DNA of 64,000 bases from Alteromonas macleodii ATCC 27126 (GTDB lineage: Bacteria; Pseudomonadota; Gammaproteobacteria; Enterobacterales; Alteromonadaceae). Below, in pieces: positions 1-64,000 of this stretch. A model generated the notes under the pieces. That model did no database searches. It saw only the letters and a list, made by a program, of their open reading frames with translations, and was not told where the DNA came from. Made by a program: the position numbers and the translations under genes. How positions within the stretch are numbered: the stretch's first letter is position 1; each line of letters starts with the position of its first letter. Location of the stretch: assembly GCF_000172635.2 (NCBI RefSeq), contig NC_018632.1, positions 3,410,001 through 3,474,000 on the forward strand. The letters are read 5' to 3'.

Positions 1-1
1 T

Positions 2-685
2 ACCCGCGTTGAGTGGGTACCCAAAAGCGCCGATTGCAAGCAGATGGTATTGCGCAACACCACAGCCTGGGTAGCAACCGTCTACAAGATATTAGGTTCT
101 GCCTGTAAACTGAATGCCGTTACCTTTACGTTTCCTTTGAGCGATTCGGAAAAAGCCATGCTAGCGATGTGGTTCAATTGTGAGGTGGTTGATAACGCCA
201 ACACCAACGCCATTATTTTTCCTCAGCACCTTTTACATATTCCATTTACCAGCGAGAACAAAGCGATGTTTAGTGCGCTCGTAAAAGTATCCGAAGAAGA
301 ACTAATGGCGAGCAGAGGCGGCGACCGTGTTCAATTTGCCAATAGCCAGTTCACCGCCAATCAGCATGAAGACATAAGTCATAGAGTCGTTGCGCTTTTA
401 AAAGCCAATCCAACCTTAAAAGGCTGCGATCAGCAACGCATAGCCAATGCACTTTTTATCAGTCCGCGCACCTTACAGCGAAAATTGAAGCAAAGTGGCA
501 CTAGTTTTCAACAAATTCTCAATAGCGAACGCAAAGCCCGCTTAGATGATTTGCTGAAACATCACTCCATCGCTGATACCGCAGATTTATTGGGGTTTCA
601 GGAACAATCATCATTTACCCACGCCTTTAAAAAGTGGTACTCAACAACACCACTGAAATACCAAAAACAACTTTTAGCGCCTTAA
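2..685 (+). CDS. AraC-family transcriptional regulator, 5' end outside window
   Basis: This is a DNA-binding regulator cut by the left edge of the window. An ATG lies at 44, but the frame stays open back to base 2 and those codons read like part of the same domain, so the real start is outside. The first ~140 visible residues resemble the N-terminal sensor domain of ORUF/Arabinose_bd-type AraC regulators. The last ~90 residues form the HTH_18 domain: 'IANALFISPRTLQRKL' is the first recognition helix and 'DTADLLGFQEQSSFTHAFKKW' is split around the second helix-turn-helix, ending in the usual 'TTPLKYQ'. The target genes and effector cannot be inferred, because the neighbour on the left is not visible. 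The family call is secure and the function is unknown. Confidence 0.88.
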   Translation, partial: TRVEWVPKSADCKQMVLRNTTAWVATVYKILGSACKLNAVTFTFPLSDSEKAMLAMWFNCEVVDNANTNAIIFPQHLLHIPFTSENKAMFSALVKVSEEELMASRGGDRVQFANSQFTANQHEDISHRVVALLKANPTLKGCDQQRIANALFISPRTLQRKLKQSGTSFQQILNSERKARLDDLLKHHSIADTADLLGFQEQSSFTHAFKKWYSTTPLKYQKQLLAP

Positions 686-755
686 AGCTAATGTCCACTT
701 CCTTATCGCCGAACTATTAAGTCGCGTTGAAAAACAACCGATAAAAAGCAATCGC

Positions 756-848
756 CCTAGGGCCTGTTGACCTTTGGTGTACATTCGCCTTGTCTAGATG
801 GCACACAGACCGCTGCCAAATGTACAACAAAGGTCAACAGGCCCTAGG
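756..848. repeat. Long inverted repeat, 30-bp arms around a 33-nt centre
   Basis: The arms at 756-785 and 819-848 are reverse complements at 29 of 30 positions, beginning CCTAGGGCCTGTTGACCTTT. The 33-nt centre contains a smaller inverted repeat, TGGCA...TGCCA (799-803 and 814-818). The element fills most of the 293-bp gap between the AraC-type gene and the next gene. It has no U-tract, so it is not a typical terminator. It looks like a dispersed palindromic element (REP or MITE type), but no second copy occurs in this window. Confidence 0.8.
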
Positions 849-978
849 TTAGTCTCTTAATCTTTTAGTATGAAATGGTAATGTTTAGCTATCGCAATGG
901 TGAATATTAAACTAATGTGACGTAGTAAGCGTAGGTATTAGCAAGTGTCCAGCAACGCTAACTCACAGGAGATGCGCT

Positions 979-1389
979 ATGATCGACCGTCCAGTTACAT
1001 TGCCAACGCCATTAAACGTACTCGTGTCGAAGTCACTAAGCTTATGTGAGCTTATATTACCCGTATGCGATGTGTTTTACCCCTTTGCTGCCATCTATGA
1101 AAACGGCCGAGTAGGTTGTATTTTCAACGACGAAACACAAGGTCAAAAGCGAGAGTCACAGCTTATCGAGCAGCTTCAGTGGCGAATTATCGATACCACC
1201 ACCGACACAAACAGCTACAGCGTATTGGTTTATGCTGCGGCGGTTAATACCCAAGACAGTAAAACCCTCGACGCCATTGCCATAGCCACTGCTACACCAA
1301 ATCATGAAGAGCGTTTGATTCTTTACCCTTATTACAAAGTTGATGATAAGGTAGTCATATCGCCACCAATTGATACGGTTACCCGGTGA
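979..1389 (+). CDS. Unknown protein, 136 aa
   Basis: I do not recognise this protein. The ATG at 979 is preceded by a good ribosome site (AGGAG at 966-970), which supports a real gene. There is no signal peptide or membrane segment. The sequence looks like a small globular alpha/beta protein: hydrophobic strands such as 'CELILPVCDVFYPFAAIY' alternate with polar stretches, and the C-terminus is 'VVISPPIDTVTR'. It stands alone, with a long inverted repeat upstream and a hairpin downstream at 1427-1460. An overlapping reading frame on the other strand is considered a shadow. Confidence 0.6.
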   Translation: MIDRPVTLPTPLNVLVSKSLSLCELILPVCDVFYPFAAIYENGRVGCIFNDETQGQKRESQLIEQLQWRIIDTTTDTNSYSVLVYAAAVNTQDSKTLDAIAIATATPNHEERLILYPYYKVDDKVVISPPIDTVTR

Positions 1390-1426
1390 AATTCGAGCGA
1401 CTTTATATTTTAAACCGAGCAGAATT

Positions 1427-1460
1427 GCAGACACGTTAGTAATTTTAAAAACGTGTCTGC
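1427..1460 (+). terminator. Hairpin downstream of the 136-aa gene
   Basis: GCAGACACGTT (1427-1437) pairs with AACGTGTCTGC (1450-1460), an 11-bp perfect stem with a 12-nt AT-rich loop. Only three T residues follow, so this is a moderate terminator candidate. The remaining ~230 bases up to the next gene hold a possible promoter (TTGCCA at 1622-1627, 16-nt spacer, TAGCAT at 1644-1649) and nothing else I can identify. Confidence 0.5.
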
Positions 1461-1689
1461 TTTCGTATCAGCTCAAACTTCTATTGAACGACGTATCTCG
1501 GCGTAGACCATAAACGGTCAATAATGAGGCCTTGGAAAGGTAGGCCGCTAGTAGGTGTGCAATACCTTTTACATTCGTTGTTACGATTAAAATTTTTTGT
1601 ACTGTCATGGGCTGTCTTTGCTTGCCAAATCCCATTGGTCTGCTAGCATTCAGCCCAAAATTCATTAGCAAAATTAGGGATTAGTTATT

Positions 1690-2892
1690 ATGTCTCGCGT
1701 TTTAATTATTGGTGCTGGCGGTGTTGCGTCGGTAACTGTGAAAAAATGTGCACGTTTACCGCAACATTTCGACGAAATTTACTTAGCAAGCCGCACGGTA
1801 TCTAAGTGTGAAGCGCTACAGCAAGAAGTAGGTGCAGATCGCGTTAAGGGTGTTTTCGCTGTTGATGCTGACAACGCAAAAGAAGTGGAAGCACTTATCA
1901 ACGAAGTAAAGCCAGACCTAGTAATCAACCTTGCGTTGCCATATCAAGACCTTCCAATCATGGATGCATGTCTTGCAACTAATACTGATTACCTAGACAC
2001 CGCCAATTACGAGCCTAAAGACGAAGCGAAGTTTGAATACTCGTGGCAGTGGGCTTACCAAGACAAGTTTAAAGACGCGGGCATTATGGCCCTTCTTGGC
2101 AGTGGCTTTGATCCAGGTGTAACTAACGTTTACACAGCATATGCAGCTAAGCATTACTTCGACGAAATCCACTATCTTGATATCGTAGACTGTAATGGCG
2201 GCGATCACGGCCAGGCTTTCGCGACTAACTTCAACCCTGAAATCAACATTCGTGAGATTACCCAACGCGGTCGCTATTGGGAAAACGGCGAGTGGAAAGA
2301 AACCGATCCGTTAAGCGTACGTGAAGATCTGGACTATCAAAACATTGGTGTTCGCGCATCTTACCTGATGTTCCACGAAGAGCTAGAGTCTATTGTTAAG
2401 CACTTCCCTACCCTTAAGCGTGCACGCTTCTGGATGACCTTTGGCGATGCTTACCTTAACCACCTGCGTGTACTTGAAGGTATTGGTATGACTAGCATTG
2501 AGCCAGTTGAATTCCAAGGCCAGAAGATTGTACCACTAGAGTTCTTGAAAGCAGTACTTCCTAACCCAGGCTCACTTGCTGAAGGTTATAGCGGTATGAC
2601 GTGCATTGGCACTTACATCACAGGCATTAAAGACGGCAAAGAAAAAACTATCTTTATCTATAACAACTGTGACCACGCGAAATGTAACGAAGAGGTAGGC
2701 GCGCAAGCAGTATCTTACACCACAGGTGTTCCTGCGATGATTGGCGCAGCGCTTATGCTTAACGGCACATGGAAAGAAGCAGGTGTATGGAACATGGAAC
2801 AATTCGATCCAGACCCATTCATGGATATGCTTAACGAGCATGGTCTGCCATGGCACGTACTCGAATGTGAAGGTAGCCCTTTCACTAAATAA
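1690..2892 (+). CDS. Carboxynorspermidine/carboxyspermidine dehydrogenase
   Basis: This 400-aa cytosolic enzyme belongs to the saccharopine-dehydrogenase family. It condenses aspartate-beta-semialdehyde with a diamine (putrescine or diaminopropane) and reduces the product with NADPH to carboxyspermidine or carboxynorspermidine. The Rossmann motif 'VLIIGAGGVASVTVKKC' is at the N-terminus, and 'GSGFDPGVTNVYTAYA' near residue 138 is typical of the family. The ATG follows AGGGA at about 1676. The partner decarboxylase lies just downstream, so the two form the alternative spermidine pathway used in Vibrio and relatives instead of SpeD/SpeE. Length matches the family. Whether the main product is spermidine or norspermidine cannot be read from sequence. 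Confidence 0.93.
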   Translation: MSRVLIIGAGGVASVTVKKCARLPQHFDEIYLASRTVSKCEALQQEVGADRVKGVFAVDADNAKEVEALINEVKPDLVINLALPYQDLPIMDACLATNTDYLDTANYEPKDEAKFEYSWQWAYQDKFKDAGIMALLGSGFDPGVTNVYTAYAAKHYFDEIHYLDIVDCNGGDHGQAFATNFNPEINIREITQRGRYWENGEWKETDPLSVREDLDYQNIGVRASYLMFHEELESIVKHFPTLKRARFWMTFGDAYLNHLRVLEGIGMTSIEPVEFQGQKIVPLEFLKAVLPNPGSLAEGYSGMTCIGTYITGIKDGKEKTIFIYNNCDHAKCNEEVGAQAVSYTTGVPAMIGAALMLNGTWKEAGVWNMEQFDPDPFMDMLNEHGLPWHVLECEGSPFTK

Positions 2893-2903
2893 TTGAAACA
2901 TCA

Positions 2904-2930
2904 GGGCGCTTAATTCAAGCGCCCTTTTTT
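2904..2930 (+). terminator. Rho-independent terminator after the dehydrogenase
   Basis: GGGCGCT (2904-2910) pairs with AGCGCCC (2918-2924), followed by six T residues (2925-2930). It is a compact, strong-looking terminator. It lies between two genes of the same pathway, so the decarboxylase gene probably has its own promoter or relies on read-through. Confidence 0.85.
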
Positions 2931-3068
2931 ATTAACGCCACTATTTAAATCTAGATCAGATTACTGGAATGTAGGATACAGAGTAGTTTTGAGCTACGAC
3001 CTGTAATGTAATACATTAGGCGTTTGATAAATGTTGAAAGCCGTTTTATTTTTTGGAGCTTTATCCCA

Positions 3069-4199
3069 TTGACCGATTTAACTCAACGTACTGATATTCC
3101 CTCTCCTTGCTACGTGCTTGAAGAAGCAAAATTAATTAAAAACCTTGAGCTGATGAAACGGGTTCAAGACGAATCTGGCGCGCGTATTATCTTGGCGCTT
3201 AAAGGCTTTTCTATGTGGTCTTGCTTCGACATCATCAAACAGTACTTACACGGAGCAACGGCCAGTTCGGTTTGGGAAGCGAAACTTGCTGCAGAGATGG
3301 GTAAAGAAGTTCACGCATATTCTCCTGCGTACAAGGTTAATGACGCAAAGGAATTGGCGGGTCTTGTTAATCACCTGTCTTTTAATAGTTTGACCCAGTG
3401 GAACGCGCATAAAGACGTGCTAGCAGGCGTGTCGTTAGGCCTTCGCATAAACCCTGAGCATCAAGAAGCAGATACGCCACTGTACGACCCAGCTGCACCA
3501 GGTTCGCGCTTAGGCATACGTGCTAGTGAGCTAGAAGGCGCAGACTTATCGGGTATTGAAGGATTTCACTGCCACAACCTTTGTGAGTGTGATTCTTTTG
3601 CTACTGCACGCACGCTTGAAGCCATTGAAAAGCGTTTTGGCAAATGGCTTGGTCAATTAAAGTGGTTAAACCTAGGTGGCGGACACCTGATGACCCGTGA
3701 AGGGTATGATGTTGAGCACCTCATCAACACATTAAAAGACTTTAAAGCCCGTTACCCACACCTAGACGTAATTCTTGAGCCAGGGTCTGCGGTAGCATGG
3801 CAGACAGGGCCATTAATTTGCGAAGTGGTTGATATGGTAGAAAATGACGGAGATATCGCTATTCTAGACATTTCAGCTACTGCACATATGCCAGATGTAC
3901 TGGAAATGCCTTATCGACCTACAATTTTGAGCGCGGGTATGCCTGATGAAAAAGCATATAATGTGAAGCTAGGTGGCAATTCGTGCCTTGCTGGCGATGT
4001 CATTGATACCTACTCATTCGATGCGCCGCTTAAGGCCGGCGATCGATTACAGTTTGAGGATATGATGCATTACACCATGGTAAAAACCACCTTCTTCAAC
4101 GGTGTAGAGCATCCTGCTATCGGCATCCTGCGTTCTAACGGCGATTTCGAACTAGTTCGCGAATTTAGCTACGAAGACTTTAAAGGTCGTTTGTCTTAA
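3069..4199 (+). CDS. nspC: Carboxynorspermidine decarboxylase
   Basis: This PLP-dependent decarboxylase of the alanine-racemase fold type III group removes CO2 from carboxynorspermidine or carboxyspermidine, the last step of the pathway begun by the upstream gene. The PLP lysine lies in 'IILALKGFSMWSCFDII', and 'EGFHCHNLCECDSF', 'WLNLGGGHLMT' and 'GNSCLAGDVIDTYSFD' are typical of NspC. An upstream ATG at 3024 would add 15 residues with no counterpart in the family. I prefer the TTG at 3069, with GGAG at 3055-3058 ten bases before it, giving 376 aa. The family call is firm and the start is less certain. Confidence 0.93.
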   Translation: MTDLTQRTDIPSPCYVLEEAKLIKNLELMKRVQDESGARIILALKGFSMWSCFDIIKQYLHGATASSVWEAKLAAEMGKEVHAYSPAYKVNDAKELAGLVNHLSFNSLTQWNAHKDVLAGVSLGLRINPEHQEADTPLYDPAAPGSRLGIRASELEGADLSGIEGFHCHNLCECDSFATARTLEAIEKRFGKWLGQLKWLNLGGGHLMTREGYDVEHLINTLKDFKARYPHLDVILEPGSAVAWQTGPLICEVVDMVENDGDIAILDISATAHMPDVLEMPYRPTILSAGMPDEKAYNVKLGGNSCLAGDVIDTYSFDAPLKAGDRLQFEDMMHYTMVKTTFFNGVEHPAIGILRSNGDFELVREFSYEDFKGRLS

Positions 4200-4244
4200 T
4201 TAGCTTTTTTGTAATTGGCTAATTGTTCATAAGCCTTTTTACGG

Positions 4245-4274
4245 GCAAGCTGTTTGATTAAACAAACAGCTTGC
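4245..4274 (+). terminator. Hairpin after nspC
   Basis: GCAAGCTGTTTG (4245-4256) and CAAACAGCTTGC (4263-4274) form a perfect 12-bp stem with a 6-nt loop. The following sequence is AT-rich but not a clean T run. It is a probable terminator for nspC. Confidence 0.6.
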
Positions 4275-4427
4275 TAATTTACACGGCTCACACAGTAAAT
4301 TCCCTACTATCTGATTCACCTTAATCAATGAACCCCTCATTTTTCTCAGGTTAATATTAAACCCAAATATGAGTTAATAGTCACCAGAGAAGACTGATGC
4401 GAACACTAAGTAGTTTTAGATAACTAC

Positions 4428-5264
4428 TTAAGAAAATAACGCCCTCTTCATCAGCTTAAAATTCACCTTCCAATTTGTCTTAATTTTATGCTTTAGCGCG
4501 CTTTTTCTACTGACTTTGGGATCTTCAACGTTTGCAATAACGTCTTCAAGGGCTGCAGGGTGTAAATTAAAATCTTCAACCCTTTCTTTTGGAACATTTC
4601 CATAGCCTTTATATTCATTCACCTTGTTTTCAAAATGAATAATCGACATCCACATTCGCTTTCCTCTGACAGGCGTCAGTTCTTTTACACCACTCCAATA
4701 TCCGTGCCTTTCTTGACACCAGATGGTTTTAAAATCTTCACTTTTTTCAATTAAACTCATAAACGGATTATGCACATGTGAGTGCAGGCCTAGCCTTACA
4801 CGAGGCGCTACCTGCAGCGTATATCCGTCAACAAAGTCAATTGCCATAAAAGATTGCTCTGAAAATTGATTCTGTACTTCTTTAACGAAGTCTTGGTGAA
4901 GGCTATCATCGTTATCAAGCCTCGTCGTAATAAGAAAGGGGGCTGTTAATCTGGACGCTATTTCTTTTTTTATAGACGGGTAAAAGTTTTCCATTCCGTC
5001 TGCGTAAATAGGGATAAAATTGGAGAATTTTGAAGCTAGCTCGTTTATTTTTTCGCGATAAATTTCTGGTGTATTCGTATCGAAAAATACTAGCCATTCA
5101 AAGTTTTTTACCGTTTGAGATTTTATAGACGAATAACAGTACTGCTCAAACAGCTTCAATCTGTTTTCCATCCAGCTATCAGTTAAAACTTTGGATTGAG
5201 ATTTGGTCTCATCCCAACCTTTTTTTCGAAGATTAAAGCGCGTTAATATGAAATGCTGAAACAT
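4428..5264 (-). CDS. Putative glycosyltransferase, rhamnosyltransferase-like (PF11316 type)
   Basis: This 278-aa protein resembles the 'putative rhamnosyl transferase' group, a GT-A fold family. Visible marks are the start 'MFQHFILTRFNLR', 'FEWLVFFDTNTP' and the metal/nucleotide-sugar motif 'TTRLDNDDSLHQDFV' near residue 115. The C-terminal 40 residues are basic, which suits membrane or polysaccharide association. There is no signal peptide. The gene stands alone on the minus strand and is visibly more AT-rich than its neighbours, suggesting acquisition by transfer. The acceptor (cell-surface or extracellular glycan) is unknown. Confidence 0.75.
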   Translation of the reverse strand: MFQHFILTRFNLRKKGWDETKSQSKVLTDSWMENRLKLFEQYCYSSIKSQTVKNFEWLVFFDTNTPEIYREKINELASKFSNFIPIYADGMENFYPSIKKEIASRLTAPFLITTRLDNDDSLHQDFVKEVQNQFSEQSFMAIDFVDGYTLQVAPRVRLGLHSHVHNPFMSLIEKSEDFKTIWCQERHGYWSGVKELTPVRGKRMWMSIIHFENKVNEYKGYGNVPKERVEDFNLHPAALEDVIANVEDPKVSRKSALKHKIKTNWKVNFKLMKRALFS

Positions 5265-5534
5265 GATAATGCCGTTGAATATAAGAAAATGAATTTACAA
5301 AGAAAAAGAATGCAAAAGGAATATTGAAATAATACCAATAAAAACTATTCTTTTACGAAATTTTTTCTTTTTCTTTGTTAACTAAGACCCACAAAACGTT
5401 GATTCGCTCACATTATTTCCTGAAAAAGGAAAAACTGAATTGATTTCAGGTCAGAGCGAGGCCTTAGCATTCAAGTAAACAACGTAGGAATTCATCGCGC
5501 ATTGATTTTTATGGCGGCGCGATGGGGTTAGTGG

Positions 5535-5798
5535 CTATACAACTCCACTTCCCGACGCCGCCTCAGATTTGTCTATCTCACCTTCAGCCAACACTTCGTC
5601 ATCTAACTCAATTTTAAATGACGTTCCTGCTTTTCCATGCAGGCTATAACGAAAGCCGTACATTTCGCCTTCATTAAGAGAAACTTCCGCAAAGGTATTA
5701 GGGTGGATTAAGTCGTAAACACCTGAGTCGTTAGCTTGAGAAAATATATCAACTAACCATTTTCCTTCTGACATGGTGATTTTGAGTGTTTTTGTCAT
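5535..5798 (-). CDS. Unknown small protein, 87 aa
   Basis: I do not recognise this protein. The ATG at 5798 has GGAGG five bases upstream. A further ATG at 5810 overlaps that ribosome site and is less likely. The product is acidic and soluble, with alternating hydrophobic residues suggesting a small beta-rich fold ('TLKITMSEGKWLVDIF', 'MYGFRYSLHGKAG') and a flexible Ser/Gly tail. It lies downstream of rsmI on the same strand with a gap of about 100 bases, and no function is suggested by context. The 270 bases between it and the glycosyltransferase hold no gene that I can see. Confidence 0.6.
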   Translation of the reverse strand: MTKTLKITMSEGKWLVDIFSQANDSGVYDLIHPNTFAEVSLNEGEMYGFRYSLHGKAGTSFKIELDDEVLAEGEIDKSEAASGSGVV

Positions 5799-5896
5799 AT
5801 GAGCCTCCATAAACCTCAGTCCTTTTTGAACTGAGCAGTTGACGTGGATTACACTCTTTTGTATTTATTCCAAGGCCCTTAAGATCAACAACGTGT

Positions 5897-6733
5897 TTAC
5901 GCTTTTGCGTCTAGCCCAGCTTGATAAAGCGCATTCTTTTTCAAGTCATAGTGAGTGGCGACCACCGCCGCGGCCTTTTTAAGCGGCATGTGCTCACACA
6001 AAACACTTAGCAACGACATTGCCTCACTGGGTATCGCCTGGTCACTTACCTTCGCGGGACCAATCATGACGACGAATTCGCCTTTCTGGTGCGCAACATC
6101 CGCATTGAGATAATCAATTACATCTTGCGCGCTGCCACTCACGTAGGTTTCGAAGGTTTTGGATAGCTCTTTCGCTACAACAATCTGGCGTTCGCCTAAA
6201 ACGCGCTGTATATCAGTAACGGTGTCTAAAATTCGTCGTGGGGCTTCATAGTAAACTGTGGTGAACGTTCGATCTATTAGCGCTGACAACACGCTTTCAC
6301 GTGCCTGCACTTTAACCGGTAGGAATCCTTCAAAAATAAACTTGTCTGTCGGCAGTCCCGACGCGCTTAATGCTGTTATTGCAGCACATGGGCCCGGCAG
6401 AGCGCTAACCGGAATACCTTGCTCACGGCACTTGCGTACCAAAACAAAGCCCGGGTCGCTGATTAACGGCGTTCCAGCATCACTTATTAATGCTACCGAC
6501 TCGCCGCCCTTTAAACGCTCACAAAGCATTGCTGTGCGCTTATCTTCGTTATGCTCGTGCAGAGAAAGAGTTTTCGTTCCAATGCTAAAGTGCTGTAAGA
6601 GTCGAGCGCTGTGACGGGTGTCCTCGGCAGCGATCCAGCTTACTTCACTTAATACGCGTATTGCTCTGGCACTTATGTCGTCTAAATTACCGATAGGTGT
6701 TGGAACAATATATAAGGTGGCGGTGTCTGTCAT
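5897..6733 (-). CDS. rsmI: 16S rRNA 2'-O-ribose C1402 methyltransferase
   Basis: RsmI methylates the 2'-hydroxyl of C1402 in 16S rRNA, in the decoding centre, using S-adenosylmethionine. The 278-aa product has the tetrapyrrole-methylase fold: 'LYIVPTPIGNLDDISARA' at the N-terminus, 'WIAAEDTRHSARLL', and the SAM-site motif 'ALISDAGTPLISDPG' near residue 80, followed by 'PGPCAAITALSASGLP'. It is divergent from lpoA across 141 bases, the same arrangement as yraL/yraM in E. coli. The call is secure. Confidence 0.97.
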   Translation of the reverse strand: MTDTATLYIVPTPIGNLDDISARAIRVLSEVSWIAAEDTRHSARLLQHFSIGTKTLSLHEHNEDKRTAMLCERLKGGESVALISDAGTPLISDPGFVLVRKCREQGIPVSALPGPCAAITALSASGLPTDKFIFEGFLPVKVQARESVLSALIDRTFTTVYYEAPRRILDTVTDIQRVLGERQIVVAKELSKTFETYVSGSAQDVIDYLNADVAHQKGEFVVMIGPAKVSDQAIPSEAMSLLSVLCEHMPLKKAAAVVATHYDLKKNALYQAGLDAKA

Positions 6734-6874
6734 AACAGTGATTAAGTCTTACGTTAATTTTGAAGAATATGCGATAAGTGTATCACGCCATTAGTCCAGA
6801 TTATGCTGGCAAGCGTAGATTTTCACACTGGTTAAGATAAACTTGGCCTATAACGATGTAAAAGGAATGAAACT

Positions 6875-8875
6875 GTGCGTCATATTGGACAAGCTGGAAA
6901 AATCTTTACGCTATCAGCCGTCGCTTCTGTATTGGTGCTAACGGGCTGTGGAAGTACACCTAAAACCCAGTCAAAGCCTGTGGTAGTGGAACCTACCCCA
7001 ATTGAAACCACACAGGTTGAAGATAACGTCACGCCTGAGCACAAACTCCTTGAAGCAAAAAAAGTATGGGAGCGCACCCGCAACAAAGAACAGCGCGATA
7101 CGCTGTTGCTGCAAGCGGCTGACCTGTACCTTCAAAATCAACAGCCCGTTTTGGCTCAGCAAGTGCTATATGAGGTAAAAGAAGACGGTATTTCAGGTGT
7201 AAATCAATCTTATTACGCCCTTCTGGTAACCAAAGCCTATGCGGGAATGCCTGATGCCTCGGCAGAAGAATTGCTGGCTATGTTGGATGGCGTAACCGGT
7301 ACAGGCGAAACCGCATTCCAAAAAGCGGAGCTTCAAACCCAGCTCTTCACGCAGCAAGGCAACCTGGCTGCGGCAGCGAATAGCGTATTAAAGACCAATC
7401 TTACTGACGATGAAAAAGTGCAACAAGTTTGGCAGTGGATTACCTCCATTCCTGCATCGTCACTAGATTCAGTAGGCAGTGCTTATCCCGACCTTTCTCC
7501 TTTCATTACTCTTCGCGAACTAACCGAAGAAAACGCGTCGTCACCGGAAAAATTAGCCAAAAGCCTGCAGCAATTTAAGCAGGTTTATCGCGGTCATGTA
7601 TTAGAAAACGCTTTGCCTGAAAACGTAATTGAAGCAACCCAGCTTACCGATGCTGGCGCCAACGATATTGCGGTTTTACTACCACTTTCTGGCAGGTTAG
7701 CTCGCACAGGACAAGTAGTTAAAAATGGCATCATGGCGGCTTATTACACCGATGTTGAAAAGCGCCAAGATGAACACCTTCTACCTCGTCTTCGTTTTAT
7801 CGACACCAACGAAGTAGATACACAGCATTTACTCAGCGAAATTGGCGATACCAAGTTCATCATTGGCCCTCTTTTAAAAGACACTGTTGAACGTTTAATT
7901 CCCAGTTTGCCGCTTGGTGTGAACGTACTTGCATTAAATAGGCCTGACGAATTGCCAGACAATGCGTCTGCTAAAGGGTTGGCAACAGGATCGTCAAATC
8001 CGGCGATAGCCGATGATGCTCTTGCCTCTGGTACAGGTCTCGCAGGTGATGACACACAAAATGAACTCCACTCATTAGGCTTGCCTACCTCGCTGAATTA
8101 TTACGGGCTAGCACCAGAAGATGAAGCAAAGCAGCTTGCTGAATTTATCTTTAATAAAGGATATCGTGCGCCTATCGTTATTGCCGCACAAAGCAGTCTG
8201 TACCAGCGAATGGACGACACCTTTAAAAAGCACTGGCGAATACTCAACAATCAGGAAAACAAGCAGCGCGCCAACATAACGTCGGTATCGTTTAACGACA
8301 GTAATTCACTTCGAGAGGGAATTACACAGGCGCTAGATGTGGCGCAAAGCAACGAGCGTATCAATCAAATTGAGTACATGACAAATGATGAAGTGTACAA
8401 CATGCCTCGCAGTAGGCGTGATATTGATGCCATTGTTGCATTTGCCTCACCTCAAGACACAGAACTGCTTAACCCCATTATCGAAGCGAGCTTAAACCCT
8501 TACGATGGCAAACAAGTCCCCGTGTATGCCACCTCTCGTTCAATGGATTACGACAGCGGGAAAAACCAATGGCGTGACCTGCAGAATGTGCACTTTATCG
8601 ACATGCCTTGGTTAATGCCTTCACATAGTTGGCAACCTCTTCAGCAGGAGGTTGAACAGGCTTGGCAAAATCAAAATACTATGCAAAAACGTTTATTTGC
8701 GTTCGGTTTTGATGCCTATCAGTTGTTGCCTCAGCTAGGCATGCTTAACACGCTGAAGTATCTTTCACACGAAGGGTTAACGGGTACACTTTCCCTTAAT
8801 CAACAAGGTGAAGTAATACGCAAACAGCCTCAGGCAATTATTCGTAACGAAAAAGTTCAAATGCTTTCGGAGTAA
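6875..8875 (+). CDS. lpoA: Penicillin-binding protein activator, outer-membrane lipoprotein
   Basis: LpoA is an outer-membrane lipoprotein that reaches through the periplasm to activate PBP1A during peptidoglycan synthesis. The GTG start at 6875 is eight bases after AAGGA. The signal peptide ends in the lipobox 'LVLTGC', so Cys is residue 25. A TPR-like N-terminal region (~40-230) is followed by a periplasmic-binding-protein-like domain ('DIAVLLPLSGRLARTGQ', then 'IGPLLKDTVERLIPSLP'). The 666-aa length is normal. A linker around residues 365-400 is rich in Ala/Ser/Gly. It is the first gene of the lpoA-yraN unit. Confidence 0.95.
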   Translation: MRHIGQAGKIFTLSAVASVLVLTGCGSTPKTQSKPVVVEPTPIETTQVEDNVTPEHKLLEAKKVWERTRNKEQRDTLLLQAADLYLQNQQPVLAQQVLYEVKEDGISGVNQSYYALLVTKAYAGMPDASAEELLAMLDGVTGTGETAFQKAELQTQLFTQQGNLAAAANSVLKTNLTDDEKVQQVWQWITSIPASSLDSVGSAYPDLSPFITLRELTEENASSPEKLAKSLQQFKQVYRGHVLENALPENVIEATQLTDAGANDIAVLLPLSGRLARTGQVVKNGIMAAYYTDVEKRQDEHLLPRLRFIDTNEVDTQHLLSEIGDTKFIIGPLLKDTVERLIPSLPLGVNVLALNRPDELPDNASAKGLATGSSNPAIADDALASGTGLAGDDTQNELHSLGLPTSLNYYGLAPEDEAKQLAEFIFNKGYRAPIVIAAQSSLYQRMDDTFKKHWRILNNQENKQRANITSVSFNDSNSLREGITQALDVAQSNERINQIEYMTNDEVYNMPRSRRDIDAIVAFASPQDTELLNPIIEASLNPYDGKQVPVYATSRSMDYDSGKNQWRDLQNVHFIDMPWLMPSHSWQPLQQEVEQAWQNQNTMQKRLFAFGFDAYQLLPQLGMLNTLKYLSHEGLTGTLSLNQQGEVIRKQPQAIIRNEKVQMLSE

Positions 8876-8879
8876 AATT

Positions 8880-9221
8880 ATGTCAACACTGCAAGGGAGT
8901 GCAGCAGAAGACAAGGCCTGTAAATATCTTATGGAACAAGGCCTTACCCTTCGATGTCGAAATTACCGCACTCGGCGTGGCGAGCTCGACATTGTAATGC
9001 AAGACGGCAGCACCATAGTGTGCGTTGAAGTTAAATACCGAAGACGAAATCAGTTTGGCAGTGCTCTAGAGTTTGTGACTGCCAAAAAGCTCCAGCGAAT
9101 TCAGGCTGCGTTTGATTTCTATTTGTTAGATAATGGCTTAAATCCAGCGTCTACTTCTCTGCGAATAGACGTTGTTGCCATAGACGGAGACAACCTTCAG
9201 TGGTTGAAGAACGTGGGCTAA
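8880..9221 (+). CDS. yraN: YraN family protein (UPF0102)
   Basis: This 113-aa protein belongs to the UPF0102/YraN family, which has a predicted restriction-endonuclease-like nuclease fold. The conserved core is visible: 'AEDKACKYLMEQGLTL', 'NYRTRRGELDIVMQDG' and 'IVCVEVKYRRRNQFGSALE', with the E-x-D-x-V and E-V-K residues expected of the catalytic centre. The start codon is only 4 bases after the lpoA stop, so the two are cotranscribed. The biological role of the family is not settled. Confidence 0.94.
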   Translation: MSTLQGSAAEDKACKYLMEQGLTLRCRNYRTRRGELDIVMQDGSTIVCVEVKYRRRNQFGSALEFVTAKKLQRIQAAFDFYLLDNGLNPASTSLRIDVVAIDGDNLQWLKNVG

Positions 9222-9402
9222 AGACTGACAATATCCAGCTTTTAAACTGATGTCCCCCAAAGAGGGCTAGAAGCGTACGCCAACGATGGGCGTGGCCGAT
9301 ATTGATGAAAATGTCTTTATGTCAGAAGTATTCCGTTTGTTTTATCTTATGATTTGCAACCCTTCATCGGTTTGATGAAAGTTTCTTAGGTTCCCACAAA
9401 TA

Positions 9403-10491
9403 ATGAGTCATCCCAACAACAAGGTTTCGTCCAGCAGCGTTGATAACCAAGAAATAGAGCTAATAGTCGGCAACTCCAGCTCTAATTTTTCTGGCGTAAC
9501 GTCTACGATGCTGCAAGTAACATCGCTACAGAAGCATATGATTAATTTGCGGATAATGGGCAAGCATTTTGTTCCAGACCCATCAATGACTATTACTTTT
9601 TGGGAGGTCGCAAAAATGTGTCGACGCCCGCTTAGTAATGGTAAGTGGCGAATTTTTCATGCGCGTCGCGTTGACGAGATGATTCAGGGTGTGATCCTCA
9701 AATACGTGTTTCGCGCCAAGATAAAGCTTGTATTTAGCTCTGCCGCTCAGCGAAAGCGTTCGGCTTCTACGGTGTGGTTAAGCAATAAAATGGATGCGGT
9801 TATTGCAATGGGTAATCGCTCTGCAAAATATCTAAATAAGCCCCCCGCCAAGATAAATCTACACGGTGTGCAAATAGACAACTACACGCCAGCAGAAAAC
9901 AAGCAAGAAGCATGGCAAGCATTAGGCTACGGCGGCAAGTACGGCATTGGTATTCTGGGCAGAGTTAGAGAGCAAAAAGGCGTTCATCTATTTGTTGAAG
10001 CGTGCATCAAAGTATTGCCCAAATACCCTGACGTGAACGCAGTAGTTGTAGGTGCCATATCCTCGAGTAACCAAGAATTTGTAAACGAGCTTAAAGAAAA
10101 AGTTTCTAGAGCCGGGTTAACTGACCGAATTGTTTTCACCGGTGAATTGCCGTTTGAGCAAATTCCTAGAATCTTCAGTGCACTGTCATTAGTAAGTGCA
10201 CTTAGCTATAACGAAGGGTTTGGATTAACTGTACCTGAAGCCATGAGTGCTGGAGCTGCGGTATTAGCTACTCAGGCGGGCGCATGGGAAGACATCATTA
10301 GGCCAGGCGTTGATGGGTATATTGTACCTACCAAAGATCAGCAAGCTGTTACAGAAAAGATGGATTTGCTGCTTTCGGATATGGACAAACTTGCAGAAAT
10401 GGGCAAAGCCGGGCGCGAACACGTTGTGAAAAATTTTAAAGTTGAAGATGAAGCAAGAAACTTGGTTGAGTTTTTTCGCACGCTTCAATAG
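9403..10491 (+). CDS. Glycosyltransferase family 4, LpcC-like (LPS core type)
   Basis: This 362-aa GT-B enzyme probably transfers a sugar to the lipopolysaccharide core at the inner face of the inner membrane. It resembles LpcC-type mannosyltransferases: 'HARRVDEMIQGVILKYV', 'LVFSSAAQRKRSASTVW', 'MDAVIAMGNRSAKYL', 'INLHGVQIDNYTP'. The GT4 donor site is 'GIGILGRVREQKGVHLF' and the E-x7-E motif is in 'NEGFGLTVPEAMSAG' near residue 272. It sits between yraN and diaA, splitting a gene order that is continuous in enteric bacteria. Gaps of ~180 bases on both sides suggest its own promoter. The sugar specificity is inference. Confidence 0.85.
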   Translation: MSHPNNKVSSSSVDNQEIELIVGNSSSNFSGVTSTMLQVTSLQKHMINLRIMGKHFVPDPSMTITFWEVAKMCRRPLSNGKWRIFHARRVDEMIQGVILKYVFRAKIKLVFSSAAQRKRSASTVWLSNKMDAVIAMGNRSAKYLNKPPAKINLHGVQIDNYTPAENKQEAWQALGYGGKYGIGILGRVREQKGVHLFVEACIKVLPKYPDVNAVVVGAISSSNQEFVNELKEKVSRAGLTDRIVFTGELPFEQIPRIFSALSLVSALSYNEGFGLTVPEAMSAGAAVLATQAGAWEDIIRPGVDGYIVPTKDQQAVTEKMDLLLSDMDKLAEMGKAGREHVVKNFKVEDEARNLVEFFRTLQ

Positions 10492-10625
10492 AAAATGCGG
10501 GTTGATTATCGCGAGCGATAAACGTTAGGCCTTTTTCTCTCGCGCTGAGGCCACAGTTTAAACCTCTGACTTTCAGATACTGGCCATTACAAAAATCAAG
10601 GCGCTGTAATGCAGCGCAAAAAATT

Positions 10626-10651
10626 TCACTAAATGGTCTGCCATTTGGTGA
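10626..10651. promoter_or_regulatory. Inverted repeat just upstream of diaA
   Basis: TCACTAAATGG (10626-10636) and CCATTTGGTGA (10641-10651) are inverted repeats matching at 10 of 11 positions around a 4-nt loop. The repeat ends 18 bases before the diaA ATG. It lacks a T-tract, so an operator or a hairpin in the diaA leader is more likely than a terminator. A second small palindrome (TTATCGC..GCGATAA) lies near 10506-10521. Confidence 0.4.
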
Positions 10652-10665
10652 AAACAAAGAGATGA

Positions 10666-11265
<600 letters not shown>

Positions 11266-11279
11266 TAAAGAGGACACAA

Positions 11280-11855
11280 GTGAAAAATTTGGGACTACTG
11301 GGTTCTTTATTAGCCCTAATTCTTACATTACAAGGGTGTGTAGTGGCCGTTGGAGCTGCAGGCGCTATGGCTGCGAAAGTGGCTAATGACAGACGTACTG
11401 TGGGCACGCAGCTTGATGACCAAAATGCCGATGCTGCGGTGTCGTATCAATGGTCGAAAAGCGATGCGCTTAAAGAGCAGGCTAACCTGCAAGTGGATGT
11501 TTATAACGGTGTAGCGTTGCTAACCGGGCAAGCGCCAAACCAAGGCTTAGTTGACGAAGCTGTGCGCCGCGCCCAAGAAGTAAGCTATATCAAAAAAATT
11601 CACAACCAAATTAGAATTGGCGAGGCGATAGGTGCAGGCACACAAGCCAACGACCTGTGGTTAGCGTCAAAAGTGCGTACTAAAATTGTGGCAGACGAAC
11701 GAGTGCCTGCTCTACAAGTTAAGGTAGTGGTTCAAGATTCAGAAGTATTCCTGATGGGTCGGTTAACCAATTTAGAAGCCACAGCCGCTGTAGATATTGC
11801 TCGCAATATTACGGGTGTCGCGCGCGTAGTTAGAGCCTTTGAAATTGTTCAATAG
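11280..11855 (+). CDS. dolP: BON-domain outer-membrane lipoprotein
   Basis: DolP (YraP) is a dual BON-domain lipoprotein that supports outer-membrane integrity and the BAM complex. The GTG start at 11280 is 14 bases after the diaA stop. The signal peptide ends in the lipobox 'LTLQGC'. Two BON domains follow, at roughly residues 60-115 ('ANLQVDVYNGVALLTGQ') and 120-190 ('LQVKVVVQDSEVFLMGRL'). The 191-aa length is standard. It overlaps the next gene by 17 bases. Confidence 0.94.
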   Translation: MKNLGLLGSLLALILTLQGCVVAVGAAGAMAAKVANDRRTVGTQLDDQNADAAVSYQWSKSDALKEQANLQVDVYNGVALLTGQAPNQGLVDEAVRRAQEVSYIKKIHNQIRIGEAIGAGTQANDLWLASKVRTKIVADERVPALQVKVVVQDSEVFLMGRLTNLEATAAVDIARNITGVARVVRAFEIVQ

Positions 11856-13257
11856 AGAGTTCGCCACTGCCCTTTTGGTTGCAGGGGCACTCTTTATGGA
11901 AATTTTAGACGCCACGGTTATCACCACGGCGTTACCTGTCATTGCTGCCGACTTCAATGTGCCGGCAGCCCACCTATCTATTGGAGTATCGGCATACTTA
12001 GTAGCCGTAACACTTTTTATTCCATTAAGTGGTTACGCCGCCGATAAATTTGGCGCTCGCACTATATTTGTAGCAGCGATTGCCGTATTTACTTTTGCCT
12101 CGGTGCTTTGTGGTCTGAGTACCAGCTTATTCGAATTTACCTTATCTCGAATTCTTCAAGGTTTAGGCGGGGCAATGATGGTTCCCGTGGGAAGATTAGT
12201 AGTTCTGCGGGACTTGCCAAAGGAAAAGCTGGTAAAAACCGTGGCCATTATAACCTGGCCTGCGTTAAGCGCACCGCTACTAGGCCCTGTGCTAGGCGGT
12301 TACATCGCCACTCATTTCAGCTGGCAGTGGATTTTTTATATGAATATTCCACTGGGCATAATCGCTATCATCGCGTCACTGTATCTCCTTAAAAACATTA
12401 AAGGCAATGTAGGTAAATTCGATATTAAAGGCTTTTTGCTCACCGGTATCGGCTTTGCGCTATTTATGGCGGGGATCGAGTTTTTAGCGAGTACCAGCGA
12501 CAAGCTTATTCGACCACTTGGCATCATCGCTATTGGCTTAGTACTCATGGTATTGGCAGTCAAACACGTAAAAACGGCCAAGAACCCACTATTTTCTTTC
12601 GATGCGATGCAACACAAAACCTTCCGGCTTACTGTGTTTGGCGGCTCTGTTATGCGTGTCGCACTTGGCAGTGCACCGTTTCTTGTGCCACTCATGCTCC
12701 AGCTTGGATTAGGTTACTCACCTGTAGAAGCCGGCTCACTGTTGCTGTGGCTGTTTGCTGGAAACTTAGCGATAAAGCCAGCGACAACGTGGATCATGAA
12801 TACCTTCGGCTTCAAACGCGTGCTTGTAGTAAACGGCGTGCTCATCGCCCTTGGTTTTGTGGCGCTCGCGATGATAAATCACTCCACATCGTCATTTACT
12901 ATTGCCGTTATTTTATTTGTTAACGGTATTACTCGCTCAATGCACTTAACGTTAATAAACACCATTGCTTTTGCCGACGTACCACCCAATAAAATGCGAG
13001 ACGCAAACACGCTAGGCGCCATTTTAATGCAAATGAACCGCGGTCTTGGCATTACCCTTTCTGCGCTTGCTATCGCTGCTGCAGCATTCATTCTTGGACA
13101 AAGCGCCAATATGCCAAACCTACAAACGTTTACGCTATCTATGATGTTTATGGCCGCAGTAGCACTTGTCAGCATTTACGATAGCTTAATGCTGTCTAAG
13201 GAAGATGGTGATTCAGTGTTAAACAAACGAAAAGCGAAAAAAGCACGACAGACTTAG
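11839..13257 (+). CDS. MFS transporter, DHA2 family (EmrB/QacA type)
   Basis: This is a drug:H+ antiporter-2 family exporter in the inner membrane, 472 aa with about 14 predicted helices. Family marks are motif D1 'LDATVITTALPVIAADF' in helix 1, 'GYAADKFGARTIFV' between helices 2 and 3, and motif C-like 'GPVLGGYIATHFSWQWIFYMN'. The TTG start at 11839 overlaps dolP by 17 bases. The first internal ATG (11896) would remove half of helix 1, so TTG is preferred. Translational coupling with dolP is likely. The substrate is unknown. The C-terminus is basic (Lys/Arg-rich). Confidence 0.88.
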   Translation: MKLFNREFATALLVAGALFMEILDATVITTALPVIAADFNVPAAHLSIGVSAYLVAVTLFIPLSGYAADKFGARTIFVAAIAVFTFASVLCGLSTSLFEFTLSRILQGLGGAMMVPVGRLVVLRDLPKEKLVKTVAIITWPALSAPLLGPVLGGYIATHFSWQWIFYMNIPLGIIAIIASLYLLKNIKGNVGKFDIKGFLLTGIGFALFMAGIEFLASTSDKLIRPLGIIAIGLVLMVLAVKHVKTAKNPLFSFDAMQHKTFRLTVFGGSVMRVALGSAPFLVPLMLQLGLGYSPVEAGSLLLWLFAGNLAIKPATTWIMNTFGFKRVLVVNGVLIALGFVALAMINHSTSSFTIAVILFVNGITRSMHLTLINTIAFADVPPNKMRDANTLGAILMQMNRGLGITLSALAIAAAAFILGQSANMPNLQTFTLSMMFMAAVALVSIYDSLMLSKEDGDSVLNKRKAKKARQT

Positions 13258-13282
13258 TTCATAGGCTTCATTAAGTGAACTG

Positions 13283-13340
13283 ATGACAATTGTCATACGC
13301 GATTGGTGACGTTTGTGACTAACGCAATCTGAGGTACCTC
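13283..13340. promoter_or_regulatory. Two perfect palindromes upstream of the SMR/two-component unit
   Basis: ATGACAATTGTCAT (13283-13296) and GAGGTACCTC (13331-13340) are perfect palindromes in the 125-bp gap before the gene at 13383. A possible -10 (TATAGA, 13354-13359) puts the second palindrome at the -35 position, which itself is poor. That arrangement would fit activation by a dimeric regulator such as the NarL-type response regulator encoded downstream. Binding is inference. Confidence 0.4.
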
Positions 13341-13382
13341 GGCATACTTTACCTATAGACATTACAACATCAGGTAAAGCTC

Positions 13383-13979
13383 ATGGAACAAGTATCTCAC
13401 GCTTCGTCAATAACTCCCGCTCAGAATGCTTCCATCCCGTTGGAACAGCAGCGCGAAGATTTTAAAAAGAACCGATTCATTGCCATGCCGCTGGCAGGCA
13501 CTGTTGTTTGGGCTCTGCTTGGTATCAGCGCTCCTTTTGTATCTGAATTAACCATAACCTGGTTGCTGTATATCGGCACAGGTGCCATCTTCTACCTCGG
13601 TGCAGGTCTCTCCTACCTCACCGGCGAGCGATTTTTTGCCAAGAAGGCAGCAAAGAACAGTTTTGATCGTCTTTTCTTCGTTGGCATGATCATGAGCCTA
13701 ATGGTATTTGCCATTGCGCTTCCCGTTGCAGCCATCGACCACACCACCGTTCCATTGAGTATTGGCATTCTCGCAGGCCTGATGTGGATGCCTTTATCAT
13801 GGGCTATCGAACACTGGATAGGCTACTTTCACACGCTAACCAGAACCTTCGGCATTGTCGCCGCCTGGTACTTGTTTCCCGATGCACGGGTAGAGGCAAT
13901 ATCGGCTGTGATTGTCGCTGTCTACATTGTGTCATTAATCACCCTTGAACGCCGTTTTCAATCAATCAAATCTAACTAA
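13383..13979 (+). CDS. Multi-pass membrane protein of unknown function, 198 aa
   Basis: I do not recognise this with certainty; it may belong to the DUF7010-like membrane proteins. After a soluble N-terminus of ~30 residues there are about six hydrophobic segments ('TVVWALLGISAPFV', 'WLLYIGTGAIFYLGAGLSYL', 'FFVGMIMSLMVFAIALPVAA', 'LSIGILAGLMWMPLSWAIE' and two more near the C-terminus). It is the first gene of a probable unit with an SMR exporter (28 bases downstream) and a two-component system, so a role in sensing or resisting membrane stress is a reasonable guess. Confidence 0.65.
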   Translation: MEQVSHASSITPAQNASIPLEQQREDFKKNRFIAMPLAGTVVWALLGISAPFVSELTITWLLYIGTGAIFYLGAGLSYLTGERFFAKKAAKNSFDRLFFVGMIMSLMVFAIALPVAAIDHTTVPLSIGILAGLMWMPLSWAIEHWIGYFHTLTRTFGIVAAWYLFPDARVEAISAVIVAVYIVSLITLERRFQSIKSN

Positions 13980-14007
13980 TTTCACTTTAACTAAGAAGGA
14001 ATGCATT

Positions 14008-14337
14008 ATGACTTATTTACTTTTAGCAGTTGCAGTTATCACCGAAGTTACCGCTACCATGCTGCTTAAAATGTCGAACGGATGGGAGAAGTGGGCTTTT
14101 GGGTACGGCGCTATCTTTTTCTACGCGATATCTGGGATGCTGTTTGCCATGGTCTTAAAGAATATGGGAATTGGGGTCGCCTACGCCATTTGGTCGGGTA
14201 TGGGAATCGCACTTATCACTGCTGCTTCGGTGGTATTTTGGAAACAAACTTTCGACATTTATGCCGTGCTGGGTATTATGTTGATTATCTCTGGTACGCT
14301 GCTAATTACTAGCAAGTCTGCCGTTGTATTTCAGTAG
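14008..14337 (+). CDS. Small multidrug resistance (SMR) transporter
   Basis: This EmrE/QacE-type exporter has four membrane helices and works as a dimer that exchanges protons for cationic compounds or guanidinium/polyamines. The ATG at 14008 follows AAGGA at about 13994. An upstream start at 13945 would overlap the previous gene and add a non-family extension. The product is 109 aa. The essential membrane glutamate is in 'AVITEVTATMLLKMSNGW', and 'GVAYAIWSGMGIALIT' is the family signature in helix 3. It may be regulated by the kinase/regulator pair directly downstream. Confidence 0.93.
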   Translation: MTYLLLAVAVITEVTATMLLKMSNGWEKWAFGYGAIFFYAISGMLFAMVLKNMGIGVAYAIWSGMGIALITAASVVFWKQTFDIYAVLGIMLIISGTLLITSKSAVVFQ

Positions 14338-14353
14338 GGACGAAGTACTCACA

Positions 14354-15544
14354 ATGCTCAGCAATAAAAGCATACAAGATAGTTACAGCGCGGTGCCTGC
14401 CGTCAAAAACGAGAGCACCGCGCCTGACATGCCCCTTTTGGCAAGTGGACGGAAAAAGCGCTGGTCTCACGGAAGCTTGTTTTTTTCACTGTTCTTCTTT
14501 GTTCCACTCATTATTTCCCGTCCTCTTCCCATCGAAACATGGGTACTTCAAACCCTGGGATACCTTAGCTTTGTCATTCTTTACATTAAAGCCATAAACC
14601 AGCCTGTTAAAACACTGCCCACTTATTTGCTACTCATGTTTCTACTTTCGGTAGCATGCAGCTTTCAAAACCCTGGTGGCGCAACCATTATCGGCTTTAT
14701 TGCTTTTATCGTAGGTTATTACAATTCGCTCAAGACAGGCATAATGAGCATAGGCGTGATGATGCTGGTACTCGTGTCACTGCACATTACCGTATTTAAT
14801 AACGCACATTTTCTTTTAAGTGCTTCGTTGCTCAACAGCTTAGTGCTATTCGGGTTTGGTGTTATGGAGCGCAAAGAAACGCTCCATAGTCTGAAAGAGA
14901 GCCAGCAAGCCGAAGCACTACGAGTATTGTCTGCGATCGCTGAACGTGAGCGAATAGGCAGAGACTTACATGATGTTGCGGGTCACGCACTCAGCTCTAT
15001 TTCGTTAAAGGCACAACTGGCCGATAAACTCATAAGCAAAGATAAGATTGAAGACGCGCATCGCGAGGTGAAAGCGCTGGCACAGCTTTCTCAAGCGCTA
15101 CTGAGTGATATTCGTCAAGCAGTGTCAGATATCAAGCAGCTTTCTCTTAGCGATGAAATAGCAAAAGACAAATCACTGTTAGAAGAAAACGGCTTTAATG
15201 TTACAACCGATATTGAAGGCGGCGCTGAAGCACGTTTAAGCGCTAAACAAGAAAGCCAGCTTGCGCTTATTATCAAAGAGCTGACAACCAATACCTTACG
15301 CTATTCAAACGGTAACGCGGTATCCCTTGATCTTGAAGTTAATGAGCAAACCGTGAAAATGACCTATAAAGATCATGGCGTAGTTGAGAACACCGCATCA
15401 ATTAAAGAAGGAAACGGATTAATGGGAATTAGAGAACGCGCGGCGTCTATTCATGCGGATGTGGACATTTCTTTCCTTCCCCACCCTATTGTCAGGGTTC
15501 AGCTTACTGCCGAGCAATCTTTGTCACATAAGGCTTCCCTATGA
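14354..15544 (+). CDS. Sensor histidine kinase, DesK/NarX (HisKA_3) type
   Basis: This is a membrane sensor kinase of 396 aa, using the ATG at 14354 with GAAG eight bases before it. A TTG at 14324 overlapping the SMR gene is a weaker choice. About five to six membrane helices span residues ~45-185. A coiled linker follows, then the HisKA_3 phosphoacceptor site 'ERERIGRDLHDVAGHALSSI', and an HATPase domain with 'LALIIKELTTNTLRYS' (N box) and 'GNGLMGIRERA' (G box). The layout matches DesK-like thermosensors and antibiotic-stress kinases. It overlaps its response regulator gene by 4 bases (ATGA). The stimulus is unknown. Confidence 0.92.
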   Translation: MLSNKSIQDSYSAVPAVKNESTAPDMPLLASGRKKRWSHGSLFFSLFFFVPLIISRPLPIETWVLQTLGYLSFVILYIKAINQPVKTLPTYLLLMFLLSVACSFQNPGGATIIGFIAFIVGYYNSLKTGIMSIGVMMLVLVSLHITVFNNAHFLLSASLLNSLVLFGFGVMERKETLHSLKESQQAEALRVLSAIAERERIGRDLHDVAGHALSSISLKAQLADKLISKDKIEDAHREVKALAQLSQALLSDIRQAVSDIKQLSLSDEIAKDKSLLEENGFNVTTDIEGGAEARLSAKQESQLALIIKELTTNTLRYSNGNAVSLDLEVNEQTVKMTYKDHGVVENTASIKEGNGLMGIRERAASIHADVDISFLPHPIVRVQLTAEQSLSHKASL

Positions 15545-16161
15545 ACTCAAAAGCGCCAACTACCATTTTGATTGTTGAAGATCAGTCGCTGGTTCGCGAT
15601 GCCATTGCCATGCTTCTGTCATTAGAAGACGACTTAACCATTGTTGAAAAGTGCAGTAATGGAAAGGAAGCCATTGATTATTTAAATGATAACCCTGCAC
15701 CACACATTATTTTGAGCGATATTGAAATGCCGCTGGTTTCAGGGCTAGATCTAGCCGCCCACATTGCAAAGCAAAATCTCAATACCAAGGTGGTATTAAT
15801 GACTACCTTTTCTAAACCAGGCTACATCAAGCGTGCATTAAGTTTAGGGGTTAAGGGTTTTATATTGAAAGAGTCTGACAGCGACTACCTGATAGATGCC
15901 ATTCACAAAGTCTCTGCGGGAGAAAAGGTAATTTCGACTGAGCTCGCCATCATGGCTCTTGACGACAACAATCCACTGTCGCAAAAAGAAATGTCCGCAC
16001 TAAAACTTGCTTCAGAAGGGCTTAAAACCCAAGGCATTGCTCAATCACTGTTTTTATCTGAAGGTACGGTAAGAAACTACCTCTCTGAGGCTATTTCAAA
16101 GCTCGATGCGACCAACCGCGTAGATGCTGCTCGCATAGCTAAACAAAAAGGTTGGCTATAA
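15541..16161 (+). CDS. NarL/LuxR-type response regulator
   Basis: This is the DNA-binding partner of the kinase encoded just upstream, 206 aa. The receiver domain (residues 5-120) has the acidic pair 'VEDQSL', the phospho-acceptor Asp in 'IILSDIEMPLVSGLD', Thr in 'LMTTFSK' and Lys in 'FILKESD'. The C-terminal LuxR HTH (~140-200) shows 'GLKTQGIAQSLFLSEGTVRNYLSEAISKL' split across helices. It probably controls the SMR exporter operon, where perfect palindromes occur upstream (13283-13340). It converges with the minus-strand gene ending at 16169. Confidence 0.93.
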   Translation: MNSKAPTTILIVEDQSLVRDAIAMLLSLEDDLTIVEKCSNGKEAIDYLNDNPAPHIILSDIEMPLVSGLDLAAHIAKQNLNTKVVLMTTFSKPGYIKRALSLGVKGFILKESDSDYLIDAIHKVSAGEKVISTELAIMALDDNNPLSQKEMSALKLASEGLKTQGIAQSLFLSEGTVRNYLSEAISKLDATNRVDAARIAKQKGWL

Positions 16162-16168
16162 TAAAGGC

Positions 16169-16501
16169 TTAAAACCACGTCGTAGCAATTGCTGTAGACG
16201 TCGGTATATTTAGCTTTTCAGACAAACCGGTAAGCACGCGTTCGGGACCGTATACGATACCTTGCTGTTTAGCGGTCCATACGCAGGTTAAAATACTCGT
16301 ACCTTTGCGTAATTCACACTGCCACTTAGCGGTCGTTTCAGCGAGCCGTTCGTAGTCATCTTCTATTTCCCAACCTCCGTCTACATGGTCTACGATAAGT
16401 TGTTCAAATTGAGCGAACGGAATAGGTTGAATGATTACCCATTCGTTTTTCTTAAACTTTTTTTCTAACCGCGATTTTTTAAAACTGGTAAACAATCCCA
16501 C
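16169..16501 (-). CDS. Unknown protein, 110 aa
   Basis: I do not recognise this protein. It uses a GTG at 16501 with GGAG seven bases upstream. The N-terminus is strongly basic ('KKSRLEKKFKKNEW'), and the rest looks like a small soluble alpha/beta domain with 'VDGGWEIEDDYERLAET' and several Trp residues. It has no signal peptide. It is followed convergently by the response regulator gene, 7 bases away, and preceded by the small lipoprotein gene on the same strand. Confidence 0.55.
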   Translation of the reverse strand: MGLFTSFKKSRLEKKFKKNEWVIIQPIPFAQFEQLIVDHVDGGWEIEDDYERLAETTAKWQCELRKGTSILTCVWTAKQQGIVYGPERVLTGLSEKLNIPTSTAIATTWF

Positions 16502-16552
16502 GCTCCATCTCCGTATGATTGAAAGGCCCTACTTACTACAAAAGCACGTCTT

Positions 16553-16825
16553 CTATTTCGACACCGTTCCCATAATCTGCCCTGAAGGTGTTGGACAAGA
16601 ACACGATGTTCCAACCATTTCACTATTTGACGTTGGGCACGCGCCATACTCACCGTTTCCGCTATAACGACATTGGTTACCAAATTCAGGTTTAGCAACT
16701 ACAACCTTGCCGTTTTTCTTCGCGTTTATATCTTCATCGTCGGGTAAATACACCGTGTAGGTACACCCTGACAAAAGCATATTAACAACAAGAAAACCAA
16801 TACCGTAAAGTGCTTTCACTTTCAT
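16553..16825 (-). CDS. Small predicted lipoprotein, 90 aa
   Basis: The N-terminus 'MKVKALYGIGFLVVNMLLSGC' is split by a lipobox (LLSGC, Cys at about residue 21), so the product is a membrane-anchored lipoprotein of about 70 mature residues. The mature part contains four more cysteines (in 'NQCRYS', 'GACPT' and 'TSCSCPTP'), which could form two disulfides in the periplasm. No domain is recognised. It lies between the TonB receptor and the 110-aa gene on the same strand. Confidence 0.7.
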   Translation of the reverse strand: MKVKALYGIGFLVVNMLLSGCTYTVYLPDDEDINAKKNGKVVVAKPEFGNQCRYSGNGEYGACPTSNSEMVGTSCSCPTPSGQIMGTVSK

Positions 16826-16904
16826 AAATAGTTGCTGGGCATTTTTAGAACAGTTTTAAAACTATGCTAATAATGAAGATAAAACAAGAAAAAATAAGCA
16901 AAAA

Positions 16905-16928
16905 AAAGCCAGTCTTTAGACTGGCTTT
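16905..16928 (-). terminator. Terminator of the TonB-dependent receptor gene
   Basis: AAAGCCAGTCT (16905-16915) and AGACTGGCTTT (16918-16928) form a near-perfect hairpin whose central pairs must open to make a loop. On the minus strand it is followed by a run of T residues (complement of 16901-16907). It lies 24 bases after the receptor stop codon. Confidence 0.85.
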
Positions 16929-16951
16929 ATAATTGTAACTCGTTGTAGCTA

Positions 16952-19216
16952 TTAGAATTCAGTTGAGAATCTAACACCAAACTCGCTTGCGTCGTTGCTT
17001 AGAATTTGCAGGATGTAGTCACCTGTATTCAAGCGTGCATTGTCGTAACGCTCATCAAAAATATTGCGACCGTAAAGTGCAACAGTATACGCATCATTCG
17101 CTGGCGTATAAGCGATGTCGAAGTTAACAAGCTCACGGCTATCAAGTTTAGTCATACGCTCAGGTGCTGAAGTAGGCTCACCATACATTTCTGCACGATA
17201 TGAGTAATCTGCACGTACGCGAATTGAATCACCACCATCAAGCTCAAAGGTATACTGCGGACCAATTGCAAGGGTTAGGTCTGGAGTAAGTGGCGCTACA
17301 GGATTGAATCCATCTTGCTCTTCAACATCAACATCCATATAACCAACGCTGGTCATCATGCTGAAGTTGCCATAGGTAAACGTAGCATCAGCTTCAACAC
17401 CACGAGATGTTTGCTCTACCACAAGGTTTGCGGTGTCGAAGCCACCTTCGCTCACGCGACTTACTTGGTAAGGAAGATCTTCAAACTCAGTGTTAAATAC
17501 TGCAACGCTAATGTCGAAGTAATCATTCACACGACCTTTAATACCTACTTCATAGTTAGTAGCAGTAATATTGTCAGACGCCGTAAAACAGTTATTTGCG
17601 CGAACCGCCGCTTGAGCGCCTTCGATATCATCAAAGCCACCTGCACCGAAGAACTCACCAATTAGGCAGTAAGGACGTGCTGGGAATTGACCCGACTGGT
17701 AGCCAGACTGAATTGTCGCATAGCCTGTCATGCCATTTTCAAATGTGTAGTTAGTGGCGAGTTCCCACGTCACTTCGTCCCAATCATTTGAATCATAGAT
17801 AGTACCAAGTGCTGAAAATACGTTCGCTGATGCTTCTTTTTCATCTTTCGTGTAACGAAGGCCACCAGAAAGGCTAAGCTCATCAGTTAAGTCACGGCGA
17901 ACGTTAACGTAAACCGCTTTTGAAGTGGTTTCTTGATCGAGCTCTAGCAGGTTAGCCCCACCGTCAAAACTAGAGTCATCACCTTGACGGTTGCTACCTT
18001 CTTCATTGAAGTAGTAAACACCAGCAACAAAGTCAGTGTATTCGTTGATATAGCCGTTAAGCTGAAGTTCGATTGATGTTTGATCGGCTTCGCCACGCTC
18101 AGGGAACTGATCCAACGAGTAAATTGTACCGTCATCATCAAGACCTGCTTTGTACTTAGATGTACGCTGGCTTGCAACAACCTTTGCAGTGTAGTCTTCG
18201 TTAATGTCCCACTCCGTAGTGAGTGAAAGACCACGCGCTTCGTTCGACACGCCAGTTACTGCTTCAGTACCTGTTGCATTGTCGTAGATATCAGCGCCTT
18301 CAGGTGTCACATCTGTGTTTCGTAACGGTACGCCAACACCATTCTGACCACCGAAGTAGCGATCTGAACCCACTTCATCAATTAGCACAGTGTAAGGACG
18401 CAGACCGCCGTCACCATTGTTAGCATCTGCAGTTAATACCATGCGGAAGTCATTTGATGGCTCCCACTTAAGAGAAACGCGGCCAGAAACATCTTCAGTC
18501 TCACCAACATCGTACTCGGCGTTAGGCACGTTGATGAACTCACCAAGACCATCGCGCTTGTTAAATGACAGGTTCATGTTAAACGCTACGGTTTCTGAAA
18601 GACCGTGGTTAACAAAAAGATCAGCTTTAACGCGACCACGTGTACCAAATTCAGTGTTGATTTTGGTTACATCACCTTGGTCTGGCTCTTTTGTGATGAT
18701 GTTAATTGCACCACCAATCGAGTTACGACCATATAGCGTACCTTGAGGGCCACGAAGTACCTCAATACGCTCAATATTATTTAGGCTCCAGTTTTGACCA
18801 ACCTGACGGCCCAGATAAACACCGTCTACATAAACACTCACACCCGGATCGGTTGTGATTAGGTGATCTTGAAGACCAATACCACGAATAAATGGGTTTA
18901 CAGACGATGTGTGGCCGGCAGAGAAACCAGTAACATTTAGGTTTGGAACGAATTTACCAACGTCAGTCAGGTCAGTAATACCTTGGTCAGCTAACTTGTC
19001 GCCATCGAAGGCGCTAATAGCAATTGGAACTTCATAGATAACTTGAGGGCGTTTTGTTGCGGTAACGGTAATGGCTTCAAATTGTTGCTCTTCAGTTGCT
19101 TCTGCTTCTTGGGCAACGGCAATATTTGAAATTGCTGGAACGGTCATCGCTACTGCTAGTGCGACAGGTGAAAGCTTACTGGCGAGTGCCTTAGACACGT
19201 CAGTATTGGTTTTCAT
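16952..19216 (-). CDS. TonB-dependent outer-membrane receptor
   Basis: This 754-aa protein is an outer-membrane beta-barrel that imports a ligand using TonB energy. It has a signal peptide ending near 'ISNIAVAQEA', a TonB box-like 'FEAITVTATKR' right after it, a plug domain ('VPIAISAFDGDKLADQGI' to 'GPQGTLYGRNSIGGAINIIT', residues ~55-175) and a barrel ending in the C-terminal Phe of 'FGVRFSTEF'. The plug carries the usual 'RIEVLRGPQGTLYG'. The ligand is not evident. It is divergent from the propionate regulator across ~800 bases, but nothing visible ties it to propionate. Confidence 0.93.
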   Translation of the reverse strand: MKTNTDVSKALASKLSPVALAVAMTVPAISNIAVAQEAEATEEQQFEAITVTATKRPQVIYEVPIAISAFDGDKLADQGITDLTDVGKFVPNLNVTGFSAGHTSSVNPFIRGIGLQDHLITTDPGVSVYVDGVYLGRQVGQNWSLNNIERIEVLRGPQGTLYGRNSIGGAINIITKEPDQGDVTKINTEFGTRGRVKADLFVNHGLSETVAFNMNLSFNKRDGLGEFINVPNAEYDVGETEDVSGRVSLKWEPSNDFRMVLTADANNGDGGLRPYTVLIDEVGSDRYFGGQNGVGVPLRNTDVTPEGADIYDNATGTEAVTGVSNEARGLSLTTEWDINEDYTAKVVASQRTSKYKAGLDDDGTIYSLDQFPERGEADQTSIELQLNGYINEYTDFVAGVYYFNEEGSNRQGDDSSFDGGANLLELDQETTSKAVYVNVRRDLTDELSLSGGLRYTKDEKEASANVFSALGTIYDSNDWDEVTWELATNYTFENGMTGYATIQSGYQSGQFPARPYCLIGEFFGAGGFDDIEGAQAAVRANNCFTASDNITATNYEVGIKGRVNDYFDISVAVFNTEFEDLPYQVSRVSEGGFDTANLVVEQTSRGVEADATFTYGNFSMMTSVGYMDVDVEEQDGFNPVAPLTPDLTLAIGPQYTFELDGGDSIRVRADYSYRAEMYGEPTSAPERMTKLDSRELVNFDIAYTPANDAYTVALYGRNIFDERYDNARLNTGDYILQILSNDASEFGVRFSTEF

Positions 19217-19926
19217 GGTATAACCCCTTTGCGTGAGTGTTAGGTGTAATAATATTTTTAGGCCGCTTCAAGTTCTTCTTTGGAACTTTGAAAGACTAAA
19301 CTCACTAATTTAAGAGGCGCACATAACCTTGTGCTTATACTGGATTACAGGCAATAAAAAAGTAAGTCGCAATAAAACATTACAAACTTACTTTCAATGA
19401 AACTCTGCTTTAAAAGTAGAACTTACTTTTCCAGCCCTCTAAAATTCAGTACGAAGAATTTAGGCTTGAAGACTGGAACGATATGTTACCGTTAGATTAC
19501 GATCTTGCAAAGTAAAATATTACACTTTTACTAAAATAAGACTTCAAAATTAGACTAATTGGTTAGGTTAAGCATCAAACAAAAAGTATGTATAAATTCC
19601 ATAAAAACAATCAGATATAATAAAGATAATTTACTCTATCTCTTCACAACACCTAAGCGAATAAAGTAAAGAAGACCTAGACCAGATGGACAAACTTTAA
19701 ACAAATCACCATTGGCTTGAATCATTCTTTAGCTCAGAACCTCTGTATGTAACTTTCGTTACCAAACTCCCTCCTCCGTCCGGGCAGTAGCTATCAATAT
19801 GGTTGCGCAAGGTTCGCCTAATAGACGTAAGCTGACACATGGCTCTGTTTGCGTATCGCATTAAACCATTGCACAACTGTCAACACAGGCCTCTAAACAA
19901 GACTATCAGACTAATATCTTACTCTC
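19217..19926. other. Long intergenic region between the TonB receptor and the propionate regulator
   Basis: No gene is visible in these 710 bases, which are AT-rich. They hold a set of related 10-mers: AAAAGTAAGT at 19358-19367, and its reverse complement ACTTACTTT(C/T) at 19386-19395 and 19421-19430. AAAAGTA (19412-19418) and TACTTTT (19424-19430) make a second pairing. An imperfect inverted repeat (TTCAAGTTC at 19267-19275 with GAACTTTGAA at 19283-19292) lies ~50 bases upstream of the receptor start. These are candidate operators or leader hairpins of the receptor gene. Confidence 0.4.
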
Positions 19927-19991
19927 GTTGTCGACAATCCTAACCTTTTAAGGTTGAAAAAACGCCAAAATGGGCATATATTGTCGACATT
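19927..19991 (+). promoter_or_regulatory. Promoter and tandem operators of the propionate regulator gene
   Basis: A sigma-70 promoter reads TTGAAA (19954-19959), 17-nt spacer, TATATT (19977-19982). Two palindromic sites flank it: TTGTCGACAA at 19928-19937 and TTGTCGACAT at 19981-19990, with centres 53 bp apart. The second covers the -10 and the expected start of transcription. A separate perfect palindrome, AACCTTTTAAGGTT (19942-19955), touches the -35. GTCGAC-centred palindromes are typical of FCD-type GntR regulators, so autoregulation is likely. Confidence 0.7.
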
Positions 19992-20013
19992 AGTCATTAA
20001 AAGATTCTATACA

Positions 20014-20676
20014 GTGTTAGCAAAAAGCGAACAAGCCATCACCAATGCCGACCGTACTTTCTTTCAGTTAAGGAAGGATATAGTTGAGGGTATCATTCCA
20101 GCAGGCAGTAAGCTGAGTGAAATGGAATTGTCGACAAAGTATGAAGTCAGTCGCGCCGTTATTCGAGAAGCCATCAATCGTCTCGCTACCTGTCACTTGG
20201 TGGAACGTAAAGCTAACGTGGGTGCTCGTGTGGTTGCACTGTCCCCCGAAGGCCTTATTCAGCTATACCAAGTGCGCGAAGCATTAGAGGGTATGGCCGC
20301 CCGCTTGGCTGCACGCTACATGAGCGATGAAGAAATTGCCGACATGCAGGCGTTGCTTGATAGCCACTTCGATAAAGTAAAAGACGGTCAAAGCTATTAT
20401 CAAGAAGCCGGCGATGTAGACTTTCACTACAGAATTGTAACCGGCAGTAAAAACGATCATCTCATCAGCGTACTTGTAGACGGGCTTTACCATCTTGTTC
20501 GTATGTATCGCGTACAGCTCGGTATGGCTGGCCCTCGCGTAAGTACTGCGTTTGATGAACACAGACACATCGTTAACGCTATTGCCAATCGCGACGAGGA
20601 ACTGGCTGAAATGCTAATGCGTCGCCATATTCTTTATTCAAAAAATAATATTGAGAAGAAGCTTAATCATGGTTAA
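20014..20676 (+). CDS. GntR-family (FCD) regulator of the propionate cluster
   Basis: This 220-aa protein is a FadR-subfamily GntR regulator: winged helix at ~15-80 ('LRKDIVEGIIPAGSKLSE', 'YEVSRAVIREAINRLA') and an FCD ligand domain at ~95-215 ('VREALEGMAARLAARY', 'DVDFHYRIVTGSKND', 'FDEHRHIVNAIANRDEE'), including the His and Asp residues that bind metal. A TTG at 19954 in frame lies inside the promoter -35, so the GTG at 20014 is preferred. It probably represses prpB-prpC-acnD-prpF until a methylcitrate-cycle intermediate appears. That role is inferred from position. A third TTGTCGACAA site lies within its coding sequence at 20128. Confidence 0.88.
   Translation: MLAKSEQAITNADRTFFQLRKDIVEGIIPAGSKLSEMELSTKYEVSRAVIREAINRLATCHLVERKANVGARVVALSPEGLIQLYQVREALEGMAARLAARYMSDEEIADMQALLDSHFDKVKDGQSYYQEAGDVDFHYRIVTGSKNDHLISVLVDGLYHLVRMYRVQLGMAGPRVSTAFDEHRHIVNAIANRDEELAEMLMRRHILYSKNNIEKKLNHG
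20128..20137. promoter_or_regulatory. Intragenic copy of the TTGTCGACAA operator-like palindrome
   Basis: TTGTCGACAA occurs inside the regulator gene, identical to the upstream site at 19928. Its centre is 147 bp from the centre of the promoter-overlapping site, close to 14 turns of DNA. It encodes part of 'ELSTK', so it could be chance. An exact third copy within 210 bp is nevertheless striking. Confidence 0.4.
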
Positions 20677-20741
20677 CACCACTCAGTCTTCTTCATACCT
20701 AATTCACCTCTACCCTACTTTCAAATAAGCGAGTGATTATC

Positions 20742-21617
20742 ATGAGTGCAGGAAAGAAATTCAGAACCGCATTAGAGAACAACAAACCGCTACAAATTGT
20801 CGGCACCATTAACGCCTATACTGCCATGATGGCAAAGGCTATTGGGCACCAAGCGATTTATCTTTCAGGTGGAGGCGTAGCGAATGCGTCTTACGGCCTA
20901 CCGGATTTAGGCATGACGTCACTTAATGATGTGATTGCAGACGTTCAGCGCATTACCAGCGCGTGCGATCTTCCGCTAATGGTAGACATCGACACCGGTT
21001 GGGGCGGCGCATTTAACATTGCCAAAACTATTCGCGACATGGAAAAAGCAGGCGCGGCGGCAGTTCATATGGAAGACCAGGTTGCGCAAAAGCGCTGTGG
21101 TCACCGTCCTAACAAAGAAATTGTTAGCACAGAAGAAATGGTAGACCGCATAAAAGCTGCAGTTGACGCCAGAACTGACCCAGACTTTTTCATTATGGCG
21201 CGCACCGACGCGTTCGCACAAGAAGGTTTAGACAAAGCCATTGAACGTGCAAAAGCCTATGTTGCAGCAGGTGCTGACGGTATTTTTGCCGAAGCAGTGC
21301 AAACCGAAGAACATTACCGTGCATTTGCTGAAGCGCTAGACGTTCCGATCCTTGCCAATATCACTGAGTTTGGCAAAACCGAACTATGGAATAAAGAAGA
21401 GCTTGGTGAATGGGGTGCCGACATGGTGCTTTACCCACTAAGTGCATTCCGTGCGATGAATAAAGCAGCAGAAATGGTTTACAAATCTATACTTGAAAAC
21501 GGCGACCAAAAAGCCGTTGTCGACAGCATGCAGACACGCATGGAACTGTACGATTATCTTGGCTACCACGAGTACGAGCAAAAACTAGATGCTCTATTCG
21601 CAGAAGGTAAGAACTAA
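20742..21617 (+). CDS. prpB: 2-methylisocitrate lyase
   Basis: PrpB cleaves 2-methylisocitrate to pyruvate and succinate, the last step of the methylcitrate cycle of propionate degradation. The product is 291 aa from the ATG at 20742; a GTG at 20733 would add only three residues. Catalytic-loop and metal-site motifs are clear: '[16 protein letters not shown]', '[19 protein letters not shown]' with the active-site Cys, and '[20 protein letters not shown]'. It follows the GntR gene by 65 bases and begins the catabolic part of the cluster. Confidence 0.97.
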
Positions 21618-21639
21618 CACGAATACGAAACAGCAGGAA

Positions 21640-21797
21640 GCGAGTGAGGTGCGAGGCACCATTGAAGTTGAAACGGTACTCAGGGCGTTACCACGCCGTG
21701 AACCCATCCATGGGGGCTCCGTTTCGGCATCCATGCCTCAAAGGGGTAACGCCCCGTGCACCGCCCCCACTCTCTCGGTGCCTCGCACCCCACTCGC
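21640..21797 (-). repeat. Element A: nested inverted repeat with two NGGA-capped hairpins (prpB-prpC gap)
   Basis: Outer arms at 21640-21660 and 21777-21797 pair at 20 of 21 positions. An inner stem, GGGCGTTACC (21683-21692) with GGTAACGCCC (21745-21754), encloses two small hairpins. Read on the minus strand these are GGCA-TGGA-TGCC (21737-21726) and CCCA-TGGA-TGGG (21714-21703), each with a TGGA loop, separated by GAAACGGAGCCC and followed by TTCACGGCGTG. It fills most of the 259-bp gap. It belongs to the same family as elements B, C and D at 25633-25997. Confidence 0.85.
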
Positions 21798-21876
21798 CTG
21801 ATGAGTTCAATATAGTTTTTATTTCTAAATTTTTAAAAAAGTACCTTACAAATTTTACAAGACCGGAGACAACAAG

Positions 21877-23001
21877 ATGGCTAAACAGTTAAGTGGCGCG
21901 GGTTTACGCGGCCAAGTTGCAGGTAAAACAGCATTATCAACCGTAGGTAAATCAGGTTCTGGTTTAACCTATCGTGGTTACGACGTAAAAGACTTAGCGC
22001 AAAACTGTCAATTTGAAGAAGTGGCGTATCTTATTCTTAAGGGCAAGCTACCTAACCAGTCTGAGCTAGACGCTTATAAAGCAAAACTTCGCGGTATGCG
22101 CGGTCTTCCTTCAGCGCTTAAAGAAGTGCTAGAACGCATTCCTAAAAATGCTCACCCAATGGATGTACTTCGCACGGGTTGTTCAATGCTGGGTAACCTT
22201 GAAATGGAAACGAGCTTTGACCAGCAGCAAGACGTGACAGACCGTATGTTGGCATGCTTCCCAAGTATTATCTGCTACTGGTACCGCTTCTCGCACGACG
22301 GCGTGCGCGTAGATGTTGAAACCGATGACGATTCAATTGGAGGTCACTTCCTTCACATGCTTCACGGTGAAAAGCCACGTGAACTTCATGAACAAGTCAT
22401 GCATGTATCACTCATTCTTTATGCAGAGCATGAATTTAACGCGTCTACCTTCACTGCACGTGTTTGTGCTTCAACCTTATCTGATATGCATTCTTGTGTA
22501 ACCGGTGCTATCGGTTCTCTGCGTGGTCCACTTCACGGTGGTGCTAACGAAGCCGCCATGGAAATGATCGAGGGCTTCACTTCTCCTGATGATGCTGAAG
22601 AGAAGATGATGGGCATGCTTGAGCGCAAAGAGAAGATCATGGGCTTTGGCCACGCTATTTACTCAGACTCTGACCCGCGTAATGAAATTATCAAGCAATG
22701 GTCTGAAAAACTCGCTGCTGATGTGGGTGACGACGTACTTTACCCTGTGTCTGTTCGCTGTGAAGAAGTGATGTGGCGCGAGAAGAAGCTTTTCTGTAAC
22801 GCCGATTTCTTCCATGCCTCTGCGTATAACTTTATGGGTATCCCTACGCCATTGTTTACACCAATCTTCGTAATGTCTCGTCTAACTGGTTGGGCAGCAC
22901 ACGTTATGGAACAGCGCGCTGACAACCGTATTATTCGTCCGTCAGCAGAATACACAGGCGAAGAACTACGCCCAGTGCCTGCTATCAGCGAACGCGCTTA
23001 A
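21877..23001 (+). CDS. prpC: 2-methylcitrate synthase
   Basis: PrpC condenses propionyl-CoA with oxaloacetate to 2-methylcitrate. The 374-aa product is of normal length and shows citrate-synthase family motifs: 'GSGLTYRGYDVKDLAQNC' near the N-terminus, 'GSLRGPLHGGANEAAMEMI' with the catalytic His, and 'MGFGHAIYSDSDPRNEII' with a second catalytic His. The ATG follows a CCGGAGAC ribosome site. It is 18 bases upstream of acnD and certainly cotranscribed with it. It is separated from prpB by element A. Confidence 0.96.
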   Translation: MAKQLSGAGLRGQVAGKTALSTVGKSGSGLTYRGYDVKDLAQNCQFEEVAYLILKGKLPNQSELDAYKAKLRGMRGLPSALKEVLERIPKNAHPMDVLRTGCSMLGNLEMETSFDQQQDVTDRMLACFPSIICYWYRFSHDGVRVDVETDDDSIGGHFLHMLHGEKPRELHEQVMHVSLILYAEHEFNASTFTARVCASTLSDMHSCVTGAIGSLRGPLHGGANEAAMEMIEGFTSPDDAEEKMMGMLERKEKIMGFGHAIYSDSDPRNEIIKQWSEKLAADVGDDVLYPVSVRCEEVMWREKKLFCNADFFHASAYNFMGIPTPLFTPIFVMSRLTGWAAHVMEQRADNRIIRPSAEYTGEELRPVPAISERA

Positions 23002-23019
23002 GATTAAGGTTGGGGTTTT

Positions 23020-25611
23020 ATGAATATTGATTACCGTAAACCGCTTCCTAACGCGGGTATCGATTTTTTCGATACCCGTGAAGCGGTAGATGCTATTGAG
23101 CCTGGCGCCTACGCCAAGCTGCCTTACACCTCACGTGTACTGGCTGAGAACTTGGTGCGTAAATGCGCCCCTGAAATGCTTACCGACTCACTTAAACAGC
23201 TGATTTATCGCAAGCGCGACTTGGACTTTCCGTGGTTTCCTGCTCGCGTGGTGTGTCATGATATCTTAGGGCAAACGGCACTGGTAGACTTAGCGGGCCT
23301 TCGCGATGCTATTGCAGCAAAAGGCGGCGATCCGGCGAAGGTTAATCCCGTTGTTCCTACGCAGCTGATTGTTGACCACTCGTTAGCCGTTGAACACGCT
23401 GGTTTTGAAAAAGACGCGTTTGAGAAAAACCGTGCAATTGAAGACAGACGTAACGACGACCGTTTCCACTTTATCAACTGGACGAAAACCGCGTTTAAAA
23501 ACGTGGATGTTATCCCTCCAGGTAACGGCATTATGCACCAAATCAACTTGGAGCGTATGTCGCCGGTTATTCAAGCTCGCGACGGCGTAGCCTTCCCTGA
23601 CACGCTAGTAGGTACCGACAGCCACACGCCGCATGTTGATGCACTTGGTGTTCTTGCTGTGGGTGTGGGTGGTCTTGAAGCGGAAAGCGTTATGCTGGGC
23701 CGTGCGTCATATATGCGCTTGCCTGATATTGTAGGTGTTGAGCTAACGGGCAAACCACAGCCAAGCATTACGGCTACCGACATTGTATTAGCGTTAACTG
23801 AATTTTTGCGTAAAGAGCGCGTAGTCTCTGCTTATCTTGAATTCTATGGTGAAGGTGCATCGCACCTGACGCTGGGCGACCGTGCTACCATATCGAACAT
23901 GACACCGGAATACGGCGCCACTGCAGCCATGTTTTACATTGACCAGCAAACCATCGATTACTTACGCCTAACAGGGCGTGAGGAAAAGCAAATTGCGCTA
24001 GTTGAGCAATATGCTAAGCACACAGGTTTATGGGCTGATGATTTAGAAACTGCCGAGTATGAGCGGGTGCTTACGTTCGACCTTTCTGCTGTTGGCCGTA
24101 ACATGGCTGGCCCTTCTAACCCACACGCACGTTTACCTACCAGCGATTTAGAAAGTCGCGGTATAGCAGCGAAGTGGACCGAGGAGGAAGGCAAAATGCC
24201 TGATGGCGCGGTTATTATCGCGGCTATCACCAGCTGTACCAATACATCTAACCCACGCAATGTAATTGCTGCAGGTTTACTTGCTCGAAATGCCAACGCG
24301 CGCGGTTTAACCCGTAAGCCGTGGGTTAAGAGCTCACTAGCACCAGGCTCTAAGGCCGTTAAGCTGTATCTTGAAGAAGCTAACCTGATGAGCGAGCTGG
24401 AAGATTTAGGCTTTGGCGTCGTTGCCTTTGCGTGTACTACCTGTAACGGTATGAGCGGCGCGCTTGACCCCAAAATTCAGCAAGAGATCATCGACCGCGA
24501 TCTTTACTCAACAGCAGTATTGTCGGGTAACCGTAACTTCGACGGCCGTATTCACCCTTACGCAAAGCAAGCATTCTTAGCATCGCCACCACTGGTTGTA
24601 GCTTACGCCATCGCCGGTACCATTCGCTTTGATATTGAAAAGGACGTATTGGGCACCGACAAAGAAGGCAACCCAGTAACGCTTAAAGACATTTGGCCAA
24701 GCGACGAAGAAATTGACGCTATTGTAGCGAAATCGGTAAAGCCAGAGCACTTCAGAAAAGTGTACGAGCCAATGTTCGACCTTAGCGTTGACTACGGAAA
24801 AGACATTAACCCGCTTTATGACTGGCGTGAAATGAGCACCTACATTCGTCGCCCGCCCTATTGGGAAGGCGCAATGGATGCTGAGCGCACCATGAAAGGT
24901 ATGCGTCCACTGGCTATTTTGGGAGATAACATCACCACCGATCACTTGTCGCCTTCAAACGCTATTTTAGCCAGCAGCGCGGCAGGTGAATACCTCCACA
25001 AAATGGGCTTACCGGAAGAAGACTTTAACTCGTATGCCACACACCGTGGTGACCACTTAACCGCACAGCGCGCTACCCTTGCGAACCCGAAAGTGTTCAA
25101 CGAGATGGTGCTGGAAAACGGTGAAGTGAAGCAAGGTTCACTGGCGCGCGTTGAGCCAGAAGGACAAGTTATGCGCATGTGGGAAGCTATTGAGACCTAC
25201 ATGAACCGCAGACAGCCGCTGATTATTGTTGCTGGCGCTGACTACGGTCAGGGCTCGTCACGAGACTGGGCAGCCAAAGGCGTGCGCCTTGCGGGTGTTG
25301 AAGTCATTGTGGCTGAAGGTTTCGAACGTATTCACCGTACTAACCTTATCGGTATGGGCGTATTACCCCTTGAGTTTAAACCGGGAACTACGCGTAAAAC
25401 ACTAGAGCTAGATGGCACAGAAACTTACGACGTAAGCGGCGAACCGTCACCAGGTGCAACGCTAACACTGGTAGTGAACCGTCAAAACGGCGAGCAACTA
25501 GACGTGCCGGTAACCTGTCGCTTAGATACAGCAGAAGAAGTCTCTATTTACAGCGCAGGCGGTGTATTACAGCGCTTCGCCAAGGACTTCTTAGAAGCTG
25601 AAGCTAGCTGA
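23020..25611 (+). CDS. acnD: Fe/S-dependent 2-methylcitrate dehydratase (AcnD)
   Basis: AcnD is an aconitase-like enzyme that dehydrates 2-methylcitrate to 2-methyl-aconitate, replacing PrpD. The 863-aa product has the 4Fe-4S ligands in 'AITSCTNTSNPRNVI' and 'FACTTCNGMSGALDP', 'LVGTDSHTPHVDALGVL' near residue 197, and the swivel domain with 'IIVAGADYGQGSSRDWAAKGV'. The AcnD branch needs PrpF, which is encoded next. A 407-bp gap with three structured repeats separates it from prpF. Confidence 0.95.
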   Translation: MNIDYRKPLPNAGIDFFDTREAVDAIEPGAYAKLPYTSRVLAENLVRKCAPEMLTDSLKQLIYRKRDLDFPWFPARVVCHDILGQTALVDLAGLRDAIAAKGGDPAKVNPVVPTQLIVDHSLAVEHAGFEKDAFEKNRAIEDRRNDDRFHFINWTKTAFKNVDVIPPGNGIMHQINLERMSPVIQARDGVAFPDTLVGTDSHTPHVDALGVLAVGVGGLEAESVMLGRASYMRLPDIVGVELTGKPQPSITATDIVLALTEFLRKERVVSAYLEFYGEGASHLTLGDRATISNMTPEYGATAAMFYIDQQTIDYLRLTGREEKQIALVEQYAKHTGLWADDLETAEYERVLTFDLSAVGRNMAGPSNPHARLPTSDLESRGIAAKWTEEEGKMPDGAVIIAAITSCTNTSNPRNVIAAGLLARNANARGLTRKPWVKSSLAPGSKAVKLYLEEANLMSELEDLGFGVVAFACTTCNGMSGALDPKIQQEIIDRDLYSTAVLSGNRNFDGRIHPYAKQAFLASPPLVVAYAIAGTIRFDIEKDVLGTDKEGNPVTLKDIWPSDEEIDAIVAKSVKPEHFRKVYEPMFDLSVDYGKDINPLYDWREMSTYIRRPPYWEGAMDAERTMKGMRPLAILGDNITTDHLSPSNAILASSAAGEYLHKMGLPEEDFNSYATHRGDHLTAQRATLANPKVFNEMVLENGEVKQGSLARVEPEGQVMRMWEAIETYMNRRQPLIIVAGADYGQGSSRDWAAKGVRLAGVEVIVAEGFERIHRTNLIGMGVLPLEFKPGTTRKTLELDGTETYDVSGEPSPGATLTLVVNRQNGEQLDVPVTCRLDTAEEVSIYSAGGVLQRFAKDFLEAEAS

Positions 25612-25632
25612 TTGTGATAGGAAGACCTTTCA

Positions 25633-25739
25633 GTGGGAGGAGGTGAATCAGTCATAGGGCACGCCCTAAATACGTCCCTATAGGCTCCCAACTCGCATCC
25701 TTGCGAGTTGAGGGCCCTGAAACTAATCCACCTCCTCCG
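25633..25739 (-). repeat. Element B: structured inverted repeat, minus orientation (acnD-prpF gap, first of three)
   Basis: On the minus strand the outer arm GGAGGAGGTGGATTAGT pairs with the opposite end (GGAGGAGGTGAATCAGT when complemented), allowing a few mismatches. Inside are a 9-bp hairpin, CAACTCGCA-AGGA-TGCGAGTTG (loop at 25701-25698), and a weaker one, TATA-GGGA-CGTA (loop at 25678-25675). GGGAGCC comes before the second hairpin and TTTAGGGCGTG after it. The order of parts is the same as in elements A, C and D. Confidence 0.8.
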
Positions 25740-25761
25740 TAGCTAGTATCAGCTAGTTTGG

Positions 25762-25860
25762 TTGGAAGCTGTTTGTGATTTGAAACCCTCCAGCCGCAAG
25801 GATGCGGCTGGGGAGCGCACATGGATGTGTTCACAGCGTGTTTCAAATCACGAACAACCT
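25762..25860 (+). repeat. Element C: structured inverted repeat, plus orientation (acnD-prpF gap, second of three)
   Basis: The left arm beginning near 25761 (GGTTGGAAGCTGTTTGTGAT) pairs with the right arm ending at 25860 (complement AGGTTGTTCGTGAT), with a few mismatches, and both run into GATTTGAAAC. Inside are CCAGCCGCA-AGGA-TGCGGCTGG (9 bp, loop 25799-25802) and CACA-TGGA-TGTG (loop 25822-25825), followed by TTCACAGCGTG. The two GGA triplets are 23 nt apart. Confidence 0.82.
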
Positions 25861-25895
25861 TACTTCTCTCCAGATAAAATAGTTTTTAGTTTAAG

Positions 25896-25997
25896 AGTGC
25901 GTTGAGGCACGGTTGAAACCTTCGGGGCGCATGGACGCGCCCCGAGAGCCTACAAGGATGTATTTACGGCGTGTTTCAACTGTGCCTCAACGCACTC
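25896..25997 (+). repeat. Element D: structured inverted repeat, plus orientation (acnD-prpF gap, third of three)
   Basis: The outer arms are the best of the set. GAGTGCGTTGAGGCAC (25896-25911) continuing to GGTTGAAAC pairs with the stretch ending at 25997 at 24 of 25 positions. Inside are TCGGGGCGC(A)-TGGA-CGCGCCCCGA (loop 25932-25935) and TACA-AGGA-TGTA (25951-25962), followed by TTTACGGCGTG. The second hairpin matches the 11 bases UACARGGAUGU of the published CsrA consensus. It ends 21 bases before the prpF start codon. Confidence 0.85.
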
Positions 25998-26018
25998 ATA
26001 CCGACGAAAGGAAAAAAC

Positions 26019-27200
26019 ATGACAAAGTATGCGCCACAACTTCGAGTACCGGCTACCTACATGCGTGGCGGTACCAGTAAGGGTGTGTTTTTCAATTTAA
26101 CCGATTTGCCAGAAGCCGCGCAAAAGCCAGGTCCGGCGCGCGATGCCCTGCTTCTGCGCGTAATTGGCAGCCCCGATCCGTACGGTAAACAAACCGACGG
26201 TATGGGCGGTGCTACATCAAGTACCAGCAAAACCGTTATCTTAAGCAAAAGTGAACGTGAAGGTTACGATGTGGACTATCTATTTGGTCAAGTAGCCATA
26301 GACAAGCCATTCGTAGACTGGAGTGGAAACTGCGGAAACCTAACGGCAGCCGTAGGCGCATTTGCGATAACCAATGGGCTAGTGAATAGAAGTAAATTAC
26401 CAGAAAACGGCATTGCCACCGTCAATATTTGGCAAGCCAATATCAACAAAGCCATTATCGCTAAGGTGCCAATGACTAACGGGGAAGTACAGGAAACGGG
26501 CGACTTTGAACTAGACGGTGTCACCTTCCCTGCCGCAGAAGTAGAAGTAGCCTTTGTTGACCCAGCTGACGGTGAAGGGGCAATCTTCCCGACAGGACGA
26601 TTAGTCGACACACTTGAAGTTCCAGGCGTAGGCTCACTTCAGGCGACCATGATAAACGCGGGTATTCCGACTATTTTCATCAACGCAGAAGATATTGGCT
26701 ACACAGGCACTGAACTGCAGGATGATATAAACAGCGACTCCGAGGCGCTGTCCAAGTTCGAAGCAATTCGTGCACACGGCGCGGTTCAGATGGGGCTCAT
26801 CAATGATGTGGGTGAAGCTGCAAACAGGCAGCACACACCAAAAGTCGCGTTCGTTGCACCTCCAAGAGGTTACCAAGCTTCCAGTGGCAAAGATATTTTG
26901 GGTTCAGACATTGATGTATTGGTTCGCGCACTGTCTATGGGGAAACTTCATCATGCTATGATGGGCACGGCAGCAGTCGCGATCGCAGCGGCTGCGGCGA
27001 TACCCGGCACTCTTGTAAATATCGCAGCTGGCGGCGACGAAAGAGACTCGGTTACTTTTGGGCATCCATCTGGAACGCTTAGAGTAGGAGCAAGAGCTAC
27101 GTTTGAAGACGACAAGTGGCAAATTAAGCAAGCTGTAATGAGCAGAAGCGCACGTATTTTGATGGAAGGCTCCGTGCGTGTTCCCGCTGAACAAAGTTAG
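26019..27200 (+). CDS. prpF: 2-methylaconitate cis-trans isomerase
   Basis: PrpF isomerises the 2-methyl-aconitate made by AcnD into the form that aconitase can hydrate to 2-methylisocitrate. The ATG at 26019 has GAAAGGA 6-12 bases upstream. An in-frame ATG at 25971 lies inside the right arm of element D and is rejected. The 393-aa product shows the PrpF marks 'PATYMRGGTSKGVFFNL', 'GGATSSTSKTVILS' and 'DWSGNCGNLTAAVGAFAI' with the active-site Cys. It completes the AcnD/PrpF branch of propionate catabolism. Confidence 0.96.
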   Translation: MTKYAPQLRVPATYMRGGTSKGVFFNLTDLPEAAQKPGPARDALLLRVIGSPDPYGKQTDGMGGATSSTSKTVILSKSEREGYDVDYLFGQVAIDKPFVDWSGNCGNLTAAVGAFAITNGLVNRSKLPENGIATVNIWQANINKAIIAKVPMTNGEVQETGDFELDGVTFPAAEVEVAFVDPADGEGAIFPTGRLVDTLEVPGVGSLQATMINAGIPTIFINAEDIGYTGTELQDDINSDSEALSKFEAIRAHGAVQMGLINDVGEAANRQHTPKVAFVAPPRGYQASSGKDILGSDIDVLVRALSMGKLHHAMMGTAAVAIAAAAAIPGTLVNIAAGGDERDSVTFGHPSGTLRVGARATFEDDKWQIKQAVMSRSARILMEGSVRVPAEQS

Positions 27201-27251
27201 TACAACGCAATGTTATATAAGAATAAAATTATTTAGACATAAGTATAAAAC

Positions 27252-27274
27252 GCCCTCTCTTTGAGGGCTTTTTT
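27252..27274 (+). terminator. Terminator of the propionate cluster
   Basis: GCCCTC (27252-27257) and GAGGGC (27263-27268) form a short stem with a 5-nt loop, followed by six T residues. It marks the end of the prp transcription unit. Confidence 0.85.
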
Positions 27275-27321
27275 GTCTATAATTGGTTATTATCGAAGCC
27301 TAAGTGCCGAGAGTAGATCAC

Positions 27322-28578
27322 ATGTATAAAGTTCTTGTAGTAGAAGACAGTCTCACTGTCCGAAAGATTGTAAACAAACTTATTGAGGATAATCCTCACT
27401 TTACGTGTGATCTGTGCGAAGATCTTGCGGAAGCTAAAAGTGCCCTCGAGAGTGACACCGAATACTTGGCAGCCATCGTCGACTTAAACCTTCCCGACGC
27501 GCCCAACGGCGAGAGCGTTGAGCTTGCACTTTCCTACAACGTTCCAACCATCGTACTTACTGGGAATTTCGACGAATTTACCCGTGCTCAGTTACTCGAT
27601 CAGGGCGTACTGGATTACATTACAAAAGAGTCTCGCTATTCATACCTTCAAGTGTCTAAACTTGTAGACCGTTTAAGAAAGAATCTCACTACCAAAGTGT
27701 TGGTGGTGGAAGATTCTAGAACGAGCCGAAATCACATTTGCTCATTACTTCGCAAATTCCAATTTCAGGTACATGAAGCGAACGATGGCTTAGAAGCGTT
27801 GGAAGAGCTTGATAATCACCGCGATATTAAAATGGTTATTGCTGATCACCGTATGCCCAATATGGACGGTTATGAACTGGTTAAAGCAATACGCCACGAA
27901 AAACGCATGCAAGACTTGGTATTTATCGGTTTATCGGCAAACGGCGACAGCGTGTTGACCTCGAAATTCATTAAAAGCGGCGCCAATGACTTCCTGTCCA
28001 AACCGTTTTATCACGAAGAATTCTACTGCAGAATTATGCAAAACCTTGAATCACAAGAAATGATTCAAACCATTAGAAATTCAGCAAACTTAGACCCGCT
28101 AACCAAGGTATACAATCGCCGTTTTCTCTACGAAAAAGCAGAGGAGTTATTTGCCAATAAAGCGTCGAGAAAGGATGTCATTGTGTCTATGATCGATGCT
28201 GACAACTTCAAAAGTGTAAACGATACCTACGGCCATAAAACGGGTGACATGTTATTGCAGGAATTTGCAGCATTGTTAAAAGATTACTTCCCCGACGATC
28301 TTATTGTGCGCTATGGGGGTGAAGAATTTACAGTGGTATCGGTAAGGCCACCTAAAGTGTATCTATCTGCGCTTTCAGCGTTTATGGATGCAGTGCGCTC
28401 TACTATTTTTACCAATCACAAGTTCAATATCACGTGCAGTATCGGCGTATGTACCGAGGAACACAAGTGCTTGGAGTCGCAGTTAGAAGTGGCTGATGCG
28501 CGCTTATACGAAGCTAAGCACGCGGGCAAAGATCAGATCATTCTGAGAGACTCAGTCGCCAAAACAGTAGAGGCGTAA
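27322..28578 (+). CDS. Diguanylate cyclase with two receiver domains
   Basis: This cytosolic 418-aa signalling protein has two REC domains and a GGDEF domain. The ATG at 27322 is preferred to a GTG at 27304. REC1 (~1-120) has 'VVEDSLTVRK', Asp in 'AIVDLNLPDAPNG' and Lys in 'YITKES'. REC2 (~130-250) has 'VVEDSRTSRN', Asp in 'VIADHRMPNMDGYE' and Lys in 'FLSKPF'. The GGDEF domain has an intact 'RYGGEEF' active site, so it should make cyclic di-GMP. The inhibitory I-site RxxD is replaced by FPDD. No partner kinase is adjacent. Confidence 0.94.
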   Translation: MYKVLVVEDSLTVRKIVNKLIEDNPHFTCDLCEDLAEAKSALESDTEYLAAIVDLNLPDAPNGESVELALSYNVPTIVLTGNFDEFTRAQLLDQGVLDYITKESRYSYLQVSKLVDRLRKNLTTKVLVVEDSRTSRNHICSLLRKFQFQVHEANDGLEALEELDNHRDIKMVIADHRMPNMDGYELVKAIRHEKRMQDLVFIGLSANGDSVLTSKFIKSGANDFLSKPFYHEEFYCRIMQNLESQEMIQTIRNSANLDPLTKVYNRRFLYEKAEELFANKASRKDVIVSMIDADNFKSVNDTYGHKTGDMLLQEFAALLKDYFPDDLIVRYGGEEFTVVSVRPPKVYLSALSAFMDAVRSTIFTNHKFNITCSIGVCTEEHKCLESQLEVADARLYEAKHAGKDQIILRDSVAKTVEA

Positions 28579-28588
28579 ATCACTGAGT

Positions 28589-30166
28589 CTACTGCAGCCA
28601 ACGCGGTATTAAGTAGCAAACAACGACCAATAAGCAAAAATAGCCAAGCAATAGGGTGGCAATCGGCTTATCAATCAGTAAGCGTCGTTGACCAGAGGTG
28701 GTGATCGTCGCTGTATCGTTTTCATCATTAGCTGACAAAACAGACAAGATAATAGCGGGTATCACTGTGCTCGCGAACCCCGTTACATTCCACCAAAACC
28801 AAAACACGTCCTCGACAAAAAATGCGAACGACAAATTAGTCAGCACGCCACACATCAGGCCGGTATTGACCTGTGTGGCATTTATCTTCTTCGTTAGCAT
28901 GCCAAGTAGAAACACAGCCAAGACAGGACCAAAAAAAACAGAGCCCACTTTGTTCACCGCTTCTATTACGGTAGGCGCTATATCGCCAGCATTGAGCGAA
29001 AGCAGCAAAATAATCCCTCCCCAAAGCAAGCCCGCAAACTTAGCATGATTCAGGTAGCCTTCAGGTTTTGCGCGTTTCCGAGTGAGTTTGAAATAATCTT
29101 CAAGCGAAACAGCGGCAAGAGAGTTTATTGCTGAGCTCAGTGATGACATGGCTGCAGCAAGAATAGCGACCACAAGCAAGCCGATAAGCCCATGAGGTAA
29201 ATAATTAAGAATAAAGACCGGCATAAGCCAGTCCGGATTATCTTTAGGAATTTGCGATAGCAAGTTGGCGTCGTTAAACGCTAGTGTGCCGACCACCAAG
29301 CCTGCTAAACAATATAGAAGTGTTATAGGGAACCTAAAAATGCCATTGGCTAACATCATCTTTTTAAGATCGCTTTCCGATTTCGCTGACAATGCCCTCT
29401 GTGCTTCTGATTGATCACAACCGTAGTATGAGGCGTAAAGGATCACGCCACCTAGCACCATAGGAAAAAAGCCGAAGCCGTCACCATCAAAACCCAGAGA
29501 TGAAAAATTAAGGGTAGAGACCCGCTCGCTTGGAAGTAACTGTAAAAAATGCTCCCAACCGCCTAATGCGTTAAGACCAAAAGCAATGCAGATAGCTGTG
29601 CCCAAAACGATGACAACCATTTGTACCGCGTCACCATATACAACTGCTTTCATGCCTCCTTGTAAGGAGTACAAAACGGTAATCACACCAATGAGTAATA
29701 TTGCCTGCGTGGATGAAACCTGCATGGTTCCTTGCAATATAATGGATAGCGCGTAAACCATTATGCCGGTAGCGAAGGCTCTGCTAAATTGAAATACAAC
29801 ACTGATACAAATACGGGTAGAGGTAGAGAAACGTCGCTCAAGATAGTCATAAATACTCACCACACCGCTTCGGTATAATGTAGGCAACACGGTGGTAATG
29901 AGTAAAAGCATGGCTAACGGAACTGCCAGTTCATAAGAGAGCCAAATCAGCCCTCCACCCTCACGGAAGCCGACAAATGCAGGAGCGGAAATGAAACTGA
30001 CCGCCGAGAGTTGCGTCGCCATCACTGAAAGTAACAGCGGTTTCCAACTTAAGCTTCTTCCAGCGAGAAAATAATCTTTCTTTGACTGCTGTCCACGCAA
30101 GCTAAAGCCGATGACGAGTAAAGTGATGAGGTAAATCGCGATGACACTGTAATCAAGAATATCCAT
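28589..30166 (-). CDS. Sodium:solute symporter (SSS family)
   Basis: This inner-membrane cotransporter of 525 aa has about 13-14 helices and the LeuT-type fold of the SSS/SLC5 family. Typical stretches are 'YFLAGRSLSWKPLLLSVMATQLSAVSF' (split helix 1 region), 'LYSLQGGMKAVVYGDAVQM' and 'AAAMSSLSSAINSLAAVSLEDY', where the Ser residues contribute to the sodium site. The substrate cannot be read from sequence; sugars, sialic acid and myo-inositol are common for this branch. It converges with the diguanylate cyclase gene 10 bases away. Confidence 0.9.
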   Translation of the reverse strand: MDILDYSVIAIYLITLLVIGFSLRGQQSKKDYFLAGRSLSWKPLLLSVMATQLSAVSFISAPAFVGFREGGGLIWLSYELAVPLAMLLLITTVLPTLYRSGVVSIYDYLERRFSTSTRICISVVFQFSRAFATGIMVYALSIILQGTMQVSSTQAILLIGVITVLYSLQGGMKAVVYGDAVQMVVIVLGTAICIAFGLNALGGWEHFLQLLPSERVSTLNFSSLGFDGDGFGFFPMVLGGVILYASYYGCDQSEAQRALSAKSESDLKKMMLANGIFRFPITLLYCLAGLVVGTLAFNDANLLSQIPKDNPDWLMPVFILNYLPHGLIGLLVVAILAAAMSSLSSAINSLAAVSLEDYFKLTRKRAKPEGYLNHAKFAGLLWGGIILLLSLNAGDIAPTVIEAVNKVGSVFFGPVLAVFLLGMLTKKINATQVNTGLMCGVLTNLSFAFFVEDVFWFWWNVTGFASTVIPAIILSVLSANDENDTATITTSGQRRLLIDKPIATLLLGYFCLLVVVCYLIPRWLQ

Positions 30167-30267
30167 ATAAACGCAAGGTTAAGCAACTAAATACCTACCA
30201 TTACATAAACTCGGTCTATTTGCATAAAAAACGTATAAAAAAGCAGCGCTCAAAGAAACAGTGTACG

Positions 30268-31974
30268 TTACATCCAAGACCTTCTGGTTGACTCCACCTC
30301 GAATAGCACACTATCAGCTAGTTTATTAACGTAGTCTTCTGGTAGAAACGGCACAGTCACTGCCCCCGAAGCCAGTACAAACTTAACGGTGGCCTGTTTT
30401 CTTCGCTTCATAAACACGCTTTGCTTAACGATAACTTGCTGCGCTTTATAGGGCTCAAAGCATTGATAGTCGATGCCTATTCTACCTCGCCTTATATAAA
30501 CGTACTTACTGTCGTAGGCTATACCCCATCGCCACCACCTAAGCGTGAGTAACAGCGATACCGCACTAAAGACAACGAGTGAACCTAGCATAATATCTAG
30601 ATGGGATGACACAGCGCCAATAGTGAAAAAGGTAATAAAAGGCAACGTCCAGCCCGCAAGCAACCAAAAAGTAATAAATCGCTTACTAATGGTTTGATAA
30701 TCTTGACCTCGCAGGTCACATCCAGGCATCACTTCTTGACTAAGCGCGAAGGCTTCATCTTCGGTTACCGATGGCACAATAAGCTTATTTGGCGACATCA
30801 GTTCTTGCATTTGCTGCCCAGCCGTTGAGTTCTGCTCAAAATACAAATTCACCCGCTTTAGTATTTTATCCAGCCAGTCTTGCTTCGCCGTAATCATTTG
30901 GATGCGTGAAGCTCGCATGCTGACTTCCAGTTTATTAAGCAAGCCGCTGCGACGGATATAGCGATCACCTGTTCGTGAAAGTGTGTAGCCGTAAAAAGTG
31001 AAAAGCGCGCCACCAACACTCAGCAGTGCCACTAACGCCATAAGCATCGTGAGAATGACAAAGGCATACAATCCAAATTGCCACCACGCAACCGTTTGTT
31101 CACCAACCAGCTGATTAAGCTGCAAGCCTTTATCGGCTAACCACTCTGAAACTAGACCGAACACATCGTCATAGAAAGGTGCCGCAGCACCCAGTATGAT
31201 CCACACGCGATTGTTGGTGATACCGTGAATAATGATGTCTTTCACGGACCGTCGATTTAATACTTCTTCATTTGAATGGGAAGAATCTATCGCTTTAGTG
31301 CGCGTTCGTGGCGTGGGAAAAGACGAACTCTGCTCGTCGGATAAATCTTCATTTGGCAAACAATCCAGGTCACCCTCATCGTGCAGCGCTTTTTCATACA
31401 ACACCTGCTTTTTGAGCGCTTCAGCATAATCTTCAGGAACCGCTACAATTTTAGCTTCTTCTTTCCCACTTCCTGCGGTATCAAGCACCACTAGCGCGTA
31501 CCCAAAAGGTCGGTAATAAAAAGGGCGTTCTATCTTAACGTTTTGAATACGCCACAAGGGCAAGTTGGTATAGCGGCGTTGAAACACGCCATGATGAATC
31601 TCAACGTGCTGGTTGTGCACGCGAAACTTGTACATTAAAAAGCTTATTACGCCGCTGACACTGGTAGATAGAAAGAGGATTCCAGCACCGATTAGTACTT
31701 CAGGCGACAGCAGGTTATCCCAAATATTGAACGATATGGCTAAGGCGGGAATGGTATAAATAAGCACTTGAGCCGAGTTGGTAAAATTGCGAATAGTAAA
31801 ATACAAAATAGAAATTAGAGAGAGGCGCTGCCACTCATCACCCGTCTCTACTTTAAGTTTCGGTTCTTCCATATTAGCATCTTGCCCATGGGATTTGAGC
31901 ACAGCATCTTCTTTCAGCTCTTTTGACTGATTAAGTGTAGGCGCTTGGTGTGAGGGCGTTTCTGATACCGTCAT
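30268..31974 (-). CDS. PH-domain membrane protein, YdbT-like
   Basis: This 568-aa inner-membrane protein carries bacterial PH (bPH2/YdbT) domains. After an acidic N-terminal tail of ~50 residues come pairs of helices, each followed by a beta-rich PH domain: 'VHNQHVEIHHGVFQRRYTNLPLWRIQNVKIE', 'RRSGLLNKLEVSMRASRIQMIT' and 'YDSKYVYIRRGRIGIDYQCFEP' begin three such units. This matches YdbT of Bacillus, encoded next to YdbS there and here. The start codon shares one base with the stop of the upstream gene (TAATG), so translation is coupled. The molecular function is not established. Confidence 0.85.
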   Translation of the reverse strand: MTVSETPSHQAPTLNQSKELKEDAVLKSHGQDANMEEPKLKVETGDEWQRLSLISILYFTIRNFTNSAQVLIYTIPALAISFNIWDNLLSPEVLIGAGILFLSTSVSGVISFLMYKFRVHNQHVEIHHGVFQRRYTNLPLWRIQNVKIERPFYYRPFGYALVVLDTAGSGKEEAKIVAVPEDYAEALKKQVLYEKALHDEGDLDCLPNEDLSDEQSSSFPTPRTRTKAIDSSHSNEEVLNRRSVKDIIIHGITNNRVWIILGAAAPFYDDVFGLVSEWLADKGLQLNQLVGEQTVAWWQFGLYAFVILTMLMALVALLSVGGALFTFYGYTLSRTGDRYIRRSGLLNKLEVSMRASRIQMITAKQDWLDKILKRVNLYFEQNSTAGQQMQELMSPNKLIVPSVTEDEAFALSQEVMPGCDLRGQDYQTISKRFITFWLLAGWTLPFITFFTIGAVSSHLDIMLGSLVVFSAVSLLLTLRWWRWGIAYDSKYVYIRRGRIGIDYQCFEPYKAQQVIVKQSVFMKRRKQATVKFVLASGAVTVPFLPEDYVNKLADSVLFEVESTRRSWM

Positions 31975-32528
31975 TAGCGTGCACCTATGTCTTTATGAGC
32001 AAGAATGAACTCACGCAACTGCTCTGCCCTTTCAATGCTTAACCCAGGTATTTCAAACGTGTGCATTTCACCACCAGCCGAAAACACCTGAAGTGAGGCA
32101 AGACCCGCCCACCTGTCCAATGGACCGCGATTAACCTCTACATGCTGAACACGCAAAATAGGTTGGCACGAGAGTTTTCTAAAAATTAGCCCTGACTGCT
32201 TACTGATGTCTTGCTCTCGAATCGCATAAAATATGCGTACATCAGCAAAAAAGTGGTACAGCGCCCATAGAGAGCCTACAGCGACGATACCAGCAACAAC
32301 ATACGGGTAGGCTTGCAGCAGTCCTTCTGGCAATGACCAAAAGCTTTGGAATCGTAACGCAGAAGCAACACCGATTAGCACTAAGGCTATCAATCCAATG
32401 GAGAGGATATTTAGTGTCCGGTACTTTTTGGATATAGGAAGTAATGCGAGCGTTTGAAGTGAGGGAATTTCCTCAACACTGAGCTGATTATTTGAAAACA
32501 CGGTTTCTTGTTGTGCGCTAATTGTCAT
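31974..32528 (-). CDS. PH-domain membrane protein, YdbS-like
   Basis: This 184-aa protein has two helices (residues ~48-95) and one bPH2 domain ('RIFYAIREQDISKQSGLIFRKLSCQPILRVQHVEVNRG'). The ATG at 32528 has AAGGA about nine bases upstream; a GTG at 32549 would overlap that site. It forms a two-gene unit with the YdbT-like gene. An 8-bp tandem repeat lies 64-135 bases upstream of the start codon. Confidence 0.85.
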   Translation of the reverse strand: MTISAQQETVFSNNQLSVEEIPSLQTLALLPISKKYRTLNILSIGLIALVLIGVASALRFQSFWSLPEGLLQAYPYVVAGIVAVGSLWALYHFFADVRIFYAIREQDISKQSGLIFRKLSCQPILRVQHVEVNRGPLDRWAGLASLQVFSAGGEMHTFEIPGLSIERAEQLREFILAHKDIGAR

Positions 32529-32591
32529 CGCATTAATTCCTTTTACCACTGTATAAATAAGTTCAGCCTGCCGCTTTTTTTAAGGAGAGGC

Positions 32592-32663
32592 TTAGCTACT
32601 TAACTACTTAGCTACTTAACTACTTAGCTACTTTGCTACTTTGCTACTTTGCTACTTAGCAAC
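32592..32663. repeat. Tandem repeat, nine 8-bp units (TTWGCTAC)
   Basis: Nine consecutive octamers run without interruption: TTAGCTAC and TTAACTAC alternate for units 1-5, units 6-8 are TTTGCTAC, and unit 9 is TTAGCAAC. The array lies between the ydbS-like start and the arcB stop, in the upstream promoter region of the ydbS-like gene. Such arrays can change copy number by slippage. Confidence 0.9.
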
Positions 32664-32701
32664 GCTGCTCTGAACGCTTTCTCTAGCGCAGTTTTTATAA
32701 C

Positions 32702-32727
32702 AAAAAAGAGGGCAAGCCCTCTTTTTT
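32702..32727 (-). terminator. Bidirectional-looking terminator after arcB
   Basis: AAAAAAGAGGGC (32702-32713) and GCCCTCTTTTTT (32716-32727) are perfect inverted repeats, so both strands show a hairpin followed by a T run. It lies 32 bases after the arcB stop codon. Confidence 0.85.
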
Positions 32728-32758
32728 ACGTTTCCTATTAAAGAGCGCGTTATGCTAA

Positions 32759-35113
32759 CTAGTCATCAACCTGCTGTTCATTCAGCCAATCGTGTAGTGC
32801 CTTCATGTCGTGCTGAACCGCCATTTGTAGCTCTTCCACCCAATCATGCACGTTCTCCCACCATGTAGGGTGGTCGCCCTGTTGAATTTGATTAGCAATA
32901 CGCTGTACACGAGCCAAACCAACAGAGCCAGCGGCGCCTTTAATTTTGTGAGCCTGTGAGCACACTTCTGACTTTTCGTCCGCACTTAAGCTTAGCTGCA
33001 GTATTTCCATGTATTCAGGCATTTTTTCTTGGAATACTTTAACGCTAGCGCGCACCATTTCATCCCCTATGGTATCAACTAACATCTGTAACAAGTCCAT
33101 ATCTAAAATGTTACTTAATGTTTTGTTAGGTTCAGGGCGCTCTACTTCGCCATCAATTTCAAGCGGTGCAGGTGGTGCATGGAACAGCTCGTTAAACACC
33201 TCGATAACGCGAGATTTTTTAATCGGCTTCGCAATAACGTCATCCATACCGTTTTCTAAGTATTCATCACGCTTTTTAATGACGTTTGCCGTTAGCGCCA
33301 CGATAGGCGTTTGCATAACCAGATCTTCTTCAATAATCGTACTTGCCACATCGAATCCTGTCATGTCAGGCAATTGAATATCAAGCAAGATAAGGTCGTA
33401 TTGGTTTTCCCTGACTTTGTCTATGGCTTCTTGACCGGTCATTGCTACATCGACTTTCTGGCCAAGCTTCTCGAGCAAGGCTTTAGCGACCATGACGTTC
33501 AATTCAATATCTTCTACTAACAAGATATTGAGCCCTGTCACTTGAAGCTGCGCGACTTTCATTGGGCTATTAGAAATTTGAACTGGCAACACAATTTCAA
33601 AACGGGTGCCTTTACCCACTTTACTTGAAACGTGAATTTCACCTTTCATCAAGTCGACCATTTGCTTACAAATTGCCAATCCAATACCGGTACCTGTGGC
33701 CGATTGGTGGTCAGGGTGATCAACCTGATAGTACATGGCAAAAATCTTATCAATTTCGCTTTCAGGAATACCTACGCCCGTGTCTTCAATCACAAATGTC
33801 ACATACGCCTTATCACCATCAGGTTTCGTCGATGAAACCGTTAAACTTACGTGACCTTTTTGTGTGAACTTCACTGCGTTAAACAGGATGTTCCATAATA
33901 TCTGACGAAGGCGCGTACCATCTATTTCAACAAGACGGGGAAGCGGCTCGTTAATTGTCGTTTTAAGCTCTAGCTGTTTGTCGGCTGCAAGTAGACGAAT
34001 AATGCTGCTAAGTTCTTCGGTAAAGTCTTTCAACGATATGGTTTTTAGACTCAGCTCAAGCTTATCTCTGTCTAACTTATCAAGGTCGATAATATCGTTA
34101 AAAATATTACCTAATGTTATAGCGCTGGCGTATATCGTACTTACCCAGTTAAATTGTTCTTCACTCAACTCGGTATCACGCAGCATACGGCTTAAGCCCA
34201 CAATACCGTTTAGCGGTGTGCGTAGCTCATGACTTATGGTTGCGATAAAGCGAGTTTTGTCGGTACTTGCTTTTGCAGCAGCATTTTCAGCTTGCTTACG
34301 CTCAGTCATGTCTCGACCGAACGACAACAAGCCAAGGCGATTACCGTCTTTATCGAAGAAAGGTACACGCTTCATTTCGAAGTAACGACGACGTCCATCA
34401 GCAAAGCGAAGCCACAGCTCTTCGGTAATACTGGCGTTGGTTTCTAGAACTTCGTGATCACTCGCTACAATTTGGCGGGCAAGCTCTTCCTCATATACGT
34501 CTTTTGGCGTTAAGCCAAGCAGCTCTTGCTCGGTTTTGCCCGTCATAAGCTCCGCTATACGGTTACAACCAGCAAACCTGCCTTCTTCATTTCGGTAATA
34601 TATTAAGTCTGGTGAAGCATCGATGATTGAACGTAACAAGGTTGATAAGCGGCGTGCTTGTGCTTCTTGTTCTGATTTATCCTGAATTTCTTTTTCTAAG
34701 TCTTTAAACAGCGCCTCACGCTCTTCTTGTGCTTGCTTGCGCTGCTCTATCTCGTGATTAAGCTGTCTGATGTTGCTTTGAAGTTCGCGGTTAAGAAAGA
34801 CATCTTCTTCACGCAAACTTTCCAACTGGCTTACCACTTCCTTTAAGTTGGTACGTGAGTTTTCTAATTGCTTGATTAACTCACTAAAGAAATAAAGTAC
34901 CCAAGGCGCAGATAACATGGTCAGTACTACAGCACTGATGAAGTCATCGGGCTGAACCTGGCTTCCCATGCTCACGCGAATTACGTATGAGCCCCCTAGC
35001 GTAAACACAAGCGAAAGAACAACAAACAATATGCTGAGCTTTAGAGTGCCAAAACGCTGAACAAATTGGGCAAAGCGAATTGCCCAAGAATCGTTTGGTG
35101 AATCTGAATGCAT
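32759..35113 (-). CDS. arcB: Aerobic respiration control sensor kinase ArcB
   Basis: ArcB senses the redox state of the quinone pool and passes phosphate through an internal relay to ArcA. The 784-aa product aligns with E. coli ArcB with a constant offset of 3 residues: two N-terminal helices (~26-46, 58-80), coiled coil (~80-155), PAS (~160-275), HisKA with 'FIATISHELRTPLNGIVG' (His295, the counterpart of H292), HATPase, REC ('LILLDIQLPDMTGFD') and HPt ('CSQAHKIKGAAGSVGL'). Cys183 matches redox Cys180, but the counterpart of Cys241 is Tyr244. Nearness to gltB, as in E. coli, supports orthology. ArcA is not in the window. Confidence 0.95.
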   Translation of the reverse strand: MHSDSPNDSWAIRFAQFVQRFGTLKLSILFVVLSLVFTLGGSYVIRVSMGSQVQPDDFISAVVLTMLSAPWVLYFFSELIKQLENSRTNLKEVVSQLESLREEDVFLNRELQSNIRQLNHEIEQRKQAQEEREALFKDLEKEIQDKSEQEAQARRLSTLLRSIIDASPDLIYYRNEEGRFAGCNRIAELMTGKTEQELLGLTPKDVYEEELARQIVASDHEVLETNASITEELWLRFADGRRRYFEMKRVPFFDKDGNRLGLLSFGRDMTERKQAENAAAKASTDKTRFIATISHELRTPLNGIVGLSRMLRDTELSEEQFNWVSTIYASAITLGNIFNDIIDLDKLDRDKLELSLKTISLKDFTEELSSIIRLLAADKQLELKTTINEPLPRLVEIDGTRLRQILWNILFNAVKFTQKGHVSLTVSSTKPDGDKAYVTFVIEDTGVGIPESEIDKIFAMYYQVDHPDHQSATGTGIGLAICKQMVDLMKGEIHVSSKVGKGTRFEIVLPVQISNSPMKVAQLQVTGLNILLVEDIELNVMVAKALLEKLGQKVDVAMTGQEAIDKVRENQYDLILLDIQLPDMTGFDVASTIIEEDLVMQTPIVALTANVIKKRDEYLENGMDDVIAKPIKKSRVIEVFNELFHAPPAPLEIDGEVERPEPNKTLSNILDMDLLQMLVDTIGDEMVRASVKVFQEKMPEYMEILQLSLSADEKSEVCSQAHKIKGAAGSVGLARVQRIANQIQQGDHPTWWENVHDWVEELQMAVQHDMKALHDWLNEQQVDD

Positions 35114-35212
35114 GTACGTCTAATTTAAGCTTATTTTGCGGTTATCCTATCAGGCTTTCCTCTTTTCGGGAATGCGGTTTGTCAAAGCATAACTCTGTGG
35201 CCCTGCTCAGAA

Positions 35213-36148
35213 TTAGGATTTGAAAGGCGACTTTTCAGTAATTTCATTAATGTATTTGGTATTCACCCATCCCACCTTCGTGTAAGACACTTTCGCCCAC
35301 TCCCCTCGCTTTTCCAGTATTTTTAGCACTTCGCCCTTATTCAAACCGTTCTCGACAGTTGGGTACGAAACATCTGGCCCTTTTCTCACATTCAGCGAAT
35401 TGGCACTTACATTGGCCACCCGCTTTACAGGGCTAGCGAGATCCCGCTGAATTTGATCATGCGCCTCTCGCTGTGAATTCGAATCACTTGACTCAGTTGC
35501 CCACGTTTCACTATCACTTTGCAAAACAGCGGCTTTGAGTCTTTGAAGGGGAAAAGCGGGGCCAGGATCGACCTTTCGTGACGGCGCTATTTCTTCGTGC
35601 CCGACGATAGTAGAGATGTTGTAGTGGCTACACAACGCTTTACACAGCGATAGCGTCCTAACAATTTGTACGTCGGTGTACTTGTGCCAATAGCCCATAG
35701 ACTGTTGGTTAATGTGCTGGGCAGCTAATACTTCATTCTCGCCAAAAATTTCGCCAAACCAACTTTCAAAGGTGCCGTCTCCTCTAGCCTTAAGCTGGCC
35801 GGCATTGTCTAATTCAATGCCGATAGAGTACTGATTCAAGCCACTACGCCCCTCGTAATAACTTTCTCCTGCGTGCCACGCTATTTTATTAGTCGGAAGC
35901 ATTTGAACAATGTCACCATTGCGTCCAACGGCAAAGTGAGCTGACACACCGCTATCGGCATTGGTCAAGACATTCACCGAAGATGAAAGGCTACTACCGG
36001 CGGTAAAATGAATAACAATAGTATCGGGAGAGCCAGATTGAAAACGCCCAGATGTGTTAGGAGAAAGCCTGAAGGTGATATTGTCGCCAGTTAGAATATG
36101 ATCATCTATACTAAATAAAGGCAGTGGTGAAGCATGTAGTGTATTCAT
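35213..36148 (-). CDS. N-acetylmuramoyl-L-alanine amidase with C-terminal SH3 domain
   Basis: This 311-aa protein has an Amidase_2 domain (~residues 35-205) that cleaves the bond between N-acetylmuramic acid and the stem peptide. Zinc and catalytic residues are visible: His47 in 'IVIHFTAGSS', His184 in 'IVGHEEIAPSRKVDPG', Lys192 and Asp194. A bacterial SH3 domain follows (~245-305, 'SLNVRKGPDVSYPTVENGL', 'GWVNTKYI'). No signal peptide is visible, so it may act in the cytosol on recycled muropeptides like AmpD, or leave the cell by another route. It lies between arcB and gltB. Confidence 0.88.
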   Translation of the reverse strand: MNTLHASPLPLFSIDDHILTGDNITFRLSPNTSGRFQSGSPDTIVIHFTAGSSLSSSVNVLTNADSGVSAHFAVGRNGDIVQMLPTNKIAWHAGESYYEGRSGLNQYSIGIELDNAGQLKARGDGTFESWFGEIFGENEVLAAQHINQQSMGYWHKYTDVQIVRTLSLCKALCSHYNISTIVGHEEIAPSRKVDPGPAFPLQRLKAAVLQSDSETWATESSDSNSQREAHDQIQRDLASPVKRVANVSANSLNVRKGPDVSYPTVENGLNKGEVLKILEKRGEWAKVSYTKVGWVNTKYINEITEKSPFKS

Positions 36149-36810
36149 ACAATAATCCTTATTGTCTTAACAGCACGCCACCACAGTGAATTTTTATTCT
36201 TCGCCTTCCACATAAGCGTACACTCAATTCACACACAGGGCTCTCTATCAACATCCTTCAGCGCACCACGAGCCTTACCTGTGGTTAATTTTCAACCAAT
36301 ATAGCAAACTACTTATATTAGTGGAACCATAGCTTTACAAATTAATAAAAATACACCGCAAACCGCTATTGACAACATAAAACATCAATTTCAAAGCATA
36401 TTTATTCATTAACAAAACACAAATGAGAAGTAATATCATTTATAAGGGGTGAGTTATTCACTTTGCAATACTGATAACATTTTTGTTACAAACATAAATG
36501 ACGACACGTAAGTAACTGATTAATATATATTTAATTATATTTATACTAATTCACTATAAAGCTTATACTTTTAGCGTTTGATTTTAGTTTTTAATGTGGG
36601 TATTTTGTACGGCCCGCATCGCAATAATGCATAAAAATGCGGAAACGACTGGAATCCTCTAATAATAAAATAACGACAAGAAAGGCGCACGCCGCGAGCA
36701 ATACCGCTCGCAGGCATAAAAGACGTCTAATAATGTTGTGATACGCAAACCTAGGCGCATCTACACGCAACGCATACCTTGCCCAGTCAAAAGGTTGAAG
36801 GAGTTAAGAG
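36149..36810 (+). promoter_or_regulatory. gltBD upstream region with a predicted promoter
   Basis: No gene is visible in these 662 AT-rich bases. A good sigma-70 promoter for gltB reads TTGATT (36578-36583), 17-nt spacer, TATTTT (36601-36606), leaving a leader of about 200 bases. The leader can form a small hairpin (GCGAG...CTCGC near 36693-36711). AAGGAG near 36797 is the gltB ribosome site. The very AT-rich stretch before the promoter (36300-36570) could hold sites for global regulators such as Lrp or IHF, but I cannot assign any. Confidence 0.5.
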
Positions 36811-39800
36811 ATGAGTTTATATAATCCCAATGATTCCCGGGACAACTGTGGGTTTGGCTTAATCGCTCACACTCATGGGGAAGCCAGTCATGAATTGGTA
36901 ACTACTGCAATACACGGTCTTGACCGTATGCAGCATCGTGGCGGTATCGCCGCCGACGGGAAAACCGGTGACGGCTGTGGTTTATTACTACAGAAACCGG
37001 ATGCGTTCTTCCATGCAATCGCCGAAGAAAATGGCTGGAAACTCAGCAAAAAATACGGCGTGGGCATGATTTTCTTAAGTCAGGACCCGGTACTTGCGCA
37101 AGCCGCGCGTGAAGTACTTAATGAAGAACTAGAAAAAGAAACACTTTCAGTAGTGGGTTGGCGCGAAGTGCCTGTCGACCACTCAGTACTGGGTGAATTA
37201 GCGCTAACGGGTGTTCCACAAATTGAACAGGTATTTGTGAACGCGCCAGCAGGTTGGAGAAAACGCGACCTTGAGCGTCGTTTGTATATGATCCGCCGCC
37301 GCGCTGAAAAACGTCTTGAGAAAGATCCCGATTTTTACGTAGCTTGTTTGTCGGGCTTGGTAACGATCTACAAAGGCTTGGTAATGCCAAAAGATTTACC
37401 CGCCTTTTATCACGATCTTGCCGATGAGCGTATGCAAAGCGCAATTTGCGTTTTCCACCAACGCTTTTCAACAAATACACTACCACGCTGGCCGCTTGCT
37501 CAGCCTTTCCGCTTCCTTGCGCACAACGGTGAAATTAACACCATTAAAGGAAACCGCGACTGGGCCATGGCACGTGCTGCTAAATTCGCAACGCCACTTA
37601 TTCCAGATCTTAAAGATGCAGCCCCTTTCGTTAATACTGAAGGATCGGACTCATCCTCGCTGGATAACATGCTGGAGCTATTCTTAGCCGGCGGTATGGA
37701 TTTATTCCGTGCTATGCGGTTACTTGTTCCACCCGCCTATCAAAACAACAAGACCATGGACGATGATCTTCGTGCATTTTACGAGTTCAACTCTATGCAC
37801 ATGGAACCATGGGATGGCCCAGCGGGTATCGTTTTAACTAACGGTCGCCACGTTGCCTGTAACCTTGATAGAAATGGTCTACGTCCTGCACGTTACGTTA
37901 TTACTAAGAACGGTTTCATTACCCTAGCCTCAGAAGTAGGTATCTGGGATTACGAGCAAGCTGACGTAATTGAAAAAGGCCGTGTAGGCCCAGGTGAAAT
38001 GCTTGCTGTAGACACTTACACAGGCAAAATCTGGCGCTCTACTGAAATTGATGAAGACTTAAAAGCACGTCACCCTTATAAAGAGTGGCTAGATAAGCAT
38101 ATTCGTCGACTTACACCAATTGAAAAGCTTGATGCGTCATTAATTGGTAAACGCGTGTTTGACGACGATGCCATGGCGGTGTACCACAAGCTACACGCCT
38201 ACAGCTATGAAGAAATTCAACAAGTTGTAAAAGTACTCGCGAAAGACGGTCAAGAAGCCGTTGGTTCAATGGGTGATGACACGCCAATGGCGGTTATGTC
38301 CTCGCGTCAACGTACGGTTTACGACTATTTCCGTCAGCAATTCGCACAGGTTACTAACCCGCCTATCGACCCGCTACGTGAAAACCACGTTATGTCGTTG
38401 GCAACCTGTATTGGCCGCGAGCAAAACGTATTTAGCGAAACCTCAGGTTACGCTGACCGCGTATTGTTTGACTCGCCAGTGCTAATGTATACCGACCTTA
38501 AGCAACTGCGCGAATTTAACCCAGACAACTACTACTCAGAAGTCGTGGAGCTTCAGTATGCGCCGCAAGAAGGTTTGAAGAAAGCCATCGAGCGCGTGTG
38601 TAACGAAGTCGAGATGCTGGTTAAAAACAAGCGTGCTGCGTTCGTTATTCTGTCTGACAGAAACATTAAACAAAATCGCTTGGTTATCCCTGCAGCAATG
38701 GCAGTTGGTGCGGTACAACGTCGCTTAGTTGAAAAGTCATTACGCTGCGATGCTAACGTTGTTGTTGAGACAGCAAGTGCCCGCGATCCACACCATTTCG
38801 CGGTGTTGATTGGCTTAGGTGCCACTGCGGTTTACCCATTCCTAGCATATGAAACTATTGAGCAGCTTTGTGAAAAAGGCGAGCTAGATATTTCTCCTAT
38901 GCAGGCCACGTTGAACTACCGTAAGGGTATCAACAAAGGCTTGTACAAAATCATGTCGAAAATGGGTATTAGCACTGTTGCTAGCTACCGTAGCTCTAAA
39001 CTGTTTGAAGCAGTGGGTATTAACAACGAAGTGATGAAGTTATGCTTTAAAGGTGTGACCTCACGCATTCAAGGTGCGGGCTTCGATGATTTCCAGCAAG
39101 ATCTTATCAACCTAAACCGTATTGCTTGGCTTAAGCGTAAATCTGTCGATCACGGCGGCTTGCTTAAATACGTGCACGGTGGCGAATATCACGCCTATAA
39201 CCCAGACGTAGTCAGTACGCTTCAAAAGGCTGTGGTGTCTGGTAACTACGACGACTACCAGCAATATGCAAAGCTTGTTAACGAGCGTGCGCCTGCGCAC
39301 ATTCGCGACTTGCTAGCTATAAACCCTGATTGCGACCCTATTGATATTAGTGAAGTAGAAGCACCGGAAAACTTATTCCCACGCTTTGATACTGCGGCAA
39401 TGTCAATTGGTGCACTAAGCCCTGAAGCGCATGAAGCGCTAGCGATTGCCATGAACCGCCTGGGCGGTCAGTCTAACTCTGGGGAAGGTGGCGAACACCC
39501 TTCTCGCTTTGGAACTGAAAAGAACTCTAAAATTAAGCAGGTGGCTTCAGGTCGCTTTGGTGTAACGCCTCACTATTTGGTTAACGCAAACGTTATTCAA
39601 ATTAAAGTGGCGCAGGGTGCAAAACCGGGTGAAGGCGGTCAGCTTCCTGGCGATAAGGTAAATAAATACATCGCACAGCTACGTTTCTCTGTGCCGGGTG
39701 TAACCCTTATTTCACCACCACCACACCACGATATTTACTCAATTGAAGATTTGGCACAGCTAATTTTCGATTTGAAACAGGTTAATCCAACGGCACTTAT

Positions 39801-41277
39801 ATCCGTTAAGCTAGTATCTGAGCCGGGTGTTGGCACCATTGCAACAGGTGTAGCGAAAGCCTATGCCGACCTTATCACCGTTTCAGGTTACGACGGCGGT
39901 ACAGGTGCAAGCCCGCTAACATCAGTTAAATATGCGGGTAGTCCGTTCGAGCTTGGCTTATCTGAAACTCAGCAAGCACTTATTGAAAACGGCTTACGTC
40001 ATAAAGTACGCGTTCAAACCGACGGCGGGTTGAAAACAGGCTTAGACGTAGTAAAAGCCGGTATTTTAGGTGCTGAGAGCTTTGGTTTTGGTACAGGTCC
40101 AATGGTTGCGTTAGGCTGTAAATATTTGCGTATTTGCCACTTGAACAACTGTGCGACCGGTGTTGCGACGCAGGATCAAAAACTGCGTGACGACCACTTC
40201 ATTGGCTTACCTGATATGGTAATGAACTACTTCAAGTTTATTGCTCAAGAAGTGCGTGAAATCATGGCGTCTATGGGTATTGCTAAGTTCGACGACCTTG
40301 TTGGTCGCACAGAGCTACTTAAAGTTTTAGATGGCATTACCGCTAAGCAAAACCGTTTAGATTTGTCTCCGTTGCTAGCGCAGCCTAAAGCAGGCGACCA
40401 TACGCGCTTATTCTGCTCACAAACGACCAACGCACCTATCGATAAAGGTGAATTGAACGCGCAGATGCTTAAAGACGGCCAGCAAGCGGTTGTTGACGGT
40501 AAATCTATTACCCTTAAATACCCAATCCGCAATACGGATCGCTCTGTCGGCGCATTGCTATCAGGTGAAATCGCTAAACACCACGGTAACCACGACTTTG
40601 AAGATACACCTATCAAAGTTGAACTTACCGGTACAGCGGGTCAGAGCTTCGGTGTGTGGAACGCTGGCGGCCTGCATATGCACCTTGAAGGTGATGCCAA
40701 CGATTATGTAGGTAAAGGGATGACCGGCGGTAAGCTTGTTATTCACCCACCACGCAATATCTCTTACGACGCCCACGACAGCGCCATTATGGGTAACACC
40801 TGCCTTTACGGTGCAACAGGCGGTAAGCTGTTTGCTGCTGGCCGTGCTGGCGAGCGCTTTGGCGTACGTAACTCTGGTGCTATTGCGGTAGTTGAAGGCA
40901 TTGGCGATAACGGCTGTGAATATATGACAGGCGGTATCGTGGCTGTACTTGGTCCGGTTGGTGTTAACTTCGGTGCAGGTATGACTGGTGGTTTTGCTTA
41001 TCTTATGGATGATGGCGACGACCTTGATAACCGTGTAAATGCCGAACTGGTCGATGTAATGCCAATTGAAGATAAAGCGATTCTTGCTGAGCACTTACGT
41101 GGCTTAATTAATCAGCATTACGAAGAAACAGGAAGCGAGCACTCGTTGTCGTTGCTTACTGATTTCGCCGCAACGCTGAAACGCTTCAAGCTTATTAAGC
41201 CAAAAACCAGTGATGTGAAAAACTTGCTTGGTCACATCAGTCGTTCAAGTGCTGAATTACGCATTCAGGCTCAGTAG
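36811..41277 (+). CDS. gltB: Glutamate synthase (NADPH) large subunit
   Basis: GltB makes glutamate from glutamine and 2-oxoglutarate. The 1488-aa product starts with a short propeptide before catalytic Cys13 ('[15 protein letters not shown]'), which opens the glutamine amidotransferase domain (~13-380, with '[15 protein letters not shown]'). The central domain, the FMN-binding synthase domain ('[17 protein letters not shown]', '[15 protein letters not shown]'), the 3Fe-4S cysteines ('[16 protein letters not shown]') and the C-terminal GXGXG beta-helix follow in order. It is 13 bases upstream of gltD. Together the pair completes ammonium assimilation with glutamine synthetase. Confidence 0.98.
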
Positions 41278-41287
41278 GAGGATTTAG

Positions 41288-42706
<1,419 letters not shown>

Positions 42707-42740
42707 CCTTCGCTAACTAAGGCCTATTGTCCATTCACGA

Positions 42741-42775
42741 AAAGCTCGATAGTTCTGCTATCGAGCTTTTTTTAT
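42741..42775 (+). terminator. Terminator of gltBD
   Basis: AAAGCTCGATAG (42741-42752) and CTATCGAGCTTT (42758-42769) form a perfect 12-bp stem with a 5-nt loop, followed by a T run. Confidence 0.92.
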
Positions 42776-42834
42776 TTAAAACTAAAGAGATACGATTTAC
42801 ATTAGATAGAATAATTGAATAAAGAGATGACATC

Positions 42835-44352
42835 ATGAGATTGCGGACAGGGCTACTTTACGGGTTATTTTTAGTTTCCGTTTCATATTGCGCCCAGGCA
42901 GAGGAAAGTAACGCACTTACCACTCGCTCGGCTAAAGCAGTGTTCGCAGACTACTTGGAATATCTCACGCTACCCAACGTTGCAACGCAATCAGCAACTG
43001 ATATAGAAAAGGTTGCGCGTTGGACGGCAACGAAATACAGCGAGTATGGTTTTAATACTCAGCTGCTGGAAAACAACGGCATGCCGATGCTGTATGCTGA
43101 TTACATGCTAGCTGGGAAAAATGCCCCTACCCTGCTTTTTTATGTACATATGGATGGTCAACCGGTTAACGCTGAGTTGTGGGAACAAGACAGCCCTTGG
43201 CAGCCCGTTCTAAAAATCGAAGAAAATGACAGCTGGGTTGAAAAACCACTCTCTTTACTCGATAAAGACTATGACCCTAATTGGCGTATTTTTGCGCGCT
43301 CGGCATCTCACGACAAAGCCCCAATTATGATGTTACTAGCAGCCATAAACTCACTTTCGACGAATAAGGTGACGCCATCAGTTAATATCAAAGTGCTCCT
43401 TGATTCAAACGAGGAAGGTGGCTCTCCTACCCTCGCAAAAGTGATAGAAAAAAACAAAGCGCAGCTTTCTGCAGATGCCGTAGTAATGTTAGACGGTCCC
43501 ATGCATCCATCCAACGCTTCTACCGTAGTTTTCGGTCATCGCGGTGCGACACTGGTTAAGCTCACTGTTTTCGGACCAAACTCTGATAGCCATAGTACGC
43601 ACTTTGGCAACTACATTCAAAACCCCGCTTTTATGCTCTCAACACTCTTAGCAGGGATGAAAAATGAAAATGGCAAGGTGACTATTCCTAATTATTACGG
43701 AGACGCTCCTCTGTCAGAAGAAACAAAACAGGTGCTTCGAGACATTCCTATTGATGAAACTGCACTATTGGCACGCCTTGGGGTAGCAAAGTCAGAGTCT
43801 GTAGGTGGCAACTACTATGAATCCATTAGTCTTCCGTCTCTAAATATCAATGGATTGAGCGCTGCAAGCACAACAGCAGTAAGGACAATCATTCCGGCTA
43901 GCGCTACAGCGTCCATCGATATTAGAACTACAAAAGAGGCTCACTCGTCCAGACAAGTTAAGCTGTTAAAAGACTATATAACAGCTAAGGGATATCACAT
44001 TGTGGACGAATTGCCATCAAAAGAAACCCGTCTAAAACATGAAAAACTCATTCTTATAGAAGTTAGCCCCGGCACTGCAGCACTACAAACGTCCCTCGAT
44101 GAGCCAGTTGGTCTATGGGCGCAAAAGGCACTAGAATCTGTAAGCGATGAGAAGGTTGTAGTTATTCCAATGATGGGGGGTACTGTTCCAACCGCACCGC
44201 TAGTAAACAGTATAGAGAAGCCGGTAATTCTTATTCCATTAGTCAATGCTGATAACAATCAACACGCCCCTAATGAAAACTTACGTATAGGGAACTTTTA
44301 CAGTGGAACAAATGCGCTGTATCAATTACTGACCACGCCTTATGACCAGTAA
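42835..44352 (+). CDS. Secreted M20-family metallopeptidase
   Basis: This 505-aa protein is an M20-type dizinc peptidase (carboxypeptidase or dipeptidase). A signal peptide ends near 'VSYCAQAEE', so it acts in the periplasm or outside. Metal and catalytic residues are in 'LLFYVHMDGQPVN' (His, Asp), 'FARSASHDKAPIMMLLAA' (bridging Asp), 'KVLLDSNEEGGSPTL' (Glu-Glu) and 'VMLDGPMH'. The dimerisation domain follows at ~residue 235. It stands alone after the gltBD terminator. The substrate is unknown, but small peptides are likely. Confidence 0.87.
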   Translation: MRLRTGLLYGLFLVSVSYCAQAEESNALTTRSAKAVFADYLEYLTLPNVATQSATDIEKVARWTATKYSEYGFNTQLLENNGMPMLYADYMLAGKNAPTLLFYVHMDGQPVNAELWEQDSPWQPVLKIEENDSWVEKPLSLLDKDYDPNWRIFARSASHDKAPIMMLLAAINSLSTNKVTPSVNIKVLLDSNEEGGSPTLAKVIEKNKAQLSADAVVMLDGPMHPSNASTVVFGHRGATLVKLTVFGPNSDSHSTHFGNYIQNPAFMLSTLLAGMKNENGKVTIPNYYGDAPLSEETKQVLRDIPIDETALLARLGVAKSESVGGNYYESISLPSLNINGLSAASTTAVRTIIPASATASIDIRTTKEAHSSRQVKLLKDYITAKGYHIVDELPSKETRLKHEKLILIEVSPGTAALQTSLDEPVGLWAQKALESVSDEKVVVIPMMGGTVPTAPLVNSIEKPVILIPLVNADNNQHAPNENLRIGNFYSGTNALYQLLTTPYDQ

Positions 44353-44511
44353 TAGAGTTGTAGTGATGAAGTGATGCTTTAAACCAAAACCTATACGGAA
44401 AACCTCACTAATATACGTTAATAGACCAAGGTTTAGTTGAAGCGCGAGTGTTACGACTCTACTATCGTTTAAGCAATTAAAGACATCGCACATCGGGTGA
44501 AGAATCTATCT

Positions 44512-44961
44512 ATGCAGCATTTAAACATTAAGAAACTTACATTGTGTCTAACATTAGCGATAGCAGCGAGCAATGCCAGCTTAGCTGATACCATTGCTGT
44601 CGACGCTTCATTAAATGCGCAAGTTAACGATCAAACTAAGAAACAAAGCGTCAACTCTTCACCTAGTAAGCCAAGCATCATCTCTTGCCCTTCTGATTTT
44701 CAGCAAATTAAGATTTCTGATGATGCAAGACAATGCCAAGCATTTGACGAAAGCAAGACAGCAGTAATGGTTTACCACTCTCCTCGCTCCCCGAGTGAAT
44801 TACTGGATGTTTACCAAACGGCGCACCCCGCTTTAAAAACTCACACACCAGTTAGCGGCCGCACGTTGTTATCCTCAGAAGATAAAGGGGTCAGAGTAAT
44901 AATCAGCCCAGATAATACTGGCTCTCAAGTGGATATTCTTGTTACATCCACAACGAAATGA
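44512..44961 (+). CDS. Predicted secreted protein of unknown function, 149 aa
   Basis: I do not recognise this protein. The ATG at 44512 has a GAAG ribosome site about ten bases upstream; a GTG at 44497 lacks one. The signal peptide 'LTLCLTLAIAASNASLA' is clear. The mature part has two Cys residues ('IISCPSDF', 'ARQCQAF') that could form a disulfide, and a C-terminal domain with 'VMVYHSPRSPSELLDVYQTA' and 'VRVIISPDNTGSQVDILV'. It lies 159 bases after the M20 peptidase gene with no terminator between them. Confidence 0.65.
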   Translation: MQHLNIKKLTLCLTLAIAASNASLADTIAVDASLNAQVNDQTKKQSVNSSPSKPSIISCPSDFQQIKISDDARQCQAFDESKTAVMVYHSPRSPSELLDVYQTAHPALKTHTPVSGRTLLSSEDKGVRVIISPDNTGSQVDILVTSTTK

Positions 44962-45170
44962 GCCCTTTTAGCAAGACAACTAAAAAATCTACTCATGTTG
45001 GCATCTGCTTTGCAAAATCATCAATAACTACTCCACGGCAACAGTGAGTGTCATTTTTATGACGCTCAAACTGCAAACGGAGCCCAAGCTTTTTTCGATA
45101 TAAACACTTTAGCGGGCTTCTTTATTATGCATTCCGTGGGCTTTAACTATTGAAATTTGCGAGGGTTACG

Positions 45171-45758
45171 ATGGAATTGGCAATTATTCTAATGATGTTA
45201 CTTATTGTCGTTGCACTGGGTGCCATAAAGTTGTCAGACGGCGGTGTCGCATTTCCATTTAGGCGAAAGCCGCAATTGTTCACCCCCGTTGAACACTCTT
45301 TTTTGAACCTTATCGAACAGGCTATGGGAAGAGAGTTTCGCATAGTGTGCCGTGTGCGTCTTAACGATTTAGTGGCGGTTCGCCAGTCTGCAAATAAAAA
45401 GACGGCAAGCCAAGCCATCAGCAGAGCTTCTAGCAGACAGCTCGACTTTGTATTAGTAGATAAACACGACATGAGTCCTGTTCTTGCTATCGACTTAGTT
45501 CATAGCCAAGGCAAAGATGGTTATAAATCACAAAAAGACTGGTTTGTAACCGGAGCACTTGATGCTGCCGGCCTTCCTCACGCAAGAATTAAAGTGAAGT
45601 CTGGTTATACCGTTGACGATATTCGCGAGTGTTTGGAAAACAAACTCATTCCTTATCGCCGTTTACAGCAAAAAATGGCACAGCTGCCAACGCATAATCC
45701 AGAGCCACCAAAGCGCCCGACTCGCCCAGTGCGTTCAAGCAGACCAGCTGCAGCTTAA
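45171..45758 (+). CDS. DUF2726-type membrane-anchored protein
   Basis: This 195-aa protein has one N-terminal membrane helix ('LAIILMMLLIVVALGAI') and a cytosolic DUF2726 domain of nuclease-like fold: 'FTPVEHSFLNLIEQAMG', 'RQLDFVLVDKHDMSPVLAIDLV' and 'KDWFVTGALDAAGLPHARIKV'. GAGG lies six bases before the ATG at 45171; a TTG at 45150 is rejected. The C-terminal tail is Pro/Arg-rich. The function of the family is unknown; its fold resembles restriction-endonuclease or Vsr-type domains. Confidence 0.8.
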   Translation: MELAIILMMLLIVVALGAIKLSDGGVAFPFRRKPQLFTPVEHSFLNLIEQAMGREFRIVCRVRLNDLVAVRQSANKKTASQAISRASSRQLDFVLVDKHDMSPVLAIDLVHSQGKDGYKSQKDWFVTGALDAAGLPHARIKVKSGYTVDDIRECLENKLIPYRRLQQKMAQLPTHNPEPPKRPTRPVRSSRPAAA

Positions 45759-45922
45759 GACATAACCCCACTTCCCCTGGCCTTTGTTGCTTTGCTATTT
45801 TCTTACTCTCAAATAGCGGTAACAGAGGCATTTTTCTGTCAGTTTACCCGTTTTCCTTATACAATTAACGCTTTCAGCAGCGTATTCACGCGTTAAATTC
45901 CCTCAACACCGTCGGTAAAGTT

Positions 45923-46624
45923 ATGAAAAAAATTGGTATTTTAGGTGCAATGGACGAAGAAGTTGCGCTACTTAAAGCGTCACTTTGGAATGTAAAAGAA
46001 ACCCAGTGGAAGCACCTGACGTTTTACGAAGGTACACTTAACGACATAGAAGTGGTGCTAGTAAAATGCGGTATTGGTAAAGTGGCTGCAGCAATTGCTA
46101 CTACTGTACTTATCGAACAGTACGCCCCTGATGCTGTTGTCAATACCGGTTCTGCCGGAGGTTTCGACAAGAATCTAAACATCGGTGATTTAGTGATCGC
46201 CAGTCACGTTATTCACCATGATGCCGATTTAACCCATTTTGGCTACAAGCTCGGTCAATGCGCAGGTATGCCTGAAGATTTCCGTTGCGATACAAGGTTA
46301 ATGGAAGCCGCTCGTAGTGCTGCCACAGGCATTACGTCGCTTCAGTCGACAACAGGTTTAATCTGTACGGGCGATGCGTTTATCGGTAGCGACGAAGCTG
46401 TAGCAGAACTGCGTGAAAACTTCCCAGACATGAAAGCGGTTGAGATGGAAGGTGCAGCTATAGGTCAAACTTGCCATATGCTCGACACGCCTTTCCTTGT
46501 CATTCGTTCATTGTCGGATATTGCAGGAAAAACGTCGTCAGTGAGCTTTAAAGAGTATCTAGACACTGCCGCTAAACACTCAGCACAATTAGTTATGGCA
46601 ATGATTAAGGCTCTCGCAAAATAA
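45923..46624 (+). CDS. mtnN: 5'-methylthioadenosine/S-adenosylhomocysteine nucleosidase
   Basis: MtnN (Pfs) cleaves adenine from methylthioadenosine and S-adenosylhomocysteine, recycling by-products of polyamine synthesis and methylation. The 233-aa product is of standard length, with 'KIGILGAMDEEVALLK' (catalytic Glu), 'NTGSAGGFDKNLNIGDLV', 'AVEMEGAAIGQTC' and 'VIRSLSDIAGKTSS' (catalytic Asp). It is followed one base later by cbiB, an arrangement also seen in Vibrio and other gammaproteobacteria. Confidence 0.97.
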   Translation: MKKIGILGAMDEEVALLKASLWNVKETQWKHLTFYEGTLNDIEVVLVKCGIGKVAAAIATTVLIEQYAPDAVVNTGSAGGFDKNLNIGDLVIASHVIHHDADLTHFGYKLGQCAGMPEDFRCDTRLMEAARSAATGITSLQSTTGLICTGDAFIGSDEAVAELRENFPDMKAVEMEGAAIGQTCHMLDTPFLVIRSLSDIAGKTSSVSFKEYLDTAAKHSAQLVMAMIKALAK

Positions 46625-46625
46625 G

Positions 46626-47573
46626 ATGACAGAGGTAATTAGCGACCCGCAATACCAGTCGCTATTCGTACTTTGGCTGGCTATCGCCGTTGACGCATTA
46701 TGGCGCTGGCCCCAAAGTACTCATCCATTAACGCTCATGCGCTACCTCGTTCAGCAAATGGGGCGCAAAGTGGTGCCCTCTCGCGAATACGGTAGGTCTC
46801 AGCACTATATTTCAGGCTCATTAGCCGCCCTAGTTCTTCTTGCGCCATTGGTAGTATGTGTTGCCATCTTGGTGTACATGGCCCAATACCCCGTATTCTT
46901 TGAGGCGATTATTCTTGTCGCACTGCTCGATTACGGTTACCAGCGTCAACAGTACAAAAAAGTGCTGGCGAGTGTGGGAAGAAATAAAAAATCCCTCGCA
47001 CGTGAAATGGCGCAAACCATTACTGCACGTCAATGCGATTCACTTTCCGATATAGGAATTGCCAAAGCCGCGATAGAATCGCTATGGCTGAAGTTTCTTT
47101 ATCTTTATTGCGGCGTCATTTTCTACTTTGTAGTGGCAGGCCCCATAGGCGCACTCATTTATCGATTGCTTTTGCTCACATCTTGGCAGTGGCATTACCG
47201 AACCCCTGCAATGACTTTCTTTGCCAAACCCGTACGCAAACTCGTTTACTTACTTAATGTGCCGCCCGCGGTCATTGGTGGTCTAGCAACACTACTGGTC
47301 AGCCATCCTATTAAAGGGTTTCGCGCCATAAAGCGCTCCCCAGTGAAAGATAAAACGTCGCTACTGCTTGCGCTTATGGGCGGTGTGCTTGATATTAAAC
47401 TCGGCGGCCCAGCAATTTATGCCAACAAGAAGATTCGATACACCCGCGTGGGAGGCGCTAACGAGGTAAAGTACTCTCACATGTTGACAGCCAAAAATAC
47501 CGTTACTCATGCCATGATTGCGGTTAGCGCCTTCGCATCGTTAGCTATGCTGGCAATGGCCGTGGCACAATAA
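46626..47573 (+). CDS. cbiB: Adenosylcobinamide-phosphate synthase-like protein (CbiB/CobD family)
   Basis: CbiB is an inner-membrane enzyme that attaches aminopropanol or its phosphate to cobyric acid. The 315-aa product has about five to six hydrophobic segments and family stretches 'AIAVDALWRWPQSTHPLTLM', 'ARQCDSLSDIGIAKAAIESL' and 'GVLDIKLGGPAIYANKKI'. The ATG is one base after the mtnN stop. With btuF downstream, the group points to cobinamide or B12 salvage. Other cobalamin genes are not in the window, so de novo synthesis cannot be claimed. Confidence 0.9.
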   Translation: MTEVISDPQYQSLFVLWLAIAVDALWRWPQSTHPLTLMRYLVQQMGRKVVPSREYGRSQHYISGSLAALVLLAPLVVCVAILVYMAQYPVFFEAIILVALLDYGYQRQQYKKVLASVGRNKKSLAREMAQTITARQCDSLSDIGIAKAAIESLWLKFLYLYCGVIFYFVVAGPIGALIYRLLLLTSWQWHYRTPAMTFFAKPVRKLVYLLNVPPAVIGGLATLLVSHPIKGFRAIKRSPVKDKTSLLLALMGGVLDIKLGGPAIYANKKIRYTRVGGANEVKYSHMLTAKNTVTHAMIAVSAFASLAMLAMAVAQ

Positions 47574-47584
47574 AAACAGCAGAT

Positions 47585-48493
47585 ATGATGAAAACCATTT
47601 TTTTTGTAATTTTAAGCTATTTACCTCTTCTCACATTTGCTAACTCAGAATCAGATGCCGAGACAATACACCTAGCTCATTCAGATCAATTTGCTTCTGC
47701 CGATGTTGCACCAAGCTCGGAATCAAGCGCCTTATCAAATTCCGTCGAGCTAAAGATAGTCAGCCTTGCGCCCCACCTTACCGAATGGGCATTTAGTTTG
47801 GGCTTAGGCCCTAACCTTGTAGGTGTAAGCGACTATAGCGACTATCCTGACGCCGCGAAAAATATTAAGCGGGTGGCGGATTTTCAAGGTGCCGATATCG
47901 CTACCATTGTGGCGTTAGAACCTAATTTAATTCTTGCATGGGATGGAGGCAATAAGCCGCAAGATATCCATAAGCTTTCCTCGATGGGTCTAAACGTATT
48001 TAGCAGTAAGGTCGAAAATATCACTGATATAGCCAGCGAAATTAAAAGGCTTGGGGCACTTACAAATACGCAAAAGCAGGCGACCCAGCTCTCCAATGAT
48101 TTTCTCAACGAACTAGCCGAACTTCGAAGTAAATACGACAAATCCTCGCTTATACCAGTATTTTATTATTCGTGGACTGCTCCACTTATGACCATCGGTC
48201 CCAACGCGTGGGGTAACCAACTGCTGAATGTGTGTGGTGCTCAAACATTATTTGCAGACAGCCCTGTAGACTATCCTCAAGTCGCATTAAAAGATGTACT
48301 TACTCGCCAACCTCATGCACTCATTGCGGCATCTAAAAGTACGCATTCAGAACTTGAGGTATTCTGGCGTGATCATCGCTCTTTCCTCAAAGCCCCCTTA
48401 ATTGTTGTGGATCCAGACGTCACCAGTCGGTTTTCATTGCGATTAATAAATGAACTAAAAGTACTCTGTAAAGGTATTAAAGAAAGCGCATAA
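47585..48493 (+). CDS. btuF: Periplasmic cobalamin-binding protein
   Basis: BtuF is the periplasmic component of the B12 ABC importer. The 302-aa product has a signal peptide ('ILSYLPLLTFANSE'), a Ser/Ala-rich spacer of ~35 residues, and the class III substrate-binding fold with 'KIVSLAPHLTEWAFSLGLG', 'LVGVSDYSDYPDAAKNI' and 'IATIVALEPNLILAWDGG'. It starts 12 bases after cbiB. The membrane and ATPase components (BtuC, BtuD) are not in this window. No cobalamin riboswitch was seen upstream of mtnN. Confidence 0.92.
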   Translation: MMKTIFFVILSYLPLLTFANSESDAETIHLAHSDQFASADVAPSSESSALSNSVELKIVSLAPHLTEWAFSLGLGPNLVGVSDYSDYPDAAKNIKRVADFQGADIATIVALEPNLILAWDGGNKPQDIHKLSSMGLNVFSSKVENITDIASEIKRLGALTNTQKQATQLSNDFLNELAELRSKYDKSSLIPVFYYSWTAPLMTIGPNAWGNQLLNVCGAQTLFADSPVDYPQVALKDVLTRQPHALIAASKSTHSELEVFWRDHRSFLKAPLIVVDPDVTSRFSLRLINELKVLCKGIKESA

Positions 48494-48626
48494 GCGTTAT
48501 ACTTAAGTCTAGACCTGCTGGGCTGTTTTCAATTGATACACACCGACTTGGCTCAATTTAAGCGCCTTTGTGTAACAGAATAAGAGCAGGTTCTAATCTT
48601 CTATAAAAAGGTAAGAGTTTTTATTC

Positions 48627-49031
48627 ATGCGGATTGTTGTTGCGGGTTTTCTAGTTGTTATCAGTGTTGCATTGTTTGTGTCGCTTCAGTGCACAGCGAA
48701 AGCGACCGCGCAAGCCTCTGTTGCCGCATCACCATATCTTATCGAGCGAGTTGCGAACAACGACTGGCTCCTTATTGATGTTCGCTCTCCGCAAGAATTC
48801 GCCGATGGTCACATTCCTGGCGCAGTAAATATGCCCCATGAAAATATCAATGACTACCTTAGCGAATTAGAAGGCCACAAAAACAAGCCTATTATCATTT
48901 ATTGTCGTTCAGGCAGAAGAGCCAAACTGGCAATGAAAGTATTGGAAGAACTCGATTTTTCTGAAGTCATGCATTTAGAAGGCGATATGTTAGGCTGGAG
49001 TGCCGCTGGCATGACAGTTGACCGAATGTAG
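48627..49031 (+). CDS. Secreted rhodanese-like protein
   Basis: This 134-aa protein is a single-domain rhodanese (PspE-like) with an N-terminal signal peptide or anchor ('FLVVISVALFVSLQCTAKATA'). The domain shows 'LLIDVRSPQEFADGHIPGAVNMPH' and the active-site loop 'IIYCRSGRRAKLAMKVL' with catalytic Cys. It should accept or transfer sulfane sulfur in the periplasm. It stands alone. Confidence 0.93.
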   Translation: MRIVVAGFLVVISVALFVSLQCTAKATAQASVAASPYLIERVANNDWLLIDVRSPQEFADGHIPGAVNMPHENINDYLSELEGHKNKPIIIYCRSGRRAKLAMKVLEELDFSEVMHLEGDMLGWSAAGMTVDRM

Positions 49032-49167
49032 ACTCAATATTCCGCCTTCTCCTTCGTATTAGTCTTTGGCACTAAAGATGTTGTAAGTTCAACCTCTTGG
49101 CTGATTACTGTGTGTAACTGAGCCCCTGTGATACACTCTTTTTACTCGACGATTGTATGAAACACCC

Positions 49168-49569
49168 ATGAAAATAGATATTGCTACTCCGGCCATGTTA
49201 TTTCCGGCGATTTCTTTATTGCTTCTAGCCTATACCAATCGCTTTTTAACGCTTGCAACTATTATCCGAAACTTTTCAAAAGAAGAGAGAGATGAGAATA
49301 CTCAAGCACAAATAAAAAACCTTCGATTACGTATTCAACTTATTAAGCGAATGCAAATAGCAGGTGTGGGTAGTTTTTTTCTTTGTGTAGTATCCATGCT
49401 AGCGATATACCTCACCTATCAACAGGTAGGAAACTGGGTGTTTGCTGCAAGTTTAGTATCACTTCTGTATTCACTATGGATGTCGGTAAGAGAAATATTG
49501 ATATCAGTTGAAGCCTTGGATGTGCACCTTGACGGGATGAAAAACGCCCCGCGTAAAGAAAAAGTATGA
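49168..49569 (+). CDS. DUF2721-type membrane protein
   Basis: This 133-aa membrane protein matches the pattern of the DUF2721 family: an N-terminal helix ('AMLFPAISLLLLAYTNRFL'), a charged stretch with 'LRLRIQLIKRMQIAG', then two helices. The ATG at 49168 is preferred to a TTG at 49153. It overlaps the next gene by 4 bases (ATGA). The function is unknown. Confidence 0.8.
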   Translation: MKIDIATPAMLFPAISLLLLAYTNRFLTLATIIRNFSKEERDENTQAQIKNLRLRIQLIKRMQIAGVGSFFLCVVSMLAIYLTYQQVGNWVFAASLVSLLYSLWMSVREILISVEALDVHLDGMKNAPRKEKV

Positions 49570-50171
49570 AGCCCACAAATCATTTGAGCCACATAATTCA
49601 AAGTGATATCAGCTACGAGTCTCTAGCGCCTGAGTTTTTTGCAGGGGTGATTGCTCTTGGTAATCACGTGCACGGAGATAACTACCTAACCAACGAGCTA
49701 CTTGCTGATTACTATGCAAAGAGCTTTGTTGGCAATACTAATGCTAGCTGGGTAGCCCTATACAAACAAAAAGTTGTTGGTTTCAGGCTCACCTTTGCGC
49801 ATACGCAATGGGAAGCAGATGAGTGGTGCAGCCCTTCCCTTTGGCCAGTAGATCCAAATACCGTATGCTATTTCAAATGTAATACGGTAGACCCCGCAAT
49901 GCAGGGCTGTGGAATTGGCAGCAGACTATTAAGTAAATCGATTGAATGTGCGCAAACTCAAGGCGCAGAAGCGGGTTTAGCACATATTTGGTTGGCAAGT
50001 CCGGGCAACAGCGCATTTAAGTACTTCACTAAAAATGGGGGGCAGCTTATAAAGAAGCACCCTAATAAGTGGCGCTACGCATCTATTCATGAAGGCTACG
50101 ATTGCCCTGTATGCGAGGGTTATTGCGAGTGTGAAGGTGCGGAAATGCTACTTCAATTTCAAGCCCCATAA
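49566..50171 (+). CDS. GNAT acetyltransferase with a cysteine-rich C-terminus
   Basis: This 201-aa protein has a GNAT domain: the acetyl-CoA loop is 'VDPAMQGCGIGSRLLSKSIE' (Q-x-x-G-x-G) at about residue 113, followed by 'IWLASPGNSAFKYFTKNGGQ'. The last 30 residues contain four closely spaced cysteines ('YDCPVCEGYCECEGAEM'), which could bind zinc or iron. Its start overlaps the DUF2721 gene stop. The substrate is unknown. Confidence 0.85.
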   Translation: MKPTNHLSHIIQSDISYESLAPEFFAGVIALGNHVHGDNYLTNELLADYYAKSFVGNTNASWVALYKQKVVGFRLTFAHTQWEADEWCSPSLWPVDPNTVCYFKCNTVDPAMQGCGIGSRLLSKSIECAQTQGAEAGLAHIWLASPGNSAFKYFTKNGGQLIKKHPNKWRYASIHEGYDCPVCEGYCECEGAEMLLQFQAP

Positions 50172-50201
50172 GTACGACACAGTTAATAACGTTTTCATTC
50201 T

Positions 50202-51560
50202 ATGACCTACGATCCTCTTATTTCACGCGGCGTTTCATCAATGTTACCCGCGGCAAACAGCTACTGGCATGCCACACACAAACCACCAACACTGCCGCCT
50301 TTAAACAAGAAGGTAAACACTGAGTACCTCGTTATTGGTGGTGGTTATACCGGTCTTTCAGCTGCCATCACACTTGCTCAAGCGAAACAAGAAGTCACGC
50401 TACTTGATGCGAATTCACCGGGATTTGGCTGTGCGGGCCGGAACGGAGGCTTTATCCTCTCGGGTAGCGGCCGATTGAGCTTAAGCGCCATAGAGGACAA
50501 GTGGGGTCGCGACATCGCCAAAGCTATGCAGGGCGAGTTTGATGGCGCGGTACACCTGCTTAAACAACGTATTGCAGACTTTAATATGCAGGTCGATTTG
50601 GTAGAAGAACCATATTTAAAACTGGCGCATAACCCAAAGCAAGCCGAACTACTCCGTGCCAGTGCTAAGCATCTTGAGTCACACTTCAACGTACCGAGCT
50701 CTACACTTAGTGATAAAGACCTTACTGCGCGCTTTGGTATTGAAGGGGCGTATGGTGGCGTTGAGCTAAAGGGTGCATGCTTACACCCACTAAAATTAGT
50801 AAGCGAATATGCAAGAGTAGCAAAGGAGCTTGGAGCAACGCTTTTTTACGACTCGCCAGCCATTCGCATTGAAAAGCACAAGACCGGATATGTTGTCGCA
50901 ACACCAAGCGGGTCAGTTTTGGCCAAACACATACTCATTGCTACTAATGCTTATACCCCTAAGCGCTTTCATGACAGCGTAGACAATAAGCAATTTCCTG
51001 TTCAATCGAGCATTTTTGTCACTGCGCCATTGAGTAGCGAACAGCGCGCAAAGTCTGGCCTAACCACGCCAATGAGCTTCATGGATACGCGGATGATGAA
51101 GTATTACTACCGTGTGCTGCCAGATGGCAGATTATTATTCGGCGGTCGTGGGGCCGTAAAAGGTAAAGATGCAGATAATGTTTCAGAGAAACAGCGCTTA
51201 TATCGCGCGATGCTTAATAGTTTCCCTTCACTTAGCGGTATCGCCATGGATTATTTTTGGAGTGGTTGGGTAAGTGTATCGTTAGACAGTATGCCGCGGA
51301 TTTTTATCGACAATAAGGTAAGCGGCAACAATTTAAACCGCTCTAGCGGTAATATCGGTTACGCCATGGGGTATTGCGGTTCGGGCGTTTCTTTTGCCGC
51401 GTTTGCAGGGCAACGACTTGCTCAACGTATGATGGGTAGCAATGACGTCGATTTATCGCTTCCCCTTTATCGTTCTCCTTTGAAAACCTACCCCTTTGCA
51501 AAAGCAAGAAGGCTAGCACTGCATGGCTTGTACCAATGGGCGAAAATAGCAGAACGCTAG
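50202..51560 (+). CDS. FAD-dependent amine oxidoreductase, PuuB/OrdL-like (DAO family)
   Basis: This 452-aa flavoenzyme has the dinucleotide motif 'YLVIGGGYTGLSAAITLA' near residue 45 and the OrdL/PuuB-type 'SPGFGCAGRNGGFILSGS', then 'HILIATNAYTP' and 'YYYRVLPDGRLLFGGRGAV'. PuuB oxidises gamma-glutamylputrescine. Related enzymes act on other amines or amino acids. None of the other Puu pathway genes are adjacent, so the substrate is open. It starts 30 bases after the GNAT gene. Confidence 0.87.
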   Translation: MTYDPLISRGVSSMLPAANSYWHATHKPPTLPPLNKKVNTEYLVIGGGYTGLSAAITLAQAKQEVTLLDANSPGFGCAGRNGGFILSGSGRLSLSAIEDKWGRDIAKAMQGEFDGAVHLLKQRIADFNMQVDLVEEPYLKLAHNPKQAELLRASAKHLESHFNVPSSTLSDKDLTARFGIEGAYGGVELKGACLHPLKLVSEYARVAKELGATLFYDSPAIRIEKHKTGYVVATPSGSVLAKHILIATNAYTPKRFHDSVDNKQFPVQSSIFVTAPLSSEQRAKSGLTTPMSFMDTRMMKYYYRVLPDGRLLFGGRGAVKGKDADNVSEKQRLYRAMLNSFPSLSGIAMDYFWSGWVSVSLDSMPRIFIDNKVSGNNLNRSSGNIGYAMGYCGSGVSFAAFAGQRLAQRMMGSNDVDLSLPLYRSPLKTYPFAKARRLALHGLYQWAKIAER

Positions 51561-51657
51561 TAATGGTTATAAATTACGATTCACTTTAATGTTAAGCATT
51601 GCATGCTGTCTATAAATTAGGCTATTTTAGGTATCTATTCTTTGACGGAGTCACCTC

Positions 51658-52011
51658 ATGTCATATATCGATGCCTTTGCTGTAGCCGTTCCCACTGAAA
51701 ATAAAGCGTTATACATTGAGCACGCCAAACTCGCCGGCGATATTTTTAAAGAGTATGGTGCGACTAAAATACTTGAAGCTTGGGGTGACGATGTCCCTGA
51801 AGGGGAAGTCACGTCTTTCCCGATGGCTGTTAAAGCCAAAGAAAATGAAACCGTGGTGTTTTCCATTGCATTTTGGCCTTCAAAAGAAGTGCGTGATACT
51901 GCTTGGAAAAAGGTGATGGAAGATCCTAGAATGCAGGAAAACGAAAACCCCATGCCTTTCGACGGTAAACGCCTTATTTACGGGGGCTTCGTACCAATGC
52001 TGGAATTATAA
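51658..52011 (+). CDS. DUF1428-family protein
   Basis: This 117-aa protein matches the DUF1428 family (dimeric ferredoxin-like fold): 'SYIDAFAVAVPTENKALYIEHAKLAG', 'WGDDVPEGEVTSFPMAV', 'IAFWPSKEVRDTAWKKVMEDPRM' and 'MPFDGKRLIYGGFVPML'. The ATG follows a TGACGGAG ribosome site. It stands alone. The function of the family is unknown. Confidence 0.9.
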   Translation: MSYIDAFAVAVPTENKALYIEHAKLAGDIFKEYGATKILEAWGDDVPEGEVTSFPMAVKAKENETVVFSIAFWPSKEVRDTAWKKVMEDPRMQENENPMPFDGKRLIYGGFVPMLEL

Positions 52012-52026
52012 GACTATTAGTTTCAG

Positions 52027-52653
52027 CTATTTCATATCGTCTATTTTCGCTAACGCCGACGGCAAGTCTGCGGCTAACTTTTTGTACCGGCGGTATACGA
52101 TAAAAACGACCACACTGTTTATCAAAAGCTGTGTCCCCCACAGCGTGAAGGTATTAAACATCAGTACATTAAATACGGCGAGTGCCAGCAATCCACACCA
52201 CAAAGCAAAGCATCCATAGAGGCTAATTTTCCAGTAATGTAATTGCTGTTTTAATTGGTTTTGTTTAAACGCCAACATTGACTGAACGTCTAACGTCTGG
52301 ACCTTCCACTGTTTTTGCCTTACCCAATATCCCCATGCCCCGAAGGCGGCGGGAATAGGTGTAAGTACCATGAAAAGCAAAAATTGATATGTGCTAAGTG
52401 GCTCGAACAACACCAAAGTTAAACACCACACAGAAACCGCTAGCCCGAGCACCAAATCAACGGCACCTTTTAGTTTAAGTTTGAATCTTGCGCTCTTGGT
52501 TTCTTTAATCAGTGAATCTGTATCTACTGAAGGGGTTGCATCCTTGTAGGCACTTTGCCACTGAGCGAGTTGCTTATCTAATTCGTTCATTTGCGTGCTG
52601 TTCTCGGCCATACTTAATTTTTCTTCGCTCAAGGCTCTTTTATTATCGCTCAA
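52027..52653 (-). CDS. Four-helix membrane protein paired with a sigma factor (possible anti-sigma)
   Basis: This 208-aa protein has a soluble N-terminus (~residues 1-60, 'MNELDKQLAQWQSAYKDATP') and four membrane segments ('LVLGLAVSVWCLTLVLF', 'YQFLLFMVLTPIPAAFG', 'LYGCFALWCGLLALAVFNV', 'LLINSVVVFIVYR'). Its start overlaps the stop of the sigma factor gene by 4 bases. Translational coupling and the soluble N-terminus suggest a membrane anti-sigma or sensor. It has no recognisable zinc motif, so this is inference. Confidence 0.7.
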   Translation of the reverse strand: MSDNKRALSEEKLSMAENSTQMNELDKQLAQWQSAYKDATPSVDTDSLIKETKSARFKLKLKGAVDLVLGLAVSVWCLTLVLFEPLSTYQFLLFMVLTPIPAAFGAWGYWVRQKQWKVQTLDVQSMLAFKQNQLKQQLHYWKISLYGCFALWCGLLALAVFNVLMFNTFTLWGTQLLINSVVVFIVYRRYKKLAADLPSALAKIDDMK

Positions 52654-53210
52654 GGCTGTTGCTCCATTATCTGCGTTAGCTGTTGGCGGGCGCGGCTTAC
52701 CCGCTTAGCGACGGCAGTCTCTTTAATACCTAACATATTAGCTATTTCCAGCTGACTGAAACCTTCTAAAAGCAATGCCAGTACCTGTCTGTACTTTATT
52801 TCTAGCTGACGTAAGCCTGTCATGAGATCCATCGCATTCTCTTGTAACGTGGCATCCCGAGATAAGCTGGCGCTGGTTGTGTGAGAAGAATCGAACTCGC
52901 CGTCATGGGTAAACTCTTTACGCCGCTGCTCTTTAATCACGTGATCGACCGCCTTGTTGTGCGCTACTTTGGCCACAAACGTTTTCACACTTGCCTCACC
53001 GCGAAAGCCACTATCACTGCCTTTTGAAGCTCCTTCAAAAGCGCGCCAAACCGCCAGTGACATTTCTTGTATTAGCTCATCTTGAAGTGATTTATTAGCC
53101 TCAAATGTTGCCGCAATACGCGCCATGAGCGGCGCGTATTCACTAAGCAGTTTTTCTATTTGAATGGTTTCTTTCACTGCATTTCCATTTTTATTATTTT
53201 TTAATTCCAC
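52650..53210 (-). CDS. ECF-type sigma factor (sigma-70 family)
   Basis: This 186-aa protein has sigma region 2 (~25-95, 'LQDELIQEMSLAVWRAF', 'SVKTFVAKVAHNKAVDHV') and region 4 (~130-180, 'LALLLEGFSQLEIANMLGIKE', 'TAVAKRVSRARQQL'). It lacks regions 1.1 and 3, as ECF factors do. It overlaps the four-helix membrane protein gene and follows another membrane protein gene on the same strand. A candidate ECF-type promoter lies at 54076-54102, upstream of the whole group. Confidence 0.9.
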   Translation of the reverse strand: MELKNNKNGNAVKETIQIEKLLSEYAPLMARIAATFEANKSLQDELIQEMSLAVWRAFEGASKGSDSGFRGEASVKTFVAKVAHNKAVDHVIKEQRRKEFTHDGEFDSSHTTSASLSRDATLQENAMDLMTGLRQLEIKYRQVLALLLEGFSQLEIANMLGIKETAVAKRVSRARQQLTQIMEQQP

Positions 53211-53247
53211 GCTTTAAGTGAGCAGTTGAATTACGCTTCCTAGCTGA

Positions 53248-53955
53248 TTAGCGAAATAAGCGCTGGTAAGCAACAAAGCACATACATGAAACAATAGGGC
53301 CAAACACCAATCCCGACAATGCGAAAGTATAGGGCGCAAGTGCAACTGTTAAGAAAATCATGGCACCTATTATCAACATCGGCTTATAAGCGCCCACTAC
53401 TACAGCAATACTATTTGTAAAAGATGCTGGGATTGAGCGATGTTTTAAAATAAGCAACATAGGTACAAATAAAAGCAGTAAATTTATTGGTGTTGCCGAG
53501 CCCATCATTAGCCCGACCTTCCAAGCGGGTACATCTACTACAACACCATTTGCTAACGCCGCCACTGAATCTGCGCCCATTAACATAGCGCCAATTTGAA
53601 ATTGGATCCACGCGATCACTGGCCCGGTCAAACTCCACAAAGCAACATTTGTCCATGAGCGCAGGGTTCCGCCCGACAATCTCACCTTGTTATTTTCTGC
53701 TAAGTTGGCAATGGCCAGCCACATCACGGTAGCCAGAAGCGGACCTACCCATTTCGATATGCCTAAGCCAATTGGCCCTGCTAGCGCTTGAATGAGCCCC
53801 GCGGCTAATAAGGTAACAAAAGAAAGCCCCAATAATCTAAAAGGTGCTTTTATAAAAAGCTGCCAACCCTCTTTCAGCCATGTGAACGCTTCCTTCGCAG
53901 GAAGGCTCTTGTTAGCTTGATGGTATGTTGCACGAGTTGAAGTTACCGTTGTCAT
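53248..53955 (-). CDS. Membrane protein, BPSS1780-like, 235 aa
   Basis: This protein has about six membrane segments and begins with a soluble ~25-residue tail followed by 'AFTWLKEGWQLFIKAPFRLLGLSF', a pattern seen in the BPSS1780-family membrane proteins. Later segments include 'WVGPLLATVMWLAIANL' and 'YKPMLIIGAMIFLTVALAPY'. The function is unknown. It lies 37 bases upstream of the sigma factor gene on the same strand and is probably cotranscribed with it. Confidence 0.7.
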   Translation of the reverse strand: MTTVTSTRATYHQANKSLPAKEAFTWLKEGWQLFIKAPFRLLGLSFVTLLAAGLIQALAGPIGLGISKWVGPLLATVMWLAIANLAENNKVRLSGGTLRSWTNVALWSLTGPVIAWIQFQIGAMLMGADSVAALANGVVVDVPAWKVGLMMGSATPINLLLLFVPMLLILKHRSIPASFTNSIAVVVGAYKPMLIIGAMIFLTVALAPYTFALSGLVFGPIVSCMCFVAYQRLFR

Positions 53956-54330
53956 GTTTTTATCCTTTGCATTGCGTAAGCGTTAGTATTGAGTTTCACT
54001 GTTGTTTCATCCCAGCCTGCTACGCGTTAACTGCTTATCGTACAGTTGGGTTCATTGATTGATTTTTCCCCTATAGACGATAGCGATTGCAAAAACCTGA
54101 CAAACTTTTTCAAAAAAAAGCAAGAAAAATAAAAAAACCTTTAGCGACAATCACTTATAAACATTAAAGCCAATATCCCCCACTTTCAAATTTGGCTTGA
54201 TGCTTAACTTTGTATGAGTAATTAGGGCCTTCTAAAAAAATAATCGCCCTACTATCCACTAGTACTTATATTTCAGGCAAAAAAAAGCCCGCTAAACTAA
54301 GCGGGCTTTTAAAAAACTATCAGAAAAACA
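53956..54330 (-). promoter_or_regulatory. Intergenic region with a candidate ECF promoter
   Basis: On the minus strand TGTCAGG (54102-54096) is separated by 16 bases from CGTC (54079-54076). This resembles ECF-type promoters with a TGTCA-like -35 and a CGTC -10. It lies ~120 bases upstream of the BPSS1780-like gene, so the sigma factor encoded two genes later could control its own operon. The rest of this 375-base gap is AT-rich, and apart from the tyrS terminator at 54283-54310 I see nothing else in it. Confidence 0.4.
54283..54310 (-). terminator. Terminator of tyrS
   Basis: AAAAGCCCGC (54283-54292) and GCGGGCTTTT (54301-54310) form a 10-bp stem with an 8-nt loop. On the minus strand a run of T residues follows. 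It lies 20 bases after the tyrS stop. Confidence 0.9.
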
Positions 54331-55530
54331 TTAGGCTAGCGTAATACGCGCAAACTTGCGTTTACCCACCTGATACACGTTTTCACCTTTTTCGGTGATT
54401 ACTAAGCGGGTGTCTTCCACTTTATCGCCGTTAATTTTAACTGCGCCTTGCTTAATCATGCGCATAGCATCTGAAGTCGAACCTACAAGGTTAGCTTCTT
54501 TCAACAAATTACCAATGGCAATACCTTCATCGCTTAATGCAATTTCAAGCTCGGGCATGTCGTCAGGAATAGCGTTTTTCTGGAAACGTTGAATAAAGTC
54601 CTGATGCGCGCCTTCTGCCGCTGCGTCGTCATGGAAGCGAGCAATAATTTCTTTCGCTAGCATGATTTTAATATCACGTGGGTTTTCACCGTTCGCAACG
54701 CGAGTTTTAAGCTCAGCGATCTCTTCTAGCGGTCGGAAGCTTAGAAGGTCATAATAACGCCACATCAAATCATCAGAAATAGACATCACTTTACCAAACA
54801 TATCGTTTGGCGCATCTGTAATACCAATGTAGTTGTTCAAAGACTTAGACATCTTCTGAACGCCGTCTAGACCTTCTAGAAGCGGAACCATTACAATAGA
54901 TTGCTGCTTTTGGCCTTGTTCTTTTTGAAGTTCACGACCCATTAGTAAGTTAAAGCGTTGGTCTGTACCACCTAATTCAACGTCTGACTCTAGCGCAACA
55001 GAATCCCAACCTTGCACTAACGGATACAGAAACTCGTGAATAGCAATTGGCTGACCGTTGTTATAACGCTTTTTAAAGTCGTCACGCTCAAGCATACGTG
55101 CAACAGTCTGACTAGCCGCAAGTTTAATCATGCCTGCTGCGCCAAGGCCATCCATCCACTCTGAGTTAAAACGTATTTCCGTTTTATCTTCATCAAGGAT
55201 CTTGAACACCTGTTCTTGATACGTTTTCGCGTTCTCTAATACCTGTTCTTTACTTAAAGGCTTGCGTGTTACATTTTTACCTGTAGGATCGCCAATTAGG
55301 CCAGTAAAATCGCCAATAAGAAAAACAACTTTGTGGCCTAGTTGCTGGAATGTACGCAACTTGTTGATCAACACAGTGTGACCAAGATGCAGATCAGGCG
55401 CAGTTGGATCAAAACCCGCTTTGATGGTTAGGGTTTTGCCGGATTTTAGTTTTTCAATTAAATCCTCTTCGGGGAGTATTTCATCAACGCCCCGTTTAAT
55501 CTCAGCTAGCGCTGTTTGCCAATCTTTCAT
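54331..55530 (-). CDS. tyrS: Tyrosyl-tRNA synthetase
   Basis: TyrS charges tRNA-Tyr with tyrosine. The 399-aa product is a class I synthetase with the HIGH-like '[15 protein letters not shown]' at about residue 46, '[27 protein letters not shown]' (tyrosine site, split here across the pocket), 'KMSKS' at about residue 233 and a C-terminal S4 RNA-binding domain ('[19 protein letters not shown]'). It is divergent from the M23 peptidase gene, a common arrangement in gammaproteobacteria. Confidence 0.98.
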
Positions 55531-55846
55531 TTGTACGTCACACTCTTAAAAAAACTGTATATTCAATATTGGCGGGCATTTTACGCGTACAACGGAACCA
55601 TTAAAAGGTTTGCGCGTCAAAAAACGGATTACAAACAGTCATGTTGTTAAACCCAACAGTTTTTAATGTGGGATTAGAGTGCTGAATTAACGGGGACTGT
55701 ATTCAGTAATCTCAAGAAATAGTCTTCATGATAAGAGCTATTGGGTGTAACAATTTGCGCTAACAATATAATGAGAAAAGTTGCATTTTTAAGCAACGTA
55801 TGTGAAATAGTGTTGTGCACATAACATTTCTCAGGTGGGCAGTAGT
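55531..55846. other. Divergent region between tyrS and the M23 peptidase gene
   Basis: No gene is visible in these 316 bases. They must hold the promoters of tyrS (minus) and of the peptidase gene (plus). A short inverted repeat, TGTTG-TTAAACC-CAACA, lies at about 55641-55657. No T-box or other riboswitch was recognised, as expected for a gram-negative tyrS. Confidence 0.4.
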
Positions 55847-57172
55847 ATGAGAAAGAAATTAGACGCTTCTAAAGCGCTCAATTTATTTAAAAAATTACCG
55901 AAACAGCACAGAACTGGGTTAGCAGTAGCTAGCTTATTTCTGGGTGGGCTTATTCTTTTTCCAAGTGAACCAGTAGAAGCCAGTCGCCATCAAGAAGCAC
56001 ACATTCTGGATGCGGGTGTCCGCTATCCGGTGGAGCTTCATATTGCGCCGTCAACTAACGTATTTTCTGGTGAAGAAGAATCTTCATGGCAGACGTACAA
56101 GGTGCGCAGTGGCGATACATTAGCAAAGCTATTTAAGCGTGCTGGCTTCACTTCGCGTGACGTATATAACGTAACGCAGGCAGGAGAACTAACAAAAACG
56201 CTGGTTACTTTATTGCCCGGCGATGAACTATCGTTTAAAGCGAATAAAGACGGCAGCTTCGGCGAGCTAAAGTACAAATTGTCTTCGACTGAAACCCTGT
56301 TTGTACGTCCAGAATCGTCGGATGAGAACAGCGCCTTAACCGCTGAGCTTGAAAAGCGAGATGTAGACATTCGCTACAACTTCGCCCAAGGTGAAATTCA
56401 CTCAAGCTTTTGGAACGCCGCCAGTGATGCAGGCTTAACCAGCAACCAAATTATGAATTTGGCGGGTATTTTCGGCTGGGATATCGACTTCGCCATTGAG
56501 ATCCGTTCTGGCGATACGTTCAACGTAGTATTCGAAGAGCAATACATCGACGGTGAATTTGTCGGTTACGGCGACATCGTTGCAGCGGAGTTTACCAACC
56601 AAGGCGAGCATTTTAGCGCTATTCTTCACGAAGATGGCACATACTACACGCCTGAAGGGCGCAGTATGCGTAAGAGCTTCCTGCGTGCGCCAGTGAATTT
56701 TAGATATGTAAGCTCTAACTTCACAAAAGCTCGCTTCCACCCCGTGCAAAAGCGTTGGAAAGCGCACCGCGGTACAGATTATGTTGCTGCGGTTGGTACG
56801 CCAATTATGGCTGCGGGTGACGGTAAGGTAATTAAAGCCGGATACGATAAATATAACGGTCACCATGTTTTCATTCAGCATGGCGAGAAATACACAACCA
56901 AATATCTTCACTTTAAAAAGCGTGCAGTGAAAGTGGGAGATACGGTTAAGCAAGGCCAAACCGTGGGCTATTTAGGTAGTTCAGGTATGGTTACTGGCGC
57001 CCATCTTCACTATGAGTTTTTAGTGGATGGTGTTCACCGAAACCCACGAACGGTAGAACTACCGAAGGCGCTTCCTATTGCTAAGGAAGAGAAAGAAAGG
57101 TTTATGGAAATTGCCGCAATACGCCAAGAGCAGCTAGATAATAACAAGCGCATTATGCTTGCAATGAAATAG
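55847..57172 (+). CDS. LysM/OapA-type M23 peptidoglycan endopeptidase
   Basis: This 441-aa protein is a cell-wall hydrolase of the MepM type. The ATG at 55847 is preferred to a GTG at 55835. A membrane anchor ('AVASLFLGGLILFPSEP') near residue 32 puts it in the periplasm. A LysM/OapA-like domain follows ('WQTYKVRSGDTLAKLFKRAG', ~78-150), then the M23 domain with zinc ligands in 'HRGTDYVAAVGTPIMAAGDG' (His, Asp) and 'GAHLHYEFLVDG' (His). It should cleave peptide cross-links during cell growth. The anmK gene follows 10 bases later. Confidence 0.94.
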   Translation: MRKKLDASKALNLFKKLPKQHRTGLAVASLFLGGLILFPSEPVEASRHQEAHILDAGVRYPVELHIAPSTNVFSGEEESSWQTYKVRSGDTLAKLFKRAGFTSRDVYNVTQAGELTKTLVTLLPGDELSFKANKDGSFGELKYKLSSTETLFVRPESSDENSALTAELEKRDVDIRYNFAQGEIHSSFWNAASDAGLTSNQIMNLAGIFGWDIDFAIEIRSGDTFNVVFEEQYIDGEFVGYGDIVAAEFTNQGEHFSAILHEDGTYYTPEGRSMRKSFLRAPVNFRYVSSNFTKARFHPVQKRWKAHRGTDYVAAVGTPIMAAGDGKVIKAGYDKYNGHHVFIQHGEKYTTKYLHFKKRAVKVGDTVKQGQTVGYLGSSGMVTGAHLHYEFLVDGVHRNPRTVELPKALPIAKEEKERFMEIAAIRQEQLDNNKRIMLAMK

Positions 57173-57182
57173 CGACGACTAA

Positions 57183-58385
57183 ATGGCAAAATATATTGGC
57201 CTGATGTCAGGTACTAGCATGGACGGCGTCGACGCCGTCCTGTGCGACATCTCGCAAACGTCTTGCACCACCCTCGCCGCCCATTCAATTCCTTATTCTG
57301 CCGAATTACTTACTGCACTCAATGCACTTTGTAGTGAAGGTCCTGATGAACTTAACAGTTTGGCCATCGCTGATAGACTGGTTGCTGAAACCTTTGCAAA
57401 GGTCACCTTAGCGCTGCTTGAGAAAAACAACCTACATCCTTCGGATATTACGGCTATTGGCTCGCACGGCCAAACCGTACGTCATCATCCGAATTCCGAT
57501 GTATTGTCAGCACACTTTGCAGAATCATCCATACGCGGCTTCACCTGTCAAATAGGCGATCCTAATACCATCGCTGTTCTTACCGGCATTGATGTTATTG
57601 CCGACTTTAGGCGCAAAGATATTGCCCTTGGTGGTCAAGGAGCTCCCTTAGTGCCCGCTTTTCACAATGCAGTATTTGCCAGTGATGATAAACACCGAGC
57701 ACTCGTTAACATTGGCGGTATAGCAAACGTTTCACTGCTTGCGCCAAAACAAGATGCTTCGCCACCTAAAGGGTTTGATACCGGACCCGGTAACACCTTG
57801 ATGGATCAGTGGATAAGTCTTCATTTAAATAAAAGCTTTGATAAAGATGGAGCATGGGCTGCGTCAGGGCATTGTCACTCAGGTCTGTTAGACAGGCTCT
57901 TACTGGATGATTACTTCGCTTTGCCTGCGCCTAAAAGTACTGGCAGAGAGTATTTCAATATTAATTGGTTAAGCAATGCGCTCGCCGAATACTTCCCTTC
58001 TAGTGCAGAGCTGCAAAGCGAAGAAAAGAACAATAATTTAGCCCCTAAAGACGTGCAAGCATCCTTACTTTCGCTAACAGGTAGCACTATCGCTCAGGAA
58101 ATTGTGAAGCATTTTCCTAAAACAAATAAAGAAGGCGCAAAAAGCGAAGTTATAGTGTGTGGCGGTGGCGCTTTCAATAAAGCATTAATGCATAACTTGA
58201 GCAATGCTTTAAGTGATTATGTAGTAACAGACAGCCATGCTCTGGGCATCCATCCACAGCACGTTGAAGGCGCAGCATTTGCGTGGTTTGCACATGCGTA
58301 TATGAATGATATTCCAGGCAACGTGCCTGAAGTCACAGGGGCTTCGAAAGCCACGGTACTCGGAGCGTTATATAAAAAAGCATAA
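57183..58385 (+). CDS. anmK: Anhydro-N-acetylmuramic acid kinase
   Basis: AnmK hydrolyses and phosphorylates 1,6-anhydro-MurNAc to MurNAc-6-phosphate in cell-wall recycling. The 400-aa product shows 'YIGLMSGTSMDGVDAVLCDI' (split ATP site) at the N-terminus, 'IGSHGQTVRHHP', 'DFRRKDIALGGQGAPLVPAFH' (catalytic Asp) and 'FDTGPGNTLMDQW'. It follows the M23 peptidase closely, so the pair couples wall hydrolysis with recycling. Confidence 0.97.
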   Translation: MAKYIGLMSGTSMDGVDAVLCDISQTSCTTLAAHSIPYSAELLTALNALCSEGPDELNSLAIADRLVAETFAKVTLALLEKNNLHPSDITAIGSHGQTVRHHPNSDVLSAHFAESSIRGFTCQIGDPNTIAVLTGIDVIADFRRKDIALGGQGAPLVPAFHNAVFASDDKHRALVNIGGIANVSLLAPKQDASPPKGFDTGPGNTLMDQWISLHLNKSFDKDGAWAASGHCHSGLLDRLLLDDYFALPAPKSTGREYFNINWLSNALAEYFPSSAELQSEEKNNNLAPKDVQASLLSLTGSTIAQEIVKHFPKTNKEGAKSEVIVCGGGAFNKALMHNLSNALSDYVVTDSHALGIHPQHVEGAAFAWFAHAYMNDIPGNVPEVTGASKATVLGALYKKA

Positions 58386-58448
58386 GGGCGACAGGCTATC
58401 ACCCTCAAACGCTTTATTGGTTCTGTTTATAAAAGCAACGTCACCACC

Positions 58449-59702
58449 TTAACTTGCCGTAACAAACATATTCGCCATTACCAATACCAACGCGTAACCC
58501 ACGCTATACGCTGCAAGAAGAAGCAACACGAACTTGCCGTATTTGGCGAACGTCAGGCCCTTAACCTTACTCATGGTAACAATACCTGCTGATGAGCCAA
58601 TAATAAGTAACGAGCCCCCCACACCTACTGCATACGTGAACGCCATCCACTCAGCTGTCGACATGGCAATGTCCGCTTTTAACAACGCAGCTGTTAATGG
58701 CACATTATCTATCATGGAAGACAACACCCCCATCACAAAGTTGGCCCCTGTTGAAGGCATTACGCTATATACATGTAAAAGTGCGCCCAATGCGTCAATG
58801 TGATCGAGCATACCGACAAGCAGCAACACCCCAAGGAAAAACAGAAGCGTGTCGAATTCTATTAGGCGAATATAGTCCAAGATAGGATCATCATATTTTT
58901 CTTCTCCCATAAAGGTTGCCACTAGAAACATAACCGCCATACCCGCTAAAAACGAAAGCATAGGTGGAATAGCAAAAAGCACATTGGCAATTAACGTCAG
59001 TACAATAGTGGACAGGAATATTCCCGCAATTACGTAATCAACCGGCCTAAGTTCATGGCGTGTTTTTTTTATTTTAACCTCCCCCTTCATACCTATACTC
59101 AACAGTAACGCTAGAAATAGTACTGCTGTGAGTGAAGGAATAATAAGTAAGAGCAGCTGAGTTATAGTGACCTTATCATCCAAGAAAATCATAAGAGTGG
59201 TGACATCCCCGGTTATTAGCGACACGCCCCCAGAGTTCACCGCAAATACCACTAGCACGGCAAATCGCATGGTTTGGTTAAAGGGCAAACCCAAGGATAA
59301 AACCATGGCAATAGACACCAAGGTCGCTGTGATGTTGTCAGCTAGCGAGGAGAAGCAAAAACTAAAAATAGCGGTAAAGAATATGAGTTTTTTGAGGGTT
59401 ATTTTTTGCGGCATGATAATGTTTAACATGTTTTCAATCATGCCTTTGCGGTTAAGGTAAGCAACGAAAGTCATTGCCGCTACAAGGAATAACCAGAGGG
59501 TGGATATTTCGCTTATGTTTTCTATGAGGTGTTCATTGAGCTCTGCTAGGTGAGGGCCCCTATTCGCATCTATGAAAAGAAGGATCCATGCGAATGTTCC
59601 GAAAAATAATGTGGTTTTGGCTTTATTCACGTGTAGCACTTCTTCAAATACCACACCCAATAATGCCATTACCGCTATGCCAATGAGCACATAGTCCAGC
59701 AT
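58449..59702 (-). CDS. nhaD: Na+/H+ antiporter NhaD
   Basis: NhaD exports sodium or lithium in exchange for protons, which is important in seawater. The 417-aa product has about 12 helices and NhaD-type stretches 'VNKAKTTLFFGTFAWILLFID', 'FSFCFSSLADNITATLVS' and 'FAVNSGGVSLITGDVTTLMIF'. The ATG at 59702 has GGGAG eight bases upstream; a TTG at 59717 is rejected. It converges with anmK. Confidence 0.93.
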   Translation of the reverse strand: MLDYVLIGIAVMALLGVVFEEVLHVNKAKTTLFFGTFAWILLFIDANRGPHLAELNEHLIENISEISTLWLFLVAAMTFVAYLNRKGMIENMLNIIMPQKITLKKLIFFTAIFSFCFSSLADNITATLVSIAMVLSLGLPFNQTMRFAVLVVFAVNSGGVSLITGDVTTLMIFLDDKVTITQLLLLIIPSLTAVLFLALLLSIGMKGEVKIKKTRHELRPVDYVIAGIFLSTIVLTLIANVLFAIPPMLSFLAGMAVMFLVATFMGEEKYDDPILDYIRLIEFDTLLFFLGVLLLVGMLDHIDALGALLHVYSVMPSTGANFVMGVLSSMIDNVPLTAALLKADIAMSTAEWMAFTYAVGVGGSLLIIGSSAGIVTMSKVKGLTFAKYGKFVLLLLAAYSVGYALVLVMANMFVTAS

Positions 59703-59903
59703 ACGTTTTACTCCCAAATTGTCAGGGGTGAATTATACGATTGCTGTTCATGCTTTAGCAGGTGTTCTGCGCTATACAAGGGGAAAAATCAGTTATATTC
59801 AACATGCACTAAACTGATGAAAATACGGTGAAAAAATGCTGTTAACTAATTGAGTGCATTCCTCAAAAAAGTGGAATACATAACGTATTCAATATACAAA
59901 AAA

Positions 59904-59926
59904 GGCCAGTGATAGAATCACTGGCC
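59904..59926 (-). terminator. Terminator of the FucP-like gene
   Basis: GGCCAGTGAT (59904-59913) and ATCACTGGCC (59917-59926) form a perfect 10-bp stem with a 3-nt loop. On the minus strand it is followed by TTTTTTG. It lies 24 bases after the stop codon. Confidence 0.92.
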
Positions 59927-59949
59927 CCGTACACGTTTCTGAAGAAATA

Positions 59950-61287
59950 CTATTTAGCTATTCCCATTTCCATCTTTTTAAGGGCATCTGCGTCTATATC
60001 GGACTGAGGCTTAGCGCTGCTCTTTTTAGCGCGCATATCGAAGTAGCCGTAGCCACCTACAAGCAAGAAGCAAATAGCTGGAACAATATATGATACAACA
60101 ACACCTGCGCTATCAATAATGGCGGCTTGGAAGAGCGGCATAATGGCACCACCGAGAATCGCCATCACAAGACCTGCTGCGCCTAGCTTGGTGTCTTCCC
60201 CCAGACCTTCAAGCGCAATGCCGTAAATCGTTGGAAACATGAGTGACAAACAGGCAGAGATAGATACCAATGCGATTACGCCTGCTAAATTAGGAGACTG
60301 TGTCATGAAGATACATAGCGCCATGGCAATCAGTGACATGATCATTAGCAGTCTAGCTGGATAGAGGTACTGCATAACCCACGTCATCACGAAGCGAGAA
60401 ATTAGAAATACAATCATGCTGTATTGTAAAATTTCACCACCACTCACTTCGTTGCCACCTGTCGCTTTCATTGCATATTGGATGGTGAAGGTCCACACGC
60501 ACGTTTGTGCTCCGACATTAAAAAACTGAGCCAAAACGCCAAACCGATAATGCTTGTTGGCTACTAACCGCTTAAGCGAAGCGCCCAACTTAACGTCTTC
60601 CACACTAGACTCAACCGATTCTTGAATTGGCGCTTTGATCAGGAAGATTGCAACCCAAACCAAAACGAGTACACATGCCATACCTACATAAGGAAGCATT
60701 ACCGCATCAAGCTCAGCCCCTATCACGTTTTTAAGCTCGCTTACCGACATGGCGGCACGCTCTTGTGCAGATGCCTGATTCAGGTTTGGTAATATAAGCG
60801 TTGCAGCCAAAAACACACCTAAATTAGTACCAACAGGATTAAATGCTTGAGCTAGATTTAAACGGCGTGTCGCACTTTTTTGATTTCCCATCGCCATGAC
60901 GTAAGGGTTCGCCGACGTTTCCAGAATGGATAATCCACCAGCCAATACAAAAAGTGCAGCAAGGAAAAAACCGTAAGTCATGGTTTGACTGGCTGGATAA
61001 AACAGAAATGCCCCCGCGGCCGCGCAGCCCAGTCCGGTCAATACACCTGTTTTATAAGAAAAGCGCTTGTTGATAAAAGCAGCAGGAATGGCTAAGCAAA
61101 AATACGCGCCATAATAGGCAAATTGAACCAATGCCGATTGCAAAGACGACATGGTAAATATTTTACTAAATACCTTTACCAAAGGGTCTGTCATGTTCGC
61201 AGCCACACCCCATGCAGCAAAGCAAATCGTTAACAATACAAAGGGAATCAGTGTGTCTTTGGAAACCAAAGGGGCGTTGTTTTTCAT
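59950..61287 (-). CDS. MFS sugar transporter, FucP family
   Basis: This 445-aa inner-membrane protein has 12 predicted helices and resembles the fucose:H+ symporter branch: 'FAAWGVAANMTDPLVKVFSK', 'LVQFAYYGAYFCLAIPAAF', 'LETSANPYVMAMGNQKSATRRLNLAQAFNPVG' and 'FLISRFVMTWVMQYLYPARL'. The family includes fucose, glucose/galactose and GlcNAc transporters, so the sugar is uncertain. It has a near-consensus promoter flanked by two palindromes and is divergent from the OprB-like porin gene. That points to joint sugar uptake across both membranes. Confidence 0.9.
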   Translation of the reverse strand: MKNNAPLVSKDTLIPFVLLTICFAAWGVAANMTDPLVKVFSKIFTMSSLQSALVQFAYYGAYFCLAIPAAFINKRFSYKTGVLTGLGCAAAGAFLFYPASQTMTYGFFLAALFVLAGGLSILETSANPYVMAMGNQKSATRRLNLAQAFNPVGTNLGVFLAATLILPNLNQASAQERAAMSVSELKNVIGAELDAVMLPYVGMACVLVLVWVAIFLIKAPIQESVESSVEDVKLGASLKRLVANKHYRFGVLAQFFNVGAQTCVWTFTIQYAMKATGGNEVSGGEILQYSMIVFLISRFVMTWVMQYLYPARLLMIMSLIAMALCIFMTQSPNLAGVIALVSISACLSLMFPTIYGIALEGLGEDTKLGAAGLVMAILGGAIMPLFQAAIIDSAGVVVSYIVPAICFLLVGGYGYFDMRAKKSSAKPQSDIDADALKKMEMGIAK

Positions 61288-61311
61288 AAGAACGGCCTTT
61301 CGCTTGTAAAA

Positions 61312-61370
61312 AATTAGTTAACCAATTTAAGCATTGCTCTTTACCCCTGTCAATAAATCAATTTGATTTA
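61312..61370 (-). promoter_or_regulatory. Promoter and two operator-like palindromes of the FucP-like gene
   Basis: On the minus strand the promoter is TTGACA (61353-61348), 17-nt spacer, TTAAAT (61330-61325). AATTAGTTAACCAATT (61312-61327, one mismatched pair) overlaps the -10 and the start of transcription. The perfect 17-bp palindrome TAAATCAATTTGATTTA (61354-61370) abuts the -35. One looks placed for repression and the other for a second factor or cooperative binding. No regulator gene is adjacent. Confidence 0.65.
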
Positions 61371-61716
61371 CTTATTTCAGATTGCGTTAAAAATTAGACT
61401 TTATATGTAGACGACCGTTAACAGAAAATGCGTGACTATTATTAAATGGATAAAACCGCCTTTGAAAATTTCTTAATAGACAATGACATAACCTAGATAG
61501 CACGCCTCACTGAACGCTTTCTACTCACCTTGAAATATTGCCATCGCATCTCCCCACTATTAACGAAAAACACACAAATGTAGCAAAAGAAATAAATAAA
61601 CAAGGTTGATTTAATAGCAAAGGTTAGTTAGATTTCGTTCAAAACAAGCATATGTTAACGCGTTGTAACGTTAGCTAACTCTGATTTATCTTGCGTCAAC
61701 AAGGAGTTAGCAACAA
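61371..61716 (+). promoter_or_regulatory. Upstream region of the OprB-like porin gene
   Basis: No gene is visible here. The palindrome AACGCGTT (61657-61664), inside a GTTAACGCGTTGTAAC context, resembles LacI-family operators with a central CG and may control the porin gene. AAGGAG at about 61701-61706 precedes a tiny open frame described separately. Confidence 0.35.
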
Positions 61717-61779
61717 ATGCGTAGATGTCATCAGTCACACGCTTATAACAAGCTGCGGTTGATAAACATTTTTAATTGA
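61717..61779 (+). CDS. Candidate 20-codon leader peptide before the porin gene
   Basis: ATG at 61717 follows a perfect AAGGAG ribosome site with about ten bases of spacing. The frame encodes a basic 20-residue peptide starting MRRCHQSH and stops at 61777-61779, seven bases before the porin ATG. The porin's own ribosome site is weak (GAGAG), so translation of this frame could help or gate porin translation. Coding status is a guess based on the ribosome site and spacing. Confidence 0.35.
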   Translation: MRRCHQSHAYNKLRLINIFN

Positions 61780-61786
61780 GAGAATA

Positions 61787-63106
61787 ATGATGAAAACACC
61801 TACAGTTACCCGTCGCTTTTCTGGATGTAAGACAGGCTTGCAAACAGCGCTCCTCGCAAGCACCGCCATTGTTGCCGCCACTGCGTCAGCATCACAAAGT
61901 AAGTTTCAAGACGCGTTTGACTTTCAAGCAAGTTATACGGGTGAGTCAGCCACCAATATTGACGGTGGTGAACGCAGAGGCAGTGCCTATGCTGGTCAGC
62001 TCTTTGTAGGTGGGGAATTAGATTTAAATACGCTAGCGGGCTGGAAAGACACCAAAATTCATATTGCCATGACAAACCGACACGGCAAAAACTTAGCCGA
62101 GCACTACATTGGTAACAGTACGTCCGTACAAGAAATCTTTGGCGGCCAAAATACCCGTCTTGCACGGTTTACGATTTCTTCCTCGTTTTTAGATGGCGAT
62201 TTAGAACTGGAAGGTGGCCGCACAGTAGCGAATATCAGCTTTTTAGGCTCTGAACTTTGTCAATATTTTCAAACCAATGCTGCTTGTGGGAACCCAACCT
62301 TTGTATTTAGAACCAGTAACTTTACTTGGTGGCCGGTTTCGAGTTGGGGTGGCCATGCGAAATACTGGCTTTCGCAAAAAACATACTTTCATACCGGCGT
62401 CTATGAAGATAACACCAGTCATCAAGACTTAGGCGATCACGGCTTCGATTGGGCGACTAATGAGGCTACAGGTGTTGTTGTGCCCTTCACTCTGGGATAT
62501 CAAACTACGTGGGACAATGACGAACTTCCAAGACGCTACGAAATTGGCGGTTGGTACGATGGCGCAGACTACACCGACCCTGTCTTTGATGAGGAGGGCA
62601 ACTATGCGGCGCAGTCAGGCAATGATTACGCTGTTAGAAACGGTCGCTCGGGTATATTCGCACGTTTTGAACAAACTGTTACTCGTCCTAACCCACTTAC
62701 GAAAGAAGGGTTAACACTATTCGGTGCCGTGCTAACCGGTACATCGGGCGAGCTGATTGAAGACTACTATATAAAAGCGGGCTTTGTATTACGAGGCACA
62801 CTGGCCTCACGCCCTGACGATACCATTGGCTTCGTATTTACCCGTCAACAGTACAGTGACGAAGCGCTAGAGGATCAGCGTATATTAAGAAGCATAAACG
62901 GCGGGGTTGGTACACCAGCAAGCAGCCAAACCATGTTAGAGCTAAGTTATGGTTATCAACTCAATGACCACGTAAGAATTCAGCCGAACGTTCACTACAT
63001 TATCAACCCCGACCAATTCGCACAGCGCGACAGAGCCATGGCACTTGATGATGCGATTGTTCTGGGCCTAAGGTTCGACGTAAACCTAGCGGCTTTGATA
63101 CTTTAA
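61787..63106 (+). CDS. Carbohydrate-selective porin, OprB-like
   Basis: This 439-aa outer-membrane protein resembles OprB porins, which let sugars cross the outer membrane. A signal peptide ends near 'VAATASASQSKFQ'. The mature part is beta-rich with repeated aromatic/Gly strands ('GQLFVGGELDLNTLAGWKDT', 'YWLSQKTYFHTGVYEDN', 'ELSYGYQLNDHVRIQPNVHYIINP') and ends in 'LGLRFDVNLAALIL'. It is divergent from the FucP-like transporter gene, so both probably serve the same sugar. Confidence 0.88.
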   Translation: MMKTPTVTRRFSGCKTGLQTALLASTAIVAATASASQSKFQDAFDFQASYTGESATNIDGGERRGSAYAGQLFVGGELDLNTLAGWKDTKIHIAMTNRHGKNLAEHYIGNSTSVQEIFGGQNTRLARFTISSSFLDGDLELEGGRTVANISFLGSELCQYFQTNAACGNPTFVFRTSNFTWWPVSSWGGHAKYWLSQKTYFHTGVYEDNTSHQDLGDHGFDWATNEATGVVVPFTLGYQTTWDNDELPRRYEIGGWYDGADYTDPVFDEEGNYAAQSGNDYAVRNGRSGIFARFEQTVTRPNPLTKEGLTLFGAVLTGTSGELIEDYYIKAGFVLRGTLASRPDDTIGFVFTRQQYSDEALEDQRILRSINGGVGTPASSQTMLELSYGYQLNDHVRIQPNVHYIINPDQFAQRDRAMALDDAIVLGLRFDVNLAALIL

Positions 63107-63128
63107 TTCTCCCTGCAATACACTTTAC

Positions 63129-63149
63129 AGCGCCTTCGGGCGCTTTTTT
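63129..63149 (+). terminator. Terminator of the OprB-like gene
   Basis: AGCGCC (63129-63134) and GGCGCT (63139-63144) form a stem closed by the stable TTCG tetraloop, followed by TTTTT. Confidence 0.92.
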
Positions 63150-63316
63150 CAAACCGATGCCATTCCCTGCCGTTGTGTTTAATTAGTTTCAAGGACAACT
63201 TTCTACCAATCCAACTTCTCGCTATCTCTGTATTCACTACTATCTTATAGCGTTTTGAGCACCAATACGCTTAGCGCTTCAACATCAATCTATTCTACGT
63301 TGAATAAGGAATAAGA

Positions 63317-64000
63317 ATGACAGACTCAGTACTTTTTAGCTCGTTTGATTGGGCAGAGAATACATTGCAAAACCGCATGGTATTAGCCCCTATGACGAGA
63401 GGTAGAGCTGGCGCCGATCGCATACCCAATAAAATTATGGGCGATCACTATGTACAACGCGCAGATGCAGGGCTCATTATTACTGAAGCAACGGCCATTT
63501 CAGAAGAAGGCATTGGCTGGGTTGATACCCCTGGAATTTATACCGACAAAATGGTCGAGGGCTGGCGCTCGGTGGTCAATAGAGTGCACGAGGCAGGGGG
63601 AAAAATCGTTTTGCAGCTCTGGCATACTGGACGCGCATCACACAGCGATTTCCACAATGGAAATTTGCCCCTGTCTGCATCAGCAATAAAAATTGAAGGG
63701 GACGAAATTCACACGCCTAAAGGCAAGAAGTCCTACGAAGTGCCGAAGGCGATGACCTTTGACGATATAAAACGCACAGTACAAGACTACAAAAAAGCTG
63801 CCATTAACGCCAAGGCAGCCGGATTCGACGGTGTGGAAGTTCATGCGGCAAATGGCTATCTCATCAATCAATTTTTGGATAGCCGCAGCAATCAGCGCAC
63901 CGATAATTATGGTGGTAGTGTCGATAACCGCTACCGCTTTTTGGCCGAGGTGATGGACGCAGTATTGAGCGTGTGGGATAAGGAGCACGTTGGCGTGAGA
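63317..64000 (+). CDS. Old Yellow Enzyme-family alkene reductase, 3' end outside window
   Basis: This is the first 228 codons of an FMN-dependent NADH:flavin oxidoreductase of the NemA/OYE family, which reduces activated C=C bonds or nitro groups. The frame is open to the right edge with no stop. The ATG at 63317 follows AAGGA. Family marks are 'NRMVLAPMTRGRAGADRIPN' near residue 20, 'AGLIITEATAISEEGIGW', 'VLQLWHTGRASH', 'FDGVEVHAANGYLINQFLD' and 'SNQRTDNYGGSVDNRYRF', covering most of the FMN and substrate site. About one third of the gene is missing. Confidence 0.93.
   Translation, partial: MTDSVLFSSFDWAENTLQNRMVLAPMTRGRAGADRIPNKIMGDHYVQRADAGLIITEATAISEEGIGWVDTPGIYTDKMVEGWRSVVNRVHEAGGKIVLQLWHTGRASHSDFHNGNLPLSASAIKIEGDEIHTPKGKKSYEVPKAMTFDDIKRTVQDYKKAAINAKAAGFDGVEVHAANGYLINQFLDSRSNQRTDNYGGSVDNRYRFLAEVMDAVLSVWDKEHVGVR

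Follow-up and report, generated by a model that had tools for sequence, protein, structure and literature searches.

The RNA family TwoAYGGAY (RF01731) belongs to the same Rfam clan as CsrB (CL00106). In the excerpted text of PMC4333381, it was proposed, from motif matches, to be a CsrA-binding RNA, and its external stem is described as poorly conserved; the same excerpt presents CsrA as a homodimer and CsrA motifs as paired. The consensus selected by SELEX for CsrA is RUACARGGAUGU (PMC4347634, cited from part of its text). A mobile repeat of Yersinia, YPAL, corresponds to the RU-2 of Table 1b of PMC2759123, where its sequence is printed. The available sections of PMC2229807 predict, from empty and filled sites, that YPAL was recently mobile, with duplications of 3–26 bp and targets lying across or beside dyads, and its counts in Yersinia are given in the partial texts of PMC2267715 and PMC2847712. 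A third entry, Ysr224 (Yersinia sRNA 224), is filed in Rfam as RF02770. The literature search found no paper uniting YPAL, TwoAYGGAY and Ysr224 and, among the matches listed, only PMC2759123, in its available part, contains one of the core 16-17-mers of the elements described below.

These elements, found in the propionate cluster of Alteromonas macleodii ATCC 27126 and named A to D, are a divergent branch of a TwoAYGGAY/YPAL superfamily that is known but scattered and unrecognised as one. TwoAYGGAY and YPAL are already catalogued, and the element studied here is a widely spread branch.

Four elements in the propionate cluster

The window (the whole stretch of 64,000 nucleotides that was analysed) carries the consecutive genes prpB, prpC, acnD and prpF. 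Element A occupies the prpB-prpC gap and elements B, C and D the acnD-prpF gap, D ending 18 nt upstream of the prpF start codon (26019) (Table 1). The initial annotation had described four copies with one order of parts, A and B on the minus strand and C and D on the plus strand, and the sequence bears this out. Repeat searches recovered C and D as a 67-nt repeat (76%), as well as the arms of all four elements. The covariance model R1, built from an alignment of 22 copies of the genus (A1), scores C at 85.1, D at 83.8, A at 74.3 and B at 66.8 bits, values that are not independent of R1 because it was built from D and relatives of A–C; the next-best match in the window reaches 12.3 bits (E 0.19). 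The RNA folding z-scores are -10.0 for A, -9.4 for B, -6.0 for C and -10.0 for D, and none of 200 shuffles was as stable as the native fold for any of them. The arms of D, already reported to pair at 24 of 25 positions, form 24 Watson-Crick pairs and one G-T pair, and the 53-base arms of A fold into stems nested in one another and interrupted by internal loops. Nothing resembling a promoter or a terminator was seen in 25560-26060.

Table 1. Elements A to D, their hairpin loops and the neighbouring prp genes (window positions)
Feature	Position	Strand	Remarks
Element A	21640..21797	minus	Nested palindrome in the prpB-prpC gap, antisense to the operon; R1 match 21678-21759
A, hairpin 1 loop and closing pair	21728..21735	minus	CATGGATG on the element strand; from sequence and model alignment
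A, hairpin 2 loop and closing pair	21705..21712	minus	CATGGATG on the element strand; 23 nt from loop 1; from sequence and model alignment
Element B	25633..25739	minus	3' of acnD; R1 match 25646-25728; arms 25636-25660 / 25714-25738
B, hairpin 1 loop	25696..25703	minus	CAAGGATG on the element strand; from sequence
B, hairpin 2 loop	25673..25680	minus	TAGGGACG on the element strand; 23 nt from loop 1; from sequence and model alignment
Element C	25762..25860	plus	R1 match 25772-25854; arms 25770-25786 / 25840-25856
C, hairpin 1 loop	25797..25804	plus	CAAGGATG; from sequence
C, hairpin 2 loop	25820..25827	plus	CATGGATG; 23 nt downstream of loop 1; from sequence
Element D	25892..26000	plus	R1 match 25905-25987; arms 25892-25919 / 25973-26000
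D, hairpin 1 loop	25930..25937	plus	CATGGACG; from sequence
D, hairpin 2 loop	25953..25960	plus	CAAGGATG within UACAAGGAUGU; 23 nt downstream of loop 1; from sequence
prpB, methylisocitrate lyase	20733..21617	plus	Context; NCBIfam equivalog
prpC, 2-methylcitrate synthase	21877..23001	plus	Context; NCBIfam equivalog
acnD, Fe/S-dependent 2-methylisocitrate dehydratase	23020..25611	plus	Context; NCBIfam equivalog
prpF, 2-methylaconitate isomerase	26019..27200	plus	Context; NCBIfam equivalog

Anatomy and covariation

The consensus of the element consists of a long basal stem P1, a linker, hairpin 1 (loop ANGGAN closed by C-G), GAGC, a triplet, hairpin 2 with a second C-ANGGAN-G, TTYAC, GCGT and the P1 return arm. 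The triplet GCC (or GCG, GGC) pairs with a downstream GGC (or CGC, GCC). The two GGA-loop hairpins of the initial annotation are thus retained, but their loops are better described as hexaloops closed by C-G than as NGGA tetraloops. The loop pattern proposed for hairpin 2 holds in A, C and D, and B departs from it: its loop TAGGGACG differs from CANGGANG at base 1 and the closing C-G is replaced by T-G. In the looser form ANGGAN, both loops fit in all four elements, the second loop of B being closed by T-G instead of C-G.

In A1, both sides changed in 21 of the 25 pairs, a value reached by none of 500 shuffles. A second alignment (A2) comprises 103 matches, i.e., 93 distinct rows, at loci from some 30 genomes, all but three matches being from genomes other than that of the window. 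In these 93 rows, 96.3% of the cells are paired and both sides changed in 23 of the 25 pairs, counts that lean upward because A2 was fitted to the model structure; none of 500 shuffles was as high, and slid controls were 34–52% paired. The compensatory variation around a conserved core and the three-way junction claimed at first sight are therefore both borne out, the junction covarying on A1 as well as on A2. The length of P1, with a median of 26 bp, lies between 23 and 37 bp in 67 of 87 distinct copies. Most copies, including copies of one genome, have P1 sequences unrelated to each other, and grouping at 60% identity sorts 175 arms into 59 clusters. The sequence of P1 appears to drift freely while its pairing is maintained.

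The strand kept foldable

By chance, G-T and A-C mismatches should be equally frequent in P1, since a given event reads as G-T on one strand and as A-C on the other. The mismatches were counted on the 212 matches of A2 and of a third alignment (A3), minus 36 whose arms had fewer than 10 pairs (some of them short because an insertion shifts the register) and minus duplicates, which left 151 distinct arms. These contain 133 G-T versus 22 A-C mismatches. When each of the 59 clusters is represented by a single arm, the counts are 59 G-T to 10 A-C (p 1e-9), 22 G-A to 3 C-T (p 2e-4) and 9 G-G to 0 C-C (p 0.004). This asymmetry designates the strand with the GGA loops (the NGGA strand) as the one kept foldable, barring a strand-specific mutation bias, which would mimic it and for which no physical reason is seen. 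The asymmetry is also found where both flanking genes are on the other strand (42 G-T, 8 A-C), in divergent gene gaps (10 and 0) and, in the prp operon, in antisense (27 and 2) and sense copies (20 and 4), these last being from related species and not independent. The NGGA strand is thus kept foldable whichever direction the neighbouring genes run.

Gene contexts were assigned by a simple ORF rule, by which 74 of the 201 copies could not be placed, and counts 'inside ORF' were ignored since long palindromes make spurious ORFs. Tandem contexts hold 50 antisense versus 30 sense copies (p 0.033); a cis element of the host mRNA would explain neither this excess nor the equally strong constraint on antisense copies. 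Another reading is that the copies work at transcript ends of the sense mRNA, with the long P1 stem serving chiefly as terminator, stabiliser or site of RNase III processing, as their number in convergent versus divergent gaps (35 versus 12) would suggest; this is very improbable, as the T-run after the stem is absent, a mere stem needs neither conserved loops and linkers nor a preferred strand, and hairpin 1 is intact in 26/30 sense versus 46/50 antisense copies (p 0.46).

As the constraint is equal whatever the gene direction, the folded molecule may be a gene-independent RNA or single-stranded DNA. The latter is the main rival to the CsrA docking discussed below: the NGGA strand would fold as DNA during replication or transposition and be recognised by a transposase of the HUH (Y1) or another type, as for REP/REPIN sequences, and the likeness to CsrA sites would be coincidental or secondary. 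Although we consider it doubtful, it agrees with a strand constraint independent of gene direction and with the mismatches tolerated (G-T, then G-A, then A-C and G-G, few C-T and no C-C), an order that resembles that of DNA mismatch stability. It also agrees with the low share of G-T among P1 pairs, 3.5% (59/1680), whereas about 10% is expected in RNA helices.

Relation to TwoAYGGAY, Ysr224 and YPAL

No Rfam family matches the window at its gathering cut-off. TwoAYGGAY (cut-off 43 bits) gave no match in 21500-26100 or in the genome of the window, even at E-values up to 10. At this threshold, it matches 19 places in 12 genomes, including 12 places in genome G245, 11 of which are over the cut-off. 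R1 matches the 12 places of G245 on the same strand (50.0–57.1 bits), which gives the two a common sequence and structure profile. It overlaps, also on the same strand, 17 of the 18 places examined (one place of G308 being left out of the 19), two of which lie in loci L181 and L184; the sole miss, in G309, is a chance-level TwoAYGGAY match (E 4.8). Like TwoAYGGAY, the window element carries two GGA hexaloop hairpins atop a poorly conserved outer stem, but its loops are ANGGAN and not strictly AYGGAY (strict loops being found twice in A, once in C, once in D and never in B) and it has an additional conserved linker, GAGC and TTYACNGCGT.

Ysr224 corresponds to the complementary strand of the element core. 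With the E-value relaxed to 10, its minus-strand matches to C and D score 31.1 and 23.5 bits, respectively, and its cut-off of 70 bits is not reached by the window copies. In the Sodalis locus L261, Ysr224 is found over the cut-off at 7247-7352 on the minus strand (82.9 bits) and R1 at 7235-7318 on the plus strand. Ysr224 is therefore annotated on the strand that the mismatch data mark as not the folded one. The 168-bp palindrome of YPAL/RU-2 holds, by reading, the core of the element (two GGA hairpins, GAGCC and TTTACGGCG) but differs in arms, length and ends, the window arms looking unrelated to the RU-2 arms printed in the available part of PMC2759123.

The initial annotation had counted a match to an already characterised RNA family against its reading; this came about in part, because relatives match TwoAYGGAY or Ysr224 and the window copies themselves remain below both cut-offs. 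The name that it lacked can now be supplied: the element is a divergent branch of one superfamily, entered in Rfam as TwoAYGGAY (RF01731) and, for the opposite strand, as Ysr224 (RF02770). At 17 of the 18 named element loci (Stenotrophomonas, Xanthomonas, Marinobacter, Rheinheimera and others), no Rfam family exceeds its cut-off at the element.

Of four sub-cut-off Rfam matches in 21500-26100 at E-values up to 10, mir-3547 and Hrs13 were taken as chance, and matches of miRNA families on long stems were set aside likewise. The sX9 found near a Xanthomonas locus does not overlap the element.

Distribution

The search of the genome of the window with the covariance model gave nine matches including the four of the window, eight of the nine being listed again in the draw from the phylum described below, and a whole-genome pattern search gave seven copies. 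The impression of the initial annotation that similar elements occur in other gammaproteobacteria proved right, as copies are found in many genera of the class. Among genomes drawn from the class, R1 (E <= 0.001) matches 53 of 274, i.e., 47 of 222 genera, and the copy numbers per genome are lower bounds since at most 16 candidates were scored in each. In a draw from the phylum (E <= 1e-5), 23 of 349 genomes match, all 23 in the window's own class, the class make-up of the negative genomes not being given. The core pattern occurs in at least 119 stretches of genome_contigs, versus three (exact pattern) in viral_contigs. Among the matches listed, its carriers include Stenotrophomonas, Xanthomonas, Marinobacter, Microbulbifer, Rheinheimera, Shewanella, Sodalis and Alteromonas and, as far as named, are all Gammaproteobacteria. 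Within the genus, 20 of 36 genomes carry the pattern, counting that of the window, as do 7 of 24 further genomes of the order. Single copies used as Blastn queries had no match in E. coli, plasmids or phages, a weak negative because the arms are copy-specific.

Resemblance to CsrA-binding sites

Hairpin 1 keeps CANGGANG in 172 and GGA in 194 of 201 copies; it lies outside the pattern used for the collection scan, and R1 carries its loop, so that R1 matches lean towards it. The conservation of hairpin 2 in A3 is not independent either, because this hairpin is part of the A3 search pattern. Both motifs are present in 122 of 141 cores, with a spacing of 23 nt in 114 of the 122. Outside its closing C-G, hairpin 2 prefers A-U then U-A (75 and 76 of 93 rows, one gapped), which yields UACANGGANGUA, near the SELEX consensus RUACARGGAUGU, and UACAAGGAUGU around the hairpin 2 loop of D matches positions 2-12 of this consensus (PMC4347634, partial text). 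The element thus has the paired GGA hairpin loops, within RUACARGGAUGU-like sites, of the CsrA/RsmA type. Judged on sequence, the likeness of the loops to the CsrA/RsmA motif is strong, as a resemblance.

The CsrA/RsmA-binding sRNAs (CsrB, RsmY/Z) also carry paired GGA-loop hairpins near this consensus (PMC4347634, same portion). Unlike them, the element has two sites on a three-way junction, no own promoter seen and several copies per genome. CsrB carries many CsrA sites in a row.

From these features, the following reading can be proposed. Mobility of the palindrome would have spread the element. Wherever RNA of the NGGA strand is made, its two loops would dock both faces of one CsrA/RsmA dimer. 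Each transcribed copy would then be a small CsrA-binding site, acting as a sponge or, as might D immediately upstream of prpF, in local control. We lean towards the view that A–D are a formerly mobile palindromic repeat whose NGGA-strand RNA would dock one CsrA dimer.

The genome of the window has one CsrA match (E 1.1e-24). CsrA was found in 49 of the 53 element genomes versus 186 of the 221 others (p 0.19; counts by eye, kinship ignored). Genome G255 (98% complete, nine copies) gave only sub-threshold noise, with no credible CsrA, and the less complete element genomes G067, G128 and G159 gave no CsrA match either. Beside 141 copies, the base composition gave no hint of a promoter or T-run. 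Against CsrA docking weigh G255, the non-significant link between CsrA and the element and the off-motif second loop of B, as well as the lack of a promoter-like site, the low G-T share, the antisense excess and the equally strong strand constraint on copies antisense to their genes.

A broader proposal, put forward only tentatively, is that such elements are class-wide mobile palindromes whose only conserved cargo would be a CsrA-dimer docking tip on one strand, irrespective of gene direction. They would be selfish elements that recruit CsrA for their own spread or that scatter CsrA sponges, and TwoAYGGAY, Ysr224 and YPAL would be united in one superfamily, one member of which is filed on the non-folded strand. 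If so, much of the membership would escape Rfam, and dispersed mobile repeats would be tied to the CsrA network. Among the papers listed, the literature search found no such tie, i.e., none joining CsrA with repeats or MITEs in the portions of text consulted. The 2014 prediction about TwoAYGGAY (PMC4333381, excerpt) would also become directly testable.

Mobility, arrangement and decay

Eight copies of genome G308, with equal model scores and at unrelated sites, each lie in a unit of about 160 bp that runs from TATACC to GGTATA and is TA-flanked and MITE-like. These identical dispersed copies point to transposition of one branch. The initial annotation, which had hesitated between a structured RNA and a mobile palindromic element, is supported in its observation and in both halves of the alternative. 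In genomes other than G308, the arms of the copies have diverged, and by reading the window copies show neither the TATACC...GGTATA terminal inverted repeats nor the TA duplication.

The element resembles REP/REPIN/BIME sequences, which are intergenic palindromes, often with inverted neighbours, but lacks a conserved GTAG tag and is not strictly tied to a Y1 transposase. Among neighbouring elements within 450 bp, 21 of 33 pairs are divergent (minus then plus; counted per locus, overlapping loci kept), and divergent inverted pairs are typical of REPINs. The genome of the window has one Y1 transposase match (E 1.6e-12), and such transposases were found in 42 of the 53 element genomes versus 144 of the 221 others (p 0.051; counts by eye, kinship ignored). 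Both the dominance of divergent pairs and this distribution would suit an element recognised as single-stranded DNA. This reading is weakened by the absence of Y1_Tnp from 11 of the 53 element genomes, four of which have at least 14 counted copies (G128, G132, G138 and G298), and by the GTAG/CTAC tag, found by reading at hairpin 2 of D and missing from A, B and C. Moreover, both loops fit the CsrA motif, a relative sits in the Rfam clan of CsrB, and no replication-strand bias was seen by eye among 13 listed G308 copies, with the origin assumed at base 1.

The copies might also be neutral MITE fossils, whose near-perfect arms, specific to each copy, would be the product of template switching that corrects quasi-palindromes at replication, and whose tip would be conserved by common descent alone. 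Perfect P1 arms (44 of 151) are in agreement with this, as are decayed copies with tip deletions, recognised by reading between prpB and prpC in G028 and between acnD and prpF in G020, and the close relatives G008, G024 and G030, in which the acnD-prpF gap is 10–11 bp and the element is absent. It is nevertheless improbable: template switching should remove G-T and A-C alike, yet the independent clusters show the GT/AC and GA/CT imbalances given above, the loops are conserved across the loci of A2, and the covarying triplet (GCC/GGC, GCG/CGC, GGC/GCC) sits in the tip, outside the arms. No clean empty site was found in the genus, and element-free gaps in relatives may be deletions. The gap of G028 could be an empty site, but deletion is likelier since the core is present in most element-bearing relatives.

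Within the genus, R1 finds the element in 14 of 30 loci between acnD and prpF and in 16 of 30 between prpB and prpC, only loci with visible elements having been given to the model. The prp gaps hold from zero to four elements each, those of the prpB-prpC gap being in either orientation, and hybrid elements were recognised by reading in G030 and G025.

Genomic distribution of the element

The gaps of the prp operon are a local hot spot for the element: four of the nine copies of the Alteromonas macleodii ATCC 27126 genome are grouped within 4.4 kb of this single operon, and about half of the 30 loci examined in the genus likewise carry elements in its two gaps, prpB-prpC and acnD-prpF. Two other copies of this genome (loci L004 and L005), found in unrelated places, share a common 3' tail, TTTCAGAGGGCACAACAATCACGAACTAAATCGCAGG, and are devoid of a long matching left arm.

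Matches to the element pattern are arrayed with a spacing of 113–125 bp in four relatives (G013, G024, G028 and G029), and six copies spaced by about 227 bp follow each other in tandem in genome G508. In genome G308 (loci L127–L139), the element core is located at the tip of a MITE-like unit of about 160 bp that is flanked by TA.

Positions of the copies and groups of copies
Feature	Location	Position
prp operon copies	window	21640-26000
L004	own genome	near 3848698
L005	own genome	near 4103733
Tandem run	G508, contig C1	94429-95647
L228	Xanthomonas dyei (two copies and the sX9 matches around them)	2408-6285

Relationships with Rfam families

Two subtypes of the element are paired divergently at three loci of genome G245 (L314, L323 and L324). 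The minus strand carries a lower-scoring copy resembling TwoAYGGAY (RF01731), above the cut-off of this family only in L314, and the plus strand carries a high-scoring neighbour that resembles R1, the covariance model built from 22 genus copies.

According to the mismatch data, the consensus of Ysr224 (RF02770) corresponds to the strand opposite to the folded one. Ysr224 is highly prevalent in a survey (PMC9029176), a prevalence that may originate from a repeat rather than from an sRNA gene. Rfam sX9 is another 'sRNA' resembling a dispersed repeat. Locus L228 harbors two element copies with three sX9 matches around them.
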